From Bradyrhizobium diazoefficiens (lineage in GTDB: Bacteria > Pseudomonadota > Alphaproteobacteria > Rhizobiales > Xanthobacteraceae): DNA of 64,000 nt. Made by a program: the position numbers and the translations under genes. Positions 1 to 64,000 of this stretch are shown here, piece by piece (positions within the stretch are counted from its first letter, which is position 1; each line of letters starts with the position of its first letter). The stretch spans positions 372,001 to 436,000 of the forward strand of contig NZ_CP067041.1 of NCBI RefSeq assembly GCF_016599855.1, given 5' to 3'. The notes under the pieces were generated by a model, which had not been told where the DNA came from, did not search any database, and saw only the letters and a program-made list of their open reading frames with translations.

Positions 1-404
1 GCGCGCTTGTTGGCGTCGGGATTGCCGGCGAGCTCGAGCGGCACCGCGACATTCTCCAGCGCCGTCATGGTCGGGATCAGATGGAAGGACTGGAAGACGA
101 TGCCGACCTGGCGGCCGCGGAAGCGGGCCAGAGCGTCCTCGTCGAGGGCATTGAAAGGCGTGCCATTGACCACCACCTCTCCGCTATCAGGACGCTCCAG
201 CCCCGCCATCACCATCAGCAGCGTGGATTTGCCCGAGCCTGACGGGCCGATCAGGCCGATCGTCTCGCCCGAGCCGACGCGCAGGCTGATATCCTTGAGG
301 ATGTGAACGCGTGCCGCCCCCGTACCCAATGACAGATTGACGTTGGAGATGGCGATGGTGTCCGCGGCAGCGGCGAGCGAAGAGGATTCGATGCGAGTGT
401 CCAT
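1..404 (-). CDS. ABC transporter ATP-binding protein (3' part beyond left edge)
   Basis: This is the N-terminal part, about 134 codons, of an ABC ATPase that would power an exporter or lipoprotein-release type permease at the inner membrane. The translation shows a Walker A motif (GPSGSGKS) near residue 47 and a Q-loop context (FQSFHLIP) near residue 100. The signature and Walker B motifs lie beyond position 1. The spacing and sequence fit the LolD/YbbA subfamily, and a YbbA-type ATPase divergent from tesA is a known arrangement. The chosen ATG (404-402) overlaps the proposed tesA ATG inside one CATG. The product class is secure, but the substrate is not readable. Confidence 0.9.
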
Positions 405-1095
405 GGTCCGGTCATATGGCAACTCCGATAGCGCGGTCGAGAGGCGTTACGGATTGTTCATGCACATAGCCGTGTTGATGCTCGCTTTGATGACGATTGC
501 GAACCCGGCTTGGGCGGAGGCGACAAAGCCGGTCAAGCTTGTCGTTCTCGGCGATTCCTTGAGCGCCGGCCTTGGCCTTCCGGGCCAGGACGCATTTCCC
601 ATGAAGCTTCAAAAAGCCTTGCAGGCCAAAGGCATAGCCATTGACATGACCAACGCCGGCGTGTCGGGCGACACTTCGTCCGGCGGCCGCGACCGGCTCG
701 ACTGGTCGGTGCCCGATGGAACCGATGGCGTCATCGTCGAGCTCGGCGCCAACGACGCGATGCATGGCATCGACCCCGACTTGACGCGGGCCGCGCTGAC
801 CGACATCGTTCAGCGTCTCAAGGCGCGCAAGATCGCCGTGATGCTGTGTGGCATGCTGGCGCCGCCGAATTTCGGCGCGGACTACGGCGCGCGCTTCAAT
901 TCGATTTATCCGGATCTGGCGAAACAATTCGACGTGCCGCTCTATCCGTTCTTCCTCGACGGCGTCGCCGCCGACGCCAAGCTCAACCAGGCCGACGGCA
1001 TCCATCCGACGGCAGTCGGTGTCGATATCATCGTTGGCAAGATCATGCCCACAGTGGAGGCATTCGTTGGCACGATTGCTCAGCAACGGCGTTGA
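403..1095 (+). CDS. tesA: Arylesterase / lysophospholipase TesA, GDSL (SGNH) hydrolase
   Basis: This is a periplasmic SGNH-fold esterase acting on acyl esters and thioesters. The block I motif LGDSLSAG holds the nucleophilic Ser, the block III motif ELGANDA the oxyanion Asn, and the block V motif DGIHP the Asp and His of the triad. A hydrophobic signal segment ending in NPAWA precedes the mature protein. The start is uncertain. ATG 403 gives a 230-residue precursor with a long n-region. ATG 460 gives a compact signal peptide beginning MHIAVL. Neither has a strong ribosome-binding site. The gene is divergent from the ABC ATPase, as in the ybbA-tesA pair of enterobacteria. Confidence 0.93.
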   Translation: MVRSYGNSDSAVERRYGLFMHIAVLMLALMTIANPAWAEATKPVKLVVLGDSLSAGLGLPGQDAFPMKLQKALQAKGIAIDMTNAGVSGDTSSGGRDRLDWSVPDGTDGVIVELGANDAMHGIDPDLTRAALTDIVQRLKARKIAVMLCGMLAPPNFGADYGARFNSIYPDLAKQFDVPLYPFFLDGVAADAKLNQADGIHPTAVGVDIIVGKIMPTVEAFVGTIAQQRR

Positions 1096-1268
1096 ATGCA
1101 GGCAGCGCCAACCCTAATTCCCAGGGTTTTACCGGGGAGAGGCCCGCGATGCTTCGCAGAGTCACACAACTGCGATAGGAATCAGGGTACCGGTGATTCG
1201 TCACCGGCTCTAAAATTTGGATATGATCCTTCCCAGGGATCATGCCCAAGCATCGGGAGTGCGAAACG

Positions 1269-1805
1269 ATGCCGCGTTTGTTCACTGGTCTGGAAATTCC
1301 GGCCGAGATCGGCCAGTCGCTTTCCAACTTACGGGGCGGCCTTCCCGGCGCCCGGTGGATCGATCCCGAAAATTATCACGTCACTCTGCGCTTCATCGGC
1401 GATATCGACGGCATGTCCGCCAACGAGATCGCCTCAATGCTGTTTCGCGTCGACCGCAAGCCGTTCGAGGTGAAGGTGCAGGGGCTGACGAGCTTCGGCG
1501 GCCGCAAGCCGCGCGCGGTGGTCGCCACCATCGCGCCGAGCAAGCCGCTGATGGATTTGCAGGCCGAACTCGAACGCATGATGCAGCGGATCGGTCTCGA
1601 TCCCGAAGGACGCAAATTCATTCCGCATGTCACGCTGGCCCGTCTGCACGACGCCACCGACCGCGACGTCGCCGACTATCTCTCCCTGCGCGGCTATTTT
1701 CCAAGCAAGGCTTTCATGGCGGAGCGGTTCGTACTGTTCTCATCGCGCGCATCGACCGGCGGCGGCCCGTATGTGGTCGAGGACGCCTACGAGCTGTGTG
1801 AGTAG
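1269..1805 (+). CDS. thpR: RNA 2',3'-cyclic phosphodiesterase (2'-5' RNA ligase family)
   Basis: The protein has 178 residues and belongs to the 2H phosphoesterase superfamily. Two H-x-T/S-x motifs are visible, HVTLRFIG near residue 37 and HVTLAR near residue 119, about 80 residues apart as expected. The family hydrolyses 2',3'-cyclic phosphate RNA ends to 2'-phosphate and can ligate tRNA half-molecules in vitro. The start MPRLFTGLEI matches the usual N-terminus of the family. An in-frame ATG 27 nt upstream (1242) would add nine non-conserved residues. The gene stands alone between tesA and zapE on the same strand. Confidence 0.93.
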   Translation: MPRLFTGLEIPAEIGQSLSNLRGGLPGARWIDPENYHVTLRFIGDIDGMSANEIASMLFRVDRKPFEVKVQGLTSFGGRKPRAVVATIAPSKPLMDLQAELERMMQRIGLDPEGRKFIPHVTLARLHDATDRDVADYLSLRGYFPSKAFMAERFVLFSSRASTGGGPYVVEDAYELCE

Positions 1806-1916
1806 CATGGCTTTCGTGCCCCGGACGCGCCGCAGCGCGTCCGGGACACGGAACGCATAGAGCCCCGCACCAATTGACGGCTTGCAATTTCCGCCGGTCT
1901 CTGGCGGTAAAGAGTG

Positions 1917-3104
1917 ATGCTCTCCACCCAGAATTCCTCCTTCAGCGAAGCATACCAGGCCCAGATCGCGTCCGGCGCGATCGAACCCGATGCTGCTCAG
2001 GCCGAAATCGCCGAGGCCTATGCCGCGCTCGACCTGCGGCTTGCGAATTACAAGCCACAGCGCAAGCAGGGCTTGCTCAGCCGCTTGTTCAGCAACGGCG
2101 ACAAGGACGAGGCGCCGCGCGGGCTCTATGTCCATGGCGAGGTCGGCCGTGGCAAGACCATGCTGATGGATCTGTTCTTCCAGCACTCCACCGTCGAGCA
2201 CAAGCGCCGCGCGCATTTCCATGAATTCATGGCTGAGGTGCACGAGCGCATCTACGATTATCGCCAGAGCATCGCGCGCGGCGAGATCGCCGACGGAGAC
2301 GTCATCGCGCTGACCGCGAACGCGATCTTCGAGGAGAGCTGGCTGCTCTGCTTCGACGAATTCCACGTCACCGACATCGCGGATGCGATGATTCTCGGTC
2401 GCCTGTTCGCAAAGCTGTTCGAGCTTGGCACCGTCGTGGTCGCGACCTCCAACGTCGCGCCCGACGATCTCTACAAGGGCGGCTTGAACCGCGCGCTGTT
2501 CCTGCCGTTCATCAAGCAGATCATCGACCACATGGATGTGCGGCGGCTCGATGCGCGCACCGACTTCCGGCTGGAAAAACTTCAGGGCGTGCCGATGTGG
2601 CTGACGCCAGCGGATGGCGACGCCGATGTCGCGCTCGACCGCGCCTGGTCGAAGATGACCGGCAATGCCAAATGCAAGTCGCACGACATTACGATCAAGG
2701 GCCGCACCTTGCACGTGCCGTGCTCGGCCCATGGCGTGGCGCGCTTTGCCTTCGCCGATCTCTGCGAGATGCCGCTCGGCGCATCTGACTATCTCAGGCT
2801 CGCGCACGACTATCACACCATCCTGGTCGACCATATTCCAGTAATGGACGTCTCCCAGCGCAACGCGGCCAAGCGCTTCATTACGCTGATCGACACGCTC
2901 TATGACAATGCCGTGAAGCTGATGGCCTCGGCCGATGCCAATCCGATCTCGCTCTACCTCGCCCACGAGGGCAACGAAGCCATGGAGTTCAAGCGGACCT
3001 CGTCGCGCCTGATCGAAATGAGCTCGGAATCGTATCTGGCGTTGCCTCACGGCCGCAAGGATTCCACTGCCAGCGGCTCCACCAAGGGTCTGGTGGAGAC
3101 TTAA
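1917..3104 (+). CDS. zapE: Cell division protein ZapE (AFG1-family ATPase)
   Basis: The protein has 395 residues and belongs to the AFG1-like P-loop ATPases. In E. coli ZapE associates with the Z-ring late in division. The Walker A motif GEVGRGKT lies near residue 74 and a Walker B-like segment (LLCFDEFHV) near residue 145, followed by the family pattern DIADAMILGRLF. The N-terminus has the usual helical segment with LANYKPQRK. The ORF opens with GTG at 1914 directly followed by ATG at 1917, and the ATG was chosen. In many alphaproteobacteria zapE lies upstream of mdh and the sucCDAB genes, as here. Confidence 0.95.
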   Translation: MLSTQNSSFSEAYQAQIASGAIEPDAAQAEIAEAYAALDLRLANYKPQRKQGLLSRLFSNGDKDEAPRGLYVHGEVGRGKTMLMDLFFQHSTVEHKRRAHFHEFMAEVHERIYDYRQSIARGEIADGDVIALTANAIFEESWLLCFDEFHVTDIADAMILGRLFAKLFELGTVVVATSNVAPDDLYKGGLNRALFLPFIKQIIDHMDVRRLDARTDFRLEKLQGVPMWLTPADGDADVALDRAWSKMTGNAKCKSHDITIKGRTLHVPCSAHGVARFAFADLCEMPLGASDYLRLAHDYHTILVDHIPVMDVSQRNAAKRFITLIDTLYDNAVKLMASADANPISLYLAHEGNEAMEFKRTSSRLIEMSSESYLALPHGRKDSTASGSTKGLVET

Positions 3105-3120
3105 GTCCTATTTGCCAGCG

Positions 3121-3234
3121 CTGTCATTCCGGGGCGCCACAAAGTCGCGAGCCCGGAATCCATCACCAGCGCGCTCTGTTGCCGATGGATTCCGGGCTCG
3201 CCCACGCAATGGCGCGGACGCCCCGGAATGACAG
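3121..3234. repeat. Intergenic palindromic repeat, family A copy 1
   Basis: The outer arms are perfectly complementary 16-mers (3121-3136 with 3219-3234, beginning CTGTCATTCCGGGGCG). Nested inner arms contain GAGCCCGGAATCCAT and its complement near 3184-3198. The whole unit could fold into one long cruciform or RNA hairpin between zapE and mdh. Related copies lie at 18654-18758, 35456-35540 and 62021-62098. Confidence 0.85.
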
Positions 3235-3314
3235 CTCTGCGTTGCTGGCCGGAAATTCGCCAAGCCCGACAATTGGGCATCCACCGACTTGAACGGCGGA
3301 AGCGAAAGGGATAA

Positions 3315-4331
<1,017 letters not shown>

Positions 4332-4342
4332 AGGCAAACAAC

Positions 4343-4373
4343 CCGCCGAAGACCGAAACCCGGTCTTCGGCGG
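4343..4373 (+). terminator. Hairpin downstream of mdh
   Basis: A 13-bp inverted repeat (CCGCCGAAGACCG, short AAAC-type loop, then its complement) begins 11 nt after the mdh stop. The T-run after it is short (TTCCATTT), so it may terminate transcription or only protect the mdh mRNA 3' end. Confidence 0.7.
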
Positions 4374-4543
4374 TTCCATTTCCGGGCCCGGGCAAATCGG
4401 GGCGGGTCCGGGACAACTCCAGTGTCTTCGCCGATTTCGATATCAAAGAATCCGGGTTGCAGTTCCTGTGGTATATGGTATGCCAGCCACAAGACTGAGG
4501 TGGGCCCTGGAGGTCACCGCCCGCGGGTTCAGGGAGCGATCAT

Positions 4544-5740
4544 ATGAATATCCATGAATATCAGGCCAAAGCGCTGCTGAGCGAGTTCGGCGTAGCGATC
4601 TCCAAGGGCGTTCCAGTCCTGAGTGCCACCGACGCAGATGCGGCGGCCATGGCCCTGCCGGGTCCGGTCTGGGTGGTGAAGAGCCAGATCCACGCTGGCG
4701 GCCGCGGCAAGGGCAAGTTCAAGGAAGCCAGCGCTGGTGACAAGGGCGGCGTCCGCATCGCCAAGTCGGCCGCGGAAGTCGCCGAATTCGCCAAGCAGAT
4801 GCTGGGTGCGACGCTGGTGACCGTTCAGACCGGTCCCGCCGGCAAGCAGGTCAACCGCCTTTACATCGAGGACGGCTCCGACATCGACAAGGAATTTTAT
4901 CTCTCGCTCCTGGTCGATCGCGAGACCTCGCGCGTCTCGTTCGTCGTCTCGACCGAAGGCGGCGTCAACATCGAGGACGTCGCGCACAACAGCCCAGAGA
5001 AGATCGTGACCTTCTCGGTCGATCCCGCGACCGGCATCATGGGTCATCACGGCCGCACCGTCGCAAACGCGCTAAAACTCTCCGGTGATCTCGCCAAGCA
5101 GGCCGAGAAGCTCACCGCGCAGCTCTACGCGGCCTTCGTCGCCAAGGACATGTCGATGCTGGAGATCAACCCGCTGGTTGTGACCAAGCAGGGCCAGCTC
5201 CGCGTGCTCGACGCCAAGGTGTCGTTCGACGACAATGCGCTGTTCCGTCACCCCGACGTGCTCGCGCTGCGCGACGAGACCGAAGAAGACGCCAAGGAAA
5301 TCGAGGCGTCCAAATACGACCTCAACTACGTCACCCTCGACGGCAATATCGGCTGCATGGTCAACGGCGCTGGTCTTGCCATGGCGACGATGGACATCAT
5401 CAAGCTCTACGGCATGGCGCCGGCGAACTTCCTCGACGTCGGCGGCAGCGCCAGCAAGGAGAAGGTCGCGGCCGCGTTCAAGATCATCACGGCGGATCCC
5501 AACGTGAAGGGCATCCTGGTCAACATCTTCGGCGGTATCATGAAGTGCGACGTGATCGCCGAAGGCGTCACCGCTGCGGTTCGTGAAGTCGGCCTCGGCG
5601 TGCCGCTGGTGGTCCGTCTCGAAGGCACCAATGTCGAGCTCGGCAAGAAGATCATCCGCGAATCCGGCCTGAACGTGGTGCCTGCCGACAATCTCGACGA
5701 CGCCGCGCAGAAGATCGTGAAGGCCGTCAAGGGAGGCTAA
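4544..5740 (+). CDS. sucC: Succinyl-CoA synthetase (ADP-forming), beta subunit
   Basis: This 398-residue ATP-grasp subunit forms succinyl-CoA synthetase with SucD. The enzyme interconverts succinyl-CoA and succinate with nucleotide phosphorylation in the TCA cycle. The N-terminal [12 protein letters not shown] is typical. The ATP-grasp segment includes [10 protein letters not shown] near residue 46. The C-terminal domain shows [11 protein letters not shown] and the glycine-rich FGGIMKCD segment. Length equals the family norm. The stop is 4 nt before the next gene, so sucC and the DUF1579-like gene are almost certainly co-transcribed. Confidence 0.98.
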
Positions 5741-5744
5741 GGCC

Positions 5745-6224
5745 ATGACCCAGGACCACCTCGCCGCATCATCTCCGCTCCCCGAGCACGCGCGCCTCGC
5801 CGCGTTCGCCGGCGAATGGAATGGCGAAGAGGTGGTCTTCCCGTCGCGCTGGACGGCGGGCGGGCCGGCAACGTCGCGCGTCCTCGCGCGCATGGACCTG
5901 AACGGATTCTATCTGATTCAGGACAGTGTCCAGATGCGTGACGGCAAGCAGAGCTTCGCCACCCACGGCATCTTCACCTACGATCGCGACGACCGGACCT
6001 ACAAATTGTTCTGGTACGATTCACTCGGCTACACGCCGCCCTCGCCCGCCTCCGGCGGGTGGGTCGGCAAGACCCTGACGCTGGTGCGCGGCTCGCTCCG
6101 CGGCAATGCGCGCCACGTCTACGAGATCATCGACGACAATTCCTATTCGTTGAAGATCCAGTTCTCGCCGGACGCGGAAGGCTGGGCTGACGTGCTCACC
6201 GGCGTCTACCGCCGCATCCACTGA
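5745..6224 (+). CDS. DUF1579-like small protein between sucC and sucD
   Basis: This 159-residue protein has no signal peptide or membrane segment. The pattern of a short N-terminal helix, then FAGEWNGEE, a run of predicted beta strands (RMDLNGFYLIQD, GIFTYDRDDRTYKLFWYDS) and a closing YRRIH resembles DUF1579, a lipocalin-like beta-barrel family of unknown role. Its ATG is 4 nt after the sucC stop and its stop 33 nt before sucD, so it sits inside the succinyl-CoA synthetase operon. A small-molecule-binding role linked to that step is only an inference. Family assignment is from sequence character, not a search. Confidence 0.85.
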   Translation: MTQDHLAASSPLPEHARLAAFAGEWNGEEVVFPSRWTAGGPATSRVLARMDLNGFYLIQDSVQMRDGKQSFATHGIFTYDRDDRTYKLFWYDSLGYTPPSPASGGWVGKTLTLVRGSLRGNARHVYEIIDDNSYSLKIQFSPDAEGWADVLTGVYRRIH

Positions 6225-6257
6225 CCTCTCACTGTTAGTTTCGCGAAAGCAGACCTC

Positions 6258-7142
6258 ATGTCCATCCTGATCGACAAGAACACCAAGGTCATCTGCCAGG
6301 GCTTTACCGGCAAGAACGGCACCTTCCATTCGGAGGCTGCGATTGCCTATGGCACCAAGATGGTCGGCGGCACCTCGCCGGGCAAAGGCGGCGCGACGCA
6401 TCTGGGCCTGCCGGTGTTCGACACCGTGCGCGAGGCGCGCGAGAAGACCGGCGCAGATGCGTCGGTGATCTACGTGCCGCCGCCGGGCGCAGCGGATGCG
6501 ATCTGCGAAGCCATCGACGCCGAGATTCCGCTGATCGTCTGCATCACCGAGGGCATTCCCGTTATCGACATGGTCCGCGTGAAGCGCTCGCTGTCAGGCT
6601 CCAAGTCGCGCCTGATCGGGCCGAACTGCCCCGGCGTTATGACCGCCGGCGAGTGCAAGATCGGCATCATGCCGGCCAACATCTTCAAGACCGGCTCCGT
6701 CGGCATCGTCTCCCGTTCGGGCACGCTCACTTACGAAGCCGTGTTCCAGACCTCCCAGGAAGGCCTCGGCCAGACCACCGCGGTCGGCATCGGCGGCGAC
6801 CCGGTCAAGGGCACCGAGTTCATCGACGTGCTGGAGATGCTGCTGGCCGATCCCAAGACCGAGTCGATCATCATGATCGGCGAGATCGGCGGTTCCGCCG
6901 AGGAAGACGCCGCCCAGTTCCTCAAGGACGAGGCCAAGCGTGGCCGCAAGAAGCCGATGGTCGGTTTTATCGCGGGTGTCACGGCACCTCCCGGCCGCCG
7001 CATGGGCCATGCCGGTGCGATCATCTCTGGCGGCAAGGGCGATGCCGGTTCCAAGACCGACGCGATGAAATCCGCAGGGATTACAGTGTCGCCGTCGCCG
7101 GCGCGCCTCGGCCACACGCTTGCCGAAAAGTTGAAAGGCTAA
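6258..7142 (+). CDS. sucD: Succinyl-CoA synthetase, alpha subunit
   Basis: The protein has 294 residues. The N-terminal CoA-binding Rossmann domain begins [18 protein letters not shown]. The phosphohistidine loop GHAGAI is near residue 251, and the ligase domain shows [14 protein letters not shown]. The subunit is phosphorylated on that His during catalysis and pairs with SucC. Length and start match the family. It is the third gene of the sucC-DUF1579-sucD unit, 138 bp before sucA. Confidence 0.98.
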
Positions 7143-7279
7143 TTCACTCCTTCGTACTTTTCCGGGCGAAGTTTCGCAGCAAATAGGATAAATGGTGCCT
7201 GTCGCGTCGAGCCTCTGCCGGGGCGCTCGGCGTCAGCGCCGTTTGTTATGCGCGAACCGAAATCGCCAGGAACTCAAGT

Positions 7280-10237
7280 ATGTCTCGCCAAGACGCGAAC
7301 GCAGCCTTTGCCCTCTCGTCCTTTTTGCAGGGCACCAACGCCTCCTACATCGACGAAATCTACGCCCGCTACGAGAAGGATCCGTCCTCGGTCGACGCCG
7401 AGTGGCAGGAGTTCTTCAAGAGCCTCAACGACCAGCCCGCTGATATCAGCAAGAACGCCGAGGGCCCGTCCTGGGAGCGCGCCAACTGGCCGCTGGCCCC
7501 GAACGACGATCTCACCTCCGCCCTCGATGGCAACTGGGCCGAAGTCGAGAAGGCGGTCGGTGCCAAGATCGCCGCCAAGGCGCAGACCAGGGGCGGGGAC
7601 ATCTCTTCTGCCGACGTGCTTCAGGCGACGCGCGACTCCGTCCGCGCCCTGATGCTGATCCGCTCCTACCGCATGCGCGGCCACTTCCACGCCAAGCTCG
7701 ATCCGCTCGGCATCGAAGCCCCGCGCAATCGCGAAGAGCTCGACCCACGCACCTACGGCTTCAGCGAGGCCGATTTCGACCGCAAGATCTTCCTCGATCA
7801 CGTGCTCGGTCTCGAATATGCCAACTTGCGCGAAATCACCGCGATCTGCGAACGCACTTATTGCCAGACGCTCGGCGTCGAGTTCATGCACATCAGCAAT
7901 GCCGCGCAGAAGGCCTGGATCCAGGAGCGCATCGAGGGGCCGGATAAGGAAATCTCCTTCACCCGCGAAGGCCGCCGCGCCATCCTGATGAAGCTGGTCG
8001 AGGCCGAGGGCTTCGAAAAATTCTGTGATACCAAGTTCACCGGCACCAAGCGCTTCGGGCTCGACGGCGGTGAATCGCTGATCCCTGCGCTCGAACAGAT
8101 CATCAAGCGCGGCGGCAATCTAGGCGTGAAGGAAGTCGTGCTCGGCATGCCGCATCGCGGCCGCCTCAACGTGCTGACGCAGGTGATGGGCAAGGCCCAT
8201 CGCGCACTGTTCCACGAGTTCAAGGGCGGCTCGGCCAACCCTGACGCGGTCGAAGGCTCCGGCGACGTCAAATATCACCTCGGCGCCTCATCGGACCGTG
8301 AGTTCGACGGCAACCGCATCCATCTGTCGCTGACCGCGAACCCCTCCCATCTCGAGATCGTCGATCCCGTGGTGCTCGGCAAGGTCCGCGCCAAGCAGGA
8401 CCAGCATGGCGATCCGCCGGACCAGCGCATCTCGGTGATGCCGCTCTTGATGCACGGCGACGCGGCATTCGCGGGCCAGGGCGTGGTTGCGGAATGCTTC
8501 GGCCTGTCGGACCTGAAGGGCTACCGCACCGGCGGCTCCGTGCACTTCATCGTCAACAACCAGATCGGCTTCACCACCTATCCGCGCTACTCGCGCTCCT
8601 CGCCCTATCCGTCTGATGTGGCGAAGATGATCGACGCGCCGATCTTCCACGTGAACGGCGATGATCCGGAAGCGGTGGTGTTCGCCGCGAAGGTCGCGAC
8701 CGAGTTCCGGCAGAAATTCCACAAGCCCGTCGTCATCGACATGTTCTGCTACCGCAGGCATGGTCATAACGAAGGCGACGAGCCGGCATTCACCCAACCG
8801 GTGATGTACAAGAAGATCGCGGCTCACCCCACGACGCTGGAGCTCTACGCCCGCCGGCTGATCAGCGAAGGCGTGATGACTGAGGGCGAGGTCGACAAGG
8901 CCAAGGCCGATTGGCGCGCGCGCCTCGATGCCGAGTTCGAGGCCGGCGCCGGCTACAAGCCGAACAAGGCCGACTGGCTCGACGGCAAATGGGCCGGCTT
9001 CAAGATCGCCGATCAGGAAGAGGATGCCCGGCGCGGCGTGACCGGCGTCGACGTCGCCGAGCTGAAGGAGATCGGGCGCAAGATCACCAAGGTGCCGGAC
9101 GGTTTCCGCGTCCACCGCACCATTCAGCGTTTCCTCGAGAACCGCTCCAAGGCGATCGACACCGGTGCCGGCATCGACTGGGCGACCGGCGAGGCGCTGG
9201 CGTTCTGCACGCTGCTCAACGAAAACCACCACGTCCGCCTGTCCGGGCAAGATTCGGAGCGCGGCACCTTCTCGCAGCGTCACTCGGTCCTGATCGACCA
9301 GGAAGACGAGAGCCGCTACACGCCGTTCAACCATCTCGGCCACGAGCAGGGCCATTACGAGGTCATCAACTCGCTGCTGTCGGAAGAAGCCGTGCTCGGC
9401 TTCGAATACGGCTATTCGCTCGCCGAGCCGAACACGCTGACGCTGTGGGAAGCCCAGTTCGGCGACTTCGCCAACGGTGCGCAGGTCGTGTTCGACCAGT
9501 TCATCTCCTGCGGCGAGCGCAAATGGCTGCGCATGTCCGGTCTCGTCTGCCTCTTGCCGCACGGCTATGAGGGCCAGGGACCGGAGCACTCTTCGGCGCG
9601 TCTGGAGCGTTATTTGCAGATGTGCGCGGAAGACAACATGCAGGTCGTCTATCCGACCACGCCGGCGAACTACTTCCATGTGCTGCGCCGCCAGCTGCAT
9701 CGCGAGATCCGCAAGCCGCTGATCGTGATGACGCCGAAGTCGCTGCTCCGTCACAAGCGGGCTGTGTCGCGCCTCGAGGAGCTCGCCAAGGGCACGACCT
9801 TCCACCGCATCCTCTACGACGACGCCCAGATGCTGCCGAACGAGGCGATCAAGCTCGTTCCGGACGACAAGATCCGCCGTATCGTGCTGTGCTCGGGCAA
9901 GGTCTATTACGACCTCTACGAGGAGCGCGAGAAGCGCGGCATCGATGACATCTATCTGATGCGCGTCGAGCAGCTCTATCCGGTGCCGCTGAAGGCGCTG
10001 GTGGCCGAGCTGTCCCGCTTCAAGAAGGCGGAAGTGATCTGGTGTCAGGAAGAGCCGCGCAACATGGGTGCATGGCACTTCATCGAGCCCTATCTGGAAT
10101 GGGTGCTGAACCAGGTGAACGGTGCGAGCCGGCGTCCGCGTTATGTCGGCCGCGCCGCTTCCGCCGCGACCGCCACTGGTCTGATGTCCAAGCATCAGGC
10201 GCAGTTGAAGGCGTTTCTGGACGAAGCACTGAGCTAA
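7280..10237 (+). CDS. sucA: 2-oxoglutarate dehydrogenase E1 component
   Basis: This 985-residue thiamine-diphosphate enzyme decarboxylates 2-oxoglutarate and transfers the succinyl group to SucB. The N-terminal E1-specific segment is present (SFLQGTNASYIDEIYARYEKD). GMPHRGRLNVL is near residue 289 and the ThDP/Mg motif spans MHGDAAFAGQG to VNNQIGF near residues 393-430. The C-terminal transketolase-like domain contains GHEQGHYEVINS and HGYEGQGPEHSSAR. The start MSRQDANAAFAL follows a weak AGGAA site. The ORF is complete and unbroken. Confidence 0.98.
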   Translation: MSRQDANAAFALSSFLQGTNASYIDEIYARYEKDPSSVDAEWQEFFKSLNDQPADISKNAEGPSWERANWPLAPNDDLTSALDGNWAEVEKAVGAKIAAKAQTRGGDISSADVLQATRDSVRALMLIRSYRMRGHFHAKLDPLGIEAPRNREELDPRTYGFSEADFDRKIFLDHVLGLEYANLREITAICERTYCQTLGVEFMHISNAAQKAWIQERIEGPDKEISFTREGRRAILMKLVEAEGFEKFCDTKFTGTKRFGLDGGESLIPALEQIIKRGGNLGVKEVVLGMPHRGRLNVLTQVMGKAHRALFHEFKGGSANPDAVEGSGDVKYHLGASSDREFDGNRIHLSLTANPSHLEIVDPVVLGKVRAKQDQHGDPPDQRISVMPLLMHGDAAFAGQGVVAECFGLSDLKGYRTGGSVHFIVNNQIGFTTYPRYSRSSPYPSDVAKMIDAPIFHVNGDDPEAVVFAAKVATEFRQKFHKPVVIDMFCYRRHGHNEGDEPAFTQPVMYKKIAAHPTTLELYARRLISEGVMTEGEVDKAKADWRARLDAEFEAGAGYKPNKADWLDGKWAGFKIADQEEDARRGVTGVDVAELKEIGRKITKVPDGFRVHRTIQRFLENRSKAIDTGAGIDWATGEALAFCTLLNENHHVRLSGQDSERGTFSQRHSVLIDQEDESRYTPFNHLGHEQGHYEVINSLLSEEAVLGFEYGYSLAEPNTLTLWEAQFGDFANGAQVVFDQFISCGERKWLRMSGLVCLLPHGYEGQGPEHSSARLERYLQMCAEDNMQVVYPTTPANYFHVLRRQLHREIRKPLIVMTPKSLLRHKRAVSRLEELAKGTTFHRILYDDAQMLPNEAIKLVPDDKIRRIVLCSGKVYYDLYEEREKRGIDDIYLMRVEQLYPVPLKALVAELSRFKKAEVIWCQEEPRNMGAWHFIEPYLEWVLNQVNGASRRPRYVGRAASAATATGLMSKHQAQLKAFLDEALS

Positions 10238-10255
10238 CAATTTTGGAACTGAGTC

Positions 10256-10326
10256 ATGCCCCGCGAAAGCGGGGCATCCAGTACTCCGTGCCGTTTGTGC
10301 TGATCACCAACGTCTCGGAGTGCTGG
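10256..10326. repeat. Two-hairpin palindromic element between sucA and sucB
   Basis: Hairpin 1 (10256-10277) has a 9-bp stem ATGCCCCGC closed by a GAAA tetraloop. Hairpin 2 pairs CCAGTACTCCG (10278-10288) with CGGAGTGCTGG (10316-10326) with one G-T pair. There is no T-run, so it looks like a repeat or mRNA-processing element rather than a full terminator. Confidence 0.7.
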
Positions 10327-10417
10327 ACCGCCCGCTCCAGTGCGCAAGCGCGCACAAGGCGGACGATGACATTTGAAATTCTCGACCGCTACTCGCGATC
10401 TCCTTAAGGAAAAGAGC

Positions 10418-11659
10418 ATGACTGAAATTCGTGTGCCGACGCTCGGCGAATCCGTCACCGAGGCCACCATCGGCCGCTGGTTCAAGAAGGCCGGCGATTC
10501 CGTCTCCGTCGATGAACCCCTGGTGGAGCTCGAGACCGACAAGGTCACCATCGAAGTCCCGGCGCCCTCCGCCGGCACGCTGAGCGAGATCGTCGCCGCC
10601 GATGGCACGACCGTTGCGGTCGGCGCGCTGCTCGGCCAGATTACCGACGGTGCCGGCGTCGCCAAGCCCGCCGCTGCGCCTGCGAAGCCTGCTGCTGCTG
10701 CTTCGGCTCCTGCCGCGGCGCCCGCGCCGGCTCCCGCCGCGAAGGCGCCGCCCGCCGATGCGCCGCTCGCGCCGTCCGTGCGAAAACTCTCCGCCGAGAC
10801 CGGCATCGACGCTTCGACCGTTCCGGGCTCCGGCAAGGATGGCCGCGTCACCAAGGGCGACATGCTCGCCGCGATCGAGCGTGCGGCCTCCGCGCCGACC
10901 CCGGTCAATCAGCCTGCCGCCGCCGTGCAGGTGCGCGCGCCGTCACCGGCCGATGACGCCGCCCGCGAAGAGCGCGTCAAGATGACCCGGCTGCGCCAGA
11001 CCATCGCGCGCCGCCTCAAGGACGTGCAGAACACCGCGGCCATGCTCACGACCTTCAACGAGGTCGACATGACCAACGTGATGGCGCTGCGTGCGCACTA
11101 CAAGGATGCGTTCGAGAAGAAGCACGGCAGCAAGCTCGGCTTCATGGGCTTCTTCACCAAGGCCGTCGTGCAGGCGCTGAAGGACATCCCGGCGGTCAAC
11201 GCCGAGATCGACGGCACCGATTTGATCTACAAGAACTACTACCACATCGGCGTCGCCGTCGGCACCGACAAGGGCCTGGTCGTGCCTGTGGTGCGCGACT
11301 GCGACCACAAGTCGATCGCCGACATCGAGAAGGGCATCGCCGATTTCGGCCGCCGCGCCCGTGACGGCCAGCTCAAGATCGACGAGATGCAGGGCGGCAC
11401 CTTCACCATCACCAATGGCGGCATCTACGGCTCGCTGATGTCGACCCCGATCCTGAACGCACCGCAGTCCGGCATCCTAGGCATGCACAAGATCCAGGAG
11501 CGGCCGATGGTCATCGGCGGCAAGATCGAGGTCCGCCCGATGATGTATCTGGCGCTGTCCTACGATCACCGCGTGATCGACGGCAAGGAAGCCGTCACCT
11601 TCCTGGTTCGCGTCAAGGAGAGCCTGGAGGATCCGGCCCGCCTGGTGCTCGATCTCTGA
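10418..11659 (+). CDS. sucB: 2-oxoglutarate dehydrogenase E2, dihydrolipoyl succinyltransferase
   Basis: This 413-residue core subunit carries the succinyl group from SucA to CoA. A lipoyl domain at residues 1-77 has the modified Lys at 42 (ETDKVTIE). An Ala-Pro linker lies at about 80-120, and a peripheral-subunit-binding domain at about 122-160 includes [11 protein letters not shown]. The acyltransferase domain ends with the catalytic pattern SYDHRVIDG. The ATG at 10418 is preceded by AAGGAAAAG. The longer frame from 10373 adds 15 residues lacking conservation. The gene follows sucA after 180 bp that holds a two-hairpin element. Confidence 0.98.
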
Positions 11660-11726
11660 TCCCTGATGCTTTGCGAGCGCCGTCGCCCTTTCGAGCGACG
11701 GCGCATGTCGAACCATGGAGGCGTGC

Positions 11727-12476
11727 GTGACGGATAAGGTCGTCATCATCACCGGCGGCAGCCGCGGCATCGGGCGGGCGACCGCGCTTGCGACGGCCGC
11801 GCGCGGCTTCCGTGTCGTGGTCGGCTATGCCAGCAACAAGCAGGCCGCCGACGAGGTCGTCGCCGCGATCAAGGCCTGCAACGACAAAGCGATCGCGGTG
11901 AAATGCGATGTCGCCGAAGAAGGCGACATTCTCGAACTGTTCAAGGCGGCGGACAAGTTCGGCACGTTAGGGGCGCTCGTCAACAACGGCGGCATCGTCG
12001 GCAAGAGCGGCGTGCGTGTCGACGAGATGTCGGCCGAGCGCATCCAGCGCGTGATGGCGGTCAACGTCACCGGCTCCATTCTCTGCGCGCGCGAAGCCGT
12101 CAAGCGAATGTCGACCAAGCATGGCGGCCAAGGCGGCGTCATCATCAATCTGTCGTCGGTCGCTGCCAAGCTCGGCTCGCCCAACACCTATGTCGACTAT
12201 GCCGCGTCCAAGGGCGCGATCGATTCCTTCACCATCGGCCTCGGCCATGAGGTCGCGAGCGAAGGCATTCGTGTCGCGGGCATCCGCCCCGGACTGATCG
12301 ACACCGAAATCCACGCCGCCGGCGGCGAGCCCGACCGCGCCCATCGCCTTGCCCATATGGTGCCCATGAAGCGCGTCGGCACCGCCGACGAGATCGCCAA
12401 CGCCATTGTCTGGCTGCTGTCGGACGAGGCCTCCTACATCACCGCAGCCACTCTCGATGTGTCCGGCGGACGCTAA
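11727..12476 (+). CDS. SDR-family NAD(P)-dependent oxidoreductase
   Basis: This 249-residue classical short-chain dehydrogenase has the nucleotide motif TGGSRGIG at residues 9-16. The next motif is NNGG, where most family members have NNAG, followed by the YxxxK catalytic pair in YAASK, and a C-terminal LDVSGG. The GTG start at 11727 is chosen because GGAGG lies exactly 5 nt upstream. The ATG at 11715 would place that site inside the gene. The substrate cannot be predicted. It sits between sucB and lpdA, co-directional with both, and resembles FabG/YgfF-type reductases. Confidence 0.92.
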
Positions 12477-12532
12477 CGCACCGGCGGACGCTGACACATC
12501 CTCATCACGCTAAACCTACGGGACTTTCTCTC

Positions 12533-13933
12533 ATGGCTATCTACGATCTCGTCGTCATCGGCACCGGACCTGGCGGTTATGTCTGCGCGGTGCGCGCCAG
12601 CCAGCTCGGCATGAAAGTCGCTGTGGTCGAAAAGAACTCAACGCTGGGCGGCACCTGCCTCAATGTCGGCTGCATGCCGTCGAAGGCACTGCTGCACGCC
12701 TCCGAAATGTTCGAGGAAGCCGGGCATTCCTTTGCCAAGATGGGCGTCAGTGTCTCCGCGCCGAAGCTCGAACTGCCGGCGATGATGAACTTCAAGCAGC
12801 AGGGCATCGACGGCAACGTCAAGGGCGTCGAGTTCCTGATGAAGAAGAACAAGGTCGACGTGCTCAAGGGCACCGGCAAAATTCTGGGCACCGGCAAGGT
12901 CGAAATCTCAGCCGACGGCAAGTCGCAAGTGATCGAGACCAGGAACATCGTCATCGCCACCGGCTCGGACATCGCGCGTCTGAAGGGTATCGAGATCGAC
13001 GAGAAGCGCATCGTATCCTCGACCGGCGCGCTGTCGCTCGAAAAGGTGCCCGGCAGAATGCTGGTCATCGGCGCTGGCGTGATCGGGCTTGAGCTCGGCT
13101 CGGTGTGGCGTAGACTCGGGTCCGAAGTCATGGTCGTGGAATTTCTCGATCGCATCCTGCCCGGCATGGACGGTGAGATCGCGAAGCAATTCCAGCGCAT
13201 CCTTGAAAAGCAGGGATTCGCATTCAAGCTTGGTTCGAAGGTGACCGGCGTCGAAGCGAACAGCAAGGCACTGCTTGCGAAGATCGAGCCGGCTGCGGGC
13301 GGCGCGGCCGAAACCATCGAAGCCGACGTCGTGCTGGTCTGCATCGGCCGCGTGCCCTATACCGATGGGCTCGGTCTCAAGGAAGCCGGCGTCGCGCTCG
13401 ACAATCGCGGGCGCGTGCAGATCGATCCGCATTTCGCCACCAGTCTGAAGGGCGTCTATGCCATCGGCGACGTCGTCGCGGGGCCCATGCTCGCGCACAA
13501 GGCCGAGGATGAAGGCGTTGCGGTTGCGGAGATCATCGCAGGGCAAGCCGGCCACGTGAATTACGACGTGATCCCGGGCGTGGTGTATACCACGCCGGAA
13601 GTGTCCTCCGTCGGCAAGACCGAGGAAGATCTGAAGCAGGCCGGCGTCGCTTATACCGTCGGGAAGTTTCCCTTTACCGCCAACGGCCGCTCCAAGGTCA
13701 ACCAGACCACAGACGGCTTCGTGAAGATCCTCGCAGATGCGAAGACCGATCGCGTGCTCGGCGTGCACATCATCGGCATTGAGGCCGGCGAAATGATCCA
13801 TGAAGCTTGCGTGCTCATGGAGTTTGGCGGCAGTGCGGAAGATCTCGCCCGTACCTGCCACGCGCATCCGACCCGCTCGGAAGCCATCAAGGAAGCCGCG
13901 CTTGCGGTCGGCAAGCGGGCCATGCATATGTAG
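12533..13933 (+). CDS. lpdA: Dihydrolipoyl dehydrogenase (E3)
   Basis: This 466-residue FAD flavoprotein reoxidises the lipoyl groups of SucB and transfers electrons to NAD. The FAD loop GTGPGG is at the N-terminus. The redox-active disulfide is in [13 protein letters not shown] (Cys about 43 and 48). The NAD loop is [10 protein letters not shown] near residue 181. The second FAD segment is YAIGDV, and the active-site pair HAHPTRSE lies near the C-terminus. Its place after sucAB suggests it serves the 2-oxoglutarate dehydrogenase complex. Length and motifs are those of an active enzyme. Confidence 0.98.
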
Positions 13934-13967
13934 GCACGTGCCCGGCGCTGGATCGGGCGGGAAACAC

Positions 13968-14498
13968 ATGCTGCGCCGCCTTCTTCAACCGGTCTGGGTC
14001 CTGCTGGCGATCATCTTCCTGATCGAAGCCTGGCTGTGGGATCATCTCGAGCCGATCGTCGCAAAGGTCGTCGCGCTGATCCCGCTCGCCCGGTTCAAGT
14101 CGTGGCTGGGGGAACGCGTCGATGCGCTGTCGCCGGCGATGACGCTGATCGTATTTGTGGTCCCGATCCTCCCACTGTTTCCGCTCAAGCTGGTGGGCCT
14201 GTGGCTGCTCACGCATGAATATTGGACCAGCGCGGTGTTCACGATCCTGTTCGCAAAGATGCTCGGCGTCGGCGTCACCGCCTTCGTGTTCGATGTCACC
14301 CGCGACAAGCTGCTGGAGATGCACTGGTTCGAGCGGCTCTACGAGCTGGTCTTGAGGCTGCGCGCCAAGGCCACTGAACTGGTCGAACCGGTCAAGCGGC
14401 GCATCCGCGAGCTCGTCACGGGCAACGGCGAAGGCTGGTCCTCGCGCACGCTCCGTCTGATCCAGCGCTTTAGGAAGAGCGTGCACGAAGCGCGGTAA
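13968..14498 (+). CDS. Small inner-membrane protein of unknown function
   Basis: The protein has 176 residues. A hydrophobic N-terminal segment (about residues 7-22) is followed by a second, stronger hydrophobic stretch (about 48-75) and a third weaker one (about 85-100). The C-terminal half is basic and helical, with KRRIREL and RFRKSV near the end, so it probably faces the cytoplasm. The ATG at 13968 lies 34 nt after the lpdA stop, suggesting read-through from the lpdA transcript. No catalytic motif was seen and I do not recognise the family. Confidence 0.8.
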   Translation: MLRRLLQPVWVLLAIIFLIEAWLWDHLEPIVAKVVALIPLARFKSWLGERVDALSPAMTLIVFVVPILPLFPLKLVGLWLLTHEYWTSAVFTILFAKMLGVGVTAFVFDVTRDKLLEMHWFERLYELVLRLRAKATELVEPVKRRIRELVTGNGEGWSSRTLRLIQRFRKSVHEAR

Positions 14499-14512
14499 TT
14501 AATATCTTTCAC

Positions 14513-14641
14513 CGTCACCCTGAGGTGCTCGCCTCTTCGGCGAGCCTCGAAGGGCGACGGCCCGCCTGCATTCTGGCCGTTCATCCTTCGAGGCTCCGAG
14601 CATAGTGCTAATGCACTGCGCTCTTCGCACCTCAGGATGAC
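14513..14641. repeat. Intergenic palindromic repeat, family E
   Basis: The outer arms are CACCCTGAGGTGC-type at 14515 and GCACCTCAGGATGAC near 14626-14640. Inner complementary segments include GCCTCTTCGGCGAGC (a small hairpin of its own) and two TTCGAGG/CCTCGAA stretches. The element fills the convergent gap between the membrane-protein gene and the DUF4337-like gene and could act as a bidirectional transcript end. Confidence 0.75.
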
Positions 14642-14667
14642 GGAATTGATATGGATGCCGAACTCGC

Positions 14668-15261
14668 CTACCCGTGCAGATGCAACAGATGCGGCGCCCA
14701 TACGCCGAGCACGGTCATGCCGAGCCCTGCGAGCGTCAGGAGGCCGGCGATCCAGGCGAGCGGCAGCATGCCGGTGATGATGGTGGCCGAAGCGAGCACG
14801 ATGCCGATCTGGAAGGCGGCCGAGGCGAGCTCGAAGTGATGATATTTCGCGGTCGCCTCGTCGCGTTCATGCTCGGCATGCTTGGCCCTCTCGGCGAGCT
14901 GCTCGGTGCCTTCGCCGGTCTCCGACTCCGAGCGATAGCGCGATGCGGTCTTCTGCCAGTCGTCGATCTGCTTCTGCACCGCCGCCTTCATGGCGTCATC
15001 GGAGGCGCTGCCCAGCGTCAGCTTGCCCTGGTCGGCGGCGGTCTGCACGACCGTGCGTCGGATGCTCTTGGCCTGGAAGAACGCCCAGAGGTTGGAGGCC
15101 TCGACGTTCTTGCTGATCGACTCTGTCTGCGCGCCCTTGCCGAGCGTTTCCGAGATCGCCAGGAACAGGGCCAACACCGCGATCAGCAGGGCGATCTTCT
15201 TGCTCTCGCCGGATGCATGCTCGACATGCTCGGCGTGCTCCATGCTCTCGTGTGCGCTCAT
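14668..15261 (-). CDS. DUF4337-like membrane protein
   Basis: This 197-residue protein starts with an acidic, His-rich segment (HESMEHAEHVEHAS), followed by one membrane helix (about residues 22-40). A charged helical middle contains a Q/E-rich coiled-coil-like stretch, and two closing hydrophobic segments (about 148-165 and 168-190) come before a short HLLHLHG tail. This matches the DUF4337 layout, a family of unknown function. The His-rich ends suggest metal binding, which is inference. The ATG at 15261 follows a GGAGG ribosome-binding site. The gene is convergent with the lpdA-side membrane gene. Confidence 0.85.
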   Translation of the reverse strand: MSAHESMEHAEHVEHASGESKKIALLIAVLALFLAISETLGKGAQTESISKNVEASNLWAFFQAKSIRRTVVQTAADQGKLTLGSASDDAMKAAVQKQIDDWQKTASRYRSESETGEGTEQLAERAKHAEHERDEATAKYHHFELASAAFQIGIVLASATIITGMLPLAWIAGLLTLAGLGMTVLGVWAPHLLHLHG

Positions 15262-15362
15262 GAGTCCCTCCTGTATCGATTCCCCACGATTGACCGAACC
15301 GCGGGCGCCGCGCAAGAGGCATGCGCTCGATGACAGCTTGATGTCAGGAATCCGCGGCGCTT

Positions 15363-16328
15363 TCACCGCCTTGGATGCGCACTCGCATAGACTTGCAGCA
15401 GCCGCTCCGAATCGATGCCGGTATAGATTTGCGTGGTCGAGAGCGAGGCATGGCCGAGCAGTTCCTGGATCGCGCGCAAGTCGCCGCCGCGCGACAACAG
15501 ATGCGTGGCGAAGGAGTGCCGCAGCGCGTGCGGCGTCGCGCTGTCGGGCAGGCCGAGCGCACCGCGCAGGCGCTCCATCGCCAGCTGGATGATGCGCGGG
15601 CTGAGCGGACCGCCGCGCGCGCCGACGAAGATCGGTCCGTCCGGCGGCAGCGGGTGCGGGCATATCGCAACATATTCGTCGATCAGCGCCAGCACGTTTT
15701 GCAGCACCGGCACCATGCGCGTCTTGTTGCCTTTGCCTGTCACCACGAGCACGTCGCCTTCGCCGGCCTTCGGCACCTCGCGCCGCTTCAGGCCCAGCGC
15801 TTCGGAGATGCGCAAGCCCGATCCATAGAGCAGCGCCATCACGGCGGCGTCGCGCACCAGGATCCAGGTCTCGCGCTCCTCGCCCGCGCGCTCGTCGGCG
15901 TCGGCGAGGCGTTTGGCCGATGCCATCGGCAGCGGCTTCGGCAGGCTCTTTGCGACTTTTGGCGCGCGGATCGCCGACAAGGCGCCGACCTTGCCCTTGC
16001 CCTCGCGCTCCAGGAAACGTCCGAACGAGCGCAGGCCGGCGAGCGCGCGCATCAGCGAACGGCCGGCAATATCGTCGGCGCGCCGCATCGCCATGAAGGC
16101 CCTGATGTCGGTGGCTTCGAGCGAGGCGAACCGCGCCAGCGTCACGCGCTCGCCCCAATGGCTACAGAGGAAATCCAGGCACTGCCGCAAGTCGCGGCCA
16201 TAGGCCTCCAGCGTCTTCGGCGACAGCCGCCGCTCGGCGCCGAGATGCGACAGCCAGCGCGCCATCTCCTGCGCGATCGAGGGATCGGCGCTGGCGAGCT
16301 CGATATGTGGGGCGGCCGCTTTGCTCAT
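15363..16328 (-). CDS. xerC: Site-specific tyrosine recombinase XerC
   Basis: The 321-residue recombinase acts with XerD at dif to resolve chromosome dimers. A SAM-like N-terminal DNA-binding domain (about residues 20-110) is followed by the catalytic domain. That domain has Arg in SGLRISEAL, Lys in GKGNKTR, the HxxR box in HALRHSFATHLL, His in LGHASLSTT and the nucleophile Tyr in QIYTGID. The ATG at 16328 gives the normal family length, whereas the frame from 16373 adds 15 residues. It is divergent from priA with a 113-bp gap. Nothing around it suggests a phage integrase role. Confidence 0.95.
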   Translation of the reverse strand: MSKAAAPHIELASADPSIAQEMARWLSHLGAERRLSPKTLEAYGRDLRQCLDFLCSHWGERVTLARFASLEATDIRAFMAMRRADDIAGRSLMRALAGLRSFGRFLEREGKGKVGALSAIRAPKVAKSLPKPLPMASAKRLADADERAGEERETWILVRDAAVMALLYGSGLRISEALGLKRREVPKAGEGDVLVVTGKGNKTRMVPVLQNVLALIDEYVAICPHPLPPDGPIFVGARGGPLSPRIIQLAMERLRGALGLPDSATPHALRHSFATHLLSRGGDLRAIQELLGHASLSTTQIYTGIDSERLLQVYASAHPRR

Positions 16329-16441
16329 GCGCTCTGGACGGAATGATTCCGCACAGTATATCGCATCACACAAGTTTACTGTTCGCTAAGGCGGCCCCGG
16401 GGCGCTAGCCTCAAGTCCCCGAAGGTTCCGATTCTCAGCTC

Positions 16442-18649
16442 ATGGATCAATCGTCGCGCAGCAACGCCCCCGCCAACGCGACCCTCATGGTCGACGTGCT
16501 GGTGCCGGTCGCGCTCGACCAGACCTATTCCTACAAGGTGCCGCGCGGGATGGAGCTGAAGGCCGGCGATCTCGTCGGCGTGCCGCTTGGGGCCCGCGAG
16601 GTGCTCGCCGTGGTCTGGGGTGAAGATGCCAATCCCGATCCGCGCCTGCACAACCGCCTCAAGGAGGTCAACGAGAAGCTCGACGTTCCGCCCTTGAAGC
16701 CGGAGCTGCGCGCGGTCGTCGACTGGGTCGCCAACTACACGCTGAGCCCGCGCGGCATGGTGCTGCGTATGTGCCTGCGCATGGGCGAAAACCTTGGACC
16801 CGAGCGCGTGCGCGCGGGTGTGCGCCTGGCCGGCGATTTCCCGCGGCGGCTGACGCCGGCGCGCCAGCGTGTGCTCGAGGTGCTGTCGGACCGGCTGCTG
16901 CACGGCAAGTCCGAAGCGGCCAAGCAAGCCGGCGTCTCCGCCGGCGTGATCGACGGTCTCATCGACGAAGGAACGCTCACGGTCGAGCCGATGCCGCCGC
17001 CGCCTCCGCCGCCGACGCCCGATCCGGAGTTCGGCCGGCCGGATTTTTCGCCGCTGCAGCGTGCCGGCGTGGATGCAATGCGCGCGCTCGCAGCCAACGG
17101 CACCTTTCACGTCGCGCTGCTCGATGGCGTCACCGGCTCCGGCAAGACCGAGGTCTATTTCGAGGCGGTGGCGGAAACCATCCGTCGCGGCAAGCAATCG
17201 CTGATCCTGATGCCGGAGATCGCGCTGACCGGACAGTTCCTCGACCGCTTCGCGCAGCGCTTTGGCGTGCGGCCGATCGAATGGCACTCCGAGCTCACCC
17301 CGCGCACCCGCGCGCGCAATTGGGCCGCGATCTCTGGAGGCACCGCGCCGGTCGTGGTCGGTGCGCGCTCGGCGCTGTTTTTGCCTTACGCCAATCTCGG
17401 CCTCATCGTGGTCGATGAAGAGCACGATCAGGCCTACAAGCAGGACGAGGGCGTGCATTACCACGCCCGCGATATGGCGGTGGTGCGCGCCCATATCGCA
17501 AAAATTCCGATCGTGCTGGCGTCCGCGACGCCGTCGGTGGAGTCCGAAGTCAATGCGCGCAAGAACCGCTATCAGCGCGTCGCGCTGCCCTCGCGCTTCG
17601 GCGGCCAGCACATGCCGCATATCGAGGCCATCGACATGCGCCGCGAGCCGCCGGCGCGCGGCCGCTATATCTCGCCGCGGCTGTCCGGCGAGATCAGGAC
17701 CGCGATCGAAAAGCGCGAGCAGGCGCTGCTGTTCCTCAATCGCCGCGGCTATGCGCCGCTGACATTGTGCCGCGCTTGCGGCCATCGCTTCGCCTGCACC
17801 ATCTGCGATGCCTGGCTGGTCGATCACCGCTTCCGCCAGCGCCTCGTCTGCCATCACTGCGGTTTTTCGATGCCGCGGCCTCCAACCTGTCCGCATTGCG
17901 CAGCCGAGGAATCGCTGGTCGCGGTCGGCCCCGGCGTCGAGCGCTTGCAGGAAGAGGCGGCCGCGCTATTCCCGGAGGCGCGCACCATGGTGCTGTCGAG
18001 CGATCTCATCACCTCGATCGAGACGATGCGCTCGGAACTCGCCGAGATCGCCGAGGGCCGCGTCGATATCATCATTGGCACGCAGCTCGTTGCCAAGGGC
18101 CACAATTTTCCGCGGCTCAATCTGGTCGGCGTGGTCGATGCGGATCTCGGCCTTAGCAACGGCGATCCGCGGGCGGCGGAACGCACCTGGCAATTGCTCA
18201 ACCAGGTGATCGGCCGCGCCGGGCGCGAGCAGGGCCGCGGCGTCGGCTATCTCCAGACCCATCAGCCGGATCATCCCGTGATGAAGGCGCTGATCGCCTG
18301 CGACCGCGAGGCCTTCTACGACAGCGAGATCGATCTGCGCGAGAAGACGCTCTATCCGCCGTTCGGCCGGCTTGCGAGCCTGATCATTTCCGCGGGCGAT
18401 CGCCCGAGCGCGGAAGGCCTGGGCCGCAAGCTCGTTGCGCTCGCGCCGCGCGACGAGCGCGTGGTGGTGCTGGGCCCGGCGGAAGCCCCGCTCGCCGTCA
18501 TCAAGGGCCGCTACCGCTTCCGCATCCTGGTAAAATCGGCGCGCGGCTTCGACCTGTCGGACTACTTGCGCAACTGGCTCGCAGTATGCCCGAAGCCGAA
18601 GGGCAATCAGAAGCTCGAGGTGGATGTCGATCCGCAGAGCTTTTTGTAG
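16442..18649 (+). CDS. priA: Primosomal protein N' (replication restart helicase PriA)
   Basis: The 735-residue DEAH-type helicase reloads the replisome at stalled forks. The N-terminal DNA-binding domain begins near VDVLVPVALDQTYSYKVP. Walker A is GVTGSGKTE near residue 228 and Walker B is VVDEEHD near 325. Cysteine pairs in CRACGHRFACTIC and CHHCGF to CPHC near residues 440-485 form the zinc-binding fingers. Helicase motifs V and VI are seen in IIGTQLVAKGHNFP and QVIGRAGR. A Pro-rich insert (PPPPPPPT) near residue 182 links the DNA-binding and helicase parts. The ORF is intact. Confidence 0.97.
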   Translation: MDQSSRSNAPANATLMVDVLVPVALDQTYSYKVPRGMELKAGDLVGVPLGAREVLAVVWGEDANPDPRLHNRLKEVNEKLDVPPLKPELRAVVDWVANYTLSPRGMVLRMCLRMGENLGPERVRAGVRLAGDFPRRLTPARQRVLEVLSDRLLHGKSEAAKQAGVSAGVIDGLIDEGTLTVEPMPPPPPPPTPDPEFGRPDFSPLQRAGVDAMRALAANGTFHVALLDGVTGSGKTEVYFEAVAETIRRGKQSLILMPEIALTGQFLDRFAQRFGVRPIEWHSELTPRTRARNWAAISGGTAPVVVGARSALFLPYANLGLIVVDEEHDQAYKQDEGVHYHARDMAVVRAHIAKIPIVLASATPSVESEVNARKNRYQRVALPSRFGGQHMPHIEAIDMRREPPARGRYISPRLSGEIRTAIEKREQALLFLNRRGYAPLTLCRACGHRFACTICDAWLVDHRFRQRLVCHHCGFSMPRPPTCPHCAAEESLVAVGPGVERLQEEAAALFPEARTMVLSSDLITSIETMRSELAEIAEGRVDIIIGTQLVAKGHNFPRLNLVGVVDADLGLSNGDPRAAERTWQLLNQVIGRAGREQGRGVGYLQTHQPDHPVMKALIACDREAFYDSEIDLREKTLYPPFGRLASLIISAGDRPSAEGLGRKLVALAPRDERVVVLGPAEAPLAVIKGRYRFRILVKSARGFDLSDYLRNWLAVCPKPKGNQKLEVDVDPQSFL

Positions 18650-18653
18650 TTTT

Positions 18654-18758
18654 CTGTCATTCCGGGGCGCGACAAAGTCGCGAGCCCGGAATCCATCGGG
18701 CGGCATTATCTGCGGGGAAATGGATTCCGGGTTCGCGCTTCGCGCGCCCGGAATGACG
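18654..18758. repeat. Intergenic palindromic repeat, family A copy 2
   Basis: It begins CTGTCATTCCGGGGCGCG five bases after the priA stop and ends CGCCCGGAATGACG. The inner arms GAGCCCGGAATCCATC and ATGGATTCCGGGTTCG match copy 1 at 3121-3234 closely. Confidence 0.85.
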
Positions 18759-18766
18759 AACAAAAA

Positions 18767-18794
18767 AGCCCGTGGTCCCCCAAGACCACGGGCT
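18767..18794. terminator. Bidirectional terminator between priA and rlpA
   Basis: An 11-bp perfect stem AGCCCGTGGTC / GACCACGGGCT with a 6-nt loop is preceded by six A residues and followed by CGTTT. It can therefore end transcription from priA (plus) and, more strongly, from rlpA (minus, with a T-run). Confidence 0.85.
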
Positions 18795-18856
18795 CGTTTC
18801 ACGCGCGCATCAAACTGATGAAAACTGCGCGTGTGGGATAGGCGCGTCGAACGCCG

Positions 18857-19363
18857 TTAGGAGACGACTTCCGCGGTGACGCGGCCGACGCCGGCACCGG
18901 TGAGACCGATGGCGCGGGCAGCGCCGGTGGAGAGGTCGAGCACGCGGCCGCGCACGAAGGGGCCACGGTCATTGATGGTGACGATGACGCTCTGGCCGCC
19001 ATGGGTGACGCGGAGCTTGGTGCCGAACGGCAGCGAACGGTGCGCCGCGGTCATGGCGTTCTGGTTGAAGCGCTGGCCCGACGCGGTCCGGCTGCCGGAC
19101 TCGTTGCCGTAAAAGGAGGCCATGCCCGAGAAGCTGCGGCCAGTGCCCGCCCACGGCGTCATCGACGCGTTGGCGTTGCGCCAATCCGGGGTAGCGCCGG
19201 CATCGTTCCGGGCGTGGTGGCGGTGATGGTGAGAAGCCCGGTGGTGATGCCTGGATTTGGCGGAAGCCTCGGTGGCAGTTCCACCGACGAGGAGAGTTGC
19301 AGCGACGAAAGCGATCGCCGTACGCGGCCGGGTCACAGTGCCCAGCGTCTTCAAAGACAGCAT
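18857..19363 (-). CDS. rlpA: RlpA-like septal murein transglycosylase / lipoprotein-type DPBB protein
   Basis: The 168-residue protein has an N-terminal signal peptide (hydrophobic residues 17-33, TEASA cleavage region). A His-rich linker (residues 36-50) precedes the double-psi beta-barrel domain (about 78-165). That domain shows GMASFYG, the TASGQRFN-NAMTAAHRSLPFGT segment and VTINDRGPF, with the Asp typical of RlpA transglycosylases. It lacks a SPOR domain and a clear lipobox Cys, so it is a short soluble type. RlpA cuts denuded glycan strands at the septum. Upstream lie a perfect palindrome and a CtrA-type site. Confidence 0.9.
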   Translation of the reverse strand: MLSLKTLGTVTRPRTAIAFVAATLLVGGTATEASAKSRHHHRASHHHRHHARNDAGATPDWRNANASMTPWAGTGRSFSGMASFYGNESGSRTASGQRFNQNAMTAAHRSLPFGTKLRVTHGGQSVIVTINDRGPFVRGRVLDLSTGAARAIGLTGAGVGRVTAEVVS

Positions 19364-19386
19364 TTAGTGGTCCCTACGCTAGTATT

Positions 19387-19400
19387 GCCACATATGTGGC
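19387..19400. promoter_or_regulatory. Perfect 14-bp palindrome upstream of rlpA
   Basis: GCCACATATGTGGC reads identically on both strands and ends 24 bp from the rlpA start codon, a position suited to an operator. The cognate regulator is unknown. Confidence 0.5.
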
Positions 19401-19544
19401 TAGTGGAGCCCCCATCAGTTTGTGAGCGGGTTGGCGTTTCGATTCCTAATGAGGCGTGAATTGGGCAGTAAATCCGTTCTATGTCGCCATGTAATATCTT
19501 GTGATCTGAATCGATATTCAGGCGATGTTCCGTAATCTTTCGCT

Positions 19545-19559
19545 TTAACGAATTATTAA
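19545..19559. promoter_or_regulatory. CtrA-type site TTAA-N7-TTAA upstream of rlpA
   Basis: TTAA CGAATTA TTAAC matches the full-length consensus known for the alphaproteobacterial cell-cycle regulator CtrA. It lies about 180 bp upstream of rlpA, a division-linked gene, inside an A+T-rich block. Binding is inferred only from the motif. Confidence 0.5.
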
Positions 19560-20009
19560 CCGGTCGATTACTTACAAATACTGTAAAACGAAGTTGTTAT
19601 TATTCGCGTTTAGAATTGGGTAAGTATTCGGCGATCGGCACCGGCGTGGCTGCAGTCACGGCTCAGCGAGTCGTGTTCATGGCCGCCATGCGCTGAGGGC
19701 AGGAACGAATGGACTGGTTGTCGACCTAGCGGTCACGGCAATTCCGCGGCGTGGCAGGCACCATGCGGATCGTCGTGACGCATCGCGCGCTGCGACGAAC
19801 TGGCGACAGAACGTGGTGCCTTTAATTTGTCGTCATGTTGCACGTGCGCGCCTGCTATGTTAGCAAAGCCGCGATTTTAACGGACCCGGCACCTCCCGTG
19901 TCGGCCGAGAATCAAAGTCCCGCTTGAATTCCAAGGGCTTGGATCGCTAGGCGCCGCTTCGTGGCGACGGTTTTTCCCTTGCGAATTTGACAGCTAAAAG
20001 AGCGCGTCT

Positions 20010-22099
<2,090 letters not shown>

Positions 22100-22150
22100 G
22101 AAGGCCGTCAAGGCCGGGCTAAAGCGCGAAGCGCGTCTTCGCATTTGGTG

Positions 22151-22220
22151 TCCCGGCCATCCACGCCTTGCTGCGTGGCTGACGAAGACGTGGATGTTCG
22201 GGACGAACCCGGGCATGACG
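22151..22220. repeat. Intergenic palindromic repeat, family C copy 1
   Basis: It runs from TCCCGGCCATCCACG to CCCGGGCATGACG, with the complementary inner segment CGTGGATG. It matches the copy at 45342-45427 in the same order. It lies inside the atp operon between atpA and atpG without a T-run. Confidence 0.7.
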
Positions 22221-22276
22221 ACTGGGATAGGCTAGCGGCTTGACCTTAAGTGTCGAACCGCCGGGGTGAACGAAGA

Positions 22277-25138
<2,862 letters not shown>

Positions 25139-25139
<1 letters not shown>

Positions 25140-25163
25140 GCCCCGGTGCACTGCGCCGGGGCT
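25139..25163 (+). terminator. Hairpin at the end of the atp operon
   Basis: An 8-bp stem AGCCCCGG / CCGGGGCT with a 9-nt loop starts at the last stop-codon base neighbourhood of atpC. It lacks a T-run, so it is terminator-like or a 3' stabiliser. Confidence 0.55.
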
Positions 25164-25286
25164 CAAGCTCAAATTCCTGAATGAGTTCAGCGCTCGCCAC
25201 TACCGTGGCGGGCGTTGAAACTTTGTTGCACCGCGCCGGAGATAGCGGCATTCTGCGCTGGCGAATTTGTTCCGGGGCTGGTGCAG

Positions 25287-26948
25287 ATGAAACGCAAGAT
25301 CGCAGCGATCTTCGCAGCCGATATTGCCGGTTACTCAAGACTGGTCGCGGAAGACGAAGAGGAGACGCTGCGGCGTCTGGCCTCCTATCGCTCCGTGGTC
25401 GACGATTTCATCGCGAAAGCAAGCGGGCGGATCTTCAATACGGCGGGCGATGCTGTGCTCGCGGAATTCCCGAGCGCGGTGGACGCGGTGCGCTGCGCGA
25501 TCGACATCCAGGAAAGCTTGCGAACCCGCAACATGGCCTACCCGCCGAGCCGGCAGATGTCGTTCCGCATCGGCATCACCATCGGCGACGTGGTCGAGCG
25601 CGACGGTGATCTCCTTGGCGATGGCGTCAACATCGCCGCGCGACTGGAGGGCCTCGCCGAGGTCGGCGGCATCTGCGTCTCTCGTGCCGTGCACGAGCAG
25701 GTCGCCAACAAGCTGTCGGTGCAGTTCGCCGATATCGGCGCGCAGGAAGTGAAGAACATCCCGACGCCGGTGCACGCCTACATGGTGGCGATGCGGCGCG
25801 AGGACGGGACCTATGCGACGCCGCAGGTGAAGAAGGTCGCCAAGGCGCAGCCCGCGCCGACCTGGATGTGGCCGCTGGTGGTGGGCCTGGTCTCCGTCGT
25901 CGCGATCGGCGTCGGCGGCTTCCTCTATTTCACCAAGCTCGAGACCACCCAGGTCAAGTCCACCGCGGCTGCGCTCGCGCCGAGCCCGGTGGCTGTACCG
26001 TCACCGAGCGCGACGCCCACGATGGCGGCGAAGGCGCCGATGCCCACGCCTATGCCGACCTCGACCAAAGGCGCCATGACAGCCACGATGCCCACGCCGA
26101 CGCCGATGCTGTCGCCCGCCTCGAGCGGCAAGATTCCCGTGGACGCGGTGCCGTTCATCGGCGAGCGCCTTCGCGCCTATCTCGGCAACGAATATTCCGC
26201 TCCCGGCGATTACAAGGCCTTCGCCCTGAACATCGCTGGCTTCTCCGGCGTCGCGCTCAATCAGCCGAACGAGGAGGTCGCGCGCAACATGGCGCTCGAG
26301 CAGTGCCAGAAGCGTGCGGACGCCGCCCAATCGACGCGGCGCTGCGAGCTTTATGCCGTCGGGGACAAAGTGGTCTACAGCCACGGCAGTCCGCCGATGC
26401 CGCCGCAGCCTTGGATTCGGCACGACGCCATGACCGAGCGCCCGTTCGCCTCGAAGGACTTTCCGGTGGTGCGCGACGTCGCCAAAGGTCGCCTCGAGAA
26501 CATTTACGCGCCGGCCGCGAAATCGCGATCGGTCGCGCTCGGTCCGGGCGGGCAGTATTTCATGGCGCTGGGGGCGACCTCGGTCGACGATGCGGCGCGG
26601 CGTTCACTGGAGTCCTGCGGCGCGATCGCGGGCTCGGCCTGCATGATCGTGGCGGCTGATGACAATTTCGTCGTGCCGATTCCGACCCTGCTGAAGGCCA
26701 ACGGCTTCTTTCACGCCGCGACCAACTCGTCGATCATGGCCGATGCGCGCGAGGACGTGGTGCGCAAGCTCAGCGATGGCATGGGATGGAATGCGGTCGC
26801 CGTCGGCACCGCAGGCCACCCCGGCCTCGGCCTGAAGGCTGCCGACGAGCAGACCGCCGTCAACGGCGCGCTCGCCGACTGCGCCAAGCACGACAGCGAC
26901 TGCCACGTGATCGCGATCGGTCCTTTTACGGTCGGCCCGACCAATTAG
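25287..26948 (+). CDS. Class III adenylate/guanylate cyclase with membrane anchor and Cys-paired C-terminal domain
   Basis: The protein has 553 residues. An N-terminal cyclase domain (about 1-165) has both metal-binding Asp residues (D12 in AADIAG, D55 in AGDAVLAEF) and the transition-state Asn/Arg pair in GDGVNIAARLEG, so it should be active. One membrane helix lies near 195-215. A Pro/Thr/Met-rich linker (about 230-285) leads to a C-terminal region with repeated pairs of Cys and patterns such as SLESCGAIAGSACMIVAA, reminiscent of DUF4189. Topology therefore places the cyclase in the cytoplasm and the C-terminal domain in the periplasm. The gene follows atpC by 147 bp on the same strand. The ORF can be read further upstream, but MKRKIAAIF is the conserved start. 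Confidence 0.9.
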   Translation: MKRKIAAIFAADIAGYSRLVAEDEEETLRRLASYRSVVDDFIAKASGRIFNTAGDAVLAEFPSAVDAVRCAIDIQESLRTRNMAYPPSRQMSFRIGITIGDVVERDGDLLGDGVNIAARLEGLAEVGGICVSRAVHEQVANKLSVQFADIGAQEVKNIPTPVHAYMVAMRREDGTYATPQVKKVAKAQPAPTWMWPLVVGLVSVVAIGVGGFLYFTKLETTQVKSTAAALAPSPVAVPSPSATPTMAAKAPMPTPMPTSTKGAMTATMPTPTPMLSPASSGKIPVDAVPFIGERLRAYLGNEYSAPGDYKAFALNIAGFSGVALNQPNEEVARNMALEQCQKRADAAQSTRRCELYAVGDKVVYSHGSPPMPPQPWIRHDAMTERPFASKDFPVVRDVAKGRLENIYAPAAKSRSVALGPGGQYFMALGATSVDDAARRSLESCGAIAGSACMIVAADDNFVVPIPTLLKANGFFHAATNSSIMADAREDVVRKLSDGMGWNAVAVGTAGHPGLGLKAADEQTAVNGALADCAKHDSDCHVIAIGPFTVGPTN

Positions 26949-26983
26949 ACTAGACGAGCGCTTCGCCCCCCGGGGCAAACTCA

Positions 26984-27499
26984 TCAGCTCTGCGCCAGCT
27001 TGCTTGCGAATTGCGCAAACCGCTCCGCCACCGCCCGGTACACCTCGCGGCGGAACGGCACCACGATATCGGCGACGCGGTCGAGGCGCTCCCAGCGCCA
27101 GGCGTCGAATTCCGCGGGCTGGCCGTTGCGCGGCGTCAGCGGGTCGATCTCGTCGTCCCTGCCGGTGAAGCGCAACGCAAACCATTTCTGCCGCTGGCCG
27201 CGGAACCTCGCCAGCCGATGCGTCTGCGGTCCGTCATAGGGCGGGAATTCGTAGGTCAGCCACTCGGTCTCGCCGAGATAGTCGACGCTCGTGACGCTGG
27301 TCTCCTCCCAGAGCTCGCGCAAGGCGGCATCGCGCAAATTCTCGCCCTCGTCGACACCACCCTGCGGCATCTGCCAATCGAGCCCCGGCAGGATGATCTC
27401 GGGGCCGTCGCCCTTGAAGCGGTGCCCGATCAGCACACGGCCCTCGGCATTGAACAGCGCGATGCCGACATTGGGACGGTAGGGTTTTTCGTTGGTCAC
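26984..27499 (-). CDS. rppH: RNA pyrophosphohydrolase, Nudix family (copy 1)
   Basis: The 171-residue enzyme removes pyrophosphate from 5'-triphosphorylated mRNA ends, triggering decay. The Nudix box GGVDEGENLRDAALRELWEET is intact near residue 48 (the pattern GX5EX7REUXEEXGU, Ser replacing the last Gly). The start MTNEKPYRPNVGIALFN is typical of alphaproteobacterial RppH/IalA. It is followed upstream by a second, paralogous Nudix gene at 27561-28067. Either could be the main RppH. Confidence 0.92.
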   Translation of the reverse strand: MTNEKPYRPNVGIALFNAEGRVLIGHRFKGDGPEIILPGLDWQMPQGGVDEGENLRDAALRELWEETSVTSVDYLGETEWLTYEFPPYDGPQTHRLARFRGQRQKWFALRFTGRDDEIDPLTPRNGQPAEFDAWRWERLDRVADIVVPFRREVYRAVAERFAQFASKLAQS

Positions 27500-27560
27500 G
27501 CGGGTCTTTCGTTGTCAGCCCGGCGACGGCTTAGCATCAAAGCCGGGATGACAATTTGAT

Positions 27561-28067
27561 TTAGTCCTCCGCCAGCGCGGAAAATTCCTTCACCACGCGC
27601 TCGTAGACCGGGCGCTTGAACGGAATGATCAGTCCGGGGAGGTTTTTCATCGGCTCCCAGCGCCAGCTGACGAATTCGGCCTTGTGGCCGCCGCCGCCGG
27701 GCTCCTCGACATTGATCTCGCTGTCCTTGCCGGTGAAGCGCACCGCGAACCATTTCTGGCGCTGGCCGCGATAGCGGCCCTTCCAGGCGCGCCCCGCCAC
27801 CGTGCGCGGGATGTCGTAGATCAGCCAGTCCGGCACCTCGCCGAGTCGCTCGATCGAGCGCACGCTGGTCTCTTCATAGAGCTCGCGCTTGGCCGCCTCC
27901 CAATTGTCCTCGCCGGGATCGACGCCGCCCTGCGGCATCTGCCAGACATGGCTGTCGTCGACATGCTCGACACCACCGGCGCGCCGGCCGATGAACACTA
28001 GGCCCTTCGGGTTGATCAGCATCACGCCGACGCAGGTTCGGTAAGGCAGATCCTCATAACGCGCCAT
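27561..28067 (-). CDS. rppH: RNA pyrophosphohydrolase, Nudix family (copy 2)
   Basis: This 168-residue paralogue of the downstream gene has the Nudix box [21 protein letters not shown] intact. It also shares [22 protein letters not shown] and [17 protein letters not shown] segments with copy 1. The ATG at 28067 ([19 protein letters not shown]) is chosen on family similarity, and the open frame continues 21 codons upstream. The two genes are tandem, separated by 61 bp that contains a short palindrome. The substrate preference of each copy cannot be read from the sequence. Confidence 0.92.
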
Positions 28068-28139
28068 TCCGCCAAACCTCTCGCGTGCTGCCGGCAGGCC
28101 TGTCGAGCCGGAGGACCCGTGCCGTACCAATTCGTTGAT

Positions 28140-29357
28140 TTAGCTCGATTTTGATTTCAGCATCGCGGTTGTCAATGGCACCAAAAGGATACCCCGGTCG
28201 CTCAATGTCTTGATCCAGGCGCCGACCCGCTCGATCGAAACGGGCAGCGCAGAGGCGGTGCCGACGGCGACGCCGCGCTCGCGGGCCGTCGATTCCAGCT
28301 TGTTCAGGGAGCGGTCGATCTCGGTCGGGGTCGGGACCGCGTCGAGCGCGATGTCGCCCTTGCCGAACGGCACCGCTAGGTTCGCCGCGGCCTGGGGCGC
28401 GATGCTGCGGGGCGAGGAACCATCGTCGAAGAAACCGAGCCCGCGCTTGGCGGCCTCGCGGATGATCGGCTGCATCGCCGCATCGGTCGCGATGAAGCGG
28501 GCGCCCATGAAATTCGTGATGCCGGCATAGCCCTGCATCCGACTCAGGTGCCAGTACAGGCGATCGGTGTTCTGGTCGGCGGTGAGCGAGGTCAGCAGCG
28601 TCTGCGGTCCGGGATCGTTGTCCGGGAAGTCGTAGGGCTCCATCGGGATCTGGAGGAAGATCTCGTGGCGCTGGGCGCGGGCGCGCTCGGCAAGCTTTCC
28701 AGGATCAGATCCATAAGGCGTGAAGGCCAGCGTGACTGCGCCCGGCAGCTTCATGATCGCATCGGTCGTCTTGGCGGCACCGACGCCGAGGCCGCCGATC
28801 ACGATCGCCACCACCGGCATTTTTGCGGCCTTGGTGCGGTCGGCCTCGGCCGCGTAAACGTTGAACGGCTTGAGATCGCCAGAGGCTATTGGGATCATGC
28901 CGTAGCGTGATTTCTCCAGCAGCTTGGGATCAATCCCGGCCATGACGGCCGGCGCCGCGGAAGCCGGCTCGCTTTTGTCGGCAGCGTCGGTGCCGATCAC
29001 CACATCGTGGCGCGCGCCGGTGGAGCCGTCGATCATGGTGACAGTCTTGTGCTCGCCGGCGGTGGCCTCTGTCGGCGCCGCCTTGGTCGCGTGCTTGCTG
29101 TCCTGGCCGTGTTCGGCAGCCGGCTCCGCGGCGGGCTTCTCTTCAGCGGCTTTGGGATCGCGAATCGCGATCCGCGTCATCGGCTCGCCACCGAGCGGGT
29201 CCTTGTTGAAGATGGCGAAGCCCGCAAAGGCAACCAGGAACAGGCCAAGCATGACTGCCAGCAGCTGCATGGCCGTGAACGGCAGCCGCAACCGCCGTTT
29301 CCGGCGCGGCTTGTCCTGTCCGAGCGGGGCGCTCAGATCATCGGCCGTTTCAGTCAT
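28140..29357 (-). CDS. Divergent polysaccharide deacetylase family protein (YibQ-like)
   Basis: The protein has 405 residues. A short cytoplasmic basic stretch (KPRRKRRLR) precedes one membrane helix (about 28-47). An Ala/Glu-rich, low-complexity periplasmic linker (about 60-125) then leads to the conserved domain (about 170-400), with VAIVIGGLGVG, PYGSDPGKLAERAR, EIFLQIPMEPYDFP and FMGARF. This is the DUF610-type divergent polysaccharide deacetylase, which often neighbours envC and ctpA. Its enzymatic activity is unproven. The ATG at 29357 is used, and a TTG seven codons upstream is also possible. Confidence 0.88.
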   Translation of the reverse strand: MTETADDLSAPLGQDKPRRKRRLRLPFTAMQLLAVMLGLFLVAFAGFAIFNKDPLGGEPMTRIAIRDPKAAEEKPAAEPAAEHGQDSKHATKAAPTEATAGEHKTVTMIDGSTGARHDVVIGTDAADKSEPASAAPAVMAGIDPKLLEKSRYGMIPIASGDLKPFNVYAAEADRTKAAKMPVVAIVIGGLGVGAAKTTDAIMKLPGAVTLAFTPYGSDPGKLAERARAQRHEIFLQIPMEPYDFPDNDPGPQTLLTSLTADQNTDRLYWHLSRMQGYAGITNFMGARFIATDAAMQPIIREAAKRGLGFFDDGSSPRSIAPQAAANLAVPFGKGDIALDAVPTPTEIDRSLNKLESTARERGVAVGTASALPVSIERVGAWIKTLSDRGILLVPLTTAMLKSKSS

Positions 29358-29449
29358 GCGAGATCCCGAATCACTCAAGCCGACGATACCACGCCGAGGT
29401 CAAGCGGCGGCAGGCCGGGATAGGTCGGGGACGCCTGGAGTTCCAAGCA

Positions 29450-29478
29450 AAAAGGGCGGCTCCAGGAGCCGCCCTTTT
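29450..29478. terminator. Bidirectional terminator between ctpA and the deacetylase-like gene
   Basis: AAAAGGGCGGCTCC and its complement GGAGCCGCCCTTTT flank a one-base centre, giving a long GC stem with A-run and T-run sides. On the minus strand it ends the ctpA message 22 nt after the stop codon. Confidence 0.85.
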
Positions 29479-29499
29479 GTTCAACCGTAGCGATTGGGC

Positions 29500-30860
<1,361 letters not shown>

Positions 30861-30864
<4 letters not shown>

Positions 30865-32261
30865 CCGCGAACCTTCTCGCCTTCATTTGCGGCCCACCAT
30901 GGGCCTGGATCGATTGGAGTGCCGTCTTTGCGGAACTCGACATACAGCACAGGTTGACTCGCGTTCGTGGCGAGAATGGAGGCGACTTGAGAGGTCGACC
31001 CCATGGTCGCGACCGGCTCCCCCGTGAGCACAAACTGACCGATGTTGACCGAAATGCGCTCCATCCCGGCGATCAGCACATGATACCCGCCCCCGGCATT
31101 GAGGATCAAGAGTTGTCCATAGCTTCGGAACGGGCCGGCATAGACCACCCAGCCGTCGCAAGGCGTGGTGACCTGGGAGCCGGGCTTGGTGGCCAGCGAA
31201 ATACCCTTCTGGACCCCGCCGACCCCGTCGGAACCGCCAAAGTCCCTGATCTTGTTACCGTTAACCGGCAGTGGCAGGAGCCCCTTGGCCGAGGCGAACA
31301 AGATCGCCGGACTGGTCCGGGAGCGGTCCTTGAACGTGGCCGGGCCGGGCTTGGCGTCGGCTGCCGCCTTCGCCTCCTTGGCCTCGGCCTGCTTCGCGGC
31401 CTCGGCCGCCTTCTCGGCCGCCTTGGCGGCGCTTTGCAGGTCCTGCTCCATCTTGGCGATCAGCCCCTGGAGATCGCCGACCTGCTTTGACAGCCCGATG
31501 GCCCGCGCATTCTCGGCGTCGAGGTCCTTTTCGCGTGAGGCCTGCTGGCGCTGCCGCTCGTCGACCAAGGCCGTGAGCCGGGTCTGGTCGCTGCGGATCT
31601 TGTCGCGGTCGGAGGCGAGCTGGTCGCGTTCGCTCGCGATGCTCTTGCGCAAGGCCACGAGCTCGCCGAGCTCGCCCGCGATCTTCTGGGCGCGGCTGCG
31701 CAATTCCGGCACGACGGCGCCGAGCAGTATCGCGGTGCGCAGGGATTGCAGCGCATCTTCCGGCCGCACCAGCAGCGCCGGCGGCGTGCGCCTTCCGGCG
31801 CGTTGCAGGGCGGCCAGCACCTCGACGATGTCGGCGCGGCGCGAATCGAGCGAGGTGCGCGCCTGTTGCTCGCGGCCGTTCAGCGTCTTCAGCCGCGCTT
31901 CGGCCTCGTCGATCTTGGTTTCGACGGTGCGGACATTGGCGGCGGTGTCGATCAATTGCTGATTGAGCTGGGTGCGGTCTTGGCCGAGCGAGGAGATCTC
32001 GGCCCTGAGCTTGGCCTGCGCTTCCTCTGCGCTCTTTTGCCGGGCGCGCGCGGCTTCCAGCTCCTGCTCGCGCTGCTTGATGGCGTCGGGCGAGATGGCT
32101 GCTGTCTCCGGCGCCGGTGCCGCCGTCTGAGCTTGCGCGAGGCTTTCTTCGGCGAAGAGGCTTGCGCTGGCGCAGCTTGCAATCACCAGCAAATTGAGAA
32201 TCGGCGCTCGCATCTGTTGGGCAAGGCTCTTGGGCAAGGTGCTCGTTGTGGCGCGGGTCAC
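30861..32261 (-). CDS. EnvC-like murein hydrolase activator (degenerate M23/LytM domain)
   Basis: The 466-residue periplasmic protein has an N-terminal signal (about residues 18-42). A long coiled coil rich in E/Q/R/A follows (about 58-270), then a Lys/Ala-rich linker and a LytM domain (about 330-460). In that domain the zinc ligands of active M23 peptidases are missing. The usual HxxxD position reads QKGIS, and the HxH stretch reads YHVLIAG. It is therefore predicted to activate an amidase rather than cut murein itself, as EnvC does. The GTG start overlaps the rlmH stop (GTGA), and its own stop overlaps the ctpA start. Confidence 0.92.
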
Positions 32262-32740
32262 GCGCGGTGATAGGGATGGCCGGCCAGGATGGTAGCCGCC
32301 CGATACAGCTGTTCCAGAAGCATGACGCGGACCATTTGATGCGGCCAGGTCGCAGAGCCGAACGCGATCGCGAGCTTGGCCCTACGGCGCAATTCGGGCG
32401 AAAGTCCGTCCGCCCCTCCGATCACGAAGATAGTATGACCGGCACCCTCGTCGCGCCAGCGCCCGAGATGCCGTGCGAATACGGTGGAATCGAGATTTTG
32501 TCCGCGCTCGTCCAGCGCCACCAGGATCGATTTCTCCGGAATGTGCGCGGAGATCGCCGCGGCCTCCTCAGCCATTCGCGTTGTGGTGTCGCGGGCCCGA
32601 CTCTCGGGGATTTCGTGGATGCCGAGCTCGCGGAATCCGAGCTTGCGGCCGGCCTCGTCGAACCGCTCGAAATAGCGGTCGGCAAGCTCTCGTTCCGGCC
32701 CTTGCTTCAGCCGACCCACCGCAATGACAGCAACACGCAT
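32258..32740 (-). CDS. rlmH: 23S rRNA (pseudouridine1915-N3)-methyltransferase
   Basis: The 160-residue SPOUT-fold methyltransferase modifies helix 69 of 23S rRNA on assembled ribosomes. The knotted SAM site is recognisable in FVIGGADGLSPELRRRA and the C-terminal WPHQMVRVMLLEQLYRA, ending in HPYHRA. Length is standard. It lies between rsfS and envC, and its TGA overlaps the GTG of the envC-like gene, so the three are probably one transcript. Confidence 0.97.
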   Translation of the reverse strand: MRVAVIAVGRLKQGPERELADRYFERFDEAGRKLGFRELGIHEIPESRARDTTTRMAEEAAAISAHIPEKSILVALDERGQNLDSTVFARHLGRWRDEGAGHTIFVIGGADGLSPELRRRAKLAIAFGSATWPHQMVRVMLLEQLYRAATILAGHPYHRA

Positions 32741-32836
32741 GATATCTTCAGGGCCGTGTTTTCAGGACCGCGCGCAAGTTGCGCGCGCACGACGCTAGCA
32801 TGCGCGTCAGCCGATTTGAAATCGGCTTACGTCGGC

Positions 32837-33247
32837 CTAGATCGCCTTCGCCGCCCCTGGGCCCTGCGTGTACAATCGCTCGAGATTGTAGAACTCGCGG
32901 ACCTCGGGTCTGAACACGTGCACGATCACATCGCCGGAATCGATCAGCACCCAGTCGCAATTGGGCAAGCCCTCGACGTGGATGTTCTTGATGCCGTTTT
33001 CCTTGAGGCCCTTGGCGACGTTGTCCGCGATCGCGCCGACGTGCCGGTTCACCCGGCCCGTGGTGACGATCATGTAGTCGGAATACGCCGATTTGCCGCG
33101 AAGATCGATGGTGACCGTCTCTTCCGCCTTCATGTCCTCGAGGCGGGAGAGGATCAGGTTCAGCGTCTTGTCGGCGTCGGGTTGCGCCTTCAAGACCGCA
33201 GCTGTTTTACGCGCCGGTTTTGCCTTGGGTAAAACAGACTTGGACAA
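32837..33247 (-). CDS. rsfS: Ribosomal silencing factor RsfS
   Basis: The 136-residue protein binds L14 of the 50S subunit and blocks subunit joining under starvation. The conserved core (about residues 26-125) includes IDLRGKSAYSDYMIVTTG, HVEGLPNCDWVLID and HVFRPEVREFYNLE. No ATG lies in a suitable place. TTG at 33247 opens the listed frame, but a CTG at 33262 in the same frame has AAAGGA ideally placed 7 nt upstream. The true start is unresolved. The gene is in the nadD-rsfS-rlmH series common to many bacteria. Confidence 0.93.
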   Translation of the reverse strand: MSKSVLPKAKPARKTAAVLKAQPDADKTLNLILSRLEDMKAEETVTIDLRGKSAYSDYMIVTTGRVNRHVGAIADNVAKGLKENGIKNIHVEGLPNCDWVLIDSGDVIVHVFRPEVREFYNLERLYTQGPGAAKAI

Positions 33248-33379
33248 TACAGATGTGGTCAGGGACCATTCCTTTCACTGTATCGCGAACGCCGAATCCA
33301 GCGCCCACTAGTTACACTACATCATGTGGGGTTAAGGGTTTCAATATGCCAGAGAGCCCCACATCCGCAGACTTCGGTC

Positions 33380-34024
33380 TCACATCGGACCTTTCCAGCT
33401 CCCGTCCGGGTTCCGCAGGCCCGTGGAGGAGAGGTTCAGCTTCAATCCTGTCAGAAAGACCCACGCCGGCGCCGGCTGGTCTGCAAGCAGCGCCGCCCTA
33501 TTCTCGGGCAGGCGGTAGCGCGCCAGCGCCTTGGCGGCGGGCGAGGCGAGGGCACGAAAGCTTTGCGGCGGGCGGTCGATGACTGCAATCGGCACCTGGC
33601 CGGCGATGCGCCGCCAGTGCTGCCAACGATGGAATTGAGCGAGATTGTCGGCGCCCATAATCCAGACAAAGCGCAGGCCAGGGAAGCGGCGGCGCAAGGT
33701 GTTGATCGTGTCGATAGTATAGCGGGTACGAATGACGGATTCGAGACAGCTGACCTCGATCCTGGGGTCGTCAGCGACGTCGCGCGCCGCCTGCATCCGC
33801 TCGCCGAGCTCGTACAAATTGCCGTTTTGCTTGAGCGGATTGCCCGGGGTGACCAGCCACCAGACGCGATCGAGTCGCAATCGCTTGAGCGCGAACCGGC
33901 TGATCGCGCGATGGGCCTGATGCGGCGGATTGAACGAGCCGCCGAGCAGGCCGATACGCATGCCCTCCGTGTAGGGTGGGACCGCTTGCGCCACCGAACG
34001 CGGCACGACGAAATTGTTGCTCAA
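33380..34024 (-). CDS. nadD: Nicotinate-nucleotide adenylyltransferase
   Basis: The 214-residue enzyme adenylates nicotinate mononucleotide in NAD synthesis. The nucleotidyl-transferase motif [11 protein letters not shown] begins the conserved domain. The C-terminal ISSTxIR equivalent reads LSSTGLR. The listed start is TTG at 34024. An internal ATG at 33961 ([10 protein letters not shown]) would begin exactly at the conserved core and has GGAGG close upstream, so the first 21 residues may be untranslated. It follows proA after 20 bp. Confidence 0.95.
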
Positions 34025-34044
34025 TGCCCGCCCTGCAACGTTGC

Positions 34045-35340
34045 TTACGGCCGCGTCTGCCCGGTGCCGTGAACGCGATATTTGAAGCTCGTCAACTGCT
34101 CGGCGCCGACAGGACCGCGGGCGTGGAAGCGGCCGGTGGCGATGCCGATCTCGGCTCCGAAACCGAATTCGCCGCCGTCGGCGAACTGCGTCGAGGCGTT
34201 GTGCAGCACGATCGCGGAATCGACTTCGCTGAGGAATTTGTTCGCGGCGGCGTCATTCTCGCTCACGATCGCATCGGTGTGATGCGAGCCGTGGTCATGG
34301 ATGTGCGCGATCGCGCCGTCGACGCCGTCCACCACCTTCGCTGCGATGATCGCATCGAGATATTCAGTGTCCCAATCGTCTTCGCTGGCAGGTTTTACGC
34401 GTGCATCAGTTCCTTGCACCACCTCGTCGCCGCGCACTTCGCAGCCGGCATCAAGCAGCATCTCGATCAGCGGCTTCAGGTTCTTTCTGGCAGCAGCGCG
34501 ATCGACCAGCAATGTCTCCGCCGCGCCGCAGACGCCGGTGCGGCGCATCTTGGCGTTGAGCACGATCGACTTCGCCATGGCGAGGTCGGCGCTGGCATCG
34601 ATGTAGACGTGATTGACGCCTTCAAGATGCGCGAACACGGGTACGCGCGCTTCCTGCTCGACCCGCGCGACGAGGCTCTTGCCTCCGCGCGGCACGATCA
34701 CGTCGACAGCGCCGTTGAGGCCCGACAGCATCATGCCGACCGCTGCGCGGTCGCGCGTCGGCACCAGCGTGATTGCGGCTTCGGGCAGGCCGGCTCCGCG
34801 CAGGCCCTGGACGAGGCATTGATGAATTGCCCGGCATGAGCGGAAACTGTCCGAGCCGCCGCGCAGGACTACGGCATTGCCGGATTTCAGGCACAGCACG
34901 CCGGCATCCGCCGTAACGTTCGGCCGGCTCTCGAAGATCACGCCGACGACGCCGAGCGGCACGCGGACGCGCTCGATGGTCATGCCGTTCGGCCGCTGCC
35001 AGCTCTCGGTGACGATGCCAACGGGATCGGCGATGCCGCGCACGATGCCGATGCCCTCGGCCATCGCTTCGACCCGCGCCGGCGTCAGCGTCAGGCGGTC
35101 GATGAAGGCGGAGGTGGCGTTGCCGGCGGCGCGGGCTTCGGCCACGTCCTCGGCATTGGCGGCAAGGATCGCCGCGGCGTTCTGGCGGATCGCCCGCTCC
35201 ATGGCCTCGAGCGCCCGGTTCTTCTGCTCCGGCGGCGCCAGCGCCAGCACGCGCGCGGCGGCGCGAGCGCGGGTGGCGAGATCGGACATCAGCGCCTGGA
35301 GATCGGCATTGTCGTCAACGGCTTTGAGGGGGGCGGCCAT
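34045..35340 (-). CDS. proA: Gamma-glutamyl phosphate reductase
   Basis: The 431-residue aldehyde-dehydrogenase-fold enzyme carries out the second step of proline synthesis, reducing gamma-glutamyl phosphate with NADPH. The catalytic Cys lies in [15 protein letters not shown], and the substrate region [13 protein letters not shown] precedes it. The C-terminal half shows [24 protein letters not shown]. The ATG at 35340 is chosen, and a TTG three codons upstream lengthens the frame without conservation. It lies downstream of proB with a 214-bp gap that contains a repeat-like element. Confidence 0.97.
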
Positions 35341-35455
35341 GGGAGTCAAAACCTTCTGCTAAGGCGGTGTCCTAGCACGGAAATCCCGCTTTTGCGAAGG
35401 GCGGGCAAGGTATGGCACCCCCGCTTGCGCGCCGGCCGGGCCATTGGCCCGTCCG

Positions 35456-35540
35456 ACGTCATTCCGGGGCGGTGCGTTAGCACCGAACTCCGGTGCGCCC
35501 TTGCGAACCTGAGGTCTGGTCCTTCGGACCATCCCGGATT
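35456..35540. repeat. Intergenic palindromic repeat, family A copy 3 (decayed)
   Basis: It starts CGTCATTCCGGGGCGG and ends with TGGTCCTTCGGACCATCCCGGATT. Internal complementary parts, GGTGCGTTAGCACC and GGTCTGGTCCTTCGGACC, form two small hairpins. It is less symmetrical than copies 1 and 2 and lies between proB and proA. Confidence 0.6.
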
Positions 35541-35554
35541 GACCGAGCTACCGT

Positions 35555-36676
35555 CTACCCGCCCACCACGAGATCGTCGCGGTGGATCATCTCGGACCTG
35601 CCGCTGATGCCGAGGATGGTCATCACGTCCGGGGACGAGCGGCCCTTGATCCGTTCGGCCACCTCGGCGTCATAGGCGATCAGGCCGCGGCCGACCTCGC
35701 TGGTGTCGGGGCCGCGCACGATCACGGCATCGCCGCGGGCGAACTGGCCCTCGACCTTGATCACGCCGGCCGGCAGCAGGCTAGCGCCGGCGCGCAGTGC
35801 TGCGACCGCGCCGGCATCGATGGTCAGCGTGCCCTTCGGCTCCAGCGTACCGGCGATCCAGCGCTTGCGCGAGGTGATGGGATTGGCCGGGGTCAGGAAC
35901 CAGGTGCAGCGGCCGCCATTGGCGATCGCCTGCAGGGGATGCTCGATCTTGCCGGAGGCGATCAGCATGTGCGTGCCGCCGGTGGTGGCGATCTTGGCCG
36001 CCTCGACCTTGGTGCGCATGCCGCCGCGCGACAGTTCGGATTCGGCGTCGCCGGCCACGGCCTCGATCTCCGAGGAGATGCTCTCGACCACCGGAATGAG
36101 CTTGGCACTCGGGTTGTTCTTCGGCGGCGCATCGTAGAGGCCGTCGATGTCGGAGAGCAGCACCAGAAGGTCCGCGCTCGCCATGGTGGCGACGCGGGCG
36201 GCGAGGCGGTCGTTGTCGCCATAGCGGATCTCGGTGGTGGCGACCGTGTCGTTCTCGTTGATCACGGGGACGGCGCGCCACTCCAGCAGCTTGCCGATGG
36301 TGGAGCGGGCGTTGAGATAGCGGCGGCGCTCCTCGGTGTCCTGCAGCGTCACCAGAATCTGACCGGCGCCGATGTCGTGCGCGCCGAGCACCTCCGACCA
36401 GATTCGCGCCAGGGCGATCTGGCCGACGGCGGCGGCGGCCTGGCTCTCTTCCAGCTTCAGCGGCCCGCGCGGCAGCTTGAGCCGGCTGCGGCCGAGCGCG
36501 ATCGAGCCCGAGGAGACGACGAGGACGTCGCGCCCTTCCTTGTGCAGCTTGGCCATGTCGGCGGCGAGCGCGGCCAGCCAGGACGCGCGCACCTCGCCCC
36601 TGTCGGAATCCACCAGCAGCGCGGAGCCGACCTTGACGACGATGCGGCGGAATTGACTGAGTTCGGGGCTGGCCAT
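35555..36676 (-). CDS. proB: Glutamate 5-kinase with PUA domain
   Basis: The 373-residue enzyme makes the first committed step of proline synthesis, phosphorylating glutamate. The amino acid kinase domain (residues 1-260) shows [40 protein letters not shown] and the Gly-rich [10 protein letters not shown]. The C-terminal PUA domain (about 280-365) starts near [13 protein letters not shown]. The ATG at 36676 begins [17 protein letters not shown], the normal family start. It is normally subject to proline inhibition through the kinase domain. In related genomes it follows obgE directly, but here two unrelated genes intervene. Confidence 0.97.
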
Positions 36677-36857
36677 GGTGTTACGGGACGGATTGCTCGG
36701 GAAGCGGAACGGCAGGCGCCGATGAGGCCTGCTTTTGCAGCAGGACGGTGGCCGGCGCAAGGCGGGCAGGCCCGGCAAACGGCGAATGTCGGCCTTGTCT
36801 TGCGCGTCGGCCCGGTTCTAATGCCGCCAACCAATGACGGGCTGGAGAGGGACGCGA

Positions 36858-37829
36858 ATGGATCGCCGCAAATTCATGGCCGGATGCCTTGGCGGATATC
36901 TTGGCCTGCCGCTGCTGGCGGGGGAAGCACAAGCGCAGGCCGGCCTGAGCAAGATCATCTTCCCATTCGCAGCAGGGGCGGGCGGCGACACGCTGTGCCG
37001 GCTGCTCGGGCAGGAGATCGCGCCGGTGCTGCAACGGACCATCGTGGTCGAGAACCGTACCGGCGGCGACGGCCTGATCGGCATCAAGGCCGTGAAGGGT
37101 GCAAGCCCCGACGGAAGCATGGTGCTGGTGACGACGGGTCCCACCATGTACCTGCTGCCGATGGTGGAGACGACGCCGAGCTTCGACACCGCCAAGGACT
37201 TCATGCCGGTGTCGCTGCTGGCGCGGTTCGAGTTTGCGCTCGTGATCGGTCCGGGCGTCGATGCTGCGGATTTCAAGGGATTTGTCGTCTGGCTCAAGGC
37301 GCATCCGGACAAGACGTCGTTCGGCGTGCCGAGCAACGGCACCATTCCGCATTTCATGGGCTCCAAGCTCGAGAAGGATCTCGGCATTCCCCTGACCCGC
37401 GTGCCCTATCGCGGCAGCGCGCCGATGCTCAACGATCTCGTCGGCGGGCACATTTCGTTCGGCATCACCACGTTGGCCGATGCGCTGCCGCAGCATCGCG
37501 CCGGGGGCGTGAAGATCATCGCGGTCGCGAGCGCGGAACGTTCGCCCTTTGCACCTGATGTCCCGACGCTGAAAGAGAGCGGCATCGATCTCGTCGCGGA
37601 TGCCTGGTACGGCATGTGGCTCCCCGCCGGCAGCCCTCCGGAGTTTGCCAGCAAGCTAGGAACGGCCACGAGTGCAGCGCTCGCCAAGCCCGACGTGAAG
37701 GAGAAGCTCACCGCGATCGGCCTGATCCCGGTCGGCAGCAACGCGGATGGATTGACAAAAGAGCTCGCCGCGAACACGGCATTCTGGCAGCCGATCGTGA
37801 AGGCGACCGGATACAAGATCGAGAATTGA
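36858..37829 (+). CDS. Bug-family (TTT) periplasmic solute-binding protein
   Basis: The 323-residue extracytoplasmic receptor is of the tripartite tricarboxylate transporter type. The N-terminus MDRRKFMAGCLGG with a hydrophobic stretch ending AQAQA looks like a Tat or Sec signal. The Bug fold is marked by IIFPFAAGAGGDTLCRLLG, VVENRTGGDGLIGIKAV and VPYRGSAPMLNDLVGGH. No TctA/TctB membrane genes are adjacent, which is common for these orphan receptors. The ligand is not predictable. The gene points away from proB and faces the sulfatase-like gene, suggesting a shared accessory unit. Confidence 0.93.
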   Translation: MDRRKFMAGCLGGYLGLPLLAGEAQAQAGLSKIIFPFAAGAGGDTLCRLLGQEIAPVLQRTIVVENRTGGDGLIGIKAVKGASPDGSMVLVTTGPTMYLLPMVETTPSFDTAKDFMPVSLLARFEFALVIGPGVDAADFKGFVVWLKAHPDKTSFGVPSNGTIPHFMGSKLEKDLGIPLTRVPYRGSAPMLNDLVGGHISFGITTLADALPQHRAGGVKIIAVASAERSPFAPDVPTLKESGIDLVADAWYGMWLPAGSPPEFASKLGTATSAALAKPDVKEKLTAIGLIPVGSNADGLTKELAANTAFWQPIVKATGYKIEN

Positions 37830-37867
37830 GGTCTTCTGGCGGATGCAAGCGCCCAACTCTCTCAACA

Positions 37868-38034
37868 CGTCATCCCGGACAAGCGCAGCGAAGCGGCGCG
37901 CACCGATCCGGGATCCATAGCCACAGGGTTGAGTTTGGCGAAGACTCGAAGTTACCGGCCCGCCCCACAACTGCGGCCTGGGAGTATGGGTCCCGGATCG
38001 GTGCGCGCTTGAGGCGCGCTTGTCCGGGACGACG
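37868..38034. repeat. Intergenic palindromic repeat, family B copy 1
   Basis: It begins CGTCATCCCGGACAAGCGC and ends GCGCTTGTCCGGGACGACG. The inner arms GCGCGCACCGATCCGGGAT and its complement GGTCCCGGATCGGTGCGCGC surround a unique centre with CCATAGCCACAGG. It fills the convergent gap between the Bug and sulfatase genes. Confidence 0.8.
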
Positions 38035-38096
38035 GCGGAGTGCGTGGCGATGCGATCCGGCCTCTCCCGGCAAGCGGAGAGAGGGAGAAGGGCAAT

Positions 38097-39731
38097 TCAC
38101 ATCTTCGCGCGCTGGGCGATGTCGTCCTTGATCGATGCCAGCTCGGCCTCATCCCAGATGCCGATCAGAATGCCGCCCTTCACCTGCAGCTGGTTGTCGG
38201 CATAGTTCGCGATCTTCTCGCGCGGCGTGGTGATGTGGCCGCTCGGATGCAGCGCCCAGTCGAACAGCTCGGCCTGCAGCCGCGCGATGACGCCTGCGCA
38301 TTCAGGATCATCGCCGCGATCGACAAGTTCCTGCGGATCGGTTTCGAGGTCGTACAGCATCGGGCGGAAGCCGGAGGCGTGGATGTATTTCCAGCGGCCG
38401 TCGACCACCATGAACAGGCGGCAGCGCTCGATCGGCTGGTTCAGCTTCAGCCGCACATCCTGCATGGCGTAGTCGTATTCGGAGAACGCGACCTTGCGCC
38501 AATCGGGCGGGCTCTCGCCGCGCAGCAACGGCAGCAGCGAGCGTCCTTCGAGGATGTGGCCCGGCACCTTGCCGCCGAAATGATCGACGAAGGTCGGCGC
38601 CAGATCGATGCCTTCCACCAGTGCATCGCTGCGCGTGCCACGCGTCACGTCAGCTTCTTGCGAGGGATCGATGATGATCAGTGGGATTTTCGCGGACTGT
38701 TCGTGGAACAGATCTTTCTCGCCCATCCAGTGATCGCCGAGATAGTCGCCGTGATCGGAGGTGAACACGATCATGGTGGTTTCCGTGAGGCCGCGCGCCT
38801 CCAGGAATTTCATCAGCACGCCCATCTGGTCGTCGATCTGGGTGATCAGGCCCATATAGGTCGGGATCACCTTCTCGCGGGCGTCGTCGCGCGCCATGTT
38901 GCGGGAGTAGCGCATGTCCATGTAGGCGCCGAACACCGGATGCGGGTTCTTCCGCTCGCGCTCGGAGCGGATCACCGGAATCATGTCGTCCGTCGAATAC
39001 ATGCTGGCGTAAGGCTCCGGCGCGATGTAGGGCCAGTGCGGCTTGATGTAGGACAGATGCAGGCACCACGGCCTGCCGTCGGTCGCGGCCTCGCTGATGA
39101 AGTCCATCGCGCGGCGCGTCATGTAGGGCGTCTCGGAATGCTCGTCCGGCACACGCGCGGCCTTGTCGGCATGCACCAGCAGCCAGCCGTTCTGCAAGCT
39201 ACCATCATCGGCCGCGCCGGAATTGGCCCAATGCTCCCAGGGATTGGTGGCCTCGAATCCCTGCTGACGCAGATACTCGTCATATTTCGGGCGCGGTCGT
39301 CCCGTGGGATGCAGGCCGTCGTCGCGCTCATAGGGCTCAAAACCGCATTCGGCGACATGCACGCCGATCACTGATTCCGGCGGGATGCCGAGCGCCTTCA
39401 TGCCTTCGAGATCAGGGGCCATATGGGTCTTGCCGACCAGCACATTGCGCACGCCGATTTTCTTGAGATGATCGCCAAGTGTGGGCTCGCCGACACGCAG
39501 CGGCCAGCCGTTCCAGTGCGAACCGTGCGATCGCATGTAGCGGCCGGTGTAGAACGACATCCGCGACGGACCGCAGATCGGCGACTGCACATAGGCCTTC
39601 GAGAACAGCACGCCGCGCTTTGCCATAGCGTCGATGTTGGGCGTCTTCAGCGTGGGATGGCCGGTGCAGCCGAGATAATCATAGCGAAGCTGGTCGCACA
39701 TGATCCAGAGAACGTTCTTCGCCCGCGCCAT
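38097..39731 (-). CDS. Sulfatase / phosphonate monoester hydrolase family protein
   Basis: The 544-residue alkaline-phosphatase-superfamily hydrolase carries the maturation sequence ICGPSRMSFYTGR at about residues 52-64. The C-x-P-S-R core is where Cys becomes formylglycine. Metal-site segments MCDQLRYDYLG at the N-terminus and FTSDHGDYLGDH near residue 305 are present, as is HMAPD. The sequence feel is closer to rhizobial phosphonate monoester hydrolases and choline-sulfatase-like enzymes than to classical arylsulfatases, but the substrate cannot be fixed. No signal peptide is seen, so it is probably cytoplasmic. ATG 39731 has AGGGG six bases upstream. Confidence 0.9.
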   Translation of the reverse strand: MARAKNVLWIMCDQLRYDYLGCTGHPTLKTPNIDAMAKRGVLFSKAYVQSPICGPSRMSFYTGRYMRSHGSHWNGWPLRVGEPTLGDHLKKIGVRNVLVGKTHMAPDLEGMKALGIPPESVIGVHVAECGFEPYERDDGLHPTGRPRPKYDEYLRQQGFEATNPWEHWANSGAADDGSLQNGWLLVHADKAARVPDEHSETPYMTRRAMDFISEAATDGRPWCLHLSYIKPHWPYIAPEPYASMYSTDDMIPVIRSERERKNPHPVFGAYMDMRYSRNMARDDAREKVIPTYMGLITQIDDQMGVLMKFLEARGLTETTMIVFTSDHGDYLGDHWMGEKDLFHEQSAKIPLIIIDPSQEADVTRGTRSDALVEGIDLAPTFVDHFGGKVPGHILEGRSLLPLLRGESPPDWRKVAFSEYDYAMQDVRLKLNQPIERCRLFMVVDGRWKYIHASGFRPMLYDLETDPQELVDRGDDPECAGVIARLQAELFDWALHPSGHITTPREKIANYADNQLQVKGGILIGIWDEAELASIKDDIAQRAKM

Positions 39732-39824
39732 GCGTCGCCCCTGCATTTTCTTGATTGCTGGATGCTGCGCTATCGGGGGCGCGATGGCAACCCGCCGGTG
39801 ATGCGCACTAGGCCGGAACGACCG

Positions 39825-40973
<1,149 letters not shown>

Positions 40974-41045
40974 TCAGGAATTTCTGCATGCCCTCCAGCA
41001 CCAGGCGGGCTTGTCCCGCGCGCCCATGCGATTAAAACGGCGGCA

Positions 41046-41960
41046 ATGCCCTTCTTCAAGAATCTCTCCGCCTACGACGACCGCTCCGCGCGCCTCGCCG
41101 GCATTGCGCTGATGGTGCTGTCGATCTTCATGTTCTCGTTCGGCGATGCCACGGGCAAGTTCCTGGTCGGGACGTATTCGGTGGGGCAGCTCTTGTTCCT
41201 GCGCGCTTGCGCGGCGCTGCTGCTGCTGGCGCCGCTGATCTGGCGGCAGCGTCATCAGTTTTTGCAGCTGGAGCGGCCGCGTTTGCAGCTGTTTCGCGTC
41301 GTGCTGTCGACGCTCGAGGTCGCGGCCTTCTTCCTTGCTACCGTCTATCTGCCGCTCGCCGACGTCATCACCTATTATCTCGCCGGCCCCATCTTCGTCA
41401 CCGCGATGTCGGCGATCTTTCTGGGCGAGAAAGTCGGCTGGCGGCGCTGGACCGCGATCCTGGTCGGCTTCTGCGGCGTGCTGATTGCACTTCGTCCTTC
41501 GGCGCAGACCGTCAGCCTGCCGGCGCTGATCGCGCTCGGCGGCAGTCTTTCTTTCGCAACGCTGATGCTGATCACGCGCAGCCTGCGCAAGACGCCCGAT
41601 ATCGTGATGGCGTCCTCGCAATTCATCGGCACGTTTTCGCTGGGCGCTGTGCTCTCGGCATTCCATTGGGTGCCTCCGACCCCTGGCAGCCTCGTGTTCT
41701 TCGCGCTGGCGGGATGCATCTCGGTGACGGCACTGTTCTGCGTCAATCGCTCGCTGAAGCTCGCGCCGGCGAGCGTGGTGGTGCCGTACCAGTATTCGAT
41801 GATCGTCTGGGCCGTGATCTTCGGCTTTGTCGTGTTCGGCGACGTGCCACAGGTGGCCACCATCGTCGGCGCCGCGATCATCATCGGCGCGGGGTTCTAT
41901 ATTTATCTGCGCGAGCGCGATTTGGGACGTGCAAGTGAAGAGGTGAATCCGCCGGTGTAG
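41046..41960 (+). CDS. EamA/DMT-family transporter
   Basis: The 304-residue inner-membrane protein has about ten hydrophobic segments in two EamA halves. The first half contains ATVYLPLADVITYYLAGPIFVTAM-type sequence around residues 100-125, and the second PASVVVPYQYSMIVWAVIFG near 250-270. The ATG at 41046 gives the standard length. Members export metabolites or amino acids, and the substrate here is unknown. It is divergent from obgE. Confidence 0.92.
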   Translation: MPFFKNLSAYDDRSARLAGIALMVLSIFMFSFGDATGKFLVGTYSVGQLLFLRACAALLLLAPLIWRQRHQFLQLERPRLQLFRVVLSTLEVAAFFLATVYLPLADVITYYLAGPIFVTAMSAIFLGEKVGWRRWTAILVGFCGVLIALRPSAQTVSLPALIALGGSLSFATLMLITRSLRKTPDIVMASSQFIGTFSLGAVLSAFHWVPPTPGSLVFFALAGCISVTALFCVNRSLKLAPASVVVPYQYSMIVWAVIFGFVVFGDVPQVATIVGAAIIIGAGFYIYLRERDLGRASEEVNPPV

Positions 41961-41966
41961 CCGCAA

Positions 41967-42114
41967 CGTCATCCCGGGGCGCGCGCAGCGCGAGCCCGGG
42001 ATCCATACCCACAGGAAGGCGTTTTGCGACGGCGCGGAGTGGGAGTCTCGCCCCACACTACTCCCCGTGGCTATGGATCCCGGGCTCGCGACTTCGTCGC
42101 GCCCCGGGACGACG
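41967..42114. repeat. Intergenic palindromic repeat, family B copy 2
   Basis: It begins CGTCATCCCGGGGCGCGC and ends GCGCCCCGGGACGACG. The inner arms GAGCCCGGGATCCATA and TATGGATCCCGGGCTCG share the order and centre type (CCCACAGG) of copy 1 at 37868-38034. Confidence 0.8.
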
Positions 42115-42138
42115 CGGAGAATGTAGCAGCGGCTTGCC

Positions 42139-42732
42139 TTACCTCATCCTTCTCGCGCTGCTCCAGCTCTTCAGCGACGACCACACGCCGCGCGACAACC
42201 GGAAGCAGTCGACCGGCGTCGACGAGCCCAGCGCCAGGAAGCGATGCAGCTGCACGCCGCTCCATTGGAAGCCGCACTTCTCCAGCACCTTGCGCGAGGC
42301 CGGATTGGTGACGCGCGCGCCGGCATAGAGGTGGTCATCCTCGAATTCCTCGAAGAAGAAGTCGATCGCCCCGCGCGCGGCCTCGGTGGCAAAGCCCTGG
42401 CCCCAATGCTCGACGCCGAGCCAGTAGCCGAGTTCGGCATTGTCAGGCGTCGAGCAGTCGATCCCGACCATGCCGATCGGTCCGCTGTCATGCTCGATCA
42501 GGAACACGGTCTCGCTGCCGAGCGCGGCGGTGGCGCGGATGAATTCGACGGCGTCGTCCTGCGAATAGGGATGGGGGAGGCGGCGAGTGTTTTCCGCGAC
42601 ACGGCGGTCGTTGGCGAGGCGGGCGATGGTTTTGACGTCGGCGAGGGTCGGCCGCCGCAAGGTCAGCCGCTCGGTGGCGACGACGCTTGGTCTCGCCTCC
42701 CGCAAGGTCACGCTCGAGAAATCCTGCAACAT
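42139..42732 (-). CDS. GNAT-family N-acetyltransferase (RimJ/RimL-like)
   Basis: The 197-residue acetyltransferase has the fold landmarks TERLTLRRPTLADV at the N-terminus, FLIEHDSGPIGMVGID, and the acetyl-CoA loop WGQGFATEAARGAIDF. It also has VTNPASRKVLEKCGFQ, as in ribosomal-protein acetyltransferases. ATG 42732 is preceded by GGAG with six-base spacing. It lies 156 bp downstream of rpmA on the same strand, past a terminator-like hairpin. The acceptor substrate is unknown. Confidence 0.9.
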   Translation of the reverse strand: MLQDFSSVTLREARPSVVATERLTLRRPTLADVKTIARLANDRRVAENTRRLPHPYSQDDAVEFIRATAALGSETVFLIEHDSGPIGMVGIDCSTPDNAELGYWLGVEHWGQGFATEAARGAIDFFFEEFEDDHLYAGARVTNPASRKVLEKCGFQWSGVQLHRFLALGSSTPVDCFRLSRGVWSSLKSWSSARRMR

Positions 42733-42781
42733 GTCCGGCTCCGTCAAAGTCACTAAGTGAAAAGTGAGCAAGTCAAACGAA

Positions 42782-42808
42782 AGGGGAGGCCGGTTTCCCG
42801 CCTCCCCT
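42782..42808 (-). terminator. Terminator downstream of rpmA
   Basis: A 9-bp stem AGGGGAGGC / GCCTCCCCT with a 9-nt loop reads, on the minus strand, into TTTCGTTTGACT. A second possible stem, TCCGCCGG / CCGGCGGA, lies at about 42840-42868, so rpmA may end in a double hairpin. Confidence 0.75.
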
Positions 42809-42887
42809 GGAGCCTTCGATCTCTTTTGATCTCTGGGACTCCGCCGGTTCGGTCAAGGACCCGGCGGATTCCAATTTGGTCCACCGT

Positions 42888-43157
42888 CTATTCAGCCGCC
42901 TCTGCGATCGGGAGTACCGATACGAAGGTGCGGCCATTGGCTTTAGCCTGGAACGTAACGCGACCCTCGATCTTGGCGAACAGAGTGTGGTCCGTGCCCA
43001 TGCCGACATTAAGGCCGGGATGCCAGGTGGTGCCGCGCTGACGCGCAATGATGTTGCCGGGAATCACAACTTCCCCGCCGAACGCCTTGATACCGAGGCG
43101 CTTACCCTTGGAATCGCGACCGTTGCGCGATGAACCGCCTGCTTTTTTGTGAGCCAT
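42888..43157 (-). CDS. rpmA: 50S ribosomal protein L27
   Basis: The 89-residue protein starts [22 protein letters not shown], the conserved N-terminal tail that reaches the peptidyl-transferase centre. There is no cleavable extension. It continues with [12 protein letters not shown] and [16 protein letters not shown]. It lies 97 bp downstream of rplU, as in most bacteria. Confidence 0.98.
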
Positions 43158-43254
43158 GGCTCGTCTCCGAAATCCTGCGTATGTCTAGGTCAATTCCTTG
43201 ACGGAATCATTTCAAAACGTCTCACGCATCAATTCGTGAATTGGCGTGATCGAT

Positions 43255-43644
43255 TTATGCGGCGGCGTCTTCCGTCGCCTCTTCCTTGGCGACCTTTTCC
43301 CGCTTCGGACGCGGGCCCTTGGTGGGCTTGGCGTTGTCAGTCAGGATCTCGCTGACGCGCACGACCGTGATCTCGTCGCGGTAGCCACGCTTGCGGCGCG
43401 AATTCTTGCGGCGGCGTTTCTTGAAGGCGATGACCTTCGGTCCGCGCTTGTGATCAAGCACCTCGACCGCCACCGACGCACCGGCCACCGTGGGCAGACC
43501 CAGCACCGGCGTATCACCGCCGACCACCAGAACTTCATTCAGCTGCACGATCGTGCCGACTTCGCCTTCGATCTTGCCAACTTCCAGGACATCATCCGGA
43601 ACGACGCGGTACTGCCGGCCGCCGGTTTTGATGACTGCGAACAT
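43255..43644 (-). CDS. rplU: 50S ribosomal protein L21
   Basis: The 129-residue protein starts MFAVIKTGGRQYRVVPDDVLEVGKI. The basic C-terminal part of the core, FKKRRRKNSRRKRGYRD, contacts 23S rRNA. A further tail to residue 129, rich in Lys/Glu/Ala, is longer than in E. coli (103 residues), which is typical of alphaproteobacteria. A ribosome-binding GAAGGA lies before the ATG, and a hairpin lies further upstream in the leader. Confidence 0.98.
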   Translation of the reverse strand: MFAVIKTGGRQYRVVPDDVLEVGKIEGEVGTIVQLNEVLVVGGDTPVLGLPTVAGASVAVEVLDHKRGPKVIAFKKRRRKNSRRKRGYRDEITVVRVSEILTDNAKPTKGPRPKREKVAKEEATEDAAA

Positions 43645-43668
43645 CGTTGTTTTCCTTCGTGTTCAATC

Positions 43669-43699
43669 CCGGCCTCGCGACTGAGAACGTCGGGGCCGG
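43669..43699. promoter_or_regulatory. Hairpin in the rplU leader
   Basis: CCGGCC (43669-43674) pairs with GGCCGG (43694-43699), with an inner CGAC/GTCG stem and a 7-nt loop. It lies about 25 nt upstream of the rplU start on the minus strand. On the plus strand it is followed by TTTTTG and so resembles a terminator for any transcript running the other way. Confidence 0.5.
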
Positions 43700-43974
43700 C
43701 TTTTTGTCAGTCGCTATAGGTTTATGCGCGTTTTGTGCGGGCGGGAGTTATCCCTTTGAAAACCCGCGCAAAAACAAGCGGCGCGAGAAACGCCCCGCGC
43801 CGGTTGTCGGACTTATAGCCGCAAGCCGCGGAGAGTCAAGGAAAACCGCCGAAACGGCCCGGATTTGAAGGATTTGGGCCATTTCCACGCTGGCCATGAA
43901 TCTGAGCCGGCGCTGCAACCAACGGGTTCCCGCACCGTTGTCCCCGCGAATTGGCATTTCGGGCACGGGTTTCC

Positions 43975-45117
43975 ATGGCGGCAACAGACGAACTGGTCAA
44001 GATAACGGGCATCGCCCAGCACGGGGCGAGCCGGCTGCCGTCGGTCGACGTCGACAGCTTCAACATCGAGATCAAGGACGACGAGGGCTTTCTTGGCGAC
44101 CGCGCCAGCAAGGGTGCGTTTCGCGAGATCCTCGAACGGTGGCGCAAGCCGCTCCGCAAGAGCGGCGAGGACCCGTTCGGCGACGAGCCATCCGACCGGA
44201 TCAGCAAGAAGACCCTCGATGCCGTTCTGGTCGGCGACGATACGGAGGCCACGGCCGTCGTGCACAGTGCGATCGAGGATTTCGCGCAGGAACTCGCTCA
44301 CGTCACGCGACGCTTCCTCAAGACCAAGGCCTGGGCGAAAACCGAGTGCATCGTGGTCGGCGGCGGCTTTCGCGCCAGCCGGATCGGCGAAATTGCCATT
44401 GCCCGGGCCGAGATCATCCTCAAATCGGAAGGCTTCAAGGTCGACATGGTGCCGATCCGCTCCGATCCGGATGATGCCGGCCTGATCGGAGCCGTGCACC
44501 TCGCGCCGTCCTGGATTTTCGAGGCCTATGACAGCATCCTCGCGGTCGATATCGGCGGCACCAACATCCGCTGCGGGATCGTCGAGACGCGCTGCAAGAA
44601 GGCGCCGGATCTGTCCAAGGCCGTGGTCTTCAAATCCGATTTGTGGCGCCACGCCGACGATGAGCCCAGCCGCGAAGCCGCAGTGAAGCGGCTGATCAAG
44701 ATGCTCCAAGGCCTCATCGAGGACGCCGAAGCCGAGGGATTCAAGCTCGCGCCCTTCATCGGCATCGCCTGTCCCGGCGTGATCAACGCGGACGGCTCGA
44801 TCGAGAAGGGCGCGCAGAACCTTCCGGGCAATTGGGAGAGCAGCAAGTTCAACCTGCCGGCGAGCCTGTGCGAGGCCATCCCCACCATCGGGGAGCACGA
44901 CACCGCGATCCTGATGCATAATGACGGCGTGGTTCAGGGCCTCTCCGAGGTGCCGTTCATGCAGGATGTCGAGCGCTGGGGCGTGCTCACCATCGGCACC
45001 GGCCTCGGCAATGCGCGCTTCACCAATCGCCGCAACGGCAAGGACCGGGACTCTACGGACGGGAAGAAGAAAACCAAAGAAAACAATAAGAACGGCCACA
45101 AGGGCGACAAGGAGTAA
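43975..45117 (+). CDS. ROK-family sugar-kinase-like protein with circularly permuted motif order
   Basis: This 380-residue protein has all the ASKHA/ROK sugar-kinase motifs except the zinc-binding one, but in an unusual order. Residues 85-175 resemble the C-terminal lobe of ROK proteins, with VGDD at 87-90, the adenosine motif VVGGG at 127-131, and DDAGLIGA at 166-173. The phosphate-1 motif VDIGGTN is only then seen at 191-197, followed by IACPGV (264-269), the catalytic-Asp context HNDG (D317) and the phosphate-2 loop GTGLGNA at 341-347. A Lys/Asn-rich tail ends the protein. The fold could therefore be a circular permutation that is still catalytically competent. The substrate is unknown. 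ATG 43975 is used, and the frame opens at TTG 43951. The gene is divergent from rplU. Confidence 0.88.
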   Translation: MAATDELVKITGIAQHGASRLPSVDVDSFNIEIKDDEGFLGDRASKGAFREILERWRKPLRKSGEDPFGDEPSDRISKKTLDAVLVGDDTEATAVVHSAIEDFAQELAHVTRRFLKTKAWAKTECIVVGGGFRASRIGEIAIARAEIILKSEGFKVDMVPIRSDPDDAGLIGAVHLAPSWIFEAYDSILAVDIGGTNIRCGIVETRCKKAPDLSKAVVFKSDLWRHADDEPSREAAVKRLIKMLQGLIEDAEAEGFKLAPFIGIACPGVINADGSIEKGAQNLPGNWESSKFNLPASLCEAIPTIGEHDTAILMHNDGVVQGLSEVPFMQDVERWGVLTIGTGLGNARFTNRRNGKDRDSTDGKKKTKENNKNGHKGDKE

Positions 45118-45242
45118 CCTTGACTGGTTAGGTTAAGGACCGCTTTGCGTTGCAGCCCCGCGGCTGCACGCTAGGGTCGAATTGTCGTCTCACGCAGGCC
45201 TGCGAAGCCGCCCTTCCCGGCCAGCATTGTAATGAGCGGCAC

Positions 45243-45276
45243 GGGACCGCCAGTGTTTACCGCGTCTGGCGGTCCC
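45243..45276 (+). terminator. Strong hairpin downstream of the ROK-like gene
   Basis: A perfect 11-bp stem GGGACCGCCAG / CTGGCGGTCCC with a 12-nt loop is followed by ACCCTTTT. It lies about 125 nt after the stop codon and is the best terminator candidate for that gene. Confidence 0.7.
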
Positions 45277-45341
45277 ACCCTTTTGGGATTTCCCGTACAG
45301 TTGCGCATAGCCTGATCGAAATTGGCAGGATGCTTCCGCGG

Positions 45342-45427
45342 CGTCGTGGCCGGGCTTGTCCCGGCCATCCACGTTCCCTGACCCGGAAACAAGACCGTGG
45401 ATGCCCGGGACAGGCCCGGGCATGACG
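45342..45427. repeat. Intergenic palindromic repeat, family C copy 2
   Basis: It runs from CGTCGTGGCCGGGCTTGTCCCGG to CCGGGACAGGCCCGGGCATGACG. The inner pair CCATCCACG and CGTGGATG matches the copy at 22151-22220. It lies in the 486-bp gap between the ROK-like gene and tRNA-Ser, which otherwise holds no gene. Confidence 0.75.
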
Positions 45428-45603
45428 AGCTTGCGGCGCCAAAGTCCCGTCGAATCCGCGGGTTGCTCCCATCACAGCCGCAACATCCTCATTCCCAAAC
45501 GAAAAAGCGGCCTGATTTCGTCCCGCCGCCTTGTCTGGCCCGCCATCCTCGCCTATTAACGCCCCCAACCACAGGGGCCGCTGCTCCTTACTTGGCGCCT
45601 TCA

Positions 45604-45693
45604 GGAGAGGTGGCAGAGTGGTTGAATGCACCGCACTCGAAATGCGGCATAGGTGCAAGCCTATCGGGGGTTCGAATCCCTCCCTCTCCGCCA
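45604..45693 (+). tRNA. tRNA-Ser (anticodon CGA)
   Basis: A 7-bp acceptor stem GGAGAGG / CCTCTCC is followed by discriminator G and an encoded CCA. The anticodon stem-loop is CCGCA-CTCGAAA-TGCGG with anticodon CGA (codon UCG). A long variable arm, as expected for serine, precedes the T arm GGGGGTTCGAATCCCTC. No integrase or repeat of the tRNA 3' end was seen nearby. Confidence 0.97.
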
Positions 45694-45836
45694 TCGCTCA
45701 AAAATGCTCTTCAGACCAAGATGCTGAACGAAAGGTAATTTGGGCTTCGAAGTCCGTCTTTCGCGCAGTAGCCCAGACGGTCCGCAAGTCAGCGGCTGTT
45801 ACTCGATGGCGAGCCGGTCTATGAGGAGCCCTGGTA

Positions 45837-47258
45837 TTAGCGATTGGGCTGCGCCTCCAACGCCCGCCGCAGTGCATCCCACACCCGTTGATCATTCATG
45901 TGCGCCACGTTGAACCGCATGAAATTTTGCGCCGTCTGCGACACGCTGAACACGTTGCCTGGCGCCAGCACCACGTCCTCTTCGAGCGCCGCACGCGCAA
46001 CCGCGGTGGCATCCTGTCCGCCCGCGAGGCGGCACCAGAGGAAGAAGCCGCCGCGCGGCATCAGCCAGGGCTCGACGCCCAACGCCTGAAGTTTTCGCGC
46101 GACGTCGCGGCGTGTCCGCGTGAGCCTTTGCCGGAGCTCGTCCATGTGCTTGCGATAGCTGCCGCCCACCAACACCTTTGTGATCATCTCGGTCGCGACC
46201 GGGCTCGGACCGCCGAAGCTGGTTGCGACCTGGAGGTCGACGAGATGCTCAATCCAGTCGGCGCGCGTGGCGATATAGCCGCAGCGCACCGAGGCCGACA
46301 GCGTCTTGGAGAAGCTGCCGATCCGGATGACGCGGTTCAATCCGTCGAGCGGGGCCAGGCCCGTCGAGCGCTCCGGCTCGAAGTCGCCAAAAATATCGTC
46401 CTCGACGATGGTGAGGTCGTGCGCCGCCGCCGCGGTCAAAAGCCGGTGCGCGGTCTGGAGCGAGAGTGTCGCGCCGGTTGGATTGTGCAGCGCAGAATTG
46501 GTGATGTAGAGCCGCGGCCGTTCGGCCGCGAGGGTTTGCTCGAACCGCGCAATGTCCGGGCCCGACGGTGTGTAGGGTACGCTGACGATCCTGGCCTGAT
46601 GCGCGCGCAGCAGCGCGCGAAAATTGAAGTAGCAGGGATCGTCGACCAGTACCGTGTCGCCAGGACGGAGCAGGAAGCGGCAGACGAGATCGGTTGCCTG
46701 CGTGCCCGAACCCGTCAGCATCAGCTGGCTCAGCGAGGTCTCGATCGCGTCTTCCGCGAGGCGTGCGAGCAGCAGCCGGCGCAGCGCCGGCGAGCCGGAC
46801 GTCGCGCTGTAATTGGTCAGCACGCTCGCGTCGGTGCGGGCCAGCGCGCGGCTGGCGCGGCGCAGTGCCGCCTCCGGCATGCAGTCCGGTGGCAGCCAGC
46901 CGCAGCCGGGTTTCGGCACGGCCGCGTCGGCATCGAGCGATTGCCTGGAGACCCAGAACGGGTCGACTTCCCGATCGCGCCGCGGCTCGACTTCAGTCAA
47001 AGCCAACGGTGGCATGACGGTCGGCGACACATAGAAGCCCGACCCGCGGCGCGCGCGGATCAGGCCCTCGGCGGCGAGGCGGTCATAGGCTTCGACGACC
47101 GTGGACGGCGAGACCGCCATCGCGCTGGCAAGGCTGCGGACCGATGGCAGGCGGTCGCCGGCGCTGAGCGCGCGGCCGGCGATCTTGGCGCGGATCGCGC
47201 TCATCACGTCAAAGGTCCGCGTTCCGCCGCGACCCTTCCGTTGCGCTTCGATGTCCAA
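45837..47258 (-). CDS. MocR-type regulator (GntR wHTH fused to class I aminotransferase fold)
   Basis: The N-terminal winged helix (about the first 80 residues: FDVMSAIRAKIAGRALSAGDRLPSVRSLA, VVEAYDRLAAEGLIRARRGSGFYV) is followed by a full PLP-fold type I domain. The PLP Lys is in SFSKTLSASVRCGY, with NPTGATL and EDDIFGDFEP upstream. Such proteins sense vitamin B6 or amino compounds and control a neighbouring gene, here probably the divergent EamA transporter. The start chosen is TTG 47258, preceded by GGAAGG at nine bases. ATG 47324 adds 22 residues with low GC at third positions over tandem operator-like repeats. Confidence 0.92.
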   Translation of the reverse strand: MDIEAQRKGRGGTRTFDVMSAIRAKIAGRALSAGDRLPSVRSLASAMAVSPSTVVEAYDRLAAEGLIRARRGSGFYVSPTVMPPLALTEVEPRRDREVDPFWVSRQSLDADAAVPKPGCGWLPPDCMPEAALRRASRALARTDASVLTNYSATSGSPALRRLLLARLAEDAIETSLSQLMLTGSGTQATDLVCRFLLRPGDTVLVDDPCYFNFRALLRAHQARIVSVPYTPSGPDIARFEQTLAAERPRLYITNSALHNPTGATLSLQTAHRLLTAAAAHDLTIVEDDIFGDFEPERSTGLAPLDGLNRVIRIGSFSKTLSASVRCGYIATRADWIEHLVDLQVATSFGGPSPVATEMITKVLVGGSYRKHMDELRQRLTRTRRDVARKLQALGVEPWLMPRGGFFLWCRLAGGQDATAVARAALEEDVVLAPGNVFSVSQTAQNFMRFNVAHMNDQRVWDALRRALEAQPNR

Positions 47259-47290
47259 GCCGTATTGCCTTCCATATCCATACAGTTCTG

Positions 47291-47315
47291 CCAGATTGTA
47301 CTGGATTGTGACTGG
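47291..47315. promoter_or_regulatory. Operator-like tandem repeats for the MocR-type regulator
   Basis: Two adjacent near-identical units, ATTGTACTGG (47295-47304) and ATTGTGACTGG (47305-47315), are preceded by CCAG so that CCAG-ATTGTA-CTGG also forms an inverted repeat. Direct plus inverted repeats are known for MocR operators. The position is between the regulator and the divergent EamA gene. Confidence 0.55.
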
Positions 47316-47366
47316 TCTTGCCATCGGCGGACGCCGAGAATCGCGCCTCGGAAAAGTGGGGCGGAC

Positions 47367-48227
47367 ATGCAATCTGCGGGCAGCGGCTGGGGCAACGGAC
47401 TTCTCGGCGTCATTCTCTTCAGCGGCTCACTGCCGGCAACGCGCGTGGCGGTCGGCGGCTTCTCGGCGCTGTTCCTGACGTCAGCGCGCGCAATCATCGC
47501 AGCACTGATCGGTGCGGCCGTGCTCGGCCTGCTCCGCCAGGCGCGACCGGAGCGGAAGGATATTGCTTCGCTCGCCATCGTCTCCGTCGGCGTCGTGGTC
47601 GGCTTCCCTTTGCTGACAGCATTGGCGCTCCAGCACATCACCTCCGCGCATTCGATCGTCTTCATCGGCCTGCTGCCACTGTCGACCGCGATCTTCGCCG
47701 TGCTGCGCGGCAGCGAGCGGCCGCAGCCGCTGTTCTGGGTGTTCGCGATTCTCGGTAGCGCCACCGTTGTGGCGTTTGCTCTTTCGAACGACGGCTCGGC
47801 ATCAGCCACCGGCGATCTGCTGATGCTGGCCGCGATCGCGCTCTGCGGGCTCGGCTATGCCGAGGGTGCTGCGCTGTCGCGCCGGCTCGGCGGCTGGCAG
47901 GTCATCTCCTGGGCGCTGCTGCTGGCGCTGCCGCTGATGCTGCCCGTTATGATCTGGACCTGGCCGTCGACATGGAGCGACGTCAGCGCGCCGGCCTGGA
48001 TCGGGCTCGCCTATGTCTCGATCTTCAGCATGTTCCTCGGCTTCATCTTCTGGTATCGCGGGCTCGCAATCGGCGGCATCGCGCGCGTCGGTCAGTTGCA
48101 GCAGCTGCAGCCGTTCTTCGGCCTCTCGCTGGCTGGCTTCCTGCTGCACGAGCCGGTCGCATGGAGCATGATCGCCGCGACCGCGTTCGTGGTGGTCTGC
48201 GTGTTTTTCGCGCGGCGGTATGCCTGA
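47367..48227 (+). CDS. EamA/DMT-family transporter under probable MocR control
   Basis: The 286-residue inner-membrane protein has about ten hydrophobic segments. The first EamA half ends near residue 135 (FALSNDG) and the second contains YVSIFSMFLGFIFWYRGLA and RVGQLQQLQPFFGLSLAG. It starts with ATG 47367 after AGTGGGGCGG. The arrangement, a transporter divergent from a MocR-type regulator with repeats in the gap, suggests an amino-acid or amine exporter induced by its substrate. The substrate itself is unknown. Confidence 0.92.
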   Translation: MQSAGSGWGNGLLGVILFSGSLPATRVAVGGFSALFLTSARAIIAALIGAAVLGLLRQARPERKDIASLAIVSVGVVVGFPLLTALALQHITSAHSIVFIGLLPLSTAIFAVLRGSERPQPLFWVFAILGSATVVAFALSNDGSASATGDLLMLAAIALCGLGYAEGAALSRRLGGWQVISWALLLALPLMLPVMIWTWPSTWSDVSAPAWIGLAYVSIFSMFLGFIFWYRGLAIGGIARVGQLQQLQPFFGLSLAGFLLHEPVAWSMIAATAFVVVCVFFARRYA

Positions 48228-48238
48228 GGCTTCGCGCT

Positions 48239-49453
48239 TCACGCCGGATCCATCACCGTTCGCGTCAGCGCGCTCCGCACGAATTTCTTGAGCGGCATCG
48301 GCTTTCCGAACAGGAAGCCTTGCACGAGATCGAAGCCGAGCTCGTTCGCTGCGACGAGGTCGGCGCGGCTCTCGATGCCCTCGGCGGCCGCGCGTGCGCC
48401 ATAGCCCTGCGCGAGCTCGACGATGTGACGGCACACCATGCGCTTGAGACGATCGTTGGCGCTGCCGGTGACGAAGTGGCGGTCGGCCTTCAGCCTGATG
48501 AAGGGGATCTTGCCGAGATCCATCAGCGACGGCCAATTGGCGCCGAGATTGTCGATCGACAGGCCAATATTGTGCAGCCGCATCTCGCGCGAGATCTCGG
48601 TCAGCAGATCGAGATCGCGGATCGCCTCCTCGCTGTCGATCTCGATCGTCAGTCCGCCGAAGGCCGGATGCGTCGGCACGCGGCGGCAGAGATCGCGCAC
48701 GGCCTGCGGTTCCTTCAGATACGACGCCGGCAGGTTGATCGAGAGATCGACCGGGCTCTGCCGCTCCAGCAGATAATGCCAGTCCTGCACGGCGCGTTCG
48801 ATCACGAACTCCGAGAGATCGCGCAGATGCGGATCGTGCGCTTCCGGGATGAAATAGGCCGGCGGCACCACGCCCCAGGTCGGATGGCGCATCCGCACCA
48901 GGGCCTCGGCGCCGCAGCGGATCAGCGTGCGCGCGTCGATCTTGGGCTGGTACCAGAGCTCGAGCCAGCCGGCATGCAGAGCTTCGCCGACATGCACGGC
49001 CGGGCTTGGCGCCGGCTCGTCCGGCAGCAGCATCGCGACGCGATCGCGCAGCGTCTCCGCGGCAAAGGGCGTGGTGAGCGGCGGCAGCATCGCGAGCCCG
49101 TATTCCTCCCCGACCTGCTGCACGGCCTTGACGATGATGGACTCGCGGGCGCCGACGGCCAGGACCTTGCCGTCGAAGGCCTCGCGCACCAGCGTCTCCA
49201 GAAACCTGCCGGGCTCGATTCCGTCAGCAGCGACGCCGAACAGGATCAGATCCGGCAGTTCGCCGGCGAGCACGGTCCGCAATTCGTCGGCACTGGCGCA
49301 TTCGCTGGTGACGAAGCCAAGATCCTCCAGCACCTCGGCGAGGAACGCGCGCAGATGGCGCTTGCCGTCCGCGACGCATGCGCGCGGCGTTACCTTTCGC
49401 CGTCCGAAGGTCTTGGGCCTTCGTCCGGCGAACTCAACAATTTCATCGTTCAT
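48239..49453 (-). CDS. EAL-domain protein with degenerate receiver-like N-terminus
   Basis: The protein has 404 residues. The N-terminal 25-145 resembles a response-regulator receiver, but the phospho-acceptor position reads LILFG (Gly instead of Asp). The C-terminal EAL domain (about 155-400) keeps EAL (183-185), Asn240, Glu271, Lys322, Glu358 and Gln378. The DDFGTG-type loop, however, reads DNLGAN (301-306), so the second metal-ligand Asp is Asn. It may bind c-di-GMP without hydrolysing it. ATG 49453 is used, and the frame opens 17 codons upstream at 49504. It stands at the start of a signalling-rich region. Confidence 0.92.
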   Translation of the reverse strand: MNDEIVEFAGRRPKTFGRRKVTPRACVADGKRHLRAFLAEVLEDLGFVTSECASADELRTVLAGELPDLILFGVAADGIEPGRFLETLVREAFDGKVLAVGARESIIVKAVQQVGEEYGLAMLPPLTTPFAAETLRDRVAMLLPDEPAPSPAVHVGEALHAGWLELWYQPKIDARTLIRCGAEALVRMRHPTWGVVPPAYFIPEAHDPHLRDLSEFVIERAVQDWHYLLERQSPVDLSINLPASYLKEPQAVRDLCRRVPTHPAFGGLTIEIDSEEAIRDLDLLTEISREMRLHNIGLSIDNLGANWPSLMDLGKIPFIRLKADRHFVTGSANDRLKRMVCRHIVELAQGYGARAAAEGIESRADLVAANELGFDLVQGFLFGKPMPLKKFVRSALTRTVMDPA

Positions 49454-50029
49454 CTCAAGCCACTCCCGTTCCGCGACCGGTGTTAGCGATGGGAGCAGTT
49501 TCAAATAAGGAGAGCTTCACCCGATTGTTGAATTATCCGGGTAACGTTAAAGCCCCCATCATTTGTAAAATTGTTCGGATCTGGTTCGAGAAGTCTTTAC
49601 GTCCGTCCGCGCGCTGCGCACGCGCGTGCGACAATCATGCAGGTTTTTCCCGAGGTGCCGTTCGACGGCGTGCACGCCCGTGTCCCGTAATTGGAACGAA
49701 GCTGCGCCGGCTTTGCCCAATTGAATAATGGACCGCTCAATTGCCTGCGGCTTTGTCGTGCTCGGCGATGCGCCTTGTAGTCATAGGTCGGATCCGCGTG
49801 ACGGTTATGCGACAATTCGACCAAACGCCGGACGCGCGAGTGTGAAGCACCTCACATCCATATCGCTGCACTCGCGCTATTGATCCACGCAGCCGGTGGT
49901 GGGCTGTCAGGGATCGCAGCTATGACGATGCGGCGGATGATCTATTGGTGGTTCAGGTTCGTGATGTCAGGGCGATTCCTCGATCGCTTCCTGTGCCTGC
50001 CGCAGGCGCCTGAATAGAGCGCAGGGGAA
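49454..50029. other. 576-bp intergenic region upstream of the EAL gene
   Basis: A moderately A+T-rich promoter-like part (49510-49590, including GTTGAATTATCCGGGTAACG) lies next to the EAL gene. The remainder contains only short GC palindromes such as GCACGCGCGTGC near 49619-49630. No gene or tRNA was recognised. Confidence 0.5.
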
Positions 50030-51193
50030 TCAGGTCGCCCCGATCAATTTGCGAAACGCCGCCGCGCCGTCGTGTACGGCATCGCGGCCCTTCCAGGCCA
50101 GATAGCTCAGCTTGCCGCCCAGCGTGTCGTGGCTGCGCAGCCGGCGCGATCCCAGAATGTGACCGACATTGGAGGGGAAGCGGCTGACCTCGGCCGACAC
50201 CAGCGCCGCGATCGCATCCATCAATTGCTGAAGCCGTACACCCCATTCGCAATGCTCGATGCCGTCGATGCGGACCTTGAGCGCGTATTCGGTATCGTAG
50301 ATCTCGGCGAGCAGGTCGCGCGCGACCAGCACGCGGTTGTGCCGGAGCGCAATCCTTAGGGCGAGACGCTTGTCGTCGAGGCGGTCGAGCACCATCGGGA
50401 CGACGCAGGCGTAAGGCACAGCCGCGACGTCGGTCGCGCTCTTGCTCGGCGCCGCCTTGGTCGCGAGGCGTACCAGCTGCCATGACGTCTTCAGGCGCCG
50501 GGCCACCAGCGTCACCGCAAAGGGCAGCGCCTCGGGATTGGCTTTCTTTAAGGCGTCGAGCTGGACGGTGATCCGGGCGACTTGGCCGTCGTCGAATTTT
50601 GCGATCGTCTCGGGCAGCTTCGCATTGAACTTCGGCAGCGCTTCGCCGGCGCGCAGCACCTGCAGCATCTTCTTCACGTCGTCGAAGGCGGTGCGCGAAG
50701 CCGTGTATTGCGCGAGCTTGCTGCGCGCGAACTCGGCGCTCTCCGCTGATGCAAGGGTATTCTCGAGCACCTTGACGACCTTGACCTGAAAAGTCGTCGC
50801 GATCTTCAACGCTTCCTTGGGATTGTTGGCGGTGACCTGGTCGTTGATCGCCTTGATGTAGTCGCGCGCCATGGTCGGCAGCATGTCGCGGCAGATCCAC
50901 TCCCAGATCGGGGTGAGCGTGTTGCGGGAGATCCGTCCTGCATTGGCGTGCTCGGGCGCGCCGTCGATCAGCAGCAGTTCGAGTGGAGCGAAGAAATAGC
51001 GGGACGGGCTGGTAGCGCGGGCCTGGATCGATCCGTCCTTGCGAGCTTCGGCGCGCAGCTTCGCCTGGATCTCGGTCGAGCCCGGCATGTCGATGCCGCA
51101 CAGTTCGAGCCGCTCGAGTTCGCTGAGCAGGCAGCTGCGCGACAGCGGCGTCAGCTTCTGCAAGAACTCCGATAGCTGGTCGACCTCGTCCAT
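50030..51193 (-). CDS. Uncharacterised 387-residue protein
   Basis: I do not recognise this protein. It is predicted mostly helical, without signal peptide or membrane segments. The N-terminal part has SEFLQKLTPLSRSCLLSELERL. A central region of about residues 95-200 is rich in Ala/Lys/Thr, and a C-terminal region shows RLDDKRLALRIALRHNRVLVARDLL and GHILGSRRLRSHDTLGGKLSYLAWKG. GC at third positions is as high as in neighbouring genes, and the frame is unbroken over 1.16 kb, so it is coding. ATG 51193 is preferred to TTG 51202. It is divergent from the LuxR-type gene. Confidence 0.8.
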   Translation of the reverse strand: MDEVDQLSEFLQKLTPLSRSCLLSELERLELCGIDMPGSTEIQAKLRAEARKDGSIQARATSPSRYFFAPLELLLIDGAPEHANAGRISRNTLTPIWEWICRDMLPTMARDYIKAINDQVTANNPKEALKIATTFQVKVVKVLENTLASAESAEFARSKLAQYTASRTAFDDVKKMLQVLRAGEALPKFNAKLPETIAKFDDGQVARITVQLDALKKANPEALPFAVTLVARRLKTSWQLVRLATKAAPSKSATDVAAVPYACVVPMVLDRLDDKRLALRIALRHNRVLVARDLLAEIYDTEYALKVRIDGIEHCEWGVRLQQLMDAIAALVSAEVSRFPSNVGHILGSRRLRSHDTLGGKLSYLAWKGRDAVHDGAAAFRKLIGAT

Positions 51194-51525
51194 GGCACGC
51201 AATCTTTCGCAATGATTCCAGCAGGCCTACCGACCCAGTGCATGGAGGCATTTGCGCGCTCTCAATTGTGACATAGAGAAGCAAGCCGCCGTTAATTAAT
51301 CCGTAAAATCCTGACTTCCGGAAAGCGACCGCGGCAGCGAACCGTTAAAAAGGCGTTTTGGCCTCTGCTTATATCTTAGGCGGTTTCATCAACTTCTGCG
51401 TAGTCCGAAATGAGGCTGCACAAGCATAAATTGTGCCGCTGCCGGCCTTTCAGCTCAAAACCGACAAAATAACCGTAATCTTACGGAGCGAAAAGTTAAC
51501 CACAGACCGCCCCGGGTTCCGCTAA
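51194..51525. other. 332-bp divergent promoter region
   Basis: This A+T-richer stretch between the unknown gene and the LuxR-type gene includes TTAATTAA near 51293-51300, several TTAA half-sites, and the palindrome CCGTAATCTTACGG. No gene was recognised. Confidence 0.5.
51473..51486. promoter_or_regulatory. Palindrome upstream of the LuxR-type gene
   Basis: CCGTAA-TC-TTACGG has 6-bp arms with a 2-bp centre and ends 39 bp before the start codon at 51526. It is a candidate (auto)regulatory operator. Confidence 0.45.
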
Positions 51526-52155
51526 ATGAGTCACATGGGGTCACAGAACGATACCGCCATTGATTCGCGACCGTCAGAATGGTTGGAAAGCAGCACTTCT
51601 GCGCCTGAAGAGCTCGATTTCGTCCGGCTGAATGCCGCCCGCGCCAAGGCGGCCGACGAAATGGCCGCAGCCATCGCCCGCGAGCTCAATGGCCCCCTGA
51701 CCGCACTCCTGCTCTACATGGGCGAGATAAAGCATCACAGCAATCAGCTCGCGCCGGTCTCTGGCGATAGGGCCTATTTGCAGCAGGTCGTGGCGAACGC
51801 ACTGGCGCAGACCGAGCGCGTCTGCGGCCTCGTCAAGCGGCTTGCCGGGCCGCACAAGGGCGATCTGCCCGCGCCGGCCACGACTGAGGATGTCGAGTTG
51901 AAGGCCGGCCGCGTGCTGCCGGCGCCGCGCGCGGCGAGCTCCGAGCTCTCGAGCCTGTCGAGCAAGCGGCTGACCAAACGCGAGCGTGAAGTGCTGCGGC
52001 TGATCAGCGAGGGCTTTTCGAACAAGCAGGGCGCGCTGCGGATGCAGATCAGCCCGCGCACCTTCGAGAGCCATCGGGCAGAAGCGATGCGCAAGCTTGG
52101 CGCGCGCAACACCGCAGACCTCGTCCGAGCGGCGTTGCTGCATTCGATCGATTGA
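51526..52155 (+). CDS. LuxR-type regulator with histidine-less DHp-like segment
   Basis: The protein has 209 residues. Residues 40-108 resemble the dimerisation/phospho-acceptor helices of FixL/NodV-like histidine kinases. IARELNGPLTALLLYMGEI corresponds to the H-box pattern AHELNQPLTAI, but the His is Arg52. There is no ATP-binding domain. After an Ala/Pro/Ser linker (about 115-145) comes a LuxR/FixJ-type helix-turn-helix at about 148-205 (LTKREREVLRLISEG, SPRTFESHRAEAMRKLG). It may dimerise through the former DHp helices or pair with a kinase. The start could also be Met4. Confidence 0.88.
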   Translation: MSHMGSQNDTAIDSRPSEWLESSTSAPEELDFVRLNAARAKAADEMAAAIARELNGPLTALLLYMGEIKHHSNQLAPVSGDRAYLQQVVANALAQTERVCGLVKRLAGPHKGDLPAPATTEDVELKAGRVLPAPRAASSELSSLSSKRLTKREREVLRLISEGFSNKQGALRMQISPRTFESHRAEAMRKLGARNTADLVRAALLHSID

Positions 52156-52194
52156 GGCTGTGGTCTTCCGCAGCGTTCGCGGCGGCAGTCACGC

Positions 52195-52443
52195 CTAGAA
52201 ATAATCTTCGGCGAAGGGGCGCGCCCGCGAGGTTGGACGCAGCAATTTCGGCTCTTCCCTCGACGCATTCGGGATGATCGTGATGGTCCAGCGTGGCGGG
52301 ATGGTCGATTCCTGCTCCAGCACCGAGCGGACAAAACCCGTCACCGTGGACTCGCCCGCCTTCACCGTGGCCATCCGGCCGTTGAACTGCGCGATGCGGA
52401 AGCGGCGGACCTCTTTCTGGTCCGCAGTCTCATAGGTGAACAT
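52195..52443 (-). CDS. Small protein of unknown function with hairpin-enclosed ribosome-binding site
   Basis: The protein has 82 residues with a predicted beta-rich core (RRFRIAQFNGRMATVKAGES and VTGFVRSVLEQ, then PRWTITIIPN). The last 20 residues are basic and Pro-rich. No signal peptide or membrane segment is present and I do not recognise the family. Coding is supported by an AGGAGGG ribosome-binding site seven bases before the ATG and by codon usage. The site lies in the loop of a perfect 7-bp hairpin directly upstream (52445-52463). Confidence 0.75.
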   Translation of the reverse strand: MFTYETADQKEVRRFRIAQFNGRMATVKAGESTVTGFVRSVLEQESTIPPRWTITIIPNASREEPKLLRPTSRARPFAEDYF

Positions 52444-52444
52444 T

Positions 52445-52463
52445 GGAAACCCTCCTGGTTTCC
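52445..52463 (-). promoter_or_regulatory. Hairpin presenting the ribosome-binding site of the 82-residue protein
   Basis: On the minus strand GGAAACC-AGGAG-GGTTTCC forms a perfect 7-bp stem with a 5-nt loop, one base before the ATG. The AGGAGG anti-SD match occupies the loop and the stem edge, so melting may be needed for initiation. Confidence 0.6.
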
Positions 52464-52540
52464 GGCGACTATCCCAACCTATGATTAGTCATCTGTGAAA
52501 ATTGCAAACCGTATAAGTACGGCGGGCTTTTCGGGGGTGG

Positions 52541-52954
52541 TCAATCCTGCGGTTCCTGCGCCTTCGCGGCAGTAAAGGCCGCGTCCATCTGCTGCAGCAA
52601 ATCGCCAAATTCGGCGTCGCCGAGGGCGTCGGCGGTGCTCTCCAGTCGCAGCGCCAGCGACGCGAGCCGGAGATAGCCGAACGTCCTGGCCGTGCTCTTC
52701 AGCGAATGCGCCTCGCGCACGATCCGGCTGCGATGCTGGCCGAGCGCGAGCGTGCGAAACAGCTTGAGCCGCGCACAGGTCTCGCTCCAGAACACCGCGC
52801 GCACCTCATAGGCGCCGTCCTCGCCGACCTCGCTCACCAGCGCGTCGAACGCGCCAGGCTCGCGCAGCGGTTCCAGCTTGCGCAGCGGCTCAAATTCGCG
52901 CACGGGCGCGGCGTCTTGGGCGCCTGGCGCGGGCGCGAATGCGGCGTCGAACAT
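52541..52954 (-). CDS. Hpt-domain phosphotransfer protein
   Basis: The 137-residue single-domain protein has an N-terminal Pro/Ala-rich part (1-35) followed by a four-helix Hpt bundle. The phospho-acceptor His83 stands in EAHSLKSTARTFGY, the standard HxxKG-like site (here Lys-Ser instead of Lys-Gly). It has no kinase or receiver of its own. It would carry phosphoryl groups between a hybrid kinase and a response regulator, and candidates lie nearby (hybrid kinase at 62107, regulators at 54329 and 60317). Pairing is inference. Confidence 0.9.
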   Translation of the reverse strand: MFDAAFAPAPGAQDAAPVREFEPLRKLEPLREPGAFDALVSEVGEDGAYEVRAVFWSETCARLKLFRTLALGQHRSRIVREAHSLKSTARTFGYLRLASLALRLESTADALGDAEFGDLLQQMDAAFTAAKAQEPQD

Positions 52955-53076
52955 GGTTGTTCCCGGTCCCCATTATGCGGCTCCGGGATATCTACGCCAT
53001 TCCGATTGCAGTTCTGGTCACGAGATGCGCGGTGTTTGCAGGCCGCGTTAAGCACTTGCTTTACCATGTGCCGCCG

Positions 53077-53781
53077 TCAGGGTCCGAGCAGCCGGTCGTA
53101 CTGGGCCTTGACCGTGGCGTAGCATTCGCACGCGGTCTGGCGCAGCCCGTCCAGATTGAGAATCTGGATGTGTCCACGGCTGTAATGGATGAAATTGGCC
53201 TGCTGCAAGGTATTGGCGACCAGCGACACGCTGTTGCGCCGCGCCCCGATCATCTGCGCCAGCGCCTCCTGCGTCAGCGGCAGCCGGTAGTCGCCTGACA
53301 AATCTTGGGTGTGCAGCAGGCAGCGCGACAGCCGCGACTCCACCGGATGCGCCGCGTTGCAGCCTGCGGTCTGCTGCACCTGCGCGTAAACCGCGAGCCC
53401 GTGTCGCGTCAGCAAGGTTCGTAGGGTGGAGCTCTGTTCGGCCGCGCTGCGCAGCCGGTCGAGGTCCATCACCGACGCGACGCCGGGAACCAGCACGACC
53501 GCCGTGTTCAGCGCGCATGCATCGCCCATGATCGAGAGGGTTCCTAGCAGGCTGCCGCGGCCGATCATGGCGACCTGCACATGCTCGCCCTTGGCGAGTT
53601 TCACGACCAGCGAAATCACGCCGCGATGCGGGAAGTAGGCGCGCTTGAGCATCTCACCGGTCTCGACCAGCATCGCGTCATGCGGCAGATCGATCGTGCG
53701 CAGATGTGCACGGATCAGTTCATAATCGTCTGTCGACAGCGCCGACAGGAAACCGTTGGATGGGCGCACCATCGTTTCCAA
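53077..53781 (-). CDS. Crp/Fnr-family transcriptional regulator
   Basis: The protein has 234 residues. The N-terminal cyclic-nucleotide-like beta-barrel (about 20-120) shows FFPHRGVISLV-type strands (YFPHRGVISLVVKL) and GRGSLLGTLSIMG. The C-terminal winged helix (about 155-225) has LPLTQEALAQMIGARRNSVSLVANTLQQ. It lacks the Cys cluster of FNR, so it is not an iron-sulfur oxygen sensor, and the phosphate-binding Arg pattern of true cAMP receptors is not evident. Start ATG 53781, with Met4 as an alternative. It lies in the signalling region between the Hpt gene and a response regulator. Confidence 0.92.
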   Translation of the reverse strand: METMVRPSNGFLSALSTDDYELIRAHLRTIDLPHDAMLVETGEMLKRAYFPHRGVISLVVKLAKGEHVQVAMIGRGSLLGTLSIMGDACALNTAVVLVPGVASVMDLDRLRSAAEQSSTLRTLLTRHGLAVYAQVQQTAGCNAAHPVESRLSRCLLHTQDLSGDYRLPLTQEALAQMIGARRNSVSLVANTLQQANFIHYSRGHIQILNLDGLRQTACECYATVKAQYDRLLGP

Positions 53782-54328
53782 AGCTGCCTCCCGTCATCTC
53801 CGCCGGTGAATGCGCGCCGGCGAAATCACCATTCTCCTGCCCAAACAAGTTCCATCATGATTCCATCGGGGCCATATTGGCAATTGTTCAGTGTTGGGCG
53901 GTGGGCGGCCTGGGGTCTGCAAAATCAATCCAGAGTGTTCCATGAGACCTCGGGGTCGCGCGTTGGCACCCAGTTGCGCGCCGATATAAATATATTATAA
54001 TGGTTGTGCTGCATATACCCGTTGGAGGGCAGACAGCTTGCCGCAATTGCGGCGGAAATAAGAACTGCGCTGATTCGCACGCCCGTGAGTCCGTCGCGAA
54101 CCGGGAAAGTGTGGGCAGGGAGTCTCATGGGCCGGAAACGGGCAACCGACAACGGATACTGCATCCGCTTTTGCATCGGATATTCGCGGGTCGACGCCAC
54201 CCTGCTCGTTCGCCGGTTCTGTTCAGCCGTCAGGCGCTGCATCGCGCCATTGCGTGGTCTGGCCGCCGCAGATCTCGCCTTCATCCCGTTCGCGGTCACG
54301 ATTTCAATGCAAGCGAGAGGAGAAAGGC
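53782..54328. other. 547-bp region with a promoter-like A+T island
   Basis: TTGGCA (53963-53968) and TATAAA (53985-53990) are spaced by 16 bp, and a second TATAAT lies at 53996-54001, in an A+T-rich stretch. They could drive the response-regulator gene at 54329 with a leader of roughly 300 nt. Two overlapping open frames in the leader look non-coding. Confidence 0.5.
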
Positions 54329-54796
54329 GTGCGCCACGGTTCAACTATTGAATCGCCGAAGCAGGGAATTCAAACAACGACAGAAAGTCCGCGCCGTATT
54401 CTCATCGTCGATGACGACCCGATGGTGTCCATGGCCATCGAAATCTATCTTCAGCGAAACAATTTTCGGGTGACGATCGCGGACGGCGGAGAAGCGGGGC
54501 TCCGAGCTCTGGAGAACGCACAGTTCGACCTGATGATCATCGACATCTTCATGCCGCACATGCGCGGGTTCGAATCGATCCGGCTCTTTCACGACCGCGC
54601 GCCCGCCACTCCGCTGATTGCGATGTCCGGCTACGCCTTCGCAGATCTGAATTCGCCTGCGCCCGACTTCCTGAGGATGGCGCTGGAGCTCGGCGCTACG
54701 CGCTGCCTGCGCAAGCCGTTCACGCCGAATGCGCTGCTGGCCGCGATCAAGGGCTGTCTCGCCGACCACCATGCCGCTGCCGCGCGCCTGGGTTAG
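54329..54796 (+). CDS. Stand-alone response regulator receiver protein
   Basis: The protein has 155 residues. A 20-residue polar N-terminus is followed by a CheY-like receiver with the acidic pair in VDDDPM, phospho-Asp72 in IIDIFMP, Ser100 in AMSGYAF and Lys129 in LRKPF. There is no output domain. The start is GTG 54329, with GGAG and AAGG just upstream. An ATG further back in the open frame lacks a ribosome-binding site. It would act in a phosphorelay or as a phosphate sink. Confidence 0.9.
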   Translation: MRHGSTIESPKQGIQTTTESPRRILIVDDDPMVSMAIEIYLQRNNFRVTIADGGEAGLRALENAQFDLMIIDIFMPHMRGFESIRLFHDRAPATPLIAMSGYAFADLNSPAPDFLRMALELGATRCLRKPFTPNALLAAIKGCLADHHAAAARLG

Positions 54797-55214
54797 CGCG
54801 TTATAGCTCGCGACGTCCGTGGGGTAAGAGTCCGTTTACCGCGTGCGCCGATTTTGCGGATTTCCTGAGCAGTTCGAGCGAAGGTCGAACACGCGATTTC
54901 GATCGCGAGCGATTTGATTCAATTCGCGCGGCTCGTCCATTTCCCCTGACATTGGCAGGATTCTTTGTGCTGGCCATTGTCGCTGTTATCCGCGCGTTTA
55001 CCTGTCGCGTCTCCAGCCTGATGCCGCATGCCCGATTTGCCGAACACCTCCGGCCCATCCGGTCGAACGGCAAACTTCGCTTCAATATCCGTATTAGCAC
55101 GGAGGATGAAATTAACGGGACCGTGAAATGGGTTGTCTAACAATCTAGGAGCGGACTTCCGTCGATTCCAGGCGCCGCGCAGGCGTCGAGGTCTAGCTCA
55201 GTAAGGCGTAGCTC
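54797..55214. other. 418-bp intergenic region before cheA
   Basis: It contains the hairpin CGCGAT-TTCG-ATCGCG (54892-54907). A possible 62-codon frame (54952-55140) has no support from codon bias. The cheA promoter and leader are expected here, with GGCGTCGAGGTC-type sequence close to the start. Confidence 0.45.
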
Positions 55215-58043
55215 ATGGATGATCTGTTGCGGGAGTTTTTGACGGAGACCAGCGAGAGCCTGGACACGGTCGACAATCAGCTGGTGAAGTTCGAGCAGGA
55301 GCCGAACAACGCCAAGATCCTGGATAACATCTTCCGCCTGGTCCACACCATCAAGGGCACCTGCGGCTTCCTGGGGTTACCGCGGCTTGAAGCGCTGGCG
55401 CATGCCGGCGAGACCTTGATGGGCAAGTTCCGCGACGGCATGCCGGTGACGGCGGCCGCGGTGACGGTGATCCTGGCCTCGATCGACCGCATCAAGGAGA
55501 TTCTGGCCGGGCTGGAGGCGACCGAAGCCGAGCCCGAGGGCAACGACCGCGATCTCATCGACAAGCTGGAAGCGATGGTCGAGCAGGGCATGGCGGTCAT
55601 GTCAGCGTCGGCTTCGCCGATCGCGTCCGGCGCAACTGCTCACGTCACCGACGCCCCGCCGCTGGTGCCGGAAGCGCCGGTTGCCGTTGAAGCCAAGGCT
55701 GCTCCGGTCAAGGAGATGACCACGGGGTCGCTGATCGACCAGACCCTGGAGCGCCCGTTGCGTCCGGGCGAGGTCTCGCTCGACGAGCTCGAGCGTGCCT
55801 TCCGCGAGACCGCGATCGAGGCGCCCGCGCCGGTTGCCAAGATTGAGGTGAAGGCCGAGCCCGCAGCTGAAGCGCCGGCTCCTGCTTCGAAGGAAGCCAA
55901 TAAGGAAGCGGCAAAGCCTGCCAAGGAGAAGGCCGCGCCGAAGAAGTCGATGGCCGACGAGGCCATGGGCGAAGGCGACCGCGTCGCCAACCAGTCGATC
56001 CGCGTCAACGTGGATACGCTGGAGCATTTGATGACCATGGTCTCCGAGCTGGTCTTGACCCGCAACCAGCTCTTGGAGATCTCAAGGCGCAACGAGGACA
56101 CCGAGTTCAAGGTGCCGCTGCAGCGCCTCTCCAACGTCACCGCCGAGCTGCAGGAAGGCGTCATGAAGACGCGCATGCAGCCGATCGGCAATGCCTGGCA
56201 GAAGCTGCCCCGCATCGTCCGGGATCTGTCGAGCGAACTCGGCAAGCAGATCGAGCTGGAGATGCACGGCGCCGACACCGAGCTCGACCGCCAGGTGCTC
56301 GATCTGATCAAGGACCCGCTCACCCACATGGTGCGCAACTCCGCCGACCATGGCCTGGAGACCCCGGCCGAGCGGCTTGCCTCCGGCAAGGGCGAGCAGG
56401 GCACCATCCGCCTGTCCGCCTATCACGAGGGCGGCCACATCATCATCTGCATCGCCGACAACGGCCGTGGCCTCAACACCGAGAAGATCAAGGCCAAGGC
56501 GCTCTCCTCCGGTCTCGTCACCGAGGCCGAGCTGGAGAAGATGAGCGAAGCCCAGATCCACAAGTTCATCTTCGCGCCGGGCTTCTCGACCGCGGCTGCC
56601 ATCACCTCGGTCTCGGGCCGCGGCGTCGGCATGGACGTGGTGCGCACCAATATCGACCAGATCGGCGGCACCATCGACATCAAGAGCGTCGCCGGCGAGG
56701 GTTCCTCGGTCACCATCAAGATCCCGCTGACCCTGGCGATCGTCTCCGCCCTGATCGTCGAGGCCGCCGGCGACCGCTTTGCGATCCCGCAGCTCTCGGT
56801 GGTCGAGCTGGTCCGGGCCCGCGCCAACTCCGAGCACCGCATCGAGCGCATCAAGGACACCGCGGTGCTCAGGTTGCGCAACAAGCTGTTGCCGCTGATC
56901 CATCTCAAGAAGCTGCTCAAGATCGACGACGGCGCGGCCTCAGATCCCGAGAACGGCTTCATCGTGGTCACGCAAGTCGGCAGCCAGACCTTTGGCATCG
57001 TGGTCGACGGCGTGTTCCACACCGAAGAGATCGTGGTCAAGCCGATGTCGACCAAGCTGCGTCACATCGACATGTTCTCGGGCAACACCATCCTGGGTGA
57101 TGGCGCGGTGATCATGATCATCGATCCCAACGGCATCGCCAAGGCGTTAGGGGCCGCCGGCTCCTCGGCCCATGACATGGCCGACGACAATGCCGCCCTC
57201 CACATCGGAAGCGGCGAGCAGACCACCTCGCTGCTCGTGTTCCGCGCCGGCACCTCGCAGCCCAAGGCGGTTCCGCTCGGGCTCGTCACCCGCCTCGAAG
57301 AGCTCCCGGCCGACAAGATCGAGCTCTCGAACGGCCGCTACATGGTGCAATACCGCGAGCAGCTGATGCCGCTGGTGGCGATGGACGGCGTCAGTGTCGC
57401 CACCCAGGGCGCCCAGCCGATCCTGGTGTTCGCCGATGACGGCCGCTCCATGGGCCTCGTCGTCGACGAGATCATCGACATCGTCGAGGAGCGGCTCAAC
57501 ATCGAGGTCGGCGGCTCGGCTAGCGGCATCCTCGGCTCGGCCGTGATCAAGAGCCAGGCCACCGAGGTGATCGACGTCGGTCACTTCCTGCCGATGGCGT
57601 TCGCCGACTGGTTCACCCGCAAGGAGATGAAGCCCTCGATGCACGCGCAGTCGGTGCTGTTGGTCGACGATAGCGCCTTCTTCCGCAACATGCTGGCGCC
57701 CGTGCTCAAGGCCGCCGGCTACCGCGTCCGCACCGCGCCGACCGCGCAGGAGGGCTTGGCGGCGCTGCGCGCCCAGAGCTTCGACGTGGTCCTGACCGAC
57801 ATCGAGATGCCCGACATGAACGGGTTCGAGTTCGCCGAGACTATCCGCTCCGACAGCAATCTCGGCGCGATGCCGATCATCGGCCTGTCGGCGCTGGTGT
57901 CGCCGGCGGCGATCGAGCGCGGCCGGCAGGCCGGCTTCCACGACTATGTCGCCAAGTTCGACCGTCCCGGCCTGATCGCGGCGCTGAAGGAACAGACCGC
58001 GGGCGCCGCCGGCGCCTCCGAGCTGAGCCGCGCGGCGGCCTAA
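55215..58043 (+). CDS. cheA: Hybrid chemotaxis histidine kinase CheA with two CheW-like domains and a receiver
   Basis: The protein has 942 residues. P1/Hpt comes first, with His44 in RLVHTIKGTCG. A long Ala/Pro/Glu linker (about 130-255) stands in place of a recognisable P2. The dimerisation helices start near RVNVDTLEHLM. The kinase core has N-box HMVRNSADHGLE, G1 DNGRGLN and G2 region GRGVGMDVV. A first CheW-like P5 (about 505-645) and a second one (about 675-800, TTSLLVFRAG to EIIDIVEERL) follow. A C-terminal receiver (about 815-935) has Asp in VLTDIEMP. It heads the operon with cheW 12 bp downstream. The receiver suggests phosphate sink or hybrid control. Confidence 0.95.
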   Translation: MDDLLREFLTETSESLDTVDNQLVKFEQEPNNAKILDNIFRLVHTIKGTCGFLGLPRLEALAHAGETLMGKFRDGMPVTAAAVTVILASIDRIKEILAGLEATEAEPEGNDRDLIDKLEAMVEQGMAVMSASASPIASGATAHVTDAPPLVPEAPVAVEAKAAPVKEMTTGSLIDQTLERPLRPGEVSLDELERAFRETAIEAPAPVAKIEVKAEPAAEAPAPASKEANKEAAKPAKEKAAPKKSMADEAMGEGDRVANQSIRVNVDTLEHLMTMVSELVLTRNQLLEISRRNEDTEFKVPLQRLSNVTAELQEGVMKTRMQPIGNAWQKLPRIVRDLSSELGKQIELEMHGADTELDRQVLDLIKDPLTHMVRNSADHGLETPAERLASGKGEQGTIRLSAYHEGGHIIICIADNGRGLNTEKIKAKALSSGLVTEAELEKMSEAQIHKFIFAPGFSTAAAITSVSGRGVGMDVVRTNIDQIGGTIDIKSVAGEGSSVTIKIPLTLAIVSALIVEAAGDRFAIPQLSVVELVRARANSEHRIERIKDTAVLRLRNKLLPLIHLKKLLKIDDGAASDPENGFIVVTQVGSQTFGIVVDGVFHTEEIVVKPMSTKLRHIDMFSGNTILGDGAVIMIIDPNGIAKALGAAGSSAHDMADDNAALHIGSGEQTTSLLVFRAGTSQPKAVPLGLVTRLEELPADKIELSNGRYMVQYREQLMPLVAMDGVSVATQGAQPILVFADDGRSMGLVVDEIIDIVEERLNIEVGGSASGILGSAVIKSQATEVIDVGHFLPMAFADWFTRKEMKPSMHAQSVLLVDDSAFFRNMLAPVLKAAGYRVRTAPTAQEGLAALRAQSFDVVLTDIEMPDMNGFEFAETIRSDSNLGAMPIIGLSALVSPAAIERGRQAGFHDYVAKFDRPGLIAALKEQTAGAAGASELSRAAA

Positions 58044-58055
58044 GGAGATACGCAG

Positions 58056-58529
58056 ATGAGCAAGAAGATGCAGTCCGGCGAAGGCGCCATGGTCGAATAC
58101 GTCACCGCGATGATCGGCGGCCAGCTGTTCGGCCTGCCGATCTCGCGCGTCCAGGACGTGTTCATGCCCGAGCGCGTCACCCGCGTGCCCTTGTCCTCGC
58201 GCGAGATCGCGGGCGTGCTCAACCTGCGCGGCCGCATCGTCACCGTGGTCGACATGCGCGCCCGGCTCGGCCTGCCCAAGCCCGAGGACGGCAGGACCGC
58301 GATGGCGGTCGGGGTCGACCTGCGCGGCGAATCCTATGGCCTCTTGATCGACCAGATCGGCGAGGTGCTGCGCCTTGCCGAGGACGGCAAGGAAGACAAC
58401 CCCGTCAACCTCGATCCCCGCATGGCCAAGCTCGCCGGCGGCGTCCACCGCCTCGACGGACAGCTCATGGTCGTCCTCGACGTCGATCGCGTTCTCGAGC
58501 TCAAGACCGAAGTGCAACTGGCTGCCTGA
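58056..58529 (+). CDS. cheW: Chemotaxis coupling protein CheW
   Basis: The 157-residue scaffold links receptors to CheA. The family landmarks VTAMIGGQLFGLPISRVQDVF, GVLNLRGRIVTVVDMRARLG and YGLLIDQIGEVL are present, so this is a full single CheW domain. It lies 12 bp after cheA and 35 bp before cheY. Confidence 0.95.
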   Translation: MSKKMQSGEGAMVEYVTAMIGGQLFGLPISRVQDVFMPERVTRVPLSSREIAGVLNLRGRIVTVVDMRARLGLPKPEDGRTAMAVGVDLRGESYGLLIDQIGEVLRLAEDGKEDNPVNLDPRMAKLAGGVHRLDGQLMVVLDVDRVLELKTEVQLAA

Positions 58530-58564
58530 ACTTTCAAGAAAGACATTCAAGCCGGAGAACCAAG

Positions 58565-58951
58565 ATGAAGACCTGTTTGGTGGTTGACGATTCCAGCATC
58601 GTTCGCAAGGTCGCGCGCCGCATCGTCGAAGCGCTGGGCTTTCATGTCATCGAAGCGGAAGACGGCGTCGAAGCACTGGTCCATTGCAAGAAGGCCATGC
58701 CCGAAGCGATCCTGCTCGACTGGAACATGCCGGTCATGGACGGCTTCCAGTTCCTGGGAACGCTGCGTCGCATGCCCGGCGGCGAAGATCCCAAGGTGGT
58801 TTTCTGCACGACCGAGACCGGCATCGACCACATCACCAAGGCGATGGGTGGCGGTGCCAACGAGTACATCATGAAGCCTTTCGACAAGGACATCGTGACG
58901 GCGAAATTCCAGGAAGTGGGGCTGGTCGAGCGCGAAGAGACAGCAGCCTGA
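58565..58951 (+). CDS. cheY: Chemotaxis-type response regulator CheY
   Basis: The 128-residue single receiver has Asp8 and Asp9 (VVDDS), phospho-Asp52 in LLDWNMP, Thr82/Thr83 (CTTET) and Lys104 (MKPF). It is small, as expected for CheY, and would be phosphorylated by the hybrid CheA. It lies between cheW and cheR. The usual cheB does not occur here. Confidence 0.93.
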   Translation: MKTCLVVDDSSIVRKVARRIVEALGFHVIEAEDGVEALVHCKKAMPEAILLDWNMPVMDGFQFLGTLRRMPGGEDPKVVFCTTETGIDHITKAMGGGANEYIMKPFDKDIVTAKFQEVGLVEREETAA

Positions 58952-58981
58952 AACAAACAAGTTAGCGTCAAGAGGTATCCT

Positions 58982-59854
58982 GTGAACTCGCCAGACTACG
59001 AGTATCTGCGTAAGTTGCTGAAAGAGCGCTCCGGCCTCGACTTGTCCGCAGACAAGCAATATTTGATCGAAAGCCGGCTGCTGCCGCTGGCGCGCAAGGC
59101 CGGGCTCTCCGGTATCAACGAGCTCGTGCAGAAGCTGCAAGGCGGATCGAGCGCGCTGATCACCAGCGTGGTCGAAGCCATGACCACGAACGAGACCTTC
59201 TTCTTTCGCGACAAGGTCCCGTTCGACCATTTCCGCGACACCATCATGCCTGAAGTCCTCAAGGCGCGTGCCGGCCGCCGCAGCGTGCGGATCTGGTGCG
59301 CCGCAGGGTCGACCGGGCAGGAGCCCTATTCGCTTGCGATGACCTTGAAGGACATGGGCGCGGCCTTGACCGGCTGGCGCGTCGAGATCATCGCGACCGA
59401 CCTTTCGCAGGACGTGCTGGAGAAGGCCAAGTCCGGTGTCTACAGCCAGTTCGAGGTGCAGCGCGGCCTGCCGATTCAGCATCTTGTGAAATACTTCAAG
59501 CAGAACGGCGAAACTTGGCAGATCATCCCCGAGCTGCGGGCGATGATCCAGCACCGGCAACTCAACTTGCTGCAGGATTTCTCCCAGCTCGGAACGTTCG
59601 ACGTCATCTTCTGCCGCAACGTCCTGATTTATTTCGACCAGGAGACCAAGATCAACATCTTCAACCGTCTCGCCCGCCAGATCGAGCCCGACGGCTTCCT
59701 GGTGCTTGGCGCTGCGGAAACCGTGGTCGGACTGACCGATACGTTCAGGCCGATTGCGGATCGCCGCGGCCTCTACAAGCCAAACGATCCGCGTGCGGCG
59801 GCGGCCAGGCCGGCTGTCGAGGCGCCCCGGATGGCAGCGATGGCAGGACGATAG
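58982..59854 (+). CDS. cheR: Chemotaxis methyltransferase CheR
   Basis: The 290-residue SAM-dependent methyltransferase modifies Glu residues of chemoreceptors. The N-terminal helical domain (about 1-70) is followed by TTNETFFFRD and the SAM site, here WCAAGSTGQEPYSLAM (most relatives have CSTGEEPYS). Then come ATDLSQDVLEKA and FDVIFCRNVLIYF. The start is GTG 58982. A C-terminal Ala-rich stretch is low in complexity. CheB, its usual partner, is not in the cluster. Confidence 0.95.
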   Translation: MNSPDYEYLRKLLKERSGLDLSADKQYLIESRLLPLARKAGLSGINELVQKLQGGSSALITSVVEAMTTNETFFFRDKVPFDHFRDTIMPEVLKARAGRRSVRIWCAAGSTGQEPYSLAMTLKDMGAALTGWRVEIIATDLSQDVLEKAKSGVYSQFEVQRGLPIQHLVKYFKQNGETWQIIPELRAMIQHRQLNLLQDFSQLGTFDVIFCRNVLIYFDQETKINIFNRLARQIEPDGFLVLGAAETVVGLTDTFRPIADRRGLYKPNDPRAAAARPAVEAPRMAAMAGR

Positions 59855-59856
59855 AT

Positions 59857-60174
59857 ATGGCCGAAGACGGCAAAGGTGCGGAGCGCGTCACATTCAGTCG
59901 GGGCTATGATGTTTGCATCATGGCCATCGATGGTACGTGGCGCCGCGACTGCAAGCTGAACGCGATTTCCGACACCGACGCCGTCCTCACGGTGGAGGGC
60001 TCGATCCAGGGGTTGAACCTGAAGGAGTTCTTCCTGCTACTGTCGTCCACGGGCCTTGCCTATCGTCGCTGCGAGTTGGTGCGCGTCAACGGCGCCGAAA
60101 TGGATATTCAGTTCCTGCGCGGCAAGAACCGCAAGAAGCGTGGTGCAGCCAGCGGCCATGATGCCGTGGCGTGA
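59857..60174 (+). CDS. Small PilZ-like domain protein
   Basis: The 105-residue protein starts 3 nt after the cheR stop. The segment WRRDCKLNAISDTDAVLTVEG resembles the PilZ core (RR, then D/NxSxxG), and YRRCELVRVNGAEMDIQFL matches the last strand pattern. The RxxxR and DxSxxG motifs are only partly kept, so c-di-GMP binding is possible but not assured. A basic tail (RGKNRKKRG) ends the protein. Being last in the che operon suggests it links the pathway to second-messenger or motility control. Confidence 0.8.
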   Translation: MAEDGKGAERVTFSRGYDVCIMAIDGTWRRDCKLNAISDTDAVLTVEGSIQGLNLKEFFLLLSSTGLAYRRCELVRVNGAEMDIQFLRGKNRKKRGAASGHDAVA

Positions 60175-60316
60175 TCGCCACGTGCACTGTGCGGCCCTTT
60201 GCTGACGCATTGCTTCACATTTTCTGAAAACTTCCGAACGAATTCGCAGAACCGGCTTTACGTGGCCTAAGCGCGTACCATGTATCAATGGCCGGTCGCA
60301 ATTTCAGGGTCCGGCC

Positions 60317-60820
60317 ATGCCAAGAAGCTCTCTCTCTCCCATCCAATCAAACCTGTCCGACGGCGCCGAACGGCGCGCGCTTCAGCTCCTGGTGGTCGAT
60401 GACGACGCCACTCAGCGCAGCCTGATCACGGTCGCCGCCAAGCAGGCTGGCCACGAAGTCGCGGTTGCGCCGTCGGTTGCGGCGGCCATCGAAAAGCTGC
60501 GCGCCGGGCGCTTCGACTGCGTGACGCTCGATCTCGTGCTGGAGGACGGCGACGGCATCGACGTGCTGCGCGAGATGGCGGCGGCGAAATTCTCAGGCTC
60601 GGTGATCGTGATCAGCGGCATGGACGGCAAGCGCCGCAGTGCCGCCCGCAGCTTCGCCCGCTCCGTCGGGATCGCGCTTCAGAGCCTGCCGAAGCCGCTG
60701 GATCTCGCGGCGCTGCGCATCAGCCTCGCCAATCTTGGCAAGACCGCGATGGGATTGCCGACGATCCATACCTGGGGCGGTGTCGCCACTGACGCCATCG
60801 TGGAGCGGCACCGCGCCTGA
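60317..60820 (+). CDS. Stand-alone response regulator receiver protein
   Basis: The 167-residue receiver (about 20-140) has VVDDD at 26-30, phospho-Asp72 in TLDLVLEDGDG, Ser100 and Lys126 (LPKPL). A short C-terminal extension with no recognisable output follows. The sequence differs clearly from CheY and from the regulator at 54329. It lies 142 bp after the PilZ-like gene and may be separately transcribed. Confidence 0.9.
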   Translation: MPRSSLSPIQSNLSDGAERRALQLLVVDDDATQRSLITVAAKQAGHEVAVAPSVAAAIEKLRAGRFDCVTLDLVLEDGDGIDVLREMAAAKFSGSVIVISGMDGKRRSAARSFARSVGIALQSLPKPLDLAALRISLANLGKTAMGLPTIHTWGGVATDAIVERHRA

Positions 60821-60875
60821 GGCGCGGAGCTGCCATGCAATCGGCTGCGGCCCGATCAGCCGCGCCGATCGCAGC

Positions 60876-61178
60876 CTATGCTGGATTGCCGGATTCAGAG
60901 AGTTTCTGAAGGGCCTGGCCGAGCTCCGCCCGGCAGACGTTGAGGGCGGCGCTCGCGGTGGCATAGCGGGGCGTGATGTCGTCGAGCACGACAATCTCGG
61001 TGGAACCTGAGACGACATCCACGATAGCATTATCGTGTTCCGGCTCCATCGCCGCGTCGATCAGGCGCATACTGATGTCGATGCGGGTGATCAGGGAGCG
61101 AAGCTCGGCTGCGATCAGCTGACGGCTGTCCGTTTCGGCCATCGCAGCAAGCGGGGGTGTGCCAGCGTGATTTAGCAT
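60876..61178 (-). CDS. Small protein of unknown function between two response regulators
   Basis: The protein has 100 residues and is predicted helical. AAELRSLITRIDISMRLIDAAM is followed by an acidic strand-like part and a closing helix CRAELGQALQKLSES. No signal or catalytic motif was found. ATG 61178 has GGAG seven bases upstream. I do not recognise the family. It is divergent from the FixJ-like gene. Confidence 0.7.
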   Translation of the reverse strand: MLNHAGTPPLAAMAETDSRQLIAAELRSLITRIDISMRLIDAAMEPEHDNAIVDVVSGSTEIVVLDDITPRYATASAALNVCRAELGQALQKLSESGNPA

Positions 61179-61353
61179 GGATATTCTCCGTCCCCCGCAA
61201 TAAGGCACCTCAGCGCTACTTGTGCGTTAAGTTCATGTCCCGTACAAATGCGGGTGGGCCGAATCCGCGCCAAAAGCCGTAACGTTAGGCGCGGACGCGA
61301 GTCCTTGAATGCCGAATGGACTTGGCGATCGATTTGGCGAATGGACGTGGCAC

Positions 61354-61989
61354 ATGGTCGAACAAAGCCCCCGTGGTGAGATCTTCGTGGTCGATGACGA
61401 CCCTGCTGTTCGCGACACCCTGTCGATGGTGTTGAAGGCGGCGGGTTATGAGGTGATCTGTTTTGCGGACGGCGCAGCACTGCTTTCCGTGGCGCGAAGC
61501 CGCACACCGGCTGCGATCCTGCTCGACGTGCACATTCCCGGAAAGTCGGGTCTCGACATTCTCAAGGAGCTGCACGGCGAGGACTATCCGGCCCCGATCT
61601 TCATGATCTCCGGGCAAGGCGACATCTCGATGGCGGTGGGCGCCATCAAGAGCGGCGCGCTCGACTTCATCGAGAAGCCATTCCGCGGCAGCGAGATCGT
61701 CGGCCGGCTGGACGAGGCGATCGGCGCTTATGCACGCAGGCAGGCGGAGAATGCGTCGCCGAAATTCGGCTCGCTGCATTTCCCCGGACGCGAGCCGTTG
61801 ACCCGCCGCGAGCGCGAGGTGCTGGAGCAGTTCGCCGCGGGCGCCTCCAACAAGGAGGCCGGCCGCACGCTCGGCATTAGCCCGCGCACCATCGAGGATC
61901 ACCGCGCCAACATCATGAAGAAGCTCGGCGCCCGCAATGCTGCCGATCTGATCCGCATCGTGATGACCGCGGCCCAGCGCGCGTCGTAA
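61354..61989 (+). CDS. FixJ/NarL-type response regulator with LuxR helix-turn-helix
   Basis: The protein has 211 residues. The receiver shows FVVDDDPAV, phospho-Asp58 in LLDVHIPG, Ser86 and Lys108 (IEKPF). The C-terminal LuxR-type HTH at about 146-205 shows LTRREREVLEQFAAG and SPRTIEDHRANIMKKLG. Helix-turn-helix residues resemble those of FixJ-like regulators of this family. ATG 61354 begins the conserved part, and a frame from 61309 extends it by 15 residues. It may be the output partner for the kinase at 62107 or an Hpt relay. Confidence 0.92.
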   Translation: MVEQSPRGEIFVVDDDPAVRDTLSMVLKAAGYEVICFADGAALLSVARSRTPAAILLDVHIPGKSGLDILKELHGEDYPAPIFMISGQGDISMAVGAIKSGALDFIEKPFRGSEIVGRLDEAIGAYARRQAENASPKFGSLHFPGREPLTRREREVLEQFAAGASNKEAGRTLGISPRTIEDHRANIMKKLGARNAADLIRIVMTAAQRAS

Positions 61990-62020
61990 AGCTCCGTTAC
62001 GCTGCGTACGTATCTATGTT

Positions 62021-62098
62021 CGTCATTCCGGGGCGATGCGGAGCATCGAACCTGGAATCTCGAGATACCGGATCGCGCTGCGCGCGTCCGGAACGACG
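62021..62098. repeat. Intergenic palindromic repeat, family A copy 4 (short)
   Basis: It begins CGTCATTCCGGGGCG and ends GTCCGGAACGACG. An inner GATGCGGAGCATC hairpin lies near the left end. It is shorter and less symmetrical than copies 1 and 2. It separates the FixJ-like gene from the convergent hybrid kinase gene. Confidence 0.7.
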
Positions 62099-62106
62099 TC
62101 TAAACA

Positions 62107-64000
62107 TCACCCCTGCAGCGCCTTGCGGATGATCCGCGCCAGGTCGGATTTGCGATAGGGCTTTGCCAGCAGCAGCACGCCCGAATCCAGCCGGCCGTGG
62201 TGGATGATCGCGTTCTCGGTATAGCCGGACGTGTAGACCACCCTCAGATCGGGACGTGTCTTCAACACCTCGTCGGCGAGCTGCCGTCCGTTCATGTTGC
62301 CCGGCATGATCACGTCGGTGAACAGCAGGTCGAACGGCTCGCCGCTCGCGACGATCGTGAGGGCCTCCGCGGCGTTGGCAGCCTGCAGGGTGGCGTAGCC
62401 GAGCGAATGGAGCTGCGCCAGCACGTAGTCGCGCACCAGCCGGTCGTCCTCGACCACCAGGATCGTCTCGTGCCCACCCTCGATCGAGGCCGGCAGCACG
62501 CCTTCGCTGGCCGCCGTGGGCGTCTTGCCCGGCGGCAGATACATCTTGATCGTGGTGCCGTGGCCCTCCTCGCTGTAGATCTTGATGTGGCCCGCGGACT
62601 GCTTGATGAAGCCGTAGACCATGGAGAGCCCGAGGCCGGTGCCCTTGCCCGGGCCCTTCGAGGTGAAGAATGGATCGAACACGCGCGCCAGCATGCCGCA
62701 GGGAATGCCGGTGCCGGTGTCGCTCACCGCAATCAGCACGTAGTGTCCGGACCGCACGTCGTTGACGCTGGCATAGACCTCGTCGAGATAGGCGGCCCCA
62801 GTCTCCACGATCAGCTTGCCGCCGCTGGGCATCGCATCGCGCGCGTTGAGCGCTAGATTGAGGATGGCCGTGGTGAGCTGGTTCGGATCGACGATGGCGA
62901 CGCAAGCTTCGTCCTCGAACACGGATTCGATCTGGATCTGCTCGCCTAGCGTCGGCCGCAACAGCTTCGCGGTGTCCACGATCAGCGAATTGATGTCGAT
63001 CTCGCGCGGCTGGAGCGGCTGCTTGCGCGCAAAGGCGAGCAGATGCTGGGTCAGTTCGGCGCCGCGGCCGGCAGCCTCGTCGATCATCTTGGTGATCGCC
63101 GCAAGCTCCGGCTCCTTTGCCACCGCATCCGACAGGATTTCGATCGTCCCGGTGATGACGGTGAGGATATTGTTGAAATCGTGCGCCACGCCGCCGGTGA
63201 GCTGGCCGACCGCCTCCATCTTCTCGGCATGGCGGATGCGTTCCTCGGACGCGATCTTGTCGGTGAGGTCGCGGTAGAACACGTTGAACAGGATGCCTTC
63301 GCGGCGTCTCAGCGCCGTGACGCTGAGCTCGGCCCTGAATTCCTTGCCGTCGCGGCGGCGAACCATGAGCTCGCGGCGGCGGTTGAGGGTCTGGCCTTCC
63401 GCGGATTCCAGGAAGCGGGCGAGGCCGGCCTTGACCCTCTCGCGTTCGCTCTCCGCGACGATCATGTCGATCGCGTTCTTGCCCAATGCCTCGTCGCGCC
63501 GCCAGCCGAACAGCTCCTCGGCCCGCGAGCTCCAGTTGAGGATCGTGCTGCGATCGTCGGTCTGGACAAAAGCGTCGAGCGCGGTCTCGACGATGTTGCG
63601 CGCAAGCTGCTCGCTGTCACGCAAGGATTCGGCGGTGAGCCTCGCCTCGGTCATGTCGCGGCCGACGAGGAAGAAGCGCTTGGCCTGATCCGACCAATTG
63701 CCGAGCCAGGAGAGCCAGACTTCGCGGCCGTTCTTGTGGAAGCAGCGGGTGTCGGCGAGCTTGGGGTGGCCGCCGCGCCGAAGCGCGCGCAGCTCCTCGC
63801 GGGATCGATCGAGGTGGGCGGGATGAATGAAGTCGGCGCCGCTGCGCCCGATCATCTCGTCAGGCTTGTAGCCGAGAATGGTCTCGCTGCTCGGGCTGAT
63901 CTGCACGATCTCGCCGTGCGAGTTCATGATCATGATCAGATCCTGCGAGGTGTCAAAAAGCTGCCGCCGCTCCTCCAGTTGCTGCTGCAGCGCCCGCTCT
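62107..64000 (-). CDS. Hybrid PAS-domain histidine kinase with C-terminal receiver (5' end beyond right edge)
   Basis: At least 631 codons are present, and the frame is open to the right edge. Two PAS domains (about QISPSSETILGYKPDEMIG and TILNWSSRAEELFGWRRDEALG) precede the HisKA segment with His in GGVAHDFNNILTV. The ATP-binding domain shows LNLALNARDAM, VSDTGTGIP and TGLGLSMVYGF. The last 115 residues are a receiver with VVEDDRLV, FTDVIMPG and LAKPYRKSD. It likely signals through an Hpt step. The preceding coiled stretch (LEERRQLFDTSQ) suggests another PAS/coil upstream. Confidence 0.93.
   Translation of the reverse strand, partial: ERALQQQLEERRQLFDTSQDLIMIMNSHGEIVQISPSSETILGYKPDEMIGRSGADFIHPAHLDRSREELRALRRGGHPKLADTRCFHKNGREVWLSWLGNWSDQAKRFFLVGRDMTEARLTAESLRDSEQLARNIVETALDAFVQTDDRSTILNWSSRAEELFGWRRDEALGKNAIDMIVAESERERVKAGLARFLESAEGQTLNRRRELMVRRRDGKEFRAELSVTALRRREGILFNVFYRDLTDKIASEERIRHAEKMEAVGQLTGGVAHDFNNILTVITGTIEILSDAVAKEPELAAITKMIDEAAGRGAELTQHLLAFARKQPLQPREIDINSLIVDTAKLLRPTLGEQIQIESVFEDEACVAIVDPNQLTTAILNLALNARDAMPSGGKLIVETGAAYLDEVYASVNDVRSGHYVLIAVSDTGTGIPCGMLARVFDPFFTSKGPGKGTGLGLSMVYGFIKQSAGHIKIYSEEGHGTTIKMYLPPGKTPTAASEGVLPASIEGGHETILVVEDDRLVRDYVLAQLHSLGYATLQAANAAEALTIVASGEPFDLLFTDVIMPGNMNGRQLADEVLKTRPDLRVVYTSGYTENAIIHHGRLDSGVLLLAKPYRKSDLARIIRKALQG

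Follow-up and report, generated by a model that had tools for sequence, protein, structure and literature searches.

The ROK family (Pfam PF00480) includes sugar kinases such as N-acetylmannosamine kinase (NanK), BglK, polyphosphate glucokinase and the ROK glucokinase, which carry a DxGGT phosphate-1 loop, a catalytic ND pair, a GTGxG phosphate-2 motif, and GGG and DAGLxGA segments. In canonical ROK kinases ND serves as the catalytic base, and the ExGH and GCxE motifs hold the sugar. Within a 64,000-nucleotide stretch of the Bradyrhizobium diazoefficiens genome (contig NZ_CP067041.1, positions 372,001 to 436,000; hereafter the window, whose own numbering we use) lies a gene whose product shares these phosphate, catalytic, GGG and DAGLxGA elements and the same predicted fold, but differs from ROK kinases in its permuted segment order, in the absence of the zinc motif and of ExGH/GCxE, and in a charged, variable tail. 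Both human GNE N-acetylmannosamine kinase (PDB 2yhy) and bacterial NanK (2aa4) follow the canonical order, unlike the window protein.

A second described system concerns the wider relatives of the gene. According to the available text of PMC8092242, EcfG controls otsA/otsB in B. diazoefficiens, and trehalose is an osmoprotectant; in their available portions, neither that paper nor PMC3892343 describes a kinase of the permuted kind in that pathway. The original prediction knew of no published account, and none of a ROK kinase with permuted order turned up in the literature searched, most subscription journals lying outside its scope. Two published ROK regulators, one on pSymA (PMC6200981) and one tagged SMa2004 (PMC11387232), are not the permuted gene. 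Our best reading, to which we assign a probability of roughly 0.6, is that the gene encodes a permuted sugar kinase of the ROK family that most likely phosphorylates glucose and is tied to trehalose stress metabolism.

The gene and the order of its segments

The gene occupies positions 43975..45117 of the forward strand, which also carries every feature of its product placed below, as an intact frame of 380 residues running from an ATG at 43975 to a stop ending at 45117. Nearly all of the motif positions first proposed for it stand: VVGGG at residues 127–131, DDAGLIGA at 166–173, VDIGGTN at 191–197, IACPGV at 264–269, D317 within HNDG, and GTGLGNA at 341–347. Only VGDD, claimed at 87–90, is one residue off, at 86–89.

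Close to the N-terminus, H16-G17 (44020..44025) mark where the canonical ROK ExGH motif aligns in the rotated profile alignment, and H16 is picked out by conservation as well. In both the model and the alignments, the zinc loop and the GCxE segment are replaced by the third strand of lobe II (residues 24–29) and GFLGDRAS (38–45), together at 44044..44109. Residues 74–179 (44194..44511), with the GGG turn and DDAGLIGA, correspond to ROK 204–302 by profile-profile comparison, the NCBIfam NanK and BglK models and the N-half structural model. The old C- and N-termini are joined at about residues 176–187 (44500..44535), where the optimum of the rotation scan, at 180–190, also lies. There follows the first part of ROK, residues 187–352 (44533..45030), with the phosphate-1 loop VDIGGTN (191–197; 44545..44565), CPG, QNLPGNW, the ND pair N316-D317 (44920..44925) and, near the new C-terminus, the phosphate-2 motif GTGLG (341–345; 44995..45009). 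By the role of ND in ROK kinases, D317 is presumably the catalytic base. The remaining charged and variable tail (45031..45114) is modeled with low confidence by AlphaFold, the final three ten-residue blocks having pLDDT values of 64, 49 and 50.

Profile, rotation and model evidence for circular permutation

Pfam ROK matches the window protein in two stretches at 31.2 bits against a cut-off of 22.9, placing it in the family, and the better stretch lays residues 189–351 on profile positions 2–141; 36 of 37 family members match the same profile at E up to 10. NCBIfam models cover both halves. Residues 88–177 fall on positions 206–286 of 291 in the NanK model, with a match to the C-terminal end of BglK too, and residues 188–353 fall on the N-terminal part (positions 1–142) of several ROK models. 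Weak phmmer matches against the PDB pair residues 101–177 with NanK 207–286 (2aa4, E 0.021, the best N-half PDB sequence match) and residues 178–346 with positions 22–171 of a human ManNAc kinase construct (E 0.044).

For profile-profile comparison we aligned 37 members (A1) and split the alignment into its N- and C-halves (A2 and A3). A1 was drawn from 40 references, leaving out L001 and L049, which are the same as the window protein, L026, a short frame, and L035, a near copy of L034. Canonical ROK proteins from the order were represented by 19 sequences (A4), 20 having been picked by pattern from 30 loci and one, L164, left out for its odd C-terminus. Compared separately, as had been proposed alongside the original prediction, A2 aligned residues 74–179 with ROK 204–302 (E 1e-5) and A3 aligned window residues 189–347 with ROK 7–141 (E 1.5e-5), so that the two matches are complementary, non-overlapping and inverted in order. 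Since each ROK position is used once, the arrangement is a permutation rather than a set of fused repeats.

The unrotated full profile aligned with ROK through its N-half only, the native order scoring 43.6 over a 97-column match. Cuts at 180–190 gave a single alignment of 273–275 columns spanning ROK 7–302 or nearly so. Scores reached 68–70 for cuts at 150–190, stood at 57.7–59.0 for cuts at 130, 210 and 230, and stayed at 42–44 for cuts at 30–110 and 250–330, with ten of the 16 evenly spaced cuts bringing no gain. The rotated window protein likewise matched BglK in one stretch, 3–331 on 3–283. The junction of the rotated alignment falls between GTGLGNARFTNR and the ExGH motif, H16 standing opposite the W, and G17 opposite the G, of EWGH; the break separates the phosphate-2 strands from the ExGH/zinc segment. 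A HMMER control with a one-subfamily model did not separate the native from the rotated order.

Could the N-half be something else altogether? No permutation would be needed if an unrelated N-terminal domain had been joined to a truncated N-terminal piece of ROK, or if the gene had decayed, and the window protein’s own N-half alone indeed draws no Pfam ROK match, nor does the N-half profile find a meaningful sequence match in the PDB. Against this, 14 of 37 N-halves alone match Pfam ROK in hmmscan at E up to 1 (best 2.8e-5), profile and model put the N-half on the part of ROK otherwise missing, and full-length members occur in many lineages, so we hold such a fusion or decay to be highly improbable. 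AlphaFold models have the two-lobe ROK fold and agree with the permuted arrangement, moderately for the N-terminal half and strongly for residues 184–352, whose closest structure is 2yhy (24% identical where the two align). The expectation that the protein may still fold as a kinase is to that extent supported by prediction.

Motif order among relatives, a survey of which had also been suggested, is uniform by simple patterns: GGG, DxGG and GTGxG follow one another in 277 of 277 aligned relatives, a count that is partly selection because the relatives were found with full-length permuted queries, and the canonical order appears in none of them and in 19 of 19 canonical ROK proteins. A pattern that also demands the DAGLxG segment fits only 151 of the 277, because the segment pattern is too narrow or the spacing varies. 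Together, the NCBIfam matches, the profile comparison and this shared order confirm the claim from which the work started, that a C-terminal-lobe block precedes the phosphate-1 loop; the rotation scan, the complementary halves and the single use of each ROK position favor its corollary, that the gene arose by permutation. We are close to certain that the window protein has a permuted ROK fold, a permutation well supported by sequence profile and predicted structure alike.

We infer the origin of the permutation, as we do activity, substrate and pathway role. The gene probably began as a tandem duplication or a fusion and then lost its outer parts, although no intermediate has been seen. In a ROK-family sugar kinase ancestor, the old N- and C-termini would have been joined near residues 176–187, new termini created by a break that parts the phosphate-2 strands from the ExGH/zinc segment, and the loop that binds zinc lost. 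The chain is predicted to keep the two-lobe ROK shape, the C-terminal strands 334–351 completing lobe II.

Spread, conservation and a possibly rebuilt sugar site

Hundreds of bacterial genomes carry the gene, and many of these come from bacteria associated with soil and plants. A protein search returned at least 8000 relatives; among the 120 matches listed, identity was 88–95% and those named were Bradyrhizobium. At E below 1e-90, and with the window’s own genome counted, we found full-length relatives in 20 of 150 genomes sampled from the order (any match in 21), 12 of 289 from the class (13) and 16 of 299 from the phylum (28), the three samples overlapping. The other 12 genomes of the phylum sample match only over residues ~179–353, as a canonical ROK protein would. 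A scan of GTDB species genomes confirmed at least 579 of 595 candidate stretches as relatives, the best 80 being inspected, and the named distant members are Pseudoxanthomonas, Luteimonas, Lysobacter, Vulcaniibacterium and Stenotrophomonas. Within the class of the Pseudoxanthomonas-like genome (229 genomes sampled), that genome alone has a full-length member, and two others show weak partial matches. Among 72,556 plasmid records, 207 carry the permuted gene, chiefly those of Rhizobium (111) and Sinorhizobium (79); in S. meliloti 1021 it lies at 477077–478090 of pSymB. Sources call it mostly ‘ROK family protein’, with some instances of ‘Glucokinase’ or ‘hypothetical protein’.

Several observations on individual genomes accompany this survey. 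Two genomes of the window’s genus, G618 and G602, hold two full copies each (L034, L035, L198 and L199); the L198 and L199 copies are rplU-linked, and L198 and L034 sit in different branches of the tree. Short gene fragments, both at 57%, occur at G602:C151:167216-167341 (query 3–44) and at G427:C38:1983-2210 (L033; query 285–360), both genomes having full copies as well. On a contig named ‘Frankia sp. RB7’ (JAUEPE010000043.1, L080), rplU and the permuted ROK gene form a locus of the Bradyrhizobium type, at 81% identity, and the assembly is therefore probably misnamed or contaminated.

The 277 members pool A1 with the near relatives gathered by each of two queries, so that their number overstates independence. 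Across them, D192, G194, G195, N282, W287, N316, G341, T342, G343, G345 and the GGG at 129–131 are identical. D317 and D42 are each kept in 276, and H16 in all 274 with a letter at that position. The D and GG of DxGGT, the N and D of ND and the GTG of GTGxG are thereby found in 276–277 members, the T of DxGGT being T in 251 and S in 24. Even in A1 alone, which reaches down to 47% identity, H16, D192, N316 and D317 are among the invariant positions. The zinc-binding motif had been noted as missing from the window protein, and its loss extends to the family: none of the 277 has it by any of four patterns, of which the loosest occurs in all 19 canonical proteins. For example, GHx(5-25)CxCG is found in 0 of 277 members versus 19 of 19 canonical proteins, and a stricter form in 0 of 277 versus 15 of 19.

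Judged from its sequence, the permuted protein is probably an active kinase. ATP would be bound through DIGGTN and GTGLG, and D317 would be used to phosphorylate a hexose; H16 and D42 are candidates to stand in for the sugar ligands lost with ExGH and GCxE. The loss of the zinc site and of those ligands would also suit a catalytically dead kinase fold, acting like ROK regulators as a sensor of sugar or sugar phosphate or as a partner binder, and so would the rplU linkage conserved in Bradyrhizobium-type loci that have no stress promoter. We think this quite unlikely, given that the catalytic aspartate and both phosphate motifs persist in 276–277 of 277 members and that Pfam found no DNA-binding domain in the window protein. 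The host genome also encodes an ordinary Glk, and two further frames that match ROK are 398 and 484 codons long, lengths usual for ROK regulators, as which we would read them; some redundancy is therefore possible.

Stress promoters, neighboring genes and a putative role

The EcfG consensus is printed as GGAAC-N16-CGTT in the available text of PMC3892343, and we scanned for it with a spacer of 16 or 17 (GGAAC-N16/17-CGTT), counting identical upstream stretches once and leaving out L134, a near copy of L136. Among members with less than 73% identity to the window protein, the motif stands in 17 of 37 distinct upstream regions, where first-order shuffles predict 0.04, and is absent from the other 20; a looser motif, whose second box may begin with G or C, occurs in 20 of 37. 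On the reverse strand the count is five of 37. The flanking-DNA background in a wider scan was 0.010 per 360 bases of strand. Bearers fall in at least eight family groups (f1, f20, f24, f50, f118, f144, f173 and f196), and a 46-member tree shows the motif, counted together with its loose form, dispersed among several branches, though absent from the three rows that come from outside the class (L040–L042). Members at 73% identity or above (Bradyrhizobium and kin) have it in one of 88 cases, with 0.36 expected, the single copy lying on the conjugative plasmid p195_2. Its upstream sequence suggests that, in roughly half of the distant members covered here, the gene belongs to the general stress response.

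The window copy has no EcfG promoter in its upstream region (43645–43975) on either strand, even by the relaxed pattern. Its divergent neighbor is rplU, encoding ribosomal protein L21 (43255..43644, reverse strand), which shares the locus and runs the opposite way in 70 of the 80 named loci of Bradyrhizobium/Rhodopseudomonas type, as it does in three of four further loci of the same family. In the window’s lineage the gene thus sits beside rplU and has no stress promoter, and its regulation there may therefore differ from that in its relatives. Downstream lies a tRNA-Ser (CGA) at 45604–45693 (forward strand), the sole tRNA found in the window. A frame at 38097–39746 (reverse strand) resembles a PehA-like sulfatase or phosphoric ester hydrolase at 323 bits, which falls short of the cut-offs of all four models that it matched.

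Open reading frames around the relatives were called by a simple script, neighbors shorter than 100 residues being left out, and some neighbors may be wrong for that reason. Among 62 upstream frames, seven match trehalose phosphatase and two a GH15/trehalase-like pair. Outside Bradyrhizobium-type lineages otsB is the most repeated neighbor, detected by tblastn in 10 of 35 loci below 73% identity and in none of 80 Bradyrhizobium/Rhodopseudomonas-type loci. Eight of the ten adjoin the gene by coordinates or annotation, one has a single frame between, and one lies at the locus edge. They comprise Rhizobium-type loci (L130, L137 and L189), Shinella (L135), Sinorhizobium chiapasense (L132, the one at the locus edge), three loci of f20 (L170, L171 and L195) and two of f2 (L168 and L196); annotated examples are R. 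johnstonii pRL10, Rhizobium N621 and Shinella. In f2 (L168), a GH15 trehalase, otsA, a PfkB kinase and otsB stand in a row beside the permuted gene, and in f20 (L170 and L195) otsB, GH15 and otsA lie on the divergent strand. The PfkB-type carbohydrate kinase frame between otsA and otsB is at L168:3405-4532. The more distant members in these counts thus resemble OtsA/OtsB and GH15 trehalase clusters under EcfG; the window copy, unlike the EcfG- and trehalose-linked relatives, has neither the stress promoter nor a trehalose neighbor, otsB not being found at its locus.

The best named model matches are sugar kinases, namely BglK, polyphosphate glucose phosphotransferase, ROK glucokinase and NanK. 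We put the chances about even that the substrate is glucose or close to glucose, acted on in trehalose metabolism. In its simplest role, the permuted kinase would make glucose-6-phosphate to feed trehalose-6-phosphate synthase (OtsA); alternatively, it may recapture, as glucose-6-phosphate, glucose released by the neighboring GH15 trehalase-like enzyme. A permuted ROK kinase might instead act on another substrate, such as an amino sugar or one derived from trehalose or maltose, or draw its phosphate from polyphosphate rather than ATP. The N-half matches NanK, and the C-half both polyphosphate glucose phosphotransferase and NanK; 25 of the 35 loci examined have no otsB nearby, and neighbors vary, with an osmoprotectant-system M42 peptidase in S. 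meliloti and aldolase and threonate genes in Phyllobacterium. We consider a different substrate or phosphate donor unlikely, since the named subfamily matches all lie far under their cut-offs and therefore favor no subfamily, and trehalose-6-phosphate phosphatase is the most repeated neighbor. Extending the trehalose-linked kinase reading to a widespread, permuted, zinc-free ROK clade with a rebuilt sugar site, serving as a dedicated trehalose-cycle stress kinase in much of Alphaproteobacteria, is a tentative step.

The names ‘ROK family protein’ and ‘Glucokinase’ hide both the permutation of the chain and the loss of the zinc site, a ROK hallmark. A natural permutation with its break within the catalytic lobe shows that new termini next to the active site are compatible with the fold, and the permuted kinase offers a test of how sugar specificity gets rebuilt. 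The stress promoter and trehalose neighbors of its relatives point to a testable role in the osmotic and desiccation tolerance of nitrogen-fixing symbionts. If true, a zinc-free stress-kinase clade would be a natural permutation inside the sugar kinase/actin/Hsp70 fold.
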